Assembly (NCBI GenBank): GCA_024195265.1
Contig: JAJLRJ010000001.1
Location: forward strand, 60,692,289-60,756,288
Source of the DNA: Dendrophyllia cribrosa
Lineage: Eukaryota > Cnidaria > Anthozoa > Scleractinia > Dendrophylliidae
Reading direction: 5' to 3'
Length of the DNA: 64,000 bases
Shown here one piece after another: positions 1-64,000 of this stretch (the stretch's first letter is position 1; each line of letters begins with the position of its first letter). The notes below the pieces were generated by a model. It was not told the origin of the DNA. It made no database searches and worked only from the letters and a program-made list of their open reading frames with translations. A program made the position numbers and the translations under genes.

Positions 1-380
1 AACTCAAATTTTACGCATGTAAGGCACAGGGCAACCAACACGAAATTAGGATTGCGTTCTTCAAATGCAAAAGAGGTTTAACTACAAAATATTCTGTTTA
101 TTTAAATTTATTTTTTAATGAATTCTCATCTTGTGGTATATCATACATGCAAGGCAGGGGTTTCAATAAAATTAAGAGTAAGTGGCAATATTTATAAAAT
201 AGATGGCTGTGACAGTAGCATTTCCAGCATTCTGGGCATCAACTTCAGTGAAATTAATCGAAAAGTAGGCGGCGATAATTTAGGAAGTAGCCGGCGAAAT
301 TCGCCGGTTGCCGGCTTCTAATGAAACCTCTGCAAGGTAGGTAAAGGTATGTAAAAAACTGTAACTTAAGACAATCTTAC

Positions 381-12533
<12,153 letters not shown>

Positions 12534-13405
12534 TTATTTTTCCATGATGCGCGGTTGTTGTGCCTAGAAGTCCATATCAAAATGAAATCAAGCAGTAATG
12601 AAGCTGAGAAAAAGTTCTGAGTACAATACACAGTTCGTGGTTTATTACACCTGTAAATTAACTATGTCAGGATCAATGTTGATTTGCAGCGGCTAGTTTC
12701 AAGCTGTGAGTTCCAATTCAATATCAACTCGCATACAATTCAAAACATCCAAAGACTAGAAATTCGAAATGAAAGTATTACTCAACAAGTAACACTGCAA
12801 AAATCACCACCAAACATCGATTATTTCAGCAGTTATTACGCGCAGTAGGCGAGAAACTTCTTCACTGCAAAGTTTTCAAAGTTGCTCGGTTTGCTTCGCC
12901 AAACTAATTTATACGCAACTCAACGGGTGACCTGCTATGCAGCCGTCGGCCGGTTTTCTTGCACAAGTTATAAAGCCGAAAAGACAAATGTAGCGATGAA
13001 ACGTTCGGTACACAACGAAGGCAAACGTATTCCTCAAAGATCAGGGATATGGCTGCGTTTGATATAATATACACAAAGCCGTACAAGGTCATGTCTCAAA
13101 ACCAGTTTTAAAAGTGTTTGATTCAGTGAGTTAATGGCCGCGCCGGGACGAAAAGTCAAGAGAAGAATGCGCTGAAATTAACGACTTTCTTTTGCTTGAT
13201 AATTAACGCTAAAACCAACATGCACTCGACTAAAGCCTACGGGTGCTTTTTTAGAAATAAATAAATGCTTGAGAAAAAGCGAACTGGAAATACTGCCAAG
13301 TCGGCTTGCATAAAAATAAATCTGAATATGTTAAGCTTGAGACCATCGTCTGCGGCTTCATCGTCTCCAAACTTTCGTACTATTTGACCGGTAACCTTTA
13401 CGTAC

Positions 13406-13484
13406 CTTGACAAAGTTCCGTCCTTAAGGAGAAGGAAGCAGCTGTATTAATCATTGCTCCAACTGCTTCAACACTTTTCTCCAT
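13406..13484 (-). other. Possible upstream exon or short upstream ORF of the STK33-like gene
   Basis: On the minus strand an ATG at 13484 opens 26 codons (MEKSVEAVGAMINTAASF and on) that run to a good splice donor, CAAG|GTACG, at 13406. It lies about 0.9 kb upstream of the first kinase exon, with a plausible acceptor near 12570. Joined to that acceptor the frame stops after about 15 more codons and does not enter the kinase frame, so this is at best a 5' leader exon with an upstream ORF. It could also belong to an unrelated transcript or be chance. Confidence 0.3.
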
Positions 13485-14333
13485 AAATTCTCTCCTAAAA
13501 GTGCATCTTAATTCAAAAGGAAGCCTGTAAACTTCGGAGTAACTTTGACAGCAAACCACAGAAAACGATCGAGTCCTGGAACCCAGTTAGATAACTCGCT
13601 AGATACCATTCCTTCGCACGGAAGTTCGAGAAAATTATTTCGGCACGGTCTGCACAGAGTTTGGGCAGAAAAAATTCGGAGAAAACAGTCTCGAATATTA
13701 AAGTAATTTCTCAGTTTATATTTTAAATCTAAAAATGTTTTTAAGTAATATTTTATCGCAATTTTTTGTAGTTAAATGTATTTCCAAGTCACTCCTCCTT
13801 CGTAATTTCTCAGTTGTTCAGAAAATGTGGCGCAAAATAGGAAAATAGGAAAAAAATTATATTTGATTGATAAGTTCTGCAAAGAGTACTTTCTATTTTC
13901 ACTTACTTACATTTTATAGGTTCGCAAGTCTGATTATGAGGAACTATCAGAAGCTTTATCATACAGCTATTATGAAAGCTCAAAGCCTTCAAGCCAAGAC
14001 CGCATGGTAGTATGGATACTTGTAAATAGCCATTTTAGTTTCCGGTTGTCAGTGCGGGCACGACGGAAAAAAAAAATGGGCGGTAGACTGAGTGCTTTAG
14101 ACGTTTGCTGCCGTGTTCTAAAGGAGGGAAACAAAAACAGACACGAATCTTTTTGCCTTCCGATCGAACGTTCCTTTATTTGACAGTGTGGGGAGATTAA
14201 AGCATTAGGGAGCTTAAGCAGCCACGACTCGTAAACGGTCGATGCAATCATTAAAAATGGGCCTAGGTAAAAAGCGATTATTAGACCTAAGCTAGATTCG
14301 CGATTAGGTTAAATATAGTGATCGGGTCACCCG

Positions 14334-14672
14334 TAGCCTGCGTAGCAGGCGTCGGGAAAAAGTGAACTGGGGAGAGAGGGAAAGGACGCCTGCAATAAAG
14401 ACCCCCATTTGTTCATTTCTGCGGACGCTGGCGGCCGCAAATTCTGATTGGCTAATACGCGCTGGGCGGTAAACAAAGTAAATTTCCGCGTGAAGTCATC
14501 CATGCGTAAAAGCGCGTGCCAGTTTCTGATTGGTGAACGTATTGACAGTTGACGTAATTCGATTACAAGGAAATCGGTGAGCCCGATTCTTATAGCAGGC
14601 GTTCCTTCCGTTCTTCCCCTTTCCTTTTTCGCGCCCCCTCCCCCTCCCCGTTTACGCCTGCCACGCAGGCTA
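14334..14672. mobile_element. 339 bp TAGCCTGCG element with 9-base target duplication
   Basis: Ends TAGCCTGCGTAGCAGGCG and CGCCTGCCACGCAGGCTA; flanked by GGTCACCCG (14325-14333 and 14673-14681). A 9-base duplication fits Mutator-like elements. Confidence 0.85.
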
Positions 14673-14697
14673 GGTCACCCGTTATAGCTGTATCATT

Positions 14698-14927
14698 AGC
14701 GACCTCCAGATTGGACTACGAGTACGAGATTGAGTACGAGTACGAGTTTTCAAACCAAATTCGTGTGCCTCATGTACTTAATTATCACACCAATCTTATC
14801 CCTAACGTTTATTTACGTGTTAGTCAGCAACAGGAAGGAGTTACAGTTCGGTGGATACAATTATCTCGAAATTCCAAAGTCGTACTCGTACTCGATTTCG
14901 TACTCGTAGTCAAATCTGAAGGTCGCT
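14698..14927. mobile_element. AGCGACCT inverted-repeat element with TACGAG repeats
   Basis: Left AGCGACCTCCAGATTGGACT then repeated TACGAG; right TACTCG repeats then AGTCAAATCTGAAGGTCGCT. The encoded YEYEIEYEYE-like ORF is a by-product of the repeat. Confidence 0.7.
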
Positions 14928-15044
14928 ATTAAGAAAAGAACATGACCACACGACGGTTAATTTTCCTTTTTCTATTTGAACTTAAAAGCCGTTCCTACAA
15001 ATTAAGCTCCTGGACAATCCAGTCACGTTAGACAAACTAAACAA

Positions 15045-15220
15045 ATAGGTCATTTCCGAGTTACGTTATGCCTCGTTGTCAAATCGAGGCTAGGTGCACA
15101 ACCTTTCATATGGAAATGAGTTTTTATTCAAATTCAAATAAAACTCATTTTCATATGAAAGGTTGTGCACCTAGCCTCGCTTTGACGACGGGGCATAACG
15201 TAACTCGGAAATGGCCTATT
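15045..15220. mobile_element. AATAGGCC palindrome, subtype A
   Basis: Almost perfect 176-base hairpin: arms carry CATTTCCGAGTTACGTTATG, then CGAGGCTAGGTGCACAACC and CTTTCATATG. Both arms are of the 'ACGTTATGCC ... GTGCACAACC' type. Confidence 0.85.
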
Positions 15221-15682
15221 GCAACAACTATCGTTGGCTTAAGCTACCTATTGTTGATTTTGGTGAATTTATGCATATACATCCCATACTACCTTGCGGT
15301 CTTGGCTTTAAGCTTTTTTACACAACAACGTTAATTGAAATAGCTGTATATATTCGTACCGGACACCTCATAACAACTTAATCGAACAGGGATAGATCCA
15401 GGAATTTTAGAAAGAGGGGGCCGTAAAAATTTTTGTGAGAGACAATGGGCGCGTCGAGGGGTCCGGCGGTACGCCCCCCGGAAAAGTTTAACAATTTAAG
15501 TACTCTGAGATGCAATCTGGAGCATTGAGGTCGCTTAATTTTGGCAAATGCCAGGATCCTATAATGAACAGGAAATGTTGAAATATTTAATAAAATGCAG
15601 TTGTAGTTGTGGTCAAACATGACTTGAATCAATTTGAACTTTTTTCAAACGAAAACCAAGTAACCGGAGTGGTACAGGAGCT

Positions 15683-15955
15683 AATAGGCCATTTCCGAGT
15701 TGCCTTTAGCCTCTCTATCAAAGCGAGGCTAGGTGCGAAACCTTTCATATGAAAATGAGTTTTCATTCACATGCAAATAAGTTTTATTTGCATGTGAATG
15801 AAAACTCATTTTCATATGAAAGGTTTCGCACCTAGCCTCGCTTTGAAAGAGAAAGTTTTATTTGCATGTGAATGAAAACTCATTTTCATATGAAAGGTTT
15901 CGCACCTAGCCTCGCTTTGAAAGAGAGGCTAAAGGCAACTCGGAAATGGCCTATT
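15683..15955. mobile_element. AATAGGCC palindrome, subtype B, with an internal duplication
   Basis: Both arms are of the 'GCCTTTAGCC ... GTGCGAAACC' type. About 75 bases of the right arm (AAGTTTTATTTGCATGTGAA to CTTTGAAAGAG) occur twice in tandem. Confidence 0.85.
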
Positions 15956-15975
15956 GCGAAATTACTTTCGATACT

Positions 15976-16166
15976 CAATAGGCCATTTGCACGATGACGT
16001 CATATGACTACAACTACCAGAATCCTTCAGTTTTTGTTTTGTAGTGCAAATTAGGGCTATTGTTATTTAAACCGCACTGGGATTACAAAATTTGAATAAG
16101 AAAGGAAAAACGAAATGAATTCTGGTAGTTGTAGTCAAATGACGTCATCGTGCAAATGGCCTATTG
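15976..16166. mobile_element. CAATAGGCCATTTGCACGATGACGTCA element
   Basis: About 45-base inverted ends, CAATAGGCCATTTGCACGAT and its complement, with TGACGTCA in each. A decayed relative of its right half lies at 40555-40680 (GGGCTATTGTTGTTTTAGCT, AAGAAAGGAAAAACGAAATG). Confidence 0.8.
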
Positions 16167-16323
16167 AAAACCGTTCTATTACAGATCGCAATTTTAGGAG
16201 TAGAAGGGAGAAAGTTCCCTGGACTACATTTCTTTTTTGAAATGGGACAAATATAAGCAGAACACACTCCAAGATATTGCTAAAAGTCTCTTTAATGACA
16301 TTCGCTATATCACATATCGAATA

Positions 16324-16499
16324 CACCTTATTCCAAAATGGCGGCCATTTTATTATTCTTTTATGTCCATGTAAATCAGGCCTCTTGGTCTCGTCAGCAT
16401 GTTCAAAATACAAAAGAATTTTCAAGCGAAAATGAGGCCACGAGGGCTAATTAACATGCATATAAAAGAATAAATTGGCCGCCATTTTGGAATAAGGTG
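16324..16499. mobile_element. CACCTTATTCCAAAATGGCGG element, copy 1
   Basis: Inverted ends CACCTTATTCCAAAATGGCG and complement; inner arms also pair (TTTTATGTCCATGTAAATCA against TTAACATGCATATAAAAGAA, loosely). Confidence 0.8.
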
Positions 16500-16834
16500 A
16501 TGGCTTTTTACAAGTATTTCGTGTGTTTAAGACGACCAAGACATTATTAGACGGAGAAGTAAAAGGCAGAAATAAAAAAAAAGAACGAGAAACCAACGTA
16601 AAACCTCGAAGTACGACAGTTTTTCTGTACAACAGGATCGCGGCAGAATCTTTCCAACCCAAGTAAACAAACAATTGGACAGATCAAGGGTTTTTCCCGC
16701 CAAAAAGAAAAGGAAAAGACCCAAAACACGACGCTAAATGCAGTGCTGTATGCAACCTCTCCCTGGTAACCAGGTTGCATTGTATGGAAATATATAATTT
16801 TGGAAAATTCAATTTCTGGAATATCGACAATTTG

Positions 16835-16899
16835 TAGCCTTGCGCAAACGTCTCCTATTTCATTTACTTGAAATATAGGAGACGTCTGCGCACAGGCTA
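16835..16899. mobile_element. 65-base TAGCCT hairpin
   Basis: TAGCCTTGCGCAAACGTCTC at the left pairs with GAGACGTCTGCGCACAGGCTA at the right. Flanks share ACAATTT (imperfect 9-base duplication). Confidence 0.75.
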
Positions 16900-16966
16900 A
16901 CAATTTCTTATGTTTTTAACGATGCAGACTTTCTGGGAAAAGTGTTGTGATGCTTCAGTATCATTG

Positions 16967-17476
16967 TATACAGCTATTTCAATTTAGGTTGTCGGATGAG
17001 AGCTTCAAGCATACGCAACGAGACCGCAAGGTACTTTGGGATTTTTATGTACGTTGTCATAGAGAAATGAAAAATGTAAAAACGAAAAATGAAAACAGGC
17101 CAATAGGAATTAGTTAGACATACAAATAGTAATAGCCGCTGCACGCTTAATTTAAATTAACAATAGCCGCTGCACGCTTAATCGTGCCGCGTGTCGCCGT
17201 GAATGATGATTAAGCTAATTAATTCCTATTTGGCTTTTTTCATTTTTCTATGACAATTAGGTGTATACGATAAATTGACCAAAGCAATTTAAAATACCTC
17301 GTCCATACAGCGAAGGCAAACATTTATGGTGCTAACATCTACCTCATTCATTGCACTAACAAACGCAAAAACCGCGAACTAAGCTAAGACCAATTTACGA
17401 CTACCCATAGTTACTTGCGGTCTCGTTGCGTACGCTTGAAGCTCTTATCCGACAACCTAAATTGAAATAGCTGTAT
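16967..17476. mobile_element. TATACAGCTATTTCAA element, compact copy
   Basis: About 60-base inverted ends: left TATACAGCTATTTCAATTTA, right the complement ending AAATAGCTGTATA, with the shared GCAACGAGACCGCAAG block. Contains a 36-base tandem duplication around 17132-17187 (AATAGCCGCTGCACGCTTAA twice). Confidence 0.75.
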
Positions 17477-17933
17477 ATTTGTCTACAAATTTCCATGCGG
17501 AATATGACTTGGTCTTTTAGACAAATGTATGGAAAACTGAAAACACAACTACAAACTTTCCGCCACAGCAATATCTCTCAAATGCGTGTAAAAAAATTTA
17601 AGAGTGCAGGAGAGTGCGTGCTGGAAATTGAGCAATACGCCTTATGAAAATCACTTCTTCTTATTCTTAGGGCTAGTAGTCCATGGGGATTTCAAAGGTG
17701 ATATATTCAATTCTCCTAATCCATTAAAAATTTGCAATTCATATCATGAGTGCCACTTAGCACGCACATCTTGAATCTCAGTAAAATCTTTTGTCGGATT
17801 TGTTAACTGTACAGAAAGGCACTAACTTCAGAAACTAAATTTTAACAATTATTTCACGTTGTATTCCCGCAAACACCATTTTTCGCGCCATATCCGTACC
17901 CTTTTCAAAATGGCGTTAAAAACCGCGAGCTGA

Positions 17934-17939
17934 TTTATT
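17934..17939 (-). promoter_or_regulatory. Polyadenylation signal AATAAA for CNOT2
   Basis: AATAAA on the minus strand, 17 bases after the CNOT2 TAG stop at 17957-17959. If this is the signal used, the 3' UTR is only some 35-45 bases long. Confidence 0.55.
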
Positions 17940-17956
17940 GTTTAAGAATTGTACAA

Positions 17957-20900
17957 CTATTGTGCAGAAACAGCTTGTAGTGTCGGTTTGTCCTCAAGTT
18001 TGTCGTACTCCAAGTGAAATTCCTTGGCCACCTTTCTCCACGTACTGCAGTCGAAAAAGTAGTAGGTTCCACGTTCGTACGAGCTCGTTTTCAGTTGAGG
18101 TTCCACGCCTGGAGCACGTGTTAGCCATAGTCTTTCGTCTTTGTGGTACCGCCAGTCACGTGCGTACCTAAAGAGCAAAACCAATCAGTTTGAGAGAGTC
18201 ACGTGTTAACTAATACGAAGTTAACTAAACTGGGAAACATGGTGCGATGAACTGCTGCTGTGGAAGCAAATATTTCCCAGTTACGCCGCGCGGGAATCAA
18301 CTGAGGCTTCTAATTTAACTAATAGCTTCGGAACGAGCGCAGCGAGTGAGCAGCAACATAATCAGGATTTAAGAGAAATATATGAGATAAAAAGATATAA
18401 GCTAGGAAAAATCTCGAATTGATCGCTTTTTACCAGAATTCACTGCGCCACGAACACATTTTGGGCCAGAATGCACTGCGCCACGAACAATAGCCTCGCT
18501 TGCTGCTTCAAGCTGGGGGGCTGTGAGATTTGTAATATTTTGGTCCAACATGTCCCAGTCGAAATCGGAACTGAAGTGTCGAAGACTACCGCGAGTTGAG
18601 CGAGGACTGTGAGGCATGGTGATAGGACCGTTGGATAGCAAAGATTTTCGAAGATTGTACGGAATAAATGACAAATTTATTTTGAAATCACTCCGACAGC
18701 GGTCGATAAGACTGAACTGGCTGAGCGCGTGGGGACGCGAACACGATACGGCAAGCTATTGTATTAACGCAACATACTCATTATAGACATTGCAAGAACT
18801 TAATGCGTGAATAACAAAACAAAATTAGTCTTATCAGCTGGAGTTTTCGTCGATTCATCCCGGTTACATTTGCTTTGCTTCTTCTCAATAAACGAAAGAG
18901 AAAATTCTGTAATACCAGCGAGACGATAAAACAGCATTATTACAACAAATTTACCGCAGCAATTACTATCTTTTGGATACACTAGTCTATTATTATTTTG
19001 CACGTTATCAAAACAATAATAGCATAACTCCTCTGTTTGATAAACATTGATACTCTCTGATGAAGGGCTAGCGCTCGAAACACCAGGGGCCAGTTGCACA
19101 AAACTTGAAGGTCCACCTTCACCCAAAATGCTGTGCGCGCCGTGATCACTTTCTGTGCTGAATTTCGTGTAACACGAAATTCATGCGTGCAACCAATCAG
19201 ATCACGGATATGAATAATGAAGCATTTTAAAATAAAAACAAACAACCGCAACGTCTTTTGGGTGAAGGTGGGCCTTTAACGTCTGACGTAACAGCTAACG
19301 TCGGACGTTCAGCCCAGTCAAAGTTACTATTTTAACGTCAGACGATTAAGAGCAGTTACGTCCCACGTTAAGTTTTGGTCCCAGCTTCTCAATCTCTCTG
19401 CGGTGGCAATCAATCTAATGCACTAAGTTGATATATTTTTTTGAATTTTTAGCAAGGAAATCTTGCTTGCCGGACACAAGAAAATGGTTTTGAATCAAAG
19501 CAAAATCAATTTTGTTTCCCGGGCGCAAATTTTGCTTCCAAAACAAGTTTCCCAGTTACCCACATTACAAGAATCTGAGAGAAACGATATTGTCACAGAA
19601 ATGTTTCCTAGTTTAGCCAGGCCCTAATATCAGGGGTCCCAGTTGCAATACCAAAGTTTGTTTTGGAATTTTACGATATGTTTTCTAACGTACCGATACG
19701 AGTCAAAACCATCAAGTCTTGTCTTGGGTTTCGCGTGTTTTCCAATGTTTAGCACTGGTTGTGTGATTCTGCTTCAAGTTTAGCCTGAGAAAACAAACGT
19801 CGTTTTTGGCGCTGCGAAACGACGTCTGTTTTCTCAGTCTACTTCAAGACCTTCAAGTTCCGATTTATTCACTGCTGCGTTTCTTGCGGTTGTACTTAGC
19901 TTTCAGATGTAATCGTACGAAAACCACTCTTCACGCAAACCATGCATAGTTATGTGCATGCATAGCTATGTGCATTGAACACTACAAAATAAATACCCTA
20001 CACAAGAGGCGTATTTGGGAAGCGCGAACGCTGAGCACGAGTCATGTAAGGTGACACACCACAAAAGCACGTGTTACGTTGGCTACAACATGTGACCTTT
20101 TTACACGAAGTACTTACAGTTCAGCAGCAGCAGCCAGTTGAAGGATATCTCCTCCATTCGTGTAGTACAAATAAAACAGCAAGTCTTCACCGTACCGACT
20201 TAGTTTTATAGAAGCTAACTACAAACAAAAGAAAAAAACACTTTCAGTTTTTGTGACAATAAGGGTGTATGAATTCGGGAAAACAGGTTTTACCTTATCC
20301 CTAATAAACGAGTTTATCCTGTACTCTGATGGTACGTGGTAATCTGCGGAAAAAGAACAATAATGAGACAGCGTAAATGATGTGCAGGGCGAGTCACACT
20401 CAACATGCTAATGACGGAAATCATAAATGCAGTTACAAGGTTCTAACAAGAACTACTAACGTGTGGCTATTTAGATGAAAGCTTGTTACGCCGCAAAATG
20501 TAATAATCGCCGCAAAATGTAATAACAATCAACGCAAAATATAATACTAACGCAAAATGTAATAAAATTGACGCAAAATGTAATAAATGAAATGAAATCC
20601 TAAAGTGACCATTCAAATGAAAGCTACTGAGCAGTACTTTCCTGTGGTACTGTTTATTATGCTGTACAAGGTGGTTCTATCTTTGGAGTCTGTGGATGAG
20701 ATCCTAAAGTGTGACCATTCAAATGAAAACAGTACTTTCCTGTGGTACTGTTCATTATGCTACACAAGGTGGTTCAACGTTTGAAATCCTAAGGTGTGAC
20801 AATTTAAATCAAAACTACTAACAATGTCTTTCCTTTCCTAAACCGTTGTTGTTTTTTTCACCTTTATTTTCATAAGTAAAAACTTTCGAAAGCCACTCAA

Positions 20901-23900
20901 ATTTATATTTTTCGTCCTCTAATGAGGCTGAGGGCTAATCCATCCATCTTCTTGTACTTGTACGTCGCGCCTGCGCAGCCTTACCTATTTCATGTGGTCT
21001 ACACGGACTGTCCGCAAACGGAGAACCAAACGTATGATAAAGACTCCTAAAAAGTGACAACAATTATTTTAATTTACATAGAAGCGCTAGTAGCAAGAGA
21101 CAATCTGTATAACAACTAAGTGTAAAAGGAAGGCAGTTATTATATGGTTTTTCCAACCGTAGTTACCTAATCATGCAATCATTATTTTATTCGGCAATAC
21201 AGCGTTTGCATCATGAAACTAATAACAGACAAATGAAGTTTTAAATAGAGTAAACACGAAAAGGTTTCTACTTACTCTGGGGAATTTAAGTTAAGTCCTA
21301 ACGTCGTAAGATCACTGTAGAATGAAAAGATACGATATTATTTTCAGATGAATTCAATCACAAATTTCACGAGGACAACAAGATCAAGTCGGCAGACGTA
21401 ACTAAATTAACGAAAATCAAACATAAGGGCAGCGTTTTGATAACTGACAACAAGGCGGAAAACATCGATCAAAAATTTTAAAGAGTACTTCCACTTCCCC
21501 TTCAATCTAGGAAATATGTTCTATGTTCAATTGTTATCAGCCATTTATTTTATAGTGAGCTTCTGTAATTGTTTAGTGCGTAGCAACCCGCCACGATTAA
21601 ATCTAGTTATTTGCGGGTTGCTACGATATTTTGTTTTATTATTTGAAAAATAAATAGTTGTTGTTGAAATATATGATCCTACAGGCACAGAACAGAAATT
21701 CAAAAGAACACTGAAGAAAACAGGTTTGACTGACCTTCCGAGCGCTAGTGTGACAAGATTTGGTTCTGTTTCCGCCGCCCTGATAAATGTTAACAGTCCT
21801 ATCATTCCAAACTGATCCGTGACCATGCCTTTTGGAATATTGGAGATCATACCTGAAAATAAAAACATAAAAATAAAAACGGACATGGTATTGGATACGC
21901 GATAAATTTTGGATGGCGGTGATGTCTCTGAGAGGCTTCAGAGTAAAAGCCGGATACCACAACTGAAAATAGCTTCAAGTCAATCGGGATCAACCGGAGT
22001 TTGCAGAGTACTGCAGAACACTGAAGTCAACTAAGAAATGGACCCTGTATGGACTGATCCATCTTAACAGAATCGTGGCAAATCTATCATTATACTGGTG
22101 CGACGTCGGGTCGCAATAGGAAATAAAGTTAACAAATTATTTCAATACCTGAAGGCGATGTTTGAATTCCTCGTGGTGGTTGTTTGGGATTTGACGAGTT
22201 TAACTTGGACTCTCCTGCCGCAAATCTGAACAAAATACAATGCACCTGGCTCAGATTCAGTGCCTTTCCAAACAAAACATTTTTATGAATGAAATTCGTG
22301 ATCCTATTTGCGATTTCTTTTCAACTGCTTAAGTTGGTAACATCACTGCGAGGATGACAAGTTAAACCAAAGCCAACTGTAACTTGCTCGCATGCGTTTT
22401 CCCGCGCTTGGTGACGGCTACTTGTATTTATTGGATTTTCTGCGTTACTGTGATTGACCAGAGTGACTACTTCGGTTCTGCTCTAAATGTCCTGTATACT
22501 GCTAGGATTAGCAATGTCGATAAGGTTATGTGTAGTGATTTGTTCCTATAAAATCAAATCTACCAACTAAAAACAAATGAAAAACAAAGCACAGATTCAG
22601 GTTGTACGAGGTCATACCTGGCATCTTTTGCAACATCTTTCAACGCTTGTTCGTACGATGAACCTCCTCTTAGATCTGAAGATTATAAACAGGAAACAGG
22701 AAGAAACATAAGAATTGAAGTTTGTTGTTCTCATTTGAAAGCATATTGATAGAAAGTTCCAAAGCAAAGGTGTTGTCCATAAAGTAAAACAAAAGTCAAA
22801 CTGTACCTGTCCCAGGAAACACACCAGAGCTTGTGTTTAAAAGCTGCAAAAAATATATCAATCTTTATTTTAAGGGTTATCGTTAAACTAATAAACTAAT
22901 AAAAACACTGACAAGGCCAATAGAATCAATGTGATAGATGACAAATTTGAGAAGCCTGTGAACAGGCCGCCCAGTTGAGGATGGGGTGAAAAGAAAGGTT
23001 CGCTCGCTGGCTTTTCTTCTCGCCCTATCCCCTAACTGGAAGGCTAAAAATTGGGTAACAATGTTGGTATAGTAATGTCAGTTATCGAATAGCATGTAGT
23101 CTTTAGTTGAAGCTTTGCTCACTGCATTGTTTGGGGTGAAACGAAATAAATGCCTCTCTCTAATTAACACCCTATATCTAATAAATTGCCCCCTCCTCCC
23201 TCCACTAAAATGGCAAAAATTCATTATGTTCTGCATATTTATCACAGCAATTGCCAAAATTTTAAGCATTACATTTTAAAGTGTGACACATTCAAACAAG
23301 TGGAAAAAATACAAGTCAACAACAACAAACATGTATAAAACAGCAAAAACATACATGTGGTTTGGAAGGATCCTGGGTCGAAGAACTTTCAGACTGATTA
23401 TCTGTAAAACAGAAAAAAAAATGTTAGTGAGAGGATTTTTGACAGTCATACCATTGAAGGCAAGCGGGCATGCAAAAGACAGAAGTATTTAAAACTTTCA
23501 TGTCATGGCATATTTAGTACTTAACAGACATCCACTGAGGAAGGGCAAAGCCTAAAACGTTTGGGATTTTTATAAAACTTTTGGCAATTTTATTTTAACT
23601 ATTTTCAATTTTTCATGTATCCAATCAAGCGCCATGCGGCCACCTAACAGTTTAGTTCCAGTTACTTATAAAAGTACAGTACCTGACTTGAAAGTATTTG
23701 AACCAGGAAGTGCCGGGAAATCTTCATTATGAATTGAGAAGTCCGGTGGAGGCTCAGCTGGTTTAGATACCACACCATAGCTTGGCCGGCTCACCATGCT
23801 GCTGGGGGGTGCACTTACACCCCCTATACTCTCCAAACGTGCCACGCCCTCAACACGAGTCAAGCTCTCTAGGCGGCTTCTGTTTGCTAATGCAGGAAAC

Positions 23901-26900
23901 TCTGACAGATCTAAGCCAGTGGAACCTGATACATCAGAAAGGCCTGTGGGTGTTGCAAATTATTACTTAGAATTTACTTGTGGAGAATTCCAAGGAAGCT
24001 AACTCTTGTCAAACTTTTCATCTTCCAAGGTCTGGTTGGTTTGTTGAACATTTTGTGAACATCTAAATTCCATTAATTATCTTGTTAAAGGTGCTACTAC
24101 ACTAATGCCCCATTCACGCCAACGGTTAAACATGTTCAAATGTTGTTTAGTTTAACTACGTTTTAGCCTCTATCTTGAACGTTTTGAAATGCATATGACT
24201 CAAACTACCTGGAATGGTAATAAATTCAATAAAGTTTCTTTTAAGCGTTGGTCTGAATGGGGTATAAGTCTAATTAAAAAAGCAAACCACTCTATAGTCA
24301 CTCATATTAAAGCAAATGACCACTGTATTTAGCAATCTATTGCCTGCGGTAATTAATTTAAAATAAGTGTAAATTGTGATTAATGTAAGTTAGAAAACTA
24401 GTCTTACCTAATGTACAATTACTCAGCTATTTACTTAACATCTCAGAAAGTGTAATATACAGGAATAATGAGAACATACGTGTGAAATGTCTGTATAACA
24501 CACAGTCTATGTTGTATGTATTTGTGACAAGAACAACAACACCAATAATAATAACAATAATATTTTTATTATATATGCTGTAACATATAGCAAAAGACAA
24601 CTAGGTAAACAGCTATTGATCAACTAAAGTCTAATGTTGTTGGAGTGCAACATGTCGAACAAACCACAACATCATCCAAAGCTTGTTGAGAAGTAAAATG
24701 TAAACAATGTTGGAACATTTTAATTATGGTAAGTCAATTTTATTCACGAGTGTAGCTATTAACATTATTGTTGTGTCACAAGATAAGCACAATCTGATTG
24801 CTGTCCTCCATTTTTTAAATTGAATATAATACCTTGCCCAGCTCCAGAGAAGATATGGCGAAGAGATTTTGGTGAATCTGGGGCACCTGCATAGGAAGAG
24901 AAAATGTACTGAAATATTAAATAGACACAAACAACAAAGTCTTCAAACAGTAATAGAAGCAGTGCTTTTCTGTGGCACTATATTCCTGATTATTTATTGC
25001 CACACTTTTCTCTTTGTATGAACAGGAGTTAGCCTTTTCCCTCACTCCTCCCTCCCTCCCACAGTGATTGGGTGGCTCAGCAGGCATACTTTCCACTGAC
25101 AAATCCATGGGTGCGGCTAACAAAAAACTGAGCAGGCTCATTGACAAGCCCAACCAGTTTTTCTGGCTTGTGCACCTTCAAAATCACCCCAACTCTTTGT
25201 TTTCTAGTGAAATTTCAGCTGGTGATAAGTTCTCTTTCAGCTGGTGAAATTAGTCATTAGCCGGCTCTTAGCTACATCCCTGCAAATCAGTAATGACAGG
25301 CACAGATGTCCCAGATTAGTTCCTTGTTGCTGCTTACACTGATGTGGCACTTAGTCTTACTATACCTTCCATCTTCCCTGATAAAAAAGTTAATTATTTA
25401 AACTTAATGATTAGTTTACACAGTGTGATTTGTCAGCCAACAGTATCAGAGTGAATCATACATGTACATGTTTTATGGCATAATGTTTCGCAGCCGATTT
25501 GCGAAAATTAAAATCAGTTGACTAAAAACACTGTTGCAGTACAATAGATTTTTCATGTCACTAATGGTACGAAAGCCGGCCAACAAGTTGTACTGTGTAA
25601 ATGGGCCAGTCTACAGCTGATGAGCCACCAAATTGGGCTGACAAATACATGTAACAGCAAGTGAATTAACAGAACTTAACAATTTGAACCCTACCTGGGG
25701 GTGCAAATGCTCCTGAAAAAAGAGGAAGCCCAGAACCACCCATGCCCTTTAAGAAACAAAATCAAAATCAGGAAAATTAAGCTGGCAGCACAAGAATATC
25801 ATGATATTCTGCTTGTCATGGAAACAAAGATGTAAAAGTAAAACAAAAATCAATGCTAAGGTTTTTCCTAAAAATTACATTATGCTTACCTATTGGTTTA
25901 CAAACTGAGTTCTATGTTTGTTATGTGTGTGTTTCCGAGGGATTATTTAGTAGAGATAACTTGAAATTTCTCATTCAGGCATTCTTTAGATTAATTACTG
26001 TGACAATGAAACTATGTACCACACTCAGTTGCAAGTGTTCCTTTTGCACAATACTGTCCTTGTACTGACCTGCCTACATGTACATACAAACACTATTGAG
26101 CATCCCTAAAAAGCACTTTTTAGCATCAATTTTTTAATGCAATCATAATAATTGATTAATTTCTAACCTGTGATACTCCACTAGTAGACTGACTTCTCGT
26201 AAGACCAAAACTTGACATGGGACCAGGCACAGAGCTGCTGCTTGTACTACCACAACAAACAAACAAAAACAGCAAAAAATTTTAAAACTACTTGGCATAG
26301 TAATTGTAGCTACATGTTTTTACAAATGTAAACCCTTTTATTAACATTATCTGTGTTTACTGGTACATGTACATGACCCTTAATGAATACCATAGTTGAA
26401 AGGTTTGATAGCAAACAATCTTGGAATGAATAACATAGATGGTCTCTAACACTGAAGAGTTGTTTTAAATGCCATGAATTGTCTAAAAAGGACTGAATTG
26501 AAGTAATTGGTTACAGAAGATCACTACCAACAAATATTCAGACATTATGACAAAGGGAAATACATTGTAATTTATTAGCTGTTATTTTAAATAATTACAT
26601 TCAACAAAGGTACATTTATAAAATGACAAAAGGCTTAGAAACAATGGAAAAATCAAACAACAAACCAACAAACCCACTTGAAATTGGAAGACTGCAAAAT
26701 GAATTCAGCTTTTAAGTCAGTCAAATTAAAGTGCTTGGTTCAAGACAGGCATAAGAGAGGATTATTCGTCTGTTATACTTTGTATTTTGAATGTTATTGT
26801 TATTACAATGGGTAGCTACTTAGAGCCCTATATTATATAACTAGCAGTAATTACAGATTATGGAGACGCGTTCGAAGAAATTTCCGGCGGAAATGAGCCC

Positions 26901-29900
26901 CTGAAAAAAAAAACAATAGGGGCGGCCATTTGGAAGACCGTCCACCAAAATATCTCAAATTTTACTGCACATAAACCACAGGACAACCAACACGAAATTA
27001 GGATTGCGTTCTTTGAATGCGATTAACTTAATTCTGGATTAGTTGTTGGTACAGTATTTTGTTTGTTTGTTTTTCATTTTCCTTTGGACAATTCAAGCAT
27101 AAGCCAGTCAAGGAAGTGTGATCACAACATACCCCCCAAGGTTAAAGCCTCTTGGTTGATGAGTTTGTTGCTGCTGGGGTGCCTGTGGTGGTGCCATTCC
27201 AATTGCTAGAACTGGAGAACTTCTGGATGAGACACTAAATGTTATGAGGGATATAAACAAGGGTACATCATGAATATATGTTGTAGTTTAAAAGGATAGT
27301 AGGTTAAAATGATTTCAAACTAGTTTGATTTGTGCTTTTCTTTGTCTTAGGATTATGTCAATTAATCTGGAACAAAAGAAAATCAAAAATAAATTATTTT
27401 GAAATTATTTTGACCCAAGATTCATTTTTAACTTCTACATATACATTAAACGCGAAGATGCGCTATAAAAGGAATAGCTCCGCCCCTGTTTCAGCTTGAG
27501 TGAGCTAATTTTCATTGTTTTTATTCTGAAATTAGTGCCTCGCCATAAAAGTTCGAAATTCTCTAAGGAATTCCAAGGATACAAACCTCAACAAGGTCAG
27601 CCATTGTGTTGAAAATGTTATGGGGTTTGCCAAAAGCGACTAGTTCAAACAAAGGCAAGTAAACCACACAGACAGATTGCTCAAAAGCTGTCTTTATTCT
27701 TTATAGATTTTCACAGAGGTTCGTAAACGATGGCGGTTGGTTGACAAATGATCCTGATGTATCTAAGGTTCTTTCCTTTTATAGTGCATCTTCTTCTTTA
27801 ACCTCAATAGTTTGGCATTAATTCTCAAGGATTCAACACTTTCGTGAGGGTTGTGTATCTCTGAAACTCAAAACTCGGCAACTGGCAGTTTTATTTTTAC
27901 ACTGCTGTCAATGTTAGCCGGTTAGCTTTAGTTAAGTTAGGAATTTCAGAGTTTGCCTGAAGTTGTACCTCTGGACATTAACATTACAACCAAGGTTCTT
28001 ACAAACTGATTAAAACTTGACTATAGTTGTACTGTCAGTAATACATCAGCCAAACAGAAATAGATTTTTATGTAATGACCATAGACCTCCCTTCTATAAG
28101 TAAGTTTTTTAGTACTTATTTTGTATTAACCTTTCAACCAGCAGTTTTATTCTGATTAATAATTATAGGGACTTGGTTAATAACAGATGGGGGAATTACA
28201 AATCTGACTTCTAAATGGGTAGTATATCAGAAATATGTAGCAATCAACCGCAAGTTTTCCATATGCACTTTGCAGCCATCACTACAATAGTTAACTGATA
28301 ATCACTATCATACAAGTCTGTATGTTGTGTAGAGATGGAAAAAGACGTCAGACTAATTTAAGGTAAATGATTTACCTTGACATACCCGTAAGGTTCGTGT
28401 AACGAAAGGGTTCTCAATTACTTTTCAATCAACTGTTCCATTTCTGTTAACAGCTGTAACAATATGGCACATGGCCAAAAGGTCTTACTTTAAACATTGT
28501 ATTGAAACACCTTGATTCACAGCTGTATACAACACTTACTAGTGTCACCTCTCACAGGTGTTTACGGGTTACGGGTTCAGCTGAGAACACTGAATGATGT
28601 GGTTGAAGATCACTTTAGTACTCATGTTAAAGAAAAAATGGCTGTGTTCAATATCTGAGAACAATTATTTCATGATTTTACACTAACAAAGACAAATGGT
28701 CTGCTCAGTAGCATATAAAAAACTATTTCCAGTCCAGCCGCTGCTTGAAAGGTTTGCAAATTTAAGGTCTGGAAGACAAAATGATCTGCTCAGCATTGAA
28801 TGAAACATATTTGTAGTCCTGCTTGTAAGTTGTAACTCTATCTCACCTCGATAACGATGAAGGCATGGATATAGCTCTGCTGGTCTTAGGCAAATTATTG
28901 AGTCCACTTTGATTGCTGAGATGCCCAGGACCAGGTGGCATTTGCCCCATCACTCCACGTGGACCCATGGACAGAATACCTCGACTGTAAAATCACATAA
29001 TTGAATGTAATAAGTAATTATTGTGGAAAGAATAGCACTTTCCAAATAACTGGTTTTTTTTTTTGGCAGATGGTAATAATCAGGGTGAGAGGACGATAAA
29101 ATAGGCAAAATTGTTGTGAGCAAAAGCTCAAATTTGTCCAATTTTATCTTTTCCCTGCCCATATGACATGTACATGTAACTGGGTCTCAGAGAATGTGGT
29201 TTCTCCAGCCACGACTGTGAATGATACAGTCACAATTCAGTACATAACAACTAATAAAATTATGTCTGTTAGATAATGTATGGAATGAATGGCTTTTCTG
29301 TGAATGTCATTGGAAATTTAAAATACATGTAGCAAGACCCTGAAAACATTCACTTGTCACCTTGCTGACTGAGATGACAAGTTTGCTCCTCCCTGTGAGC
29401 CTGGCATGTTATGTAGACTGGATGGAATACTGGGTACACCAGGCGTAGTAACACTTCCTGACATTGATGCGGTGGAGTGGGTCGGACCAGGATGTGACAA
29501 ACTTCTGCCAAACTGTGCAAATGCAAATTAAATAATTATAATTAAACAAACAAAATACAACCTTGTGACAGGCAAACCAACCTCAAAGCAACAACCCTGA
29601 CTTGTTGAGTATATTAAAAGTAAAGCTCTTTTATACACCTTATTCCAAAATGGCGGCCAATTTATTATTCTTTTATATGCATGTTAATTAGCCCTCATGG
29701 CCTCATTTTCACTTGAAAATTCTTTTGTATTTTGCACATGCTGACGAGGCCAAGAGGGCTAATTTACATGTAAATAAAAGAATAATAAAATGGCCGCCAT
29801 TTTGGAATAAGGTGTATTATTCTGTGCCAAATGAATGTAGGTTTGCTTTGTACCTGTGCTGCTGACATTCCTCTAGAAGCATTGGGTGGAACCTGCATAG

Positions 29901-32900
29901 AGTTCACATTTGGAGGAAGACCTGACAATGATAAACAAATAAACTGAAATTAAACAGTAAGTTGAAGATATTAGTTCATAAAGGGCCTTCACTGTATGTT
30001 AATTTTTAGTCATTATTTTAGATTTTGCTGAAATTTGCATCATTTTTTTTTTGCATGTGGCCCAATGTGTACATGTATGTAAAACAATTCCCCCAATTTT
30101 TTTCCAGTTTACACAAAATCTGAGCAGAACTGAAAAAAATTGAAGGAACATAGGCCCTTTATGCACCCAACCATTCAATTTATAGACTGTATATAATAAA
30201 AATAATTCATAAACAAATAAACCTCATGACAAACAAGAGGCTCCAAGTAGCCTATACTCATGCGCTTGAAACTAAGACATGTTGATTGAGGCTACCAATT
30301 TTTCTCTTCTCACTTTGAATATTTTAATTTATTGATTCCCTATCAAATCCACACTCATCTAATACTTCCCAAACCGTGAATTATTTCTGTTACATTTTAA
30401 AAGACTACTTTTAAAAGCTATGAAATCATTAAAAATGGACATTAACCCTCAGAAGCACATGCAAACTTATTCACCCACCTTGGGTTTTTGCGGTGTTACA
30501 ATATTTCGAAAATATTTTACATCTAATAGATAGTCTGTGATGTGCTCTACAAGATAAGGTAAATATTATGGGTTTTAGCACTGCTGGGGTCCGTGACATC
30601 ATCCAAAATGGCCGACAATATGGCTGCAATCTTGGATTTTACTAAAAATTCAACTTTATCCGGAAAAATGCAGAAATTGCAAATATTTTTTGCTAGAGTG
30701 ATACAATTGAACATTTTGCTGCTTTTGGTAGCAATTAATATGTTTGATTTTTTATTCAAAAATGGGTTGACCTCGTGCTACTTACGATGTCATATCTTGT
30801 TACTATAGCAACCAGTTGTCACCAACTTTACCAAAATGTGTCAAAAGGATAAACAAACAGCTACTGAAGACGGCATATGCCAACAATTAACTCTCTTAAA
30901 AAAATCTGACAAAAACCTTAAGGATGCTACCCCCCCTGTACAGTGTACATGTACGTCAGAGGGTTAATATGCCATGCATTCCACAGTCCATAATCCACAA
31001 AAGTCCAGTCCCGAAGTCTAAATTTTTTTGTAATCTGATGAGTATAAACTGTCGCTTTTCCGTGTGTTTCTACTGTTCATTTGTTAATAAAGTTTTGAAA
31101 TTACTCACTACAGGCAGCGAGGACTGCTACTACACAGGCAAAAAAATGTGGAATAAATTGACAATATGCTTACTGGTCCGAGAGACCGATGTTTTGCTCC
31201 TTGGAAGAGCTCTAAATTAAAAATAGCCCTTATTTTTACAGAATCTCAACAAATTCGGACTCAAGTTGTATGCTGTGTATAAAAGCAACGTTCACCTCGA
31301 TAGGAAAATTACAGGATTGACTTATACACCAATAAGACCAAATTACTTAAAACGTATGTCATGCACATGTGCGTAAGAAACATTTGTCATCATTAATGTA
31401 TGTCTGAATTCTCAGAATTATATCAAAACATTTGTACAGAATTGGGAAGTTTGAAAGTTTAAAACTACTACTACAACAACACCAACACTTGGTAAATGTT
31501 TTTATTTTTATGTGATCTTTATTCAGGGATTCTGACAGGATGCGTGGGTGCGGGACCGCACAATTCGGTCAAACCCGCACAATTCCGCACAATACTGAAA
31601 TATTTGATTAAAATGTTAATTAAATCAGGTATTTCTATTGATTACCAAGATTTCGAGAAACGTTTTAGGCTATTTTCAGCCCATTTTACTTCCAAACAAT
31701 CGAGAAAACCCTCGCTTTCCTCGAACAGCTTGAGAGGATCGATATAAAAACAACAAGGCGTTCTCTTCGCCGTCCTGGGAACTAGTCTCAGTTTTACTTC
31801 TTTCAGACTTCCTACAGATTTTTTCGCGTAGCTTTTTAATTGTTGTTTTTCTTAGCGGCCTGGTTATATTTTTTCGAGTGCTTTTGCTTCCTCTTTCAGT
31901 TTAGAAAAATGTACCCGGTCACGCCGAAATGAATGTCACTCTGTCTGAATTATTTTTGCAAAGAACTTATCAAGTTTGTGAATCGACAAACAAACTATTC
32001 AAGCGCTGGAACTTCGGATTGATAGGAGAAAATTATTAAGTTCTGATCAGAATACTGGATTTGATTTTTTCAATCAAGTGAAAGACGTTTTCATTCAGTA
32101 AAATGCAAAACAACCATGCTATCAAATTACATTTAGCACGCAATTTGCATACATCTCGAGGTTGTGTTTTTGCGGCAAACTTTCGAAGAAATTGTGTGAA
32201 CCTTTAATGGAAATTATTCAAACCACATAAAATGTACGGATTTTTCATAAAGGAACTCGCAACAGATCGGAAACATTTCATTTAAGGACATTCGCGCGAA
32301 AATCTTCTAACATTGATTTTTTTATAAAACTTTTGCCACAGCTAGGTTATGAGTAACTCGTGTCAGAAATGCAAAAAAATGAGGGGGTCACCGACTTCGT
32401 TTCTGAGATACATGTAAGCTATCTGAAAGGCGACCCTAATTTTGAAAAATTGGTCTTCCTTACGGGATGTGACCCCAATGTCTGTTAGTCTAAAAATATT
32501 GCAAATGAATCTCTAAAATGCAACTTTCTTTCCCAAATTTTATGCGAGTAGGTCTGTTCAGTAAATTCATTCACCTGGTGACGTTCCTTGAAGTAAATTT
32601 CATCTTTACACGACAGCATTTGCAAACTCTGACAGCCGCAAGTTGGCAGGTGATTCGACGGCTCGCGGGTAGAAAAATGGAAAAAATTTAAACTTCCTAC
32701 ATTGATTTTTTGTTCATTTTTTCACTATCTGTCGAGAATTGGCAAAGAAAATGATCTATGAAAAAACAATTGGGGTTCACCGACCATCCAAGCGTGTTAA
32801 ATCTAAGCAAAGTTAACGCAACGGCTATCAGCCCTTTATGTGCTTAGATTTCTTCTCTTGCGCGTGCGCTCGTGCATGATGTAGCATGGCGTTGCGACAT

Positions 32901-35217
32901 GAATTGCGTGTGCAGTAAGGATGCGCATAAACAATTAGCGCGAACGTCCTTAAATGTGGTATTTCGGTTTTACCCGATCGAGTTCATCGTGTCACGCAAT
33001 GTGATTTTGTTGAGACAAATAAACTTTGGTGAAGAAAAACAGCCGCAAATTGGCGATTGCTGGGTACATTTTAATCCCCAAAGTAAAACATCTATTTGTA
33101 TTTTTCATTTATGCAGAATTTCCTCCCTGACATATTTTTCTGGCCTGGCTAGAACACTGGTGATTGAATATTTGGTTGGTCACAGGATTGCACAATCCCG
33201 CACAATTTCCCGCACAATCGACGTTATTTCCTGCACAATTTGCCTCAAAACTCCCGCACAATTTTAGGTTTTTCCTCGCACCCTGTCAGAATCCCTGTTT
33301 ATTGTAAGAGAGTGAGTTTTTCTTCACTGGATTTAATAAATGAACTGAGCGGCTGTCTTTGTTGAATTTTGCAAAATTAATGAAGGATAACCGTATTATG
33401 GCTTTTTTAGAGTGTTTATATATACCTGAACCAGGAAGTCCTGAGCCATAGAAGTTGGACTGATGAGGTCCTGGTGATTGCATACCTGATGGTGTGCCAT
33501 ACAAACTTCCGAGATGAGGCTGTGAAAAAACAAAGTTGAATATCACATGAAGTAACTGACATGTATTCATAGCATATATGTTGTGGCTTAAATTTTTATT
33601 TGGTTTAAAAAATTCTCAAATCACTTCATTACCATAATCTAAGACATAGGAAAACAAAAATCAAACTAGTTTGAAAATTTTTAAACCAGAGAAGAATTTA
33701 AACCACAACATGTGTGCTCAATTGCTTCCTTTCTTGAATGAATTATTTTTGCTATGACATGTAACTCCACTTGCACTTTAAGTGTCTATGATGAGAGGCA
33801 GTGTCAGTGACCTCTTCCTTACAACTCTACTTACAGTCCTAATAGTCTAAGTTGCTTTACAGTGTGGCCACAAAAACCATGAATGTCGAAAAAATGTCTT
33901 GAATGTTGATTGTGTTATGGCCAATCAGATAGGAGAACCGGCAAACAAAAAGCATAAAACATACTTCTTTCTCAGGCCTGTGTGGAGGGAACATTGAAGG
34001 ATTAAAGTACATTCCTGCTGACCCATAATCATCGTCACCCTCATCATTAAAGCCAGTAAGCTTTTTCCTCATAAAACCAATAGCTGCCATGTTTTTTCTA
34101 CCACCTAAAAAGAAAAAAATGCAAGAAAAGGGACATACGTGGTATATGTTATTTATATTGTGGTACATGTATATTCTCAAGAAATTAAAAAAAAAACACA
34201 TCCAAGATTAGGGGTGACTGTTGAGTAAAATTTTACTATTGCAATAGTATTGGAATAGTTGGGGCACTATTGTGATATTTTGGCAATAGTTGGATCAGTA
34301 TTGTGATAGTATTGCGATAGTAAAAAAGTAAAAACCAGATTTATAAAGACTCACATTTTGATCTGCCAAGATTGTTTTGGCATGCCGCATGATCTTATTG
34401 AGTAGACCCCCCCTCTTGGGAATTTATGTTGTTTAGGATGTGTAAAAATGAAAATGCCGCTGATGGAGTCACTGACGGATTGCCTTGCCTCGCCTTATAG
34501 CAATGTATGACACAAAAGCCAATTTTGTTTTATTCATTATTCATTGTTTTTTTGCCCACTGTTGAAACTATCGATAGTCAGGCCCAACTATCGCGATTGT
34601 TATTGACAGTTGATTATACTATCAATAGCTCACTATTGCGGCACCAACTATCACGTTACATCAATAGTTTGATGTATAGTTACACCCCGGCTATCCAAGA
34701 TTGGTTCACCTGGAGAAAGTTCTTGTTGACCTTTTCTTGGAGGAAATGGGTATCTGAAACAAAAATAAGTAAACCGTATTCAGCATAAAAAAAATTTGAC
34801 TACAAAGCAGTCAAGCTCATGACAGAACTTCTATATAAATGGCAAAGCGAGTTCACCACTGCACACGAGTAAAGCTGGATGGTGGACAAGGCCAAGGTGG
34901 TCATATCACTAGCATAGACAGCGGTCTAACAATACATGTCAGGGTAAACGGGATGTCAGCACAATCATTCTTGTTAGAGCAGTTTTCAATTGAGTGTCGA
35001 AAGTAATTACACAATTGCTTTGGTTTTGCATTGCTACACTTTGAGATTGGCTAAAAAATCTCGCGCCACCTTCTTAACCAATCAGAAGTAAAACCAAAAC
35101 CAATCATGACTCGCTCGCATGTGTTTTCCCGCGCTTGGCGCCGCGAACATGTAATAGGCCATTTCCGAGTTGCCTTTAGCCTCTCTATCAAAGCGAGGCT
35201 AGGTGCGAAACCTTTCA

Positions 35218-35248
<31 letters not shown>

Positions 35249-35968
35249 GAAAACTCATTTTCATATGAAAGGTTGTGCACCTAGCCTCGCTTTGACAACG
35301 AGGCGTAACGTAACTCGGAAATGGCCTATTGCTTTGAGTCCTGATTGGTTCATTGGATTGTTTACGACTGCTGTGATTGGTCAGAGTAATTACTTTGGTT
35401 TTGGTTTTATGACACTCGATTGAAAACTGCTCTATCACCACACATACTGCTGTTGGCATTACTGATCGCAGTATGCCAGACGAATGTCATCCATGACATA
35501 CCCTAGTCTGACAAGTACAAGTGACCTATTTTGTCATGAGTCTCCCTGAAGCTCAGTTTGTTAGAGCAACTGTGCAGTAAATTGAAGGTTAGGGGTCTGA
35601 CTATTACAATAACTACATGTATAGGAGACAATAGTTTCAAAGCCCTGACTTTCATTTTTAATTAACATTCCACAGGTCATTCAACAAGGGTAAAGTAAGT
35701 GTAAATGTAACACCTGTACAGTAACACAAGGTAAAGTATGCCTGTTGGCTACTGTCACAACTGTATGTCACCTTAAAGAAATGATGCAATAGTTGTCAAA
35801 AATGTTTTTGAGAACTTGGAAATTTTAAAAAGGATTAAGAGCAAAATGAACATTGTTCTCTCAATGTAACTTCAAAGATTTGGCAATTTTAAAATGTGAT
35901 TTCATCATATTTAGTACTTACTGGTTTATTGCTGAAAGTGGATCACCCAAAGGACGATGGTGAGCCAT
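17957..35968 (-). CDS. CNOT2: CCR4-NOT transcription complex subunit 2 (CNOT2), complete coding region
   Basis: Scaffold subunit of the CCR4-NOT complex, which shortens mRNA poly(A) tails and represses transcripts; CNOT2 pairs with CNOT3 and docks on CNOT1. Coding exons, minus strand: 35922-35968, 34710-34753, 33965-34104, 33426-33519, 29854-29921, 29361-29512, 28847-28984, 27133-27234, 26168-26246, 25695-25746, 24833-24886, 23683-23943, 23355-23401, 22807-22843, 22618-22675, 22149-22225, 21735-21852, 21276-21314, 20985-21046, 20294-20343, 20118-20218, 17957-18167. They sum to 2,031 bases with consistent phases: 676 residues plus stop. The first half is low-complexity (P, G, S, Q rich). Conserved landmarks are DFSIHNEDFPALPG near 393-406, GMVTDQFGMIGLLTFIRAAE, SDLTTLGLNLNSPE, and the NOT-box end RGTYYFFDCSTWRKVAKEF. 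It is longer than the human protein (540 residues), mainly in the linker. The start ATG has an in-frame TAG just upstream. Every intron border read is GT-AG. Confidence 0.95.
18402..18617 (-). CDS. Unrecognised small ORF nested in the last CNOT2 intron
   Basis: A 71-residue ORF with a good start context (CACCATGC) in the intron between the last two CNOT2 exons, same strand. It begins MPHSPRSTRGSLRH, has an acidic and hydrophobic middle (SDFDWDMLDQNITNL) and ends with a duplicated VRGAVHSG / VRGAVNSG motif. A donor-like GTAAAA after the second repeat (exon end at 18434, phase 1) would allow it to be a first exon, but its phase does not fit the last CNOT2 exon (which needs phase 2). I recognise no family. 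The region is more GC-rich than its surroundings. It may be a nested gene, an alternative first exon or chance. Confidence 0.3.
   Translation of the reverse strand: MPHSPRSTRGSLRHFSSDFDWDMLDQNITNLTAPQLEAASEAIVRGAVHSGPKCVRGAVNSGKKRSIRDFS
19103..19281. repeat. Inverted repeat pair GAAGGTCCACCTTCACCC / GGGTGAAGGTGGGCC
   Basis: About 20 paired bases enclosing 130 bases. Just right of it (19278-19372) the word AACGTCNGACGT recurs about four times. Probably one decayed element. Confidence 0.5.
19781..19841. mobile_element. 61-base TAGCCTGAG hairpin in the last CNOT2 intron
   Basis: TAGCCTGAGAAAACAAACGT pairs with ACGTCTGTTTTCTCAGTCTA. Flanks CTTCAAGTT and CTTCAAGAC form an imperfect 9-base duplication. 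Confidence 0.75.
20488..20590 (+). repeat. ACGCAAAATGTAATA array in a CNOT2 intron
   Basis: Five near-copies of ACGCAAAATGTAATAA with spacers of a few bases. Confidence 0.8.
20594..20819 (+). repeat. Tandem repeat of about 105 bases, two and a half copies
   Basis: Units begin GAAATCCTAAAGTGACC (20594), GAGATCCTAAAGTGTGACC (20698) and GAAATCCTAAGGTGTGAC (about 20783); the first two share TACTTTCCTGTGGTACTGTT. Confidence 0.75.
26951..27019 (+). repeat. Dispersed repeat also present at the left edge (1-63)
   Basis: CAACCAACACGAAATTAGGA plus TTGCGTTCT and neighbours are shared between this site and 1-63, with scattered differences. Confidence 0.6.
27275..27443. mobile_element. TGTTGTGGTT family, copy 2 (CNOT2 intron)
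   Basis: ATATATGTTGTAGTTTAAAA at the left; GAAATTATTTTGACCC and TTCTACATATAC at the right. Confidence 0.55.
27454..27793. mobile_element. GAAGATGCGCTATAAAAGGAA inverted-repeat element (CNOT2 intron)
   Basis: Left GAAGATGCGCTATAAAAGGA, right TCCTTTTATAGTGCATCTTC, about 20 paired bases with one mismatch. Starts 10 bases after the preceding element. Confidence 0.6.
29634..29816. mobile_element. CACCTTATTCCAAAATGGCGG element, copy 2 (CNOT2 intron)
   Basis: TACACCTTATTCCAAAATGG on the left, complement ending TTGGAATAAGGTGTA on the right. It ends 38 bases from CNOT2 exon 29854-29921. Confidence 0.82.
30446..30963. mobile_element. TTAA-flanked CCCTC element (piggyBac-like, non-autonomous) in a CNOT2 intron
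   Basis: TTAA at 30442-30445 and 30964-30967; ends CCCTCAGAAGC and GTCAGAGGG. No coding capacity recognised. Confidence 0.55.
31524..33297. mobile_element. CAGGGATTCTGACAGG element in a CNOT2 intron
   Basis: 1,774 bp, ends CAGGGATTCTGACAGGATGCG-like and its complement, flanked by TTTATT on both sides (31518-31523 and 33298-33303). The word CCGCACAAT recurs about three times at the left and, with CCCGCACAAT variants, about four times at the right. No transposase; the 131-residue ORF at 32872-33267 runs through the right-end repeats and is not credible. Confidence 0.75.
33574..33713. mobile_element. TGTTGTGGTT family, copy 3 (CNOT2 intron)
   Basis: TATATGTTGTGGCTTAAATT at the left, AAATTTTTAAACCAGAG and TTAAACCACAACATG at the right. 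Confidence 0.75.
34210..34692. mobile_element. CAATAGT-repeat element beside a CNOT2 splice donor
   Basis: Ends AGGGGTGACTGT and TATAGTTACACCCCGGCT are weakly inverted; the flanks carry the 10-base repeat ATCCAAGATT (34200-34209 and 34693-34702). Inside, ACTATTG/CAATAGT and AACTATCG/CGATAGT words occur about a dozen times. The right flank lies 8 bases into the intron that follows CNOT2 exon 34710-34753. Confidence 0.65.
35153..35330. mobile_element. AATAGGCC palindrome, A/B mosaic, in a CNOT2 intron
   Basis: Left arm is subtype B (TTGCCTTTAGCCTCTC ... GTGCGAAACC); right arm is subtype A (GGTTGTGCACCTAGCC ... GCGTAACGTAACTCGG). The arms therefore mispair in those blocks. Confidence 0.8.
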
Positions 35969-36052
35969 GGAAACAAAACCACAAACCTATGGTAAAGGCC
36001 GACACCTAGGGAAAAACTTAAACATGAGAAACAACAAATTAATGTACATCCC

Positions 36053-36378
36053 CGGGGGATGGGGGGGGGGGGGGTACTCCCCCAAAATACCTATACAGGT
36101 ATGTGCCGCCCAACGGGGTCATGATTTTGGGACTCCTGATATAGAACAGGGTATCCATTTTAGAGACGTTTCCTAGAACGGGGTATAATATTTCGAACAC
36201 ACGAAAGCTTCAGATTATCAGCAGCCATTTTTCTAGAACGGGGTATTAAAAAATTGACCTATTTCTAGAACGGGGTATCATTTTGAGTGCAAATTCTTTC
36301 TAAAACGGGGTCCAAATTTGAAGACCATGGCGGCACATACCCACCCAAAATATATCCGAGTACCCCCCCCCCCCCCCA
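36053..36378. mobile_element. GAGTACCCCC element with repeated TCTAGAACGGGGTAT
   Basis: G-rich left end (GGGGGGGTACTCCC) and C-rich right end (GAGTACCCCCCC) are inverted, with GGCACATACC just inside both. TTCTAGAACGGGGTAT or close variants recur at least four times inside. Confidence 0.7.
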
Positions 36379-36713
36379 GGTATACATTATCATTTATTTG
36401 TTACCATCATAGAGCATGTTCCTTTAAAGGACATTTTTTTTATTAAAGAGGGTACAACCAAGTTTCAAAAGTAGAGGAAATAGTGGTTGGTGTTAGTAGT
36501 AATGTTTGGCATCATTCACATTCAGTCATATCAAATTTCATGAATTGGGGCATTAGGATAAACAAATTGTACTCTATCATCACCATCATCCTTAATATTT
36601 GATTGACTGTTAATGTGTATCTGATGCCCGAATTATGGAGGTGTCCATATTATAGAAGTAGGACTTATAGGGTATTTCTTGGTTCATTAGCTATTGTGTT
36701 GTGATGTGGGTAT

Positions 36714-37081
36714 CTGTTCTGATGTGGGTATCTGTATCTGTTCTGTGGAACAAGATCCCCTTAGAGATCAGACAGCGGCCCAACTTGAATGATTTTAAAA
36801 CCTCTTTATATGTGAAAGATTATAATGAAACAATGATCATTTAAGTTTTTATAGCATTCTATTCTTATGTGTAATTTAGTTAAGTTTTATAGTTCAATTT
36901 TTAGTTTAATGTAGTTTGATAAATTGAAGAAACCTTGATCGTAGTTTTCATTGTACTTTATCTTTCTTAGTTAAGTAGTTTTATAGGTAATGTACTCTAG
37001 TGTAAATTCACATGACTCCTAGGAAGATCATGTAAATATGATACGATTTCGTGTATAAATAAAGATTGATGATGACGATGA
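36714..37081 (+). mobile_element. 5'-truncated LINE, 3' end only
   Basis: Codes LWNKIPLEIRQRPNLNDF near its start, the C-terminal signature of LINE reverse transcriptases (L2/CR1/RTE-like style), then a 3' tail with AAATAAAGATTGATGATGAC. A 25-base direct repeat flanks it at 36689-36713 and 37082-37106, the mark of target-primed insertion. Confidence 0.85.
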
Positions 37082-38165
37082 AGCTATTGTGTTGTGATGT
37101 GGGTATTGTTCATTATCTTTTGAATCTTGTTTTAATTCACTTGGTTATTACAACATCAGCACCACCAAGAAACTACTGATTTATATGAATTTTGGTCTCT
37201 TCAGAACTAAATGAACTGTCTGTAATAACAAGGCATCTATATTGTGGAAGCCTCTGTAAGGGAAGATTCAAGTTGACAGAGACAGGCAATAAGAAATTGT
37301 ATCATTTGAATCTAGAATGTTTCTGTTCTGTAAAGAGCTCACATCTTAGGTACAGATAATTTTCAGTACATTAAACAAGAACTGGCAAGTTAAACAATGG
37401 TTTGTGTCTGATTCTTTTTGTTGGTCTCAATTTGTTGGATTGTGGACCTGTCAAAAGAGCAGAACTGGCTCATCCTCAGTGTAAAAACCTGCCAACTCAC
37501 AAGTGACATAACACAAAGAATAAAAAAGGTACTGAAACAATAGAGTGCAAGACAACAAAGGTAGAAAACAAAGAAAAAAGTCACAGTTTTTACACCGAGG
37601 TAAACCCACAGAACTCAATATGTGGAAAGATTGATGTTTGAACGATTTAACACCAAACTAAATAAATCTACTCTCTTGTTATAACATATGTTTACAAGTG
37701 TATAAATGAATTGATAAGTTACACCTGCAGAGATTGCCCCAGCACAGTATAGATGCACTTAAATATATGCTACTGTACAATAATATTGAAGTGATATGGA
37801 ATTCTAATCAATCCACTGGTCAACATATCCTTGTTACCTTTACAAAACAACCATACAAAATTAACTCTACTTTTAATAGATGTAGTTTTCAACAGAACAA
37901 AGCACTTTGTTATGTTTGTAAAAGTGAGGGTGGCAAAATAGTTTGCTTTACATTGTTGCAGTACATGCCTTATTCAAGTTACATGTCTACAAACAGTACA
38001 CTACATGCTTCTTGGTTTGAAACATTAAAAAAAACAAATCCTATTGGTTCCACGCCAAACAAGTCAACAAAACACCAGAATATAAACCTTTACTAGACAC
38101 AATAAGCCCCCTGGTTTACTAGTATAATTAATCTTTAAGGTTAAAATGTACTTTTAGACTTACCT

Positions 38166-38350
38166 GCTTCAACTTAAAATGACAAAATGAAGCCCAGACA
38201 GATATTTTAAGGCGAATTTTGGCTACAATTCCGTAGCCTTCGTATTCAAAAGTTGTTCTTAGTTCGTACATGCGTAATGTGAAAGTTTCGCTGACCAACA
38301 TCGGGCTCAGGTTGGCCCCATCCTTCCCCAGCCTTCACTCAAGACGATAT
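38166..38350 (-). other. CNOT2: Probable non-coding first exon of CNOT2
   Basis: The coding start at 35968 follows an acceptor-like CATAG on the minus strand, so at least one leader exon should lie upstream. A strong donor, GAAGCAG|GTAAGTC, sits at 38165/38166, and the preceding 185 bases have no long ORF. The upstream limit is a guess; no TATA box was recognised. Confidence 0.4.
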
Positions 38351-38850
38351 GAAAGAAGATCGAAGATGCCGTATTAAACAAAATCCCAAATCAAGCCAGA
38401 ACTCCCAGAAACCTATTGCCCAGGCGCTAAGTGGCTTCTATCTGGACTTTATTTTTTGACTGTCTTTGCTTCGCCAAACTACAGAAGTCACGCAAAAGCA
38501 AGCGATTATAAAAATTTGATTATACAGAAACAGTGAAGAAACCCCAATTCAACAGAATCTTCACGCTCGGAAGCTGGAAAGAGAACAAAATGTTATTTTA
38601 AAAGGGTAACCCTTTTATACCCGGGTCTATAATAGTTGCCATTGTCAGGTGTTATTTGGGTCGTCGCGCAACGCTTGTTGCGTTGCGCCGGACAACCAAC
38701 ACCAGGGCGACATATATCGGCCCTGCCAACATTGAACCCAAATTGCCAGCGCTCGAAACGTCAGATTTTGAATTTCTTTACGGTAGCCAATTTACTCCTT
38801 ATCAACACACTTGACAAAACCAAATTTTCGTGTGTCACTCCCCTATCGAC

Positions 38851-38957
38851 GTAGACTGCGAGCAGTCTCTGAGACAAACGCGAAATAGTGGCGAGAGACG
38901 AACGCCAGCGACGAACCACGGAGTTTTAGAGAAAAAGATAGACTGTTCGCAATCTAC
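38851..38957. repeat. GTAGACTGCGAGCAGTCT inverted-repeat unit
   Basis: Left GTAGACTGCGAGCAGTCT, right AGACTGTTCGCAATCTAC; 107 bases. Lies upstream of both CNOT2 and CPT1. Confidence 0.45.
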
Positions 38958-40103
38958 CACCGACACAGCAACACAGTTTCTAGGGCAATGATCTCATGTT
39001 TATGTACCTTGGCAGGTAGCTTCCAGGTTCCCGCGGTTTGCGCCCCATGGAAAAAAAATCATAGATATCGACATCTACATCTATATAAATTATAATTCAC
39101 AAAGATTTCCCATACACGTGAATTGGTCAGCCTTCAATAGTTCAGCTTATTAAATAAATGAAATTTTACAACAAATATAAATAATCCTATTAGATAAATA
39201 TGTGAGAAAAAAAATTAGCTCATTAAGTATTATTAAAGTTCTAGTTCAATATCAATCTCTGAAACTGGTAGCTTCTGATAATATCATAGAGCTTGACTTG
39301 TGGGCAAAAGTCTATCTTTTCTAACAAGCGCTTAGAATTTCATTAAACCTCTTTTCTCCCACAGTCAAGGGTGAAGGACAAAGGATTAAATGTCAGGGGA
39401 CTAAACTCAAGATTAATTAAGTGAATCAGCAATTATTAGCGAGAGCAAATAATAAAAAAGCAAATAATAGAAACTGCTTAGTATGATTAAATACGAAAGA
39501 ACTAATAAAGCAAGGCTGACTTTACATCTGGGATTATAATAGTCTTTTCAATATTTCGTCAGGCACGGCCTGACTTTGATGTCTTGCCTCCCGCTCTCCC
39601 GATTTTTACCAAATTCTCCCGATTTATTATAAAATTCTGAAAACAAGGGAAAAATTGCTAATCTTTAGGATTTTTTTTGCGATCTGTCACTGTGAAACAC
39701 ACATATTACACTTTCCAGTCTAGGATAATCAGGACGGAATGATGTCAAAATGTAGGAAATGGCACTTGTTGTAAAATTTCCGGGGGGGGGGGGGATGCCC
39801 CTGGACCCCCTAGAAGGGATAGCGACTTTGGCGCTAATGATTACTCCCTATTTTCCATCACATGGGGTTGGAATCTCTGGATTAGTATTCTTTAATCAAC
39901 ACTTAATGAACCTAACCTGCAAACAGGCGTCCTTTTTTCGGCGCGGATTTTCAGTTCTCTCCTCGCGCTCCCGCCGACTAATTGCTCCAAAAAAAGGACG
40001 CCTTCTCGCAGCTTATTATGAATCGAATTGTATACACCTGTGTAACAGTAAGCTGTCTTTACTCAGCCGTCTAAACCGAATAAATTTACTCAGTTTTCTA
40101 GGT

Positions 40104-40256
40104 TATATGTTGTGGTTCAAAGTTTTCTTTGGTTTGAAAATTTTCAAACCTTCACCGTTTGAGATTCGGCTTTATCATAAACAAAGGAAAGCAAAAATCA
40201 AACTGGTTTGAAATTTCAGTTTCTGAACCAAAGAAAAAATTGAGCCACAGCATATA
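40104..40256. mobile_element. TGTTGTGGTT family, copy 4 (CNOT2-CPT1 intergenic)
   Basis: TATATGTTGTGGTTCAAAGT at the left, AACCAAAGAAAAAATTGAGC and CACAGCATATA at the right. Confidence 0.75.
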
Positions 40257-41376
40257 GGGAAGATATCAATGACGTCACCAATTGTTATTAATGTGCCAAC
40301 CAGAGCCTTATTGGCTGCCGAAACAAAGGGTTCTTTTGTTCCAGTGGTTGGCACATTTGAATAACAAAAAGAATGTTTGTAAACAGATATCATCCCTATA
40401 CAACTTAACAGGGCATTCGGATTCATTGTGGCGGCATTTACAGCTACCATTTTTTTTATTATATAATGAACTCGCAAGAACCTGACTTTAGTTACACGAA
40501 TTTGAAAATGACGAGTGAGTCATCGAAACCTCATACTATCGTTTTTTTGTTTTCTCGTGTTAGTTAGGGCTATTGTTGTTTTAGCTCCCCTGGGTTTTCA
40601 AAATTAACGTGACTATAAGAAAGGAAAAACGAAATGAATTCTGCGGGTGAGTTGTAGTAAAATGACGCCATCGTAATCATAATCGCCTCTTGCAGCTCGA
40701 GATGTTGGTTCAGTTAGAATTACAAACTTGCCGAGTCGTTAATAACGTATCCGATGAAATTATTTTATCGGTTAGCATAAATCTTGAGAACACTGTTATA
40801 TCCTCGTAAATTTATTTAATCTCAGACTCTTACATCTCAGTGATTGTACGTTTCAAGTGAACTAAAAAGAATAAATCGTATTAAAGTCCAAGTAACTGTG
40901 TACGTTCCTGATTCCAGTTGTTGCGAGACCCCCGAGGTACCTTGGAACTTTTTTAAAACAATTTTATAGCTGAGCCACAGGGAGCAAATAAATATTTTAA
41001 AACTGACGACGGAAAGAAAACTGGCTTTTTGCCACCTCTCAAGTGTTCAAAGTTAGAAAAAGTTTGAGCAATTATTTTTGTTCATGCGGCTCATTTCATT
41101 CATAGACAAAGTTGGGTGACAAGAGATTGATATATTTACTCCCAACATAGGAAAAATGCGGAAAAGCCTTTTTGGCGCGGTTTCTTCCGGGAGCGCCCCA
41201 AAGGGAATAGGGCCAAGTGGACTTTGAACCTTTCTGGTATTTACATTTGTGGTATTTATTTGTGTGTATTGGAGGTGTGCGCGTCGGTGGGGAAAACACG
41301 AATAAGCTGTCGACCTGTGTTTTACTACATTTGGCAAGGCTAATAACGTAAATAAACCTTCGAGGCACCGGTAAAT

Positions 41377-44300
41377 ATGGCCGAAGCGAGGCTTGGCGTC
41401 GCGTTTCAATTTCAAGTATCAGAAGAGGGAATAATCGTCAACTTCAACAGAAATGCAGTCAAGTTCGTCTGTCGAGCCATGGCGAAGTCTGCCAAACGCC
41501 GAGTAAAGGGCGCGAAAAAGGCGATTTTGAAGCGATCCTTCCCAGCAACTCCGGCAACTTGGATCCTTCTTGTGGCCGCTCTTAGCGCTGCTAGATACTC
41601 AGAACACGAAACAACAGTGGGAGTTTTGGGAAAAGTCGAACGGGGGCTTCCTTGGTGAGTAACAACTTAAATGCAAGTGGACTTTGCCCAGTTAAATTAC
41701 ACAAAAATGTTTCGTAAAGCTTATGTTTCTATTTCGTAAATGAACAGTGGTCAATAAAATATTGTTATATAGTTACAAGTACAATAATTTAACTTACGTC
41801 TTAGCTTATGTCTTTGTTATCGTTGTTCTTTTCGATGAGCTAATAACCTTTTCTCGCGCGCGTATTTAAGCTTATAGAAATTTACAACAGTTAAGCTTTT
41901 TATTACCAAGCTTAGAATGAGTCTGATGCTCTGATCATTTGCCAGTTAAAAGATTATTTAAGCTTATATTTTCTATCCAACATCATTTTTTTCGCAATTC
42001 ACAGTTAAGCTTATATTTATTTGACATTAACGCCACCAAATTCTCCTGTTTGAAGGGTAGGTTATCAAACCCTCCTATCTATCATCATTTTCACAAGAAC
42101 ATTCCCTTAGCATCTCTACATCAATTTTAGTAAACTAATTATTATTATTTTATTTCCATTTATTAGATTATAAACTTTCTCTCCATGTTTTTAAATTAAT
42201 TCAGATGGCCGGGCCTATTTTTTTTTGCCATGTTTTACATGTATGCATACTCTTTCATGATCGTTGCTTCTTGAACTCTAAAACTTGCATGTAATGGATT
42301 CTTTTAACAGTTTTAATGTTGCTCCACGTGTATAGAAGATACAGCAACCAATGAAATTTTGACACCAAAGATCTGATTTAATGCTCTTCGAATAATATTT
42401 CCATTCCAAAGATTCCAGATGCTATCACCAAAGTAAAGTAACAGTAAACTTCCTTATTATGAAATCCGAACACTACATAACTGCTCATTTTTTCCTGAAA
42501 CTCAATAGCTTTTTATGATATTGTTTATTTGGGAATTTTTAATCTCCTTTAAAAGTAGATTTGATTTTTTTGCCCATCGTATAAAGAAATGTATCATATT
42601 TCTTTATCACGTACATTGTAGGGCCTTGTGCATAAGTCTCAGATGGGGTCACTGTTTGTTTAACATTGATCTTGTGTTCTTGTGTGGTTCTTGATGGGAG
42701 AGGGGTGATTAAAGCTTAATGTCAGAGAGTTGTGAATACATACTTTTGAAGAGACTTGAGGAAGATTCTACTGTACCTTTAAACAATCTTATTGAAGACA
42801 TATTTGATAAAAAGCTTTTTTATATGTACTGCTCATACTTAAGGTTTAAATCAAAAGTGGCCTGCATGGTGCCACTATAACTGTTGTGAAAAGACTGAAA
42901 ATTAATCAGGCATACCATTTTAATTACTGGTACTTTAAAATAAATGTCTTCAAACCATCACATCGCTTGTTATCAGTTGGTATTTTTTTGTTTGCTGTTG
43001 CTGTTCATAATAGCTTTAGAAACTTGTATATGTTGTGGTTCAAATTTTTCTTTGGTTTAAAAATTTTTAAACCAGTTTAGTTTTTATTTTCCTTTGTCTC
43101 AAATTCATTAACATATTCTGAGACAAAGGAAAACAAAAATCAAACTGGTTTAAAAAATTTTAAACCAAAGAAAAATTTGAACCACAACATATACTTACAA
43201 ATAGCTACCGTAAATCCTCTATTAAGTCCCCCCTCCCCCCGGAAAGGGGGGCTTATTTATTTCAAGCATGTTAGAGAGGGGAGGAAGGGGGGGGGGCTTA
43301 TTTTAATTTAGTGAAATGCAATGTCATCTGAACTTCCTGCGCATGGATAAACATCTTTAAACCATACTTTCATTGATCAATGAAGTGTTATACTTTACCA
43401 TAATTACAATAATGTTTTAGTACAAGTACTGGTAATATTTCTGCCAAAGGGGGGAGGTTAAAAGGGGGTGGTTTAATAAAGTTTTTGCTTCAAAAACGGG
43501 GGTCTTGTTTGAGAGTGGGGGGAGTCGTATTTTTTATGGGAGGGGCGTTTATAGAGGATTTACAGTAATTATCATTGCATTTGTAATAAGTTACAGTATT
43601 TTTATTCAGTACTCATGGCTGTTATTGTTTTTCCTTAGGAGCCATAATTTAGACCCCAAAACAGTGATAGCAGTTGCAGTGCTGGTGTGTGCAACAATTC
43701 TGTGGATGTTAATTGGTCACATCCAACAGTTCATCTTGAGGCAGTTGCTGCAGTACAGAGCATTTTTGTATGAACCAAGAGGGTAAGTGCTATCCCACGA
43801 TCACACTATGGTTACTTATTTAGCTCTACTCATGGTTGCCACAGGTCAGGAAATAGTCAGGGAAAAAATTCTTCAAGGTCATGGAAAAGTCAGGGAATTT
43901 CACTTTGAGTCAGGGAAAATTTACATCTTTGAAAGAAATCAGGGAAAAGTAAAATTTTAAGAGTACTAATTTATTTACTGCCATCTCAATTCATGTACAC
44001 TGCGTGTGTCTTGCTGAAAGCATTAATAAATGGGTGGAGAAGATGGCTGTGAGGGGAGGTTGGAGGCCATTATCAGGACTAATATTATTATTTGTGAAAT
44101 TGTTAATTCAGTTGGTCAGGGAAATTTTACATTTGTCAGGGAAAAGTCAGGGAATTTCAAACACCTATGGCTGTGGCAACCATGTCTACTAGAGTACCTG
44201 GCATCAAAAAAGTTGTTTGGGGTGGCATGAAAAAAAAACGTCTTCTTGCTACTTGCACTGTAAACTTAAATTAATTGTTATCATTCATTCACAGCCTGCA

Positions 44301-47300
44301 ATATCAGAAAATTGTTAAAATACTTCTTTCAACAGTCCTAATCTCCCCAATGTTGATAGTAATGACCATGAGTTTAACTCAACATTGAGGAGGAGGGAGA
44401 GCCACGCATACATGTATTGGATGACAAATTCTCACTTTGAGCCAAGTATTTCAAGTTATTGTGTCCGATGTTGTGGCTTTCATGGCTTTTGTGGTTTCAT
44501 GGTTTAAGTAAAAGAGTAAAATCAAATGATTTTATTTATTCCCCCAGTGAAATTGCATTTTATACAGTCAAACTTGTTTTAAGTGGACTCTATTAAAAAA
44601 GTCTTACATGTAGCAATAAAGGACAATCAAAACAACCTCGATATGTACTTTGTGAAGTTCACTGAGCTGAAGGTTTAGTGAAAAGCTCAAAATGGTTCCC
44701 AAAGAGCAAACAGTGGCTTTCAAACTGAGGAAATTTTCGATTGAAATTCAACTGAAGTTTCTAAATGTACCTACAAATCCTAAGATAACTTCTAAATAAT
44801 ACGGATTTGCACAGTAGAAATAAAAAGTATAGCTTTGTTGTTTAGGAGAATTATTTTATGCCGATTCCATTTTTACGCTTTATCGTGTTTTGTTTTTGAG
44901 AGCACTTTGCTTTCTATGGAATACTTTTGTACCGGATGCAGTTTAAATTCTGATTATGTGTCCAAGCAAGGATGATCAATTAGCAAGAAGAAAATGAAAC
45001 TGACAAAAATAGGTTTATGGTTAAACAAATTATTTCCATGAAATGATTCAATTCAGTCTGTTCCTTCAAACCAATCAAACTCTCAGAACGTGTAGGCTTA
45101 AAAACGAGCTTAGTTTTCATTCAGCACTTAAAATGTAGAGAAGTACGGGCTTCACTGTACACTTCAAAGTAAGTAGATAAAGTCGAAAACAGTTTCAGAA
45201 GCTGAGTTTCTGGAACTAACCTTTATTCCAACTGAAAAATTCTTGACAAGAAGGCAATCTTTGAATCCAAAATAGTAGTAGGTTTCCAAACTTTCCTCGC
45301 ACATTCATGTTTGCGGCGGCAGATCAGTCCGAACACAATTCAACCTGGATTTCCCATTCAAAGAACTTTTGAATCCTTGACTATATTTTCTTCTTTCAGC
45401 TGATAAATTTCAACTGATGAATTTCAAAGCGCTAAAACTTTTCATCACTTTCGTTGAACCCGTGAATTTGTCAGTGCAGCTTTGTCAGTGGCATTGAGTA
45501 AAGTTCATTTATTCTTTCACAGCCGTTTTGATTGGTTTTTCGCGTCATCCGATGAATGTTATGAGAATAAGCTACTTGATCGGCACAAAACTACAAAAAA
45601 GGTCTCTCTTTCCAAACGCTTTTCACAGTTATTTCATAAAAGCAATAGAACACATTTTCTATGAGTTTACCGGCGTTATAAACCCACTTGGGATGTTGGG
45701 AGAACACTCGAAAAGCTTGTAAATCACTCATCTGCGGCTCCTGATTTACAAGCTTTTCTCGTGTTCTCCCAACATCCCGCGTGGGTTTATAACGCCGGTA
45801 AACTCATAGAAAATGTGTTCTATTGCTTAAATATTACCTATAATTTAATATAGTAGATATGTTGTAGGTTAAAATTATTTTAGGTTAAAAATTATTTAAA
45901 CTAGGTTAATTTTTATTTTCCTTTGTCCCAGATTCATTAACATAATCTCAGACAAAGGAAAATAAAAATTAACCTAGTTTGAAATAATTTTAACCTAAAA
46001 TAATTTTAACCTACAACATACACCTTATTCATAAATGGTGGCGGATTTATGATTCTTTTATATTCATGCTAATCAGCCTACCAAGCCTCATTTTACAGCA
46101 AAAATTATTTTGAATTTTGGCCATGCCGACGAGGCTTGGTAGGCTGATTAGCATGAATATAAAAGAATAATTAATCGGCCGCCATTTATGAATACGGTCT
46201 ATATATATAGTATATATTACCCTATAATATATACTATCAGAAGCTCATAACAGAGAAGCGATTAACTCGTTTCCGATGCTGGGGATTTTTAGAAAACGCG
46301 GGGAGCCAATCAGAATTTACTTCCTAATATGGAGTTCTAAAAGAAGCCTACTTCTACGCAACTTCTACGCACCGTGGAAAAACATTACCGGCAGAGCGAA
46401 AAAATTCCCATTTAGATTGCTTGCCGTCTCAGGTTTAACTTAATACTCCACAGCGATTTGTGTCAACGGCAACATACCAGCAATGAAAATCAGTTAATGA
46501 ATGAAATACGGTGAAATGATAAAAACACAGAGTTCAAAACTTTAGGACACCTGCATCAAAGAAAGATGAAAATGAAATACAGATGCACACAACATGTAGG
46601 GTTCTCCAAATCACTTTTATTTAAAAACAAAGACAAATAGAACTCAAATACAATGTAGTTGAATGAATAAATACAGATCTTCAACAGCCAGTTTATCACA
46701 GTTAAAATTACTCGTAACAAATCGTAACTTGAAACAGCTCATGATAGCTTCTGCTCGAAAACAATTAAGCTTATTGATACGAAAACTTAGAAATTCCTCA
46801 AGACAACCGCAATTTAGTTTTGTCGAGATGATGAAAACGTACTCCGTGAGTTCAGAACTTAAGCGATGCCACATTTACAAAACAAACAATTAACGCAACT
46901 TAGTTTTAAAATTATTTCTCAAGATACAAATGATCAGAACTTTCTCGTACGAAATCATAAATTCGGAAAACAAGTAGGCTCGATAGCTAAATAAACATGT
47001 TTGATACTGATTTGGTATGCTCATTTCCTCTCAAAAATCGCTTTGAACAACAATAATTATAGTATATTATTATAGTATATACAAAGAAAAACCATGGTAA
47101 GGATGGGTTGACAAAGTCGGTGCAAGTTTTAAAAAGTGTTGGCTGTTTAAAATACAGCGAAGTGAATACTTATAAACACCGCGCCGCCGTTCATAAGCTT
47201 AAGCTTATTTCAAAATCTATACAACAAATTTTATTCCAACCGATTTGGGAAGAAAAACCCTAAGCTTAAGTCAGACACGAAATATTGTATGTTTGAGCGA

Positions 47301-50300
47301 TAAATTATAAGCGAAAAGGAGAGAAAAAACACTGTTGTTTTCAAAATAAAACAGAAAAACACATGGCATGCGTCCAGAATCAATAATTTTTGCTTCGCTC
47401 TTCCGTACGTTTCAATCTCTTTGTGAAGTTAAAAACAATTCATATTTTGTTACTACCATAAAAACCTGACTTAAACAATCTTTCTAATTTGAAACTACAT
47501 TTGAATAAGTAAAATACATTACCATATTGCACATGAAATTCTTTAAAGAGCCATTTTAGTAGTGATTTGGTAGAGATGAAACAAGGCCGCTTGAAAAAAC
47601 CTGAGTTGTCCAGATTTCGCGGTGTTAAGCTTTTTTTCGTTCCTTACTCCGTCGTCATCTTCTTAGAACTACTAAAATATTCAATACTTTTTGCTCTTCA
47701 GTTTTGAACCTCAAAATGTGATTTGGTAGCGACGAAAATAGCCGTGAAAGTAAGCTGTCCATATTTCGCGAAGCGCTTGTAGTTTCCTCGAAGTTTTCTT
47801 GCCGATTTGAGCGGCCGCGCGTACGCGCGTGGAGCTGAAAACCTCCTTCCAAATAAGGGCAAAAATTCAATCCGCGATTCTGATTGGTCGGTTGGGAATT
47901 CTAATAATCCCCAGCATAGTTCTGAACATATAGGGGGAAGTTGCACGCTTCTACGTGATAAGCTTCTGATACTATATATTATATACCCTATATAATATAT
48001 ACTATATTAAGAAGACATTAAGGGAATCCATTTGATAATGGTTTAACTGTATTGAAAATAAAAATGAACTCAAGATTTGCGAAATCAATATTTGCAGAAT
48101 TAAGTGACAATAAAAAATGACATGTTAATTTTGTGAAACACCAAACATAACTGTGTCAGTAATAATTTGCATAATTTTTTTTATAGTGCAGCTTTCTTTA
48201 CTGACAGAGTGTGTGGTCCAAACAAGAAAATGTTTATTTCATTTGAAATCTATGTTTTGCATTTTTCAAGCAGGTTTTGAAACATGAGAAATGCAAAATA
48301 TGTGCATGATATCCTATCCTTAAAGTGTCTATATTGCCTGCAGGGTTTTTCTGGTTTTGGTAACTATATGAAGCGTAGAAAACTGTCCATAACTTTTTTT
48401 TGGCATTTTGACCCGTTTTCGCCTGGAAAATTCGGTTTAAAGTTCCCTCTTGAGCCACGCCCTTCAAAGTCGACCGCGCACTTGGGGATTGGTGTCTAAA
48501 TGACGTCACTTCAGGAACGGACCAAAGCGTTCAGCATTTACTCACGCATTTGTTTATTTGTAGCGTGTTCGGCGTATCTCTTCTTTTGAAATCAGTCTCA
48601 AAATAATTTTTTTCAGTAATTGAACTTCTTTTTGAAGAAAAATATTCATGGATTATTCAAGTGACGATGATTTGGCATCCGAAAACAGTGATGTTAGCAG
48701 CGTTTCCACGGATTCGAACGGCGAAGCGATCGAGTTCGAGGAACATTTGGAAGAGCCGAACTCTGATGCGGTTAACAGTGATCGGGAAGAAGGTCCGTAC
48801 TGTGAGGAGCCGCTAGCAGACGAAGAATGGATTGAAGAGTATAATCGCGAAAGGAAAATAATCGAGGAAAGGCAGCAAGAGTTGCAAAACCGACTCGAAA
48901 GAGTCGTAGAAAGAGATACTTGGTAAGTGCGCCGCCATCTTGTTTACCAACCTGCCAACAAACTTTAGTAGCAAAAGACGACTATCGAAACAAATACTAA
49001 CAAATTGGCATTCAAATATTTCTTTTAGGTGCAAGTGTGGTAATTGCAACGTTGAACTATTGCAAAATGCAAGGGAATGTGAGTGTTGCCAAGAAATAGA
49101 TGGTTGCGTGCGGTCACTCGGTAGCGAGTTAGTTCTTCAAGAAGTTGACTCCTCGCCCAGCTGTGTTACGCTGCATCCTGGCTTTAGTCCGGTGTGTTTA
49201 AGTCGATGGTCTTTGCGGTCTGCAGCTGCCAAATATAAGACCCAAGATGGCAGAAGATACAGGCAAACAGGCACGGAAGACGAGTAAGTTTGCATCATGT
49301 TTATATAATGAAGTAGTGAGTTGCGTGTCCGGAGAACCGCGTGTCCCATTGTTTACAATTTAATATATGTATGTAGAGGTATTTGCTCCAATGCAGCTGC
49401 AGTCCCTTTACATTCTGTTGAAAGCAAATATTAAGTGTGGTCCTGTTAATTCTTTATTCTGCTCCAAGGAAAGGGATATGGATATGTGGCCAAGTTAAAA
49501 ATTTAATTATTTTCTCTTTCCAGTGCATGTCTAAAAAGCGTTTATGATTTACTCACGCATTTGTTTATCTGTAGCGTGTTCGCGTGTTTGGCGTATCTCT
49601 TCTTTTGAAATCAGTCTCAATTATTTTTGTTTTAGTAACTCCAAACCCTTCCACTGATTGTAACAATGTATTTTCAATTTCAAAGGTTCTTTCGTGTTAC
49701 AGCATACCGTGAGTTCACACAGTTGGTGCATGGGTACTTGGGTCCCCGACGTATTCCTCTGCCAGCATGTGCTTATCATTTGATAAGAAAGGAATTCGGC
49801 ACTGAAGGTGGCAACTTCGCTGGTTATGAAGATGACGAATGAGTTATGGGGCAGTTGACATGTACATGTAGAACTTTATCTCAGTATGGCTGTTATATTA
49901 TTTGGCAGTTTATTTTAGTGCTATTAAAAGTTTTATTCACTCAATACATTTTCTTTGGCTTTTTCACATTATTGTGGAAGTGTTGGATACCATAATTTTA
50001 TTTACAAATAAAATGAGATCATATGTTGAAATTATACACCAAACGTATGAACAAAAGTATCACTGAAGTTGAAAAATCCTAGTTTCAAAAAGCCCCGGAG
50101 GGGGGGGGGGACTACCACATAAAAATGTTGGGGTGCTTGTTGGAAATTTTTGAGAAACACCCTAAAAGGTACCAGAATCTTGTTTGATGGGCGCGGCCCA
50201 AAATAATTTTACCCCTAAGAGGTACCAATTCTAAAACAACACATGTCATTTTTTTTGCCTCATACCCTAAAAGGTACCACGATAATTCTAATGGTGGTCA

Positions 50301-53300
50301 TTTTAGATTTTAGTACCCTAAGCGGTACCAATCTACAAATTTTGACCCCTAAAAGGTACGACGAGCACCCCTGTCATTTTTATATGGGAGTCCCCCCACG
50401 GGCAAAAAGCCTAGTTAACAACAAAAAAAAAAAAACCTTTACTTAGTTCACATGAACCAACTGGGACAATTAATATTTTTCAAATTGACTCTGGTCTCTC
50501 TTGACAGTCTGCCCTTTTGTGCCCCTTCATCGGCTTTTTACATCTTCGACATTTTTTGGGTACAGACTCAGCTGCCTTCTTCCTCTTAGATGTAGCTGAA
50601 CTGGACTCTGCACCCCTCTTTCTCTTCTTAGATGTAGTCATGCTGGCTGATTCTTGCTCCAACACTTGTGCCACTGAAAGAAAATTTGCATTACTTCAGC
50701 TCTTGTTGTTCTTAAAATGATTATGATTGGCTTTCTTGAAATGATGATTCTTCCTTGTAATGCTAAAATAACCAATTCATTTCTTATAATTATTTTCCAC
50801 AATTAAAGATAATTTCAAAGAAATCACACTCAAGTTGAAAATCTTGGTTCCATTGGAAAAAGCCACAATGTTGATGGCAAATTAAAACCAAACAATAAAT
50901 TATGTGTATAAATTAGTTTATTGTAAGTCAAGATTTACTTACATGGTGTTGTTGGTGGAACATTTTTTACTGTCATCTCTTTCCTTTTCTGTCTCTTATC
51001 CAATGCGCTTTCACGAGTTTCTTTTTCCAGCATTGAGTTCATGGGAAGGGGGGTCATATTCTTCAGCTCTTTGGCTACATCACATAGGGTAGTACCTGTC
51101 TTGGCAGCTTCAAGGAAGGTCTGGTATATTTCCTCAACATAATCTAAAATGAAATCATAAAGTGAAGGACCCTTTAGCACAAAATTATTATTTTTCGAGT
51201 GGTGTTGATGGGGGGGGGGGGGGGGGGGGGTGGGGGGGGGGGGGGGTATTGGCCTACCCTGCAAGCAGAGACCCCTTTGACCATCACAGATTGGCATTTT
51301 ACTTGTAATAGTTATACAAAACAAGGCACACAAACTAAAGCCAAAAAATTACCATATTTGGGTTGTATCCTGATATCCCTTACAGAGGCTTCTCCATTCT
51401 TAAATTTTGGGTAAATCAGCTTCACCTGATCTGATCCATCTTCCTTCGTTTTGGTATCTCTGACAAGGTTGTAGTTAAAATGTATGGCAGCAAGAATATG
51501 CCTAGAGTGATTCCAGAGATATGAGTATTAGTACAGTGTGGTATCTGCTGTTGACCAAGCATGAGATCCTGATATAGAAATATTGGATCAATTTTTATTT
51601 AATTTCCATTCACATGTGAGGCAAAACAAGGAAAATATCATTACATCAGGTTTAATTTACACAAATTAACTTGGTCATTTAATTGGCATTTCACTTTTTA
51701 CAGAGTAAAAATAATTTTAAAAGCTACATTTGTTATCCTAAACCAGCAGTTCAACCAAGGAAAAGTGAGCAGTTCAGATGATTGTGGATGGGTCTTGACT
51801 CAGAGCATAGTTGAAGTAGAAAGATAAATTATAAAAATTTTGACCTTGTTTGAATAGTTTTTATTTATATCCAATATCAAATATCCTCAATCCACAAAGT
51901 TATAATGCTGTTGCAGTTTGACTGTCATCCCTTTTACACAAACCTGCAAAGCATCCCAATATATGAAAAAGATATCATTTTTGGACAAAAGTGGTTCAGG
52001 ACTGAATGAAACCCTTCAAGGCAACTTGTCTGGGCAATTGGAGAGGCCTGCATAATGCCTTTCACTAGTCTGTTCTCAGTCAGGGCAGCAACAACCTTCT
52101 CGTACACCACAGAGTCTGAAAAAAAAAATCTCTATGAGCAGTCATGACATAAGAAATTAATGTAACAACATTGTTGATTGGGCAATTTAGTTTTAATGGA
52201 TGGAGGATATAACATTGCTTTCCAAGGTACAAAGTCAATGCTCTAGAGGGTGGACATAAGCTTTATATGAGGTTTCTTGGAACTGAAATAAATTTCAGTT
52301 AATTGTTGAAAATTTGACTTATTAGCATTGCCATCACTAGGACCTTTTCTCTGATTGGGAAATAGGCCAGTAATATTATGAGCATATAGAATTAAAAATA
52401 TCATACTTGGAAGAAACCACTTTCTGTGCTGGATGCTGCTCCCATGTCCACATTTATTGAAGAGAGGGTCATCCAAGTTGTTGTGCTTATTAATTATGTG
52501 ACTTAGGAAAGACTTGAACTTAGCCCAGATAATCCTCCCTGTTCCACACACAGTTGTTGTTGCACACCAGTATAAGTGATTCTCACATGGTCTTATCCAC
52601 TCAGTTAAACTCTCGCAACCGCTCTGCTTTGAGATTTTTGTGAGGACTTTCCTGATCTCTGAAAAATATGACATCAGAAAATTGAGACAAGAATATTACT
52701 TCTTTTTATAACACACACTTGTTGTTGTCCTAATTGTTGCAGCAATAGGTAATAATCATATGATTCTAAGTCCAAACTGCAATGTTTATAGGTCGCTAGA
52801 ACTGAGTGAGTGACCATGTAGGGGAGGTGTCTGCCTACACTGTATGTGATGTTTCCCTTAGTGGATGTTGGACTGTACATAAAAGGTTATTGTCCCATGG
52901 CCACTTGCTTGACTCTTGATATTTGTTTATGAATAAATTTCAAAAAAAAAATTTAAATCATAAAACTGTCAGTGCTTACTTTTCTTTATGTGCCAAAGAT
53001 CAAAAAAGTGAGTGATGTTACTCAACTTCTCGCGCATGTGCTTTGCTATTGAGACATGTCGGTCAGAGATGAAAGTCCCAATAGCGAGGCCACACCCAAG
53101 AAGGTATGTCATGCATCGCTGAAATCCAGCATACTCCATGGCAGGGCTGCTACCCACTTCATTTCTCTAGGAAAGATAAACAACAAAATTTGATGTGTGC
53201 AGTGTCATATTGACCATGAGCTGATAGCATTTTAAAATAGCAAGAAGATATGCTAAACTGGGTTCCTAGAAAACAGCTAGTTCAAGTAAGAGGGGATAAA

Positions 53301-53841
53301 ATTAATATGTTTGACCTTAATCTTATTTTCCAGAATGAGCTGTTGATAAATATTTTCAAAAGGAGTCTAAAAGGCAAAACACCTTTAATTGTATAAATTG
53401 GAAGAAAGTTCCCGGCCCAGGCTAAAACTCTGACCTTTTATTCCCAACAGACTGATCAGTGTCTTCAAAACCACACAAATCTAAAATGACTATATCTATA
53501 CCATCAAATCATACATAAGGGTCCCCCTCCTGGTGTTTCAGTTCAAACAGTAAACAATGGTTCTATTTTGTACCTGTACAAGAGCAAAATGAATGATGAG
53601 TGGCAAGGTACAGCAAAAAATTGTATATGCACCAAACTTGGCACTGTGGCCCATGCTATCATGTCTGCCATCTCCAGATATAGTGAGGGGCTTTCCAATG
53701 GCCTTGAGTTTATTGAATATTTCCTCCTGATACTTTTTCCAGTGAATATATATTGCTGGAAACAGTCTTACCTTAAATTGAAAAAAAAATAACATGAGGC
53801 TATAACTTCATTAAATGCAACATTTTCATGGGTATACCCCC

Positions 53842-53909
<68 letters not shown>

Positions 53910-56900
53910 AATTAATTAATTAAAAAATTAAAAATACTCTTGTGAATACAAACACTCCAGGTATGCCAATAAAATACTGAATGGTTACGTGTTATTTTTA
54001 GTGGATGCAAAGACTGTGAAGAACTTTTTTTCTCATATCTGTTAATATAATACTTTATACTTACACGTTGATGGTGAAAGAATGTAGACAAGGAAATGCA
54101 TGCCAAACCCATATGTTGGAAGATCTGAAAAGTCTTGCTTGCGGAACCACCAGCCAACAGGATAGCAAAGCACAGAAGGAAATTTCCAGCAGGGGTCTTT
54201 GTGCCAGGCATGTAGGGTTGGCTGTACCACACATTTTCTTTTTTGGGACATTTTGGATTTTGGCACCATGTTGTGATCACTGCCATGGTACCAATTTCAC
54301 GGGTTTCGACTAGTGGATGGTCAGCCCGGCATGAATGACAGAACTGGAACAGCAGGAGAAGCTTTGACAAGAATACAATGTGTTTGGGACTTGTTCGTAG
54401 ATTATTATCATGTAACCTGCGATTGAAACGAAAAAAAGACGTTTTCATTACCTTGGCATAAATAAAAATTCAATTTTAAATCCAACCGAGGGGGCATAAA
54501 AAGACACCTGTTGGTAAGTTGTTACCTTGGCCCTTTGATGATGTTGTCATCTTCATTGTCTGTTTCGGTCTCTGTCCCAGTATCAGTGTCAGTGTCTGGC
54601 TTGTAGTTTGCATCAGACATGTCATCATAGTCAGGCTCCTCCTCTATCACTTCAAAGTCATCTTTTTCTATTTCCTCATCAGGCTCTACAGGTTCACCTT
54701 CCCCTTCAGCATTGCTGTTTTCTGCTAGTGCACCCTCATCAACATTACCAGAAGCTTGTTCATAAATGCGGTCACACTGAACACCTTTATTTGAAAATGA
54801 CAAAAACAAAAGAAATTGCAATATAATTAGATTCATCACAATATTTCAATATGATTTGCAAACCTGCAACCGCAGAATAATTTTGTTTCTGAGTCGAGGT
54901 TGTATAAAATAATTCTGTGAAATTTAAAAAAAATGGAATAAAAAATATGAAGATTAAAAAGCGATTCAAATTACAGTTTAATCTGTCATTGTTTATTTGA
55001 CTAACACACTTACTTGTTGAAGTAGTAGCAGGCTTTCTCATCAAGGCATCATTTTTCTCTTTCAACACTATCACCTTGTTACCCATTTGGCGCAGTTCCT
55101 CTTGCAGGCTGGCACAGCCAGTACAACCTTTCGTCTGGACTGCAAAATCCTTTGTCTGTAAACAATAACAAGGTTATATTCAATAGATGTGAAATTATGA
55201 TTAAGTCCTGCACTCCAGTCCAGGCAAAAACGCTTTTTGGAAAATTTGCACATATCAATTTTTTCGCTAGGTTATGTTCAATAGAGGTGAAATTATACAT
55301 TTTTCGCTAGTATAAGCTTACAAGCTTATTGAAATAGAGCGAAGGTTTCTATATCCGTAAAATTTCTACAATTCTCAGAACGACAATTATACATAAAAGA
55401 CGCTTCAGTTATGCCTTCAGAAATTTTCAGTTTTCGAATATTGGGACCTTTTAAAAATGCACACAAATACGCCAAACAATTTGTAAAAAATGGAACTAGT
55501 GAGCAGCACTGTGCGAACTAAAATTGTAAAACTTGTTTATTTCTCCTACGCGTTTCAACCGGGTATATATAGCGGACTTCGAATTCATCAGGGTGTTTTA
55601 CAAGTAAAAGTTACAAGCTTTTCTTTAAACACAACGCAAAACAAAGAGAACTTGTTAAGGATTTACGTATAGGAAACAAGACAAAAGTTTTCGCAAGTCC
55701 TAACTAGCGGGGTGTAACATGTGTGACATATTTTGGTTATGACATACCGTACATGTATGCACGACATGTTATATTTATTTTGATTTAGTACTGAATCTGC
55801 AAATACAAGACGTTTCAGTTATGTTTAGAAAATTCCAGTTTTTTACGCTTGGAAGCCTTCTAGAAATGGCAAACATATTCGCCAAACAATTGTACTCACC
55901 AGAGGTTCTGGGTCATATTCATGATTCGATGGAATCGGTGTGGTGCTTGATGAGCACGCGAGGTCAACATCATGGCGTGTCGCTTCCATCTCGTCAGAAT
56001 CTTCGCAAGATACCGCTTCATTGTCAGCAGACTGAGAAGAACATCCCACTGAATCAGAGGCAACGATTTCCTTGAGAATCTGCAACATTATAGAACAATT
56101 CGAGAAAGTAAAAATTAAAATGTGATAATAATTTTTGACATCGCGTTTATAAACAAACTCAAAACGCACGCCATCACGAACCTGACGACGACTTCTGCTT
56201 GATAATTCCTCCTTTTCCCAAGTGTTTCGTTGAAATTTGGGGATAGGCACTACACCGATAGCATCTGTTATGAGTTCTCGACGCCTCTTGACACTGGCAA
56301 ACGAAATCTTGTCGGTAAAATCTTCTGAAGCGAAGTGACACGAACACACACGGGCCGAAGCAGTTGGCTGCCACTTTCCTCGCTTCAACTGCACGAAATC
56401 AATCCATTTTTTTCTCCTTGCCTTTGCTTCACTGCGATCATCGTTTAAAAACGGAATTTTATGTAGGGAGATTCCTTTCTCCTGGTTATTCGTATTTGAA
56501 CACCCAAAAACAACACATCTATCAGGCATCGTGCCTCACGAACTGAAAGTAGACGCAACTTGTGAAGATTTCTTTTGCGGGAAAATCTCCGTTCTTGAAG
56601 TGACGTCATGTGACGTCACTAGGCTTAGGCTCTTTTGGGCTTGATCGCTCGGCCAACCTTGAAGGGCGTGGCTCAAGCGGGAACTTTAAACCGAATTTTC
56701 AAGGCGAAAACGAGTCAAAATGCCAAAAAAAAGTTTTGGACCGTTTTCTACGCTTCATATAGTTACCAAAACCAGAAAAACCCTGCAGGCAATATAGACA
56801 CTTTAACCCATTGACACCTGAACCGCCCGTAACCGCCCGTACAAGACTCCACTGCTTTAAAAAATTGTAACTTTCTCAATCGTGCGAACATTGCCTTAAC

Positions 56901-59900
56901 TAGCAGTTGTGAGCATTGAGTAGAAAGTCTTTCAAATTGAGATACCCAATAAACACAAAAAAGTCAGCGATTTTTGCAGAATATCAGCGTTTGAATTTGG
57001 ACAATAACAAAAATTACCGTTTTTAACGTCATAGAAAAACAACAAAAATCACGTTTTTGCCTTTAGTTTTTTTTATTCAAATCATCGTGGCAAACCCAAA
57101 AGTCAACATTTACAGCAAAATTCAGTCGTAGTCCTAGCTTAGCAGTGAATGTTTTTGCTCTTATTCGTTGCTCGGGCCTAGCTACAGCTTCCTATACTAG
57201 TGCATACTCACCTTGCCTCGATTTTCAACATCACCACCGCACTGCATGCTGGGAAAAAGCCAAAAATTTTGACAGCGTTCCATTCTTTCCCCACACATTT
57301 CATATTTATACTAAGTCCACAGCCACCCCGACCCACCGCCGAAATTTCGCGCTTGTTGTATTCTCCTGTGGTCGCAACTTCCAAAATATGCTGCGGTAGG
57401 TCGAGAAATTCATCCAGAGTCGAGTCCCAAAGCCACTTCGTTTCCAGGCGGCCATTTTTCCAGTTCAACGAGCAACGAGCCAAATTCGTAAACGAAGTAC
57501 AACACCTAACTCGCTTCATTGAGAAGTGGACTCAGAACTACCTCCAAGCTTAATGATGCTCACCAGGCAGCTACTAAAGATGAAAAATGGCTGTGAACTT
57601 ACCAAAAATCGTAGATAATTCATATTGGACCCTTTATTGCAAATCAACCAAGCAAAATGAGATCGTCACAATGACGTTTCCAGTAAACTCGAGCCTTCAG
57701 TGTTTTAGAACAGCAGTACTTTCAATGGTAACTCCAAATATGAAGTCACGAAATCCTATGGGGCGTGTGTATGCAGAAAATCACTCAAAAACGTAAAAAT
57801 CCTCAGGTGTGAATGGGTTAATGAAGAAAAATAAAGGTCACGTGACCAGGGCTTTTGACACCCGCCGGCGAAAGTTAGGGTTAGGGATAGTTCAAATCTA
57901 GGGTTAGTGTTAAGATTCTAGGGTTAGAACAATTTCTAGGGTAAGGTGTAACTTGGCTCAGGGCCAGGCCTAACTTAGGGTTAGGTCCCAGGTTTGGGGT
58001 TGGCCAGGTTACGTGATAGGCAATAGTATCAAACTTGATCACCCAAGATGAACTGACCCTCGACTACTGACTGTCACCAGCTGTTCTAACTCCACCTCTT
58101 ATGTCTAGTTTTGAAAATCACCACCCCTTGAAGTTGGCTTTCATGCAACTTTCACCTTTGCACTAAATATTGGCCAGCAACTAGTACCCTCCCCCCCAGA
58201 TCTTGATGCATATGCCTGTTTTCAAATTAAATAGCGATGACATGTTCCTAGTCTTAAGGGTTTTTTGTTTGACTGGTTTAAGAGCCAAAACTATCAACTG
58301 TAAGAAAAATAGATTTTTTGATTAACCCATTGACACCTGAACCGCCCGTAACCGCCCGTACAAGACTCCACTGCTTTAAAAAATTGTAACTTTCTCAATC
58401 GTGCGAACATTGCCTTAACTAGCAGTTGTGAGCATTGAGTAGAAAGTCTTTCAAATTGAGATACCCAATAAACACAAAAAAGTCAGCGATTTTTGCAGAA
58501 TATCAGCGTTTGAATTTGGACAATAACAAAAATTACCGTTTTTAACGTCATAGAAAAACAACAAAAATCACGTTTTTGCCTTTAGTTTTTTTTATTCAAA
58601 TCATCGTGGCAAACCCAAAAGTCAACATTTACAGCAAAATTCAGTCGTAGTCCTAGCTTAGCAGTGAATGTTTTTGCTCTTATTCGTTGCTCGGGCCTAG
58701 CTACAGCTTCTTATACTAGTGCATACTCACCTTGCCTCGATTTTCAACATCACCACCGCACTGCATGCTGGGAAAAAGCCAAAAATTTTGACAGCGTTCC
58801 ATTCTTTCCCCACACATTTCATATTTATACTAAGTCCACAGCCACTCCGACCCACCGCCAAAATTTCGCGCTTGTTGTATTCTCCTGTGGTCGCAACTTC
58901 CAAAATATGCCACGGTAGGTCGAGAAATTCATCCAGAGTCGAGTCCCAAAGCCACTTCGTTTCCAGGCGGCAATTTTTCCAGTTCAACGAGCAACGAGCC
59001 AAATTCGTAAACGAAGTACAACACCTAACTCGCTTCATTGAGAAGTGGACTCAGAACTACCTCCAAGCTTAATGATGCTCACCAGGCAGCTACTAAAGAT
59101 GAAAAATGGCTGTGAACTTACCAAAAATCGTAGATAATTCATATTGGACCCTTTATTGCAAATCAACCAAGCAAAATGAGATCGTCACAATGACGTTTCC
59201 AGTAAACTCGAGCCTTCAGTGTTTTAGAACAGCAGCACTTTCAATGGTAACTCCAAATATGCAGTCACGAAAACCTATGGGGCGTGTGTATGCAGAAAAT
59301 CACTCAAAAACGTAAAAATCCTCAGGTGTGAATGGGTTAAAGTGATTGAATTTCAGGATCAGTGCATATTGCACTACAACATTCTGTACTTTGTCAATCA
59401 ATCAATCATCTTTATTTAAACACGGAATCCCATTCATAAAAATGCTCATTCAGAGAGCCATGCAAAAATCATGCAATAACAAACAATATCAGATAAATAT
59501 GGTCATTAAAATTGTATTATTAAATTACAAATGTGAGATAAATGATTTCAGGCTTGTCTGTCCTTTAACAGGGCTCGAAATTAAAAAAAATTCTCAATCG
59601 CAATTTGCGAGTAATTCCTAAAATTTTAGTCGCAAAAAAAAAAAAACTTACTACTACTATCGGAACCGAAAATCAGAAACGAGAAATTTCTGAGAAAGTC
59701 TGAAAAAGTGCGCCTGTGATACACTCCTTAATTGGAAACCACGCGGTTAATGGAGCATGAAATCGACGATTAAGTCACTCAACATTCAACATGAATTTAA
59801 CAGGATTTTTCGGATAAAATTACAACTACCTGCAGTTACAAGTTAGACACAAGACTGTTGAATATAATTCCTTTATTAACTAGGCCGTAAAACAGTCAAC

Positions 59901-61988
59901 ATCGCGACTCATAGACAGATTCTAGTCGCAAAAGCAAAATATTTAGTCGCAAATGCGCCCGATACAGGTGCAATTTCGAGCCCTGTTTAATAGTATTTGA
60001 TAGACTATTCCAGAGAACTGCCACTCTAAGCTATATTTTCCAGTGTCAGTATACGGTCTTGTACTTTGTACAGGAGACTAATTAGTTTGCTGCTAGTCAT
60101 TCTTTCATTCTTTCTTTCTTTCTTTCTTGGGGGGGGGGGGGGGGGGGGGGGGTTGATTAGCATCACTACATGTATTTTCGATCTTTTCTGTATAATCTGC
60201 AATGTTGCCCAAAACTAGACCAATACACAAGAGTAGATGACCATCAGTTTTCTCCACTGCCTTTCCTGATCTGAAGTGTGACTTTCGCAGCTTGATGTTT
60301 TAACTTTTGTTTATTGTTATACATTCCATATCTTAATCTACATCAACACTCCAAGTTAACTTTTTTTCTTGGTGGCCATTTGGCCACTGACTCTTAAGAC
60401 TTGGTCGCCAGTGAAAAATTTTAGTCGCCAGAATTAATTAATCAATTAATTAATTAATTAATCGATTATTAATTAACTATTCAATTAATAATTAATATAT
60501 CCTTTTACTTTATTTATTATAACCTTTTCCTGAAACTACTTAAACATTTTTAACTCTCAAACAATTTTTAAAGTGAAATCAAATCGTATCTTTTCATTAT
60601 AATAATGATTGATTACTGTACAACGTATTAGCGGCTCATCATGTTTCAATGAATCCTTTACAATAAACTTCGACTTTCGTAGATTTTCAAGATTACAGTT
60701 ACAGTACATACTAGTTGTAATATCAACCAAAAACAATGGTCAAGATTGAAGAAAGTCATGCCTTTACTGCCAGTTCAGGAAACCAAATTTTCTAACAGTT
60801 ATGACCCTTTAGCGTCCAAATGTTTGCCTACATTATTGCTGTGGAAAACTGGACACTACCTTCCATATTTGAAAACCTAACAGTTTACCCAAGTGAAGCC
60901 ACATGGTTTGAAGACAAAATGGCGGGGGTGTATTTTCACAAACTAAACAATGAACAAAATGTTGTAAAACGAACAAGAAAACATGACATCCTGGCGACAT
61001 TGTTGCTGTCATGTGCTGGTGCTCTGTTAATTTATCTTTGCATTGATGTACTTTTTAGCTAAATAGGATTTTTGCAAGAAGCACTAGATTTGTTTGAAAA
61101 ATGGCCATTTTTTCCCGCGAAAATATCGGATTTTAAGATAATTATATATATTAAGAATCAAAGCCACTAAACAAAAACACGGAAATGTCAGGATTGTTTA
61201 ATATAATTCATAATTCACAAAACAAAACACTAGTGTAACTGGTATAGTTTATTCAACAATCTTTCAAGAAATGAAACTAAAATTGTGCGTATGTCCTGGT
61301 GTTATTTACATATTTTTATGCCAAGTGAATGCGAGAAAAATCTTTCACGTTTGAAGGCAATTGCCAAGACATGATTTTTTGTAACGCAGAAATCTTGAAA
61401 AAAGTAAAAAAGTAAATCCTGGTTCGTTCATACAAGTGAAATTTATTTGCCGTGGACCTGCGTAGCTTTTTTTTTTTATTGCGGTTTCATTTATAGAATC
61501 GATTACGGCTAGACTCGACACTTGTTGTCAAAATTGGCTGGCTTTTTCATATGAAGTATTTTTGTGTCCGCTGTAACAAGATGTGTTTGTAAAATTCATT
61601 GTGGATCAATTAACGGTGGAACTTTCCAAGCATTCGCAGTTCCTTTTATTCTTGGAGGAAATTTACGAGATTGCGTGTACAGTATCACGCTCAAAGGTAA
61701 CATTGTCCATGCTAAAGTTCAGTCAAGTGGAACGAGCACAGTTCGTCTCATTCTGATCGAGAGATAAATCTCCGTCCTTTCTCACGGGTATATTTTATGG
61801 ATAGAAGTGTTTTGTTTTCATTTAATCAATTTCTGCTGGTTTCAATCGCAAAACAAGTATTTTTCAAGGTGAATTCGTAACGCGTCAGAGCGTTCTCTGT
61901 TTTTTTTTACTCGGGCTTCGGATGATTGTCGCTCAAAATTTCGATTAGTCAAAATTTAAGTCGCCGGACTGGCGACTTGGGTTTAAAT

Positions 61989-62030
<42 letters not shown>

Positions 62031-63304
62031 GTGGTCGCAACTTGGAGCGTTGTAACATTGTATAGGACTTAAATCAACAAGTTGATTAAGTTTTACACAA
62101 TTATCTTATTTGTAGGATCCAAACTTATTATGCATGGCAAAACATACATGACAGAGCTGTATGTTGCAGTTTAATTTTCTGGTCTGAAAATTTCAAACCA
62201 GTTCAATTATAATTTTTCTTTGTGTCTTGTTATGATAGTAAATCAGAGAAAAAGGAAAATAAAAATAAAAATTGTTTTGAAATTTTCAAACCAGAAAAAC
62301 AAAATTTAATTAAACCACAATAGTTTTTCAGATATTTTCAGACATGTCATGTAAGTTTAGATTCTGTAAAGATAAAACTTAGACTTATTATAGATCTTGG
62401 AACTCTAGTACTTGACACTATTCAATGCTGCTTATTCTTGGGTGCTGTTTCATGTGAGATCTATAATGTTACAGTACTAAAAGCTTTTACATTCTCTTTC
62501 ACTTGTTTCAGGAAGCTGTCAATGAAAACCAAATGCTGGCTGGTATGTCTCTTTAACAATTTTTCTTGTAATAATGTCATATTCATCCTTGATTATAAGT
62601 TGTAATCTACTGACCTTTACCATTACTTATTGATGTTGTGATTGCAGGGCCTTGTTAAACTCCTAGGTGGTAAGAATCCGACCTTGTACAGCTATGAGAA
62701 GTCTTTACCATACCTACCTGTTCCAGATCTAAATGCCACAATGAAGCGGGTATTAAGATTAATTTTATTTGAAATTTTATTTGCACTGAAGTAATTCCTG
62801 GTGAAATTAATTTGCATTAATTTGTTTGTGTTCAGTATTTGGAAACTGTCAGACCTATTCTTGATGAAGAAAGGTTCAAGGAGATGGAGAAGCTGGCTCA
62901 TGGCTTTAAGGTTTGTAATGCCAATCATGTTTTTTTATTAAAACAATATGCACACTCATTTGTTCTGATCATTGTCAGCATGCATTTTGGGGAGCAGGGG
63001 TGGTGTAGTGGTGAGAGCACTTGCATCCCACCAATGTGGCAGCGTCATGTCTGGGTTGTGTTTGTTGTTGATTCTTGTCCTTGCTTTAAAGTTTCTCCGG
63101 TTTTTCCTTGCTCCTGATCATAAACCAACATTTCTAAATTCCAATTCGATCTGGAATCCAAGGGATTACTATTTAAGAGTCGCCCTCATTAAACAAAGCT
63201 GATTTATTATTTTATTTATTTATTTGAATCATTTCTCCTAGAATGGGCTTGGTAAAAAACTCCAGCGTTACTTGGTTTGGAAGTCTTGGTGGTCCAATAA
63301 CTAT
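41377..63304 (+). CDS. CPT1: Carnitine O-palmitoyltransferase 1 (CPT1), N-terminal part
   Basis: CPT1 is the outer mitochondrial membrane enzyme that moves long-chain acyl groups from CoA to carnitine, the gate of mitochondrial fatty-acid oxidation, inhibited by malonyl-CoA. Exons: 41377-41654, 43639-43782, 62512-62542, 62648-62749, 62836-62910, 63242-63304; phases agree and give 231 residues. The start MAEARLGVAFQFQVSEEG closely resembles animal CPT1. Two membrane spans are visible, about 61-76 (WILLVAALSAARY) and 100-120 (VIAVAVLVCATILWMLIGHI), then the linker LPYLPVPDLNATMKRYLETVRP and KSWWSNNY, the beginning of the catalytic region. The catalytic His and the remaining two thirds lie past the right edge. 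The N-terminal segment is the malonyl-CoA-sensing part of the family. Intron 2 is about 18.7 kb and hosts a complete Kolobok transposon. Which vertebrate paralogue (A, B or C) it matches is not meaningful here. Confidence 0.94.
43027..43193. mobile_element. TGTTGTGGTT family, copy 5, best preserved (CPT1 intron 2)
   Basis: TATATGTTGTGGTTCAAATT pairs with AATTTGAACCACAACATATA; nearly the whole 167 bases fold into one hairpin. Confidence 0.85.
43206..43569. mobile_element. ACCGTAAATCCTCTATTAAG element with G/C-rich blocks
   Basis: Left ACCGTAAATCCTCTATTAAG followed by CCCCCC; right GGGAGGGGCGTTTATAGAGG then ATTTACAGTAA. GGGGGGCTTATT recurs inside. Confidence 0.7.
43831..44184. mobile_element. 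CATGGTTGCCACAG element with GTCAGGGAA repeats (CPT1 intron 2)
   Basis: Ends CATGGTTGCCACAG and CTGTGGCAACCATG; target duplication TCTACT (43825-43830, 44185-44190). GTCAGGGAA or TCAGGGAAA occurs about eight times. Confidence 0.8.
45641..45827. mobile_element. Near-perfect 187-base hairpin element (CPT1 intron 2)
   Basis: AGCAATAGAACACATTTTCT pairs with AGAAAATGTGTTCTATTGCT; arms of about 85 bases with few mismatches. Confidence 0.85.
45857..46020. mobile_element. TGTTGTGGTT family, copy 6, AGGTTAAAAT subtype (CPT1 intron 2)
   Basis: ATATGTTGTAGGTTAAAATT pairs with AATTTTAACCTACAACATA. Subtype words AGGTTAAAAT/ATTTTAACCT are repeated inside each arm. Confidence 0.8.
46021..46198. mobile_element. 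CACCTTATT element, diverged copy 3 (CPT1 intron 2)
   Basis: CACCTTATTCATAAATGGTG on the left, GGCCGCCATTTATGAATACG on the right; arms pair over about 75 bases. It directly abuts the TGTTGTAGG element ending at 46020. Confidence 0.75.
46235..47971. mobile_element. 1.74 kb TATCAGAAGC inverted-repeat element in an AT-rich target
   Basis: Ends TATCAGAAGCTCATAACAGA and its imperfect complement (ACGTGATAAGCTTCTGATA); further paired blocks ATGCTGGGGAT and CCAATCAGAAT extend the match to about 100 bases. Both flanks are TATATATTAYCCTATAATATA-like. No convincing ORF. Confidence 0.7.
48324..48469 (+). repeat. Left terminal inverted repeat of the Kolobok element
   Basis: Inverted match to 56657-56802 over 146 bases with about six substitutions and no gap seen. 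It starts AGTGTCTATATTGCCTGCAG immediately after TTAA. Confidence 0.9.
48501..48508. promoter_or_regulatory. CRE-type palindrome TGACGTCA inside the left Kolobok end
   Basis: A perfect TGACGTCA 140 bases upstream of the ballast-protein ATG, followed by CTTCAGGAACGG. The mirror-image context occurs at the other end, so it is probably part of a promoter. Confidence 0.5.
48648..49842 (+). CDS. P2X7 C-terminal ('ballast') domain protein carried by the transposon
   Basis: Three exons, 48648-48922, 49029-49283 and 49686-49842, join in phase to 228 residues plus stop. Residues 1-60 are acidic and serine-rich (MDYSSDDDLASENSDVSS); about 65-91 is a charged, probably coiled helix. From 92 on it matches the zinc-binding ballast domain of the P2X7 receptor tail: W-C-K-C-x2-C (C93, C95, C98), C109-x-C111-C112, C137 before TLHPGF, then FFRVTAYREFTQLVHGYLG and the end IRKEFGTEGGNFAGYED. 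In P2X7 this domain binds two zinc ions and guanine nucleotide; here there is no channel part, so the protein is a soluble relative. Its role is unknown. Place inside the terminal repeats, opposite the transposase gene, suggests a part in transposition, DNA or partner binding, or control, but this is inference. A CRE-type site lies 140 bases upstream of the ATG. AATAAA follows at 50007. Confidence 0.85.
50007..50012 (+). promoter_or_regulatory. Polyadenylation signal AATAAA for the ballast-domain gene
   Basis: AATAAA 165 bases after the TGA at 49840-49842, before the short-motif repeat that separates the two convergent genes. Confidence 0.5.
50096..50403. repeat. GGTACCA-motif element with G-rich ends, between the two Kolobok genes
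   Basis: Bounded by a G tract followed by ACTACCACATAAAAATG on the left and CATTTTTATATGGGAGTCCCCCC on the right (imperfect inverted ends). Between them a motif close to CCCTAAAAGGTACCA recurs at least five times. It separates the convergent gene ends and resembles a small nested insertion. Confidence 0.6.
50480..56529 (-). CDS. Kolobok-type transposase with N-terminal THAP domain
   Basis: Twelve exons on the minus strand: 56182-56529, 55900-56079, 55014-55155, 54526-54784, 54065-54416, 53574-53771, 52980-53166, 52407-52658, 51944-52115, 51353-51501, 50943-51143, 50480-50673. They sum to 2,634 bases in consistent phase: 877 residues plus stop. Residues 1-100 form a THAP zinc finger (C5-x4-C10, W42, C62-x2-H65, P95) for DNA binding. 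About 177-215 is a helix with a CxxC and heptad-like leucines; 245-300 is very acidic. The core follows: CxxC at CHSC, a C-x4-C pair, SGDGRHDSMGHSAKFG (D461), FISDRH (D528), DLWHIKK, NHLYWC, then CLEGFHSVLNHF (E673), a D, D, E arrangement typical of Kolobok transposases. The tail has basic nuclear-signal-like patches (KKRKR, KRKK) and a CCHC-like knuckle (C855, C858, H865, C870). No frameshift or stop was found. The exact catalytic residues are by pattern, not alignment. Confidence 0.9.
51210..51246. repeat. Poly-G tract in a transposase intron
   Basis: A run of G broken by a single T near the middle, in the intron between transposase exons 10 and 11. Confidence 0.75.
53837..53911. repeat. 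Very long poly-C tract followed by poly-A in a transposase intron
   Basis: About 60 C residues, interrupted once near the start, then about a dozen A residues. It lies in the intron between transposase exons 5 and 6. The exact length is unlikely to be reliable in an assembly. Confidence 0.8.
56601..56618. promoter_or_regulatory. Two CRE-type palindromes upstream of the transposase start
   Basis: TGACGTCA occurs at 56601-56608 and again at 56611-56618, 72-90 bases upstream of the transposase ATG (minus strand). The outward sequence CTTCAAGAACGG mirrors the left end. Binding by CREB/ATF-type factors is known for this motif in animals; use here is inference. Confidence 0.5.
56657..56802 (-). 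repeat. Right terminal inverted repeat of the Kolobok element
   Basis: Reverse complement of the left repeat; ends ...GGCAATATAGACACT directly before the TTAA at 56803-56806. Confidence 0.9.
56807..57817. mobile_element. TTAA/CCC element, copy 1 (piggyBac-like, non-autonomous), abutting the Kolobok end
   Basis: A 1,011 bp unit starting CCCATTGACACCTGA and ending TCAGGTGTGAATGGG, with TTAA at 56803-56806 and 57818-57821. The left TTAA is also the right target duplication of the Kolobok element. TTAA plus terminal CCC is the piggyBac habit. Small ORFs in it (for example 57200-57553) do not look selected. Confidence 0.8.
57822..58321. other. Spacer between the two TTAA/CCC copies, with scattered TAGGG words
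   Basis: No gene seen. From 57873 to 58000 the words GTTAGGG, CTAGGG and TTAGGG recur about eight times without a fixed period, a loose resemblance to the animal telomere repeat. Confidence 0.5.
58326..59336. mobile_element. TTAA/CCC element, copy 2
   Basis: Same 1,011 bp length, ends and TTAA flanks (58322-58325, 59337-59340) as copy 1, in the same orientation. I count about nine single-base differences and no gap, so the copies are young. Confidence 0.82.
59569..59985. mobile_element. CAGGGCTCGAAATT element, short copy
   Basis: Same ends as 3957-5332, TTTAA target duplication (59564-59568 and 59986-59990), and GTCGCAA words near both ends. A 417 bp internally deleted relative. Confidence 0.75.
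60120..60152 (+). repeat. TTTC microsatellite and poly-G tract
   Basis: TTTCTTTCTTTC followed by about 24 G. Confidence 0.7.
60344..62052. mobile_element. CTCCAAGTT element, long copy, with GTCGCC words
   Basis: Ends CAACACTCCAAGTTAAC and GCAACTTGGAGCGTTG. GTCGCC or its variants occur three times near the left and at least five near the right. Small ORFs (60820-61062, with a hydrophobic end; 61564-61767) are unrecognised. Confidence 0.6.
62160..62322. mobile_element. TGTTGTGGTT family, copy 7 (CPT1 intron 2)
   Basis: TATGTTGCAGTTTAATTTTC with GAAAATTTCAAACCAG, and right arm GAAATTTTCAAACCAGAAAA to AAACCACAATA. Confidence 0.65.
62988..63205 (+). mobile_element. tRNA-derived SINE in CPT1 intron 5
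   Basis: Starts GGGGAGCAGGGGTGGTGTAG: an A box (TGGTGTAGTGG), GAGAGCACTTGCATCCCACC, then TCTCCGGTTTTTCC and CATAAACCAACATTTCTAAA, ending near an AT-rich tail. This body matches a SINE type I recognise from coral genomes. The B box is degenerate. Confidence 0.7.
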
Positions 63305-64000
63305 GTAAGTGTCAGTAAAAAACAGATGGACAGAAATTAAAGGTGTTGTCAAGACTAGTGATAGATGTTAAAAGTTTGGCTAACAGTAAACCAAGAAATA
63401 ATAGGCCAGTAATATATGGATCATAATTGAGAAACAGCTGGTCAATCCTTTTTTCAGATGACCATATTAACAAATACAGTCTGAGAATTAACAGACACCA
63501 GCTCCCATGAGTGGATACTCCTGTTATAAGTGAACATGCATGTGACGTTACGGACCCTAGGGTTGGAAACTTAATTTTGACAAAATCGCCATTTGGGCGA
63601 GTGACTTTCAGAACTGTACCAAAACATCTACAATTTAAACCCTTCCAAGAAGATTTCACACTTGCCTGGGTAAGTGGGCAAGTGCTAATTTGCACCCCTG
63701 GGATCCAGCTAAATGCAGTCCGACATCCACTCAAGTTTGCAAGAGGACACCTTTCATCTACACTGAGTCTTATAAACCCCAGCCACACAGAAATACAAGT
63801 ACAAAAAAAGATGACACTACTCCTTCAGAAGCAGACGCATGGATGTCCATTTATTATATGGAGTTCCATTGTATTTGAAAACACTGCAAATATCATACTA
63901 AGATTATTTATTACATTCAGCTACTAAAACAAAAATTACAACAAATAAACCAAAATTGCATGAAATTATTTGAACCAGTCACTACAGTGTAAAAGGGTAA
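63305..64000 (+). other. Start of the next CPT1 intron
   Basis: Follows the GTAAGT donor at 63305. No further CPT1 exon was recognised before the edge; ORFs at 63312-63927 overlap each other on both strands and look like chance. Confidence 0.6.

Follow-up and report, generated by a model that had tools for sequence, protein, structure and literature searches.

A Kolobok-type transposon with convergent transposase and P2X7-ballast-domain genes in the coral Dendrophyllia cribrosa

Structure of the element and its two genes

The window, the whole 64,000-nucleotide stretch of Dendrophyllia cribrosa DNA analysed here, contains an element at positions 48324-56802 that is flanked by TTAA on both sides (48320-48323 and 56803-56806). 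Since TTAA occurs 8.75 times per kb in the window, these flanks alone are weak evidence. The two inverted ends were identical at 147 of 157 positions. In addition, a blind repeat search of the window returned inverted arms of 160 nt that were 94% alike and 8.2 kb apart, and chance is excluded for such a pair. The element starts with AG and finishes with CT, which are the 5'-RR ... YY-3' termini of the Kolobok superfamily. Two genes lie between the ends. The plus-strand gene, hereafter KolX, has three exons and encodes 228 amino acids; the minus-strand transposase gene has 12 exons, running from 56529 down to 50480, and encodes 877 amino acids. The gene models were built from splice signals and homology. 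Both genes are spliced, convergent and without an internal stop, and all introns are GT-AG (Table 1). The TTAA flanks, matching ends and two enclosed convergent spliced genes given in the preliminary description were confirmed, and its coordinates were exact.

Table 1. Positions of the element's ends, exons and leader copies in the window
Feature	Position	Strand	Basis or remark
Left target-site TTAA	48320..48323	.	sequence
Left terminal inverted repeat, starts AG	48324..48480	+	147/157 match to right end
Leader copy 1, upstream of KolX start codon	48524..48619	+	84% repeat of 49535-49638
KolX exon 1, encodes acidic N-terminus plus a helix; its end splits the tryptophan codon	48648..48922	+	
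KolX exon 2, zinc-cysteine part of ballast domain	49029..49283	+	
Leader copy 2, in KolX intron 2, shortly before exon 3	49535..49638	+	
KolX exon 3, C-terminal ballast part, stop codon included	49686..49842	+	
Transposase exon 12, with stop codon	50480..50673	-	
Transposase exon 11	50943..51143	-	
Transposase exon 10	51353..51501	-	
Transposase exon 9, putative catalytic E673	51944..52115	-	
Transposase exon 8, H2CH motif H609, H614, C625, H627	52407..52658	-	
Transposase exon 7, D528 and DLWH 549-552	52980..53166	-	
Transposase exon 6, GDGRHD 460-465	53574..53771	-	
Transposase exon 5	54065..54416	-	
Transposase exon 4	54526..54784	-	
Transposase exon 3	55014..55155	-	
Transposase exon 2	55900..56079	-	
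Transposase exon 1, THAP DNA-binding domain	56182..56529	-	PF05485
Right terminal inverted repeat	56646..56802	-	match to left end
Right target-site TTAA, common to abutting TTAA element 56803-57821	56803..56806	.	

The THAP domain (PF05485, E 2.1e-13) covers residues 5-91 of the transposase and is usual for Kolobok transposases (PMC6004289). The DDE residues were assigned by motif: D461/D465 in GDGRHD, D528 and E673 would form the triad and DLWH the C/DxxH motif, and all are conserved among relatives. The H2CH motif, named for Kolobok transposases in the same paper, is present, and its H609 and H614 were nearly invariant among relatives; C625 and H627 are missing from the list of conserved residues because some relatives are gapped there. 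Between D461 and D528, inspection by eye without a reference alignment found no CCHC of the usual spacing, yet C480, C481 and H488 are conserved. The THAP, DDE and H2CH motifs are shared with the Xenopus Kolobok transposases (PMC6004289), a report whose main text contains no occurrence of KolX. With TTAA, the RR/YY termini and these three motifs, the earlier assignment to Kolobok was borne out. The element does not resemble KolobokP, a group with long terminal direct repeats and a His-Me nuclease: the repeat search found inverted ends and no terminal direct repeats, and the second gene matches P2RX7_C. Rfam at gathering scores gave no match within the window.

A Pfam scan of the 228-residue protein found P2RX7_C (PF20478) as the only family and no P2X channel domain, making KolX a stand-alone ballast protein. 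A profile of 22 sequences matched P2X7 chains in the PDB; a phmmer search of the same database with the single sequence had no hit at 0.001 and reached P2X7 only at E 0.22. All seven zinc-motif cysteines of the P2X7 ballast were aligned in KolX, and the 14 best structural matches of the predicted structure of a relative were all P2X7. From the Pfam, profile, cysteine and structural results, we regard KolX as a ballast-domain protein with firm confidence, in agreement with the preliminary description. That description had also called the domain a zinc- and guanine-nucleotide-binding tail. The zinc core held, with its seven cysteines, but the guanine-nucleotide part did not fare as well: among the five residues of rat P2X7 (R546, H547, R574, R578, K583), the equivalents of R546 and R578 are kept and those of H547, R574 and K583 are lost. 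KolX has the fold and the seven zinc-motif cysteines of the P2X7 ballast domain (PF20478; 6u9v and other P2X7 entries) in common, whereas it differs in its acidic N-terminus, in having no P2X channel and in a domain that is interrupted by an intron.

We built a tree of 113 ballast domains from 112 of 122 alignment rows (10 were too short) and the second family described below; the few rows that could be marked as lying within TTAA elements came from the window's own genome only. Rat P2X7 sat on a very long branch without a supported neighbour, and the tree is therefore silent on which KolX gave P2X7. Pattern searches of viral contigs hit 17 and 19 stretches, of which none encodes a relative of KolX or of the transposase.

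The duplication of the KolX leader (Table 1) recurs in further copies of the family. Translation from an in-frame ATG at 49666 would yield a 58-residue product of exon 3 alone, which retains a single zinc-motif cysteine out of the seven. Outside the element, positions 56803-57821 and 58322-59340 of the window are two TTAA-flanked copies, alike at 1010 of 1019 bases, with TTAACCCATT ends. Judged by these ends, the pair may be piggyBac-like. The left TTAA of the copy at 56803-57821 is the right TTAA of the Kolobok element, and two kinds of TTAA element thus stand end to end. Another possible small TTAA element, 526 bp with inverted TTAACCCTC ends, lies at 30442-30967.

Copies and gene linkage across the genome

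We searched the 627-Mb assembly, which comprises 22 contigs, with the window lying on contig C1. The left end was found at 21 places, 13 at 86% identity or more and eight at 78-84%. Four of these eight were examined and are not counted as family copies; the 3 kb read at each contained neither KolX nor transposase. At L049-L051 the left-end piece is inside a larger shared repeat, and L052 has one end only. Both ends were found at four independent insertions, namely in the window, on C21 (L039), on C20 (L040) and on C4 (L041 and L042). L040 and L043 were counted once because their flanks are identical, and contig C7 seems to carry a duplicate of this part of C20. The preliminary description had placed the ballast gene inside the element as one of its parts, and KolX was kept in all four two-ended insertions, none of them lacking the plus-strand gene.

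Beyond the window, two of the three two-ended sites (L039, L040) have TTAA at either end. The third, on C4, has a damaged left end and is bordered by TTAA only on its right. The C21 copy is a 2.2-kb deletion copy in which KolX is retained and the transposase is reduced to its THAP exon, and the C20 copy has lost the catalytic half of the transposase. The independent internal deletions in these last two begin 19 (L039) and 73 bases (L040) after the KolX stop codon. A copy on C18 has kept both genes and is missing its right end, an old copy on C20 has kept KolX and the last transposase exon, and one piece on C1 is an end fragment alone.

The KolX frame has no frameshift or stop in the C21 copy and a 9-nt in-frame deletion in the C4 copy. 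The lesions elsewhere were a 1-nt deletion (C20), deletions of 9 and 8 nt (C18), an insertion (L043), and indels and a stop (old C20 copy). The pairwise dN/dS of the window's KolX, based on small counts, was 0.44 against C21, 0.78 against C20, 0.13 against C4, 0.44 against C18 and 0.32 against the old C20 copy. Against the decayed relative L018 (C18:11.36 Mb), which has four stops and in which exon 3 was undetected in the stretch examined, it was 0.67, again from small counts. The value of 0.76 for L043 was excluded, as this site duplicates C20 and is poorly aligned at its insertion.

Genome-wide, at least 75 KolX matches fell into 46 clusters and at least 63 transposase matches into 32 clusters; 150 of 182 KolX candidates and 52 of 610 transposase candidates were scored, and the counts include duplicated sites on C7. 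Among the matches scored, 26 of the 32 transposase clusters had KolX within 12 kb (25 convergent, one on the same strand), with 0.06 expected. Likewise among the matches scored, six of the 32 transposase clusters had no nearby KolX match and 20 of the 46 KolX clusters had no nearby transposase. The 20 lone clusters may include domesticated genes; one of them, L045 (C20:23.3 Mb), does hold a last transposase exon.

The same genome contains a second family, whose KolX is about 39% alike to that of the window and whose four loci read were 96.9-99.9% alike. It has the convergent layout and inverted ends (89%), and Pfam scans detected its THAP exon (4.5e-11) and its ballast exon (2.6e-10). The ballast part of its KolX is without an intron. 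The placement of this intronless-ballast KolX in another transposon superfamily was considered and rejected: this is a second Kolobok-type family with the convergent layout. Upstream of a second-family ballast exon, L034 carries a tandem direct repeat of about 510 bases (502-1533, 92% alike), which by our reading lies within the first intron of KolX. At L037, homology to L034 starts at the presumed exon 1 donor.

The pairing was also found in two other anthozoans. By locus number, LOC114539600 (KolX) adjoins LOC114539599 (transposase) in Dendronephthya gigantea, and QZH41_008384 and QZH41_008383 are a neighbouring KolX/transposase pair in Actinostola; within each pair, both genes are recorded on contigs of the same length. 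The pairing of KolX with the transposase is no accident.

Relation to published elements and the role of KolX

The preliminary description had left undecided whether such a pairing was already described, and it was. Kojima and Bao 2022 (PMC9587614), in the part of the paper available to us, report two proteins for Kol0, the Kolobok families described first. According to them, the second protein, KolX, shows clear similarity to residues 476-595 of P2X7 and has a ballast fold with seven conserved cysteines. The Kol0 hosts listed there are vertebrates, annelids, cnidarians and sponges. The Kol0 elements of that paper share with the window element the TTAA target, the 5'-RR/YY-3' termini, and a DDE transposase accompanied by KolX, and the second gene of the window element is likewise a KolX with the ballast fold. 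Our finding is correct but already described in kind, because that paper reports KolX in Kol0 Kolobok elements. The window's family is unnamed in the available part of it; the leader duplication and the deletion copy with KolX and THAP exon were observed here, and convergent pairs were counted here across the genome. Rump et al. 2020 (PMC7016195) reported free ballast proteins but drew no connection with transposons, and 'transpos' has no occurrence in its main text. According to the same text, ballast proteins without a P2X part exist in many animals, and the NANOR-like ones are small proteins with a zinc-cysteine ballast domain, as is KolX.

We conclude that the element belongs to the two-protein Kol0 type of Kolobok DNA transposons, with KolX as its plus-strand gene (probability about 0.93). 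The central claim is in print, and what is added here is confirmation and material rather than a discovery. Genome-wide counts confirm independently that a DNA transposon lineage carries the P2X7 ballast domain along as a regular component, and the low-copy family, whose genes are open, is material for testing the role of KolX. Judging from the family, the transposase would bind the inverted ends via its THAP domain, and its DDE centre would move the element between TTAA sites. KolX is the second Kolobok protein with the P2X7-ballast fold; it is predicted to be made up of an acidic tail, one helix and a helical domain held together by zinc.

KolX probably works with the transposase, for example by assembling or regulating the transposase-DNA complex, instead of being a passenger; the grounds are that most linked copies have retained the gene and that it is retained in different phyla. 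The preliminary description had offered 'cargo or accessory protein'. Of the two, cargo is less likely because KolX is a standing part of the transposon lineage. In its extreme form, a host gene picked up by chance by one Kolobok copy, the cargo explanation is highly improbable. In principle, a single transposon could contain a module derived from its host, and free ballast proteins are widespread in animals (PMC7016195), but the linkage recurs in 26 of 32 transposase clusters among the matches scored, in two families and in two other anthozoans, and each linkage would need an independent capture. Furthermore, KolX is published as a constant of the Kol0 lineage in the available part of PMC9587614.

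Two other explanations retain the linkage and assign KolX a different role. KolX may be directed at the host, perhaps damping a sensor of nucleic acids or nucleotides, and thereby shield the element without helping transposition. In P2X7, an immune receptor, the ballast forms a cytoplasmic module, and KolX is intact in L039, the copy reduced to KolX and the THAP exon. However, no host partner, expression or localisation is known, and the guanine-nucleotide residues are mostly not kept; we consider this reading unlikely. Alternatively, the KolX DNA by the left end could be needed in cis, for instance as a promoter or as end-binding sites, with the protein irrelevant. The C21 and C20 deletions, which start just past the KolX stop codon and leave the whole gene region in place, are consistent with this, but they are only two, and the protein-level conservation, the retained cysteines and the KolX dN/dS below 1 argue against it. 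A requirement in cis is thus quite improbable, and we favour KolX as an accessory of transposition.

Possible ballast and THAP exons in host genes

Kojima and Bao (PMC9587614) propose, in the same available part, that P2X7 was born by fusion of a P2X4-like gene with KolX and that Nanor is a domesticated KolX; the capture of a ballast exon by P2X7, as published there, would be one outcome of KolX mobility. In the window, the border between KolX exons 1 and 2 splits the codon of W92 as TG|G (phase 2). Since the ballast exon starts in this split tryptophan codon, a Kolobok in a host intron could donate the ballast domain in frame.

An Acropora muricata protein (P0090), annotated as 'CUB domain-containing protein-like isoform X3', joins the first half of a CUB domain to KolX. 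The truncated CUB spans residues 191-238 (E 0.0019, below Pfam's cut-off), and the KolX part, from C238 on, starts at the position of the window's exon 1/exon 2 border. The junction glycine G237 would fit the same phase as the TG|G split. In a TRAF6-like protein of Montipora capricornis (P0067), a Kolobok-type THAP domain lies between the TRAF zinc fingers and the MATH domain. Both proteins may be gene-model errors or may represent transposon exons spliced into host genes. The CUB-KolX isoform may be new and would then be a candidate for a living analogue of the birth of P2X7. Tentatively, the ballast exon could be a ready-made splice module, with P0090 a capture caught today that repeats the step by which P2X7 was made.
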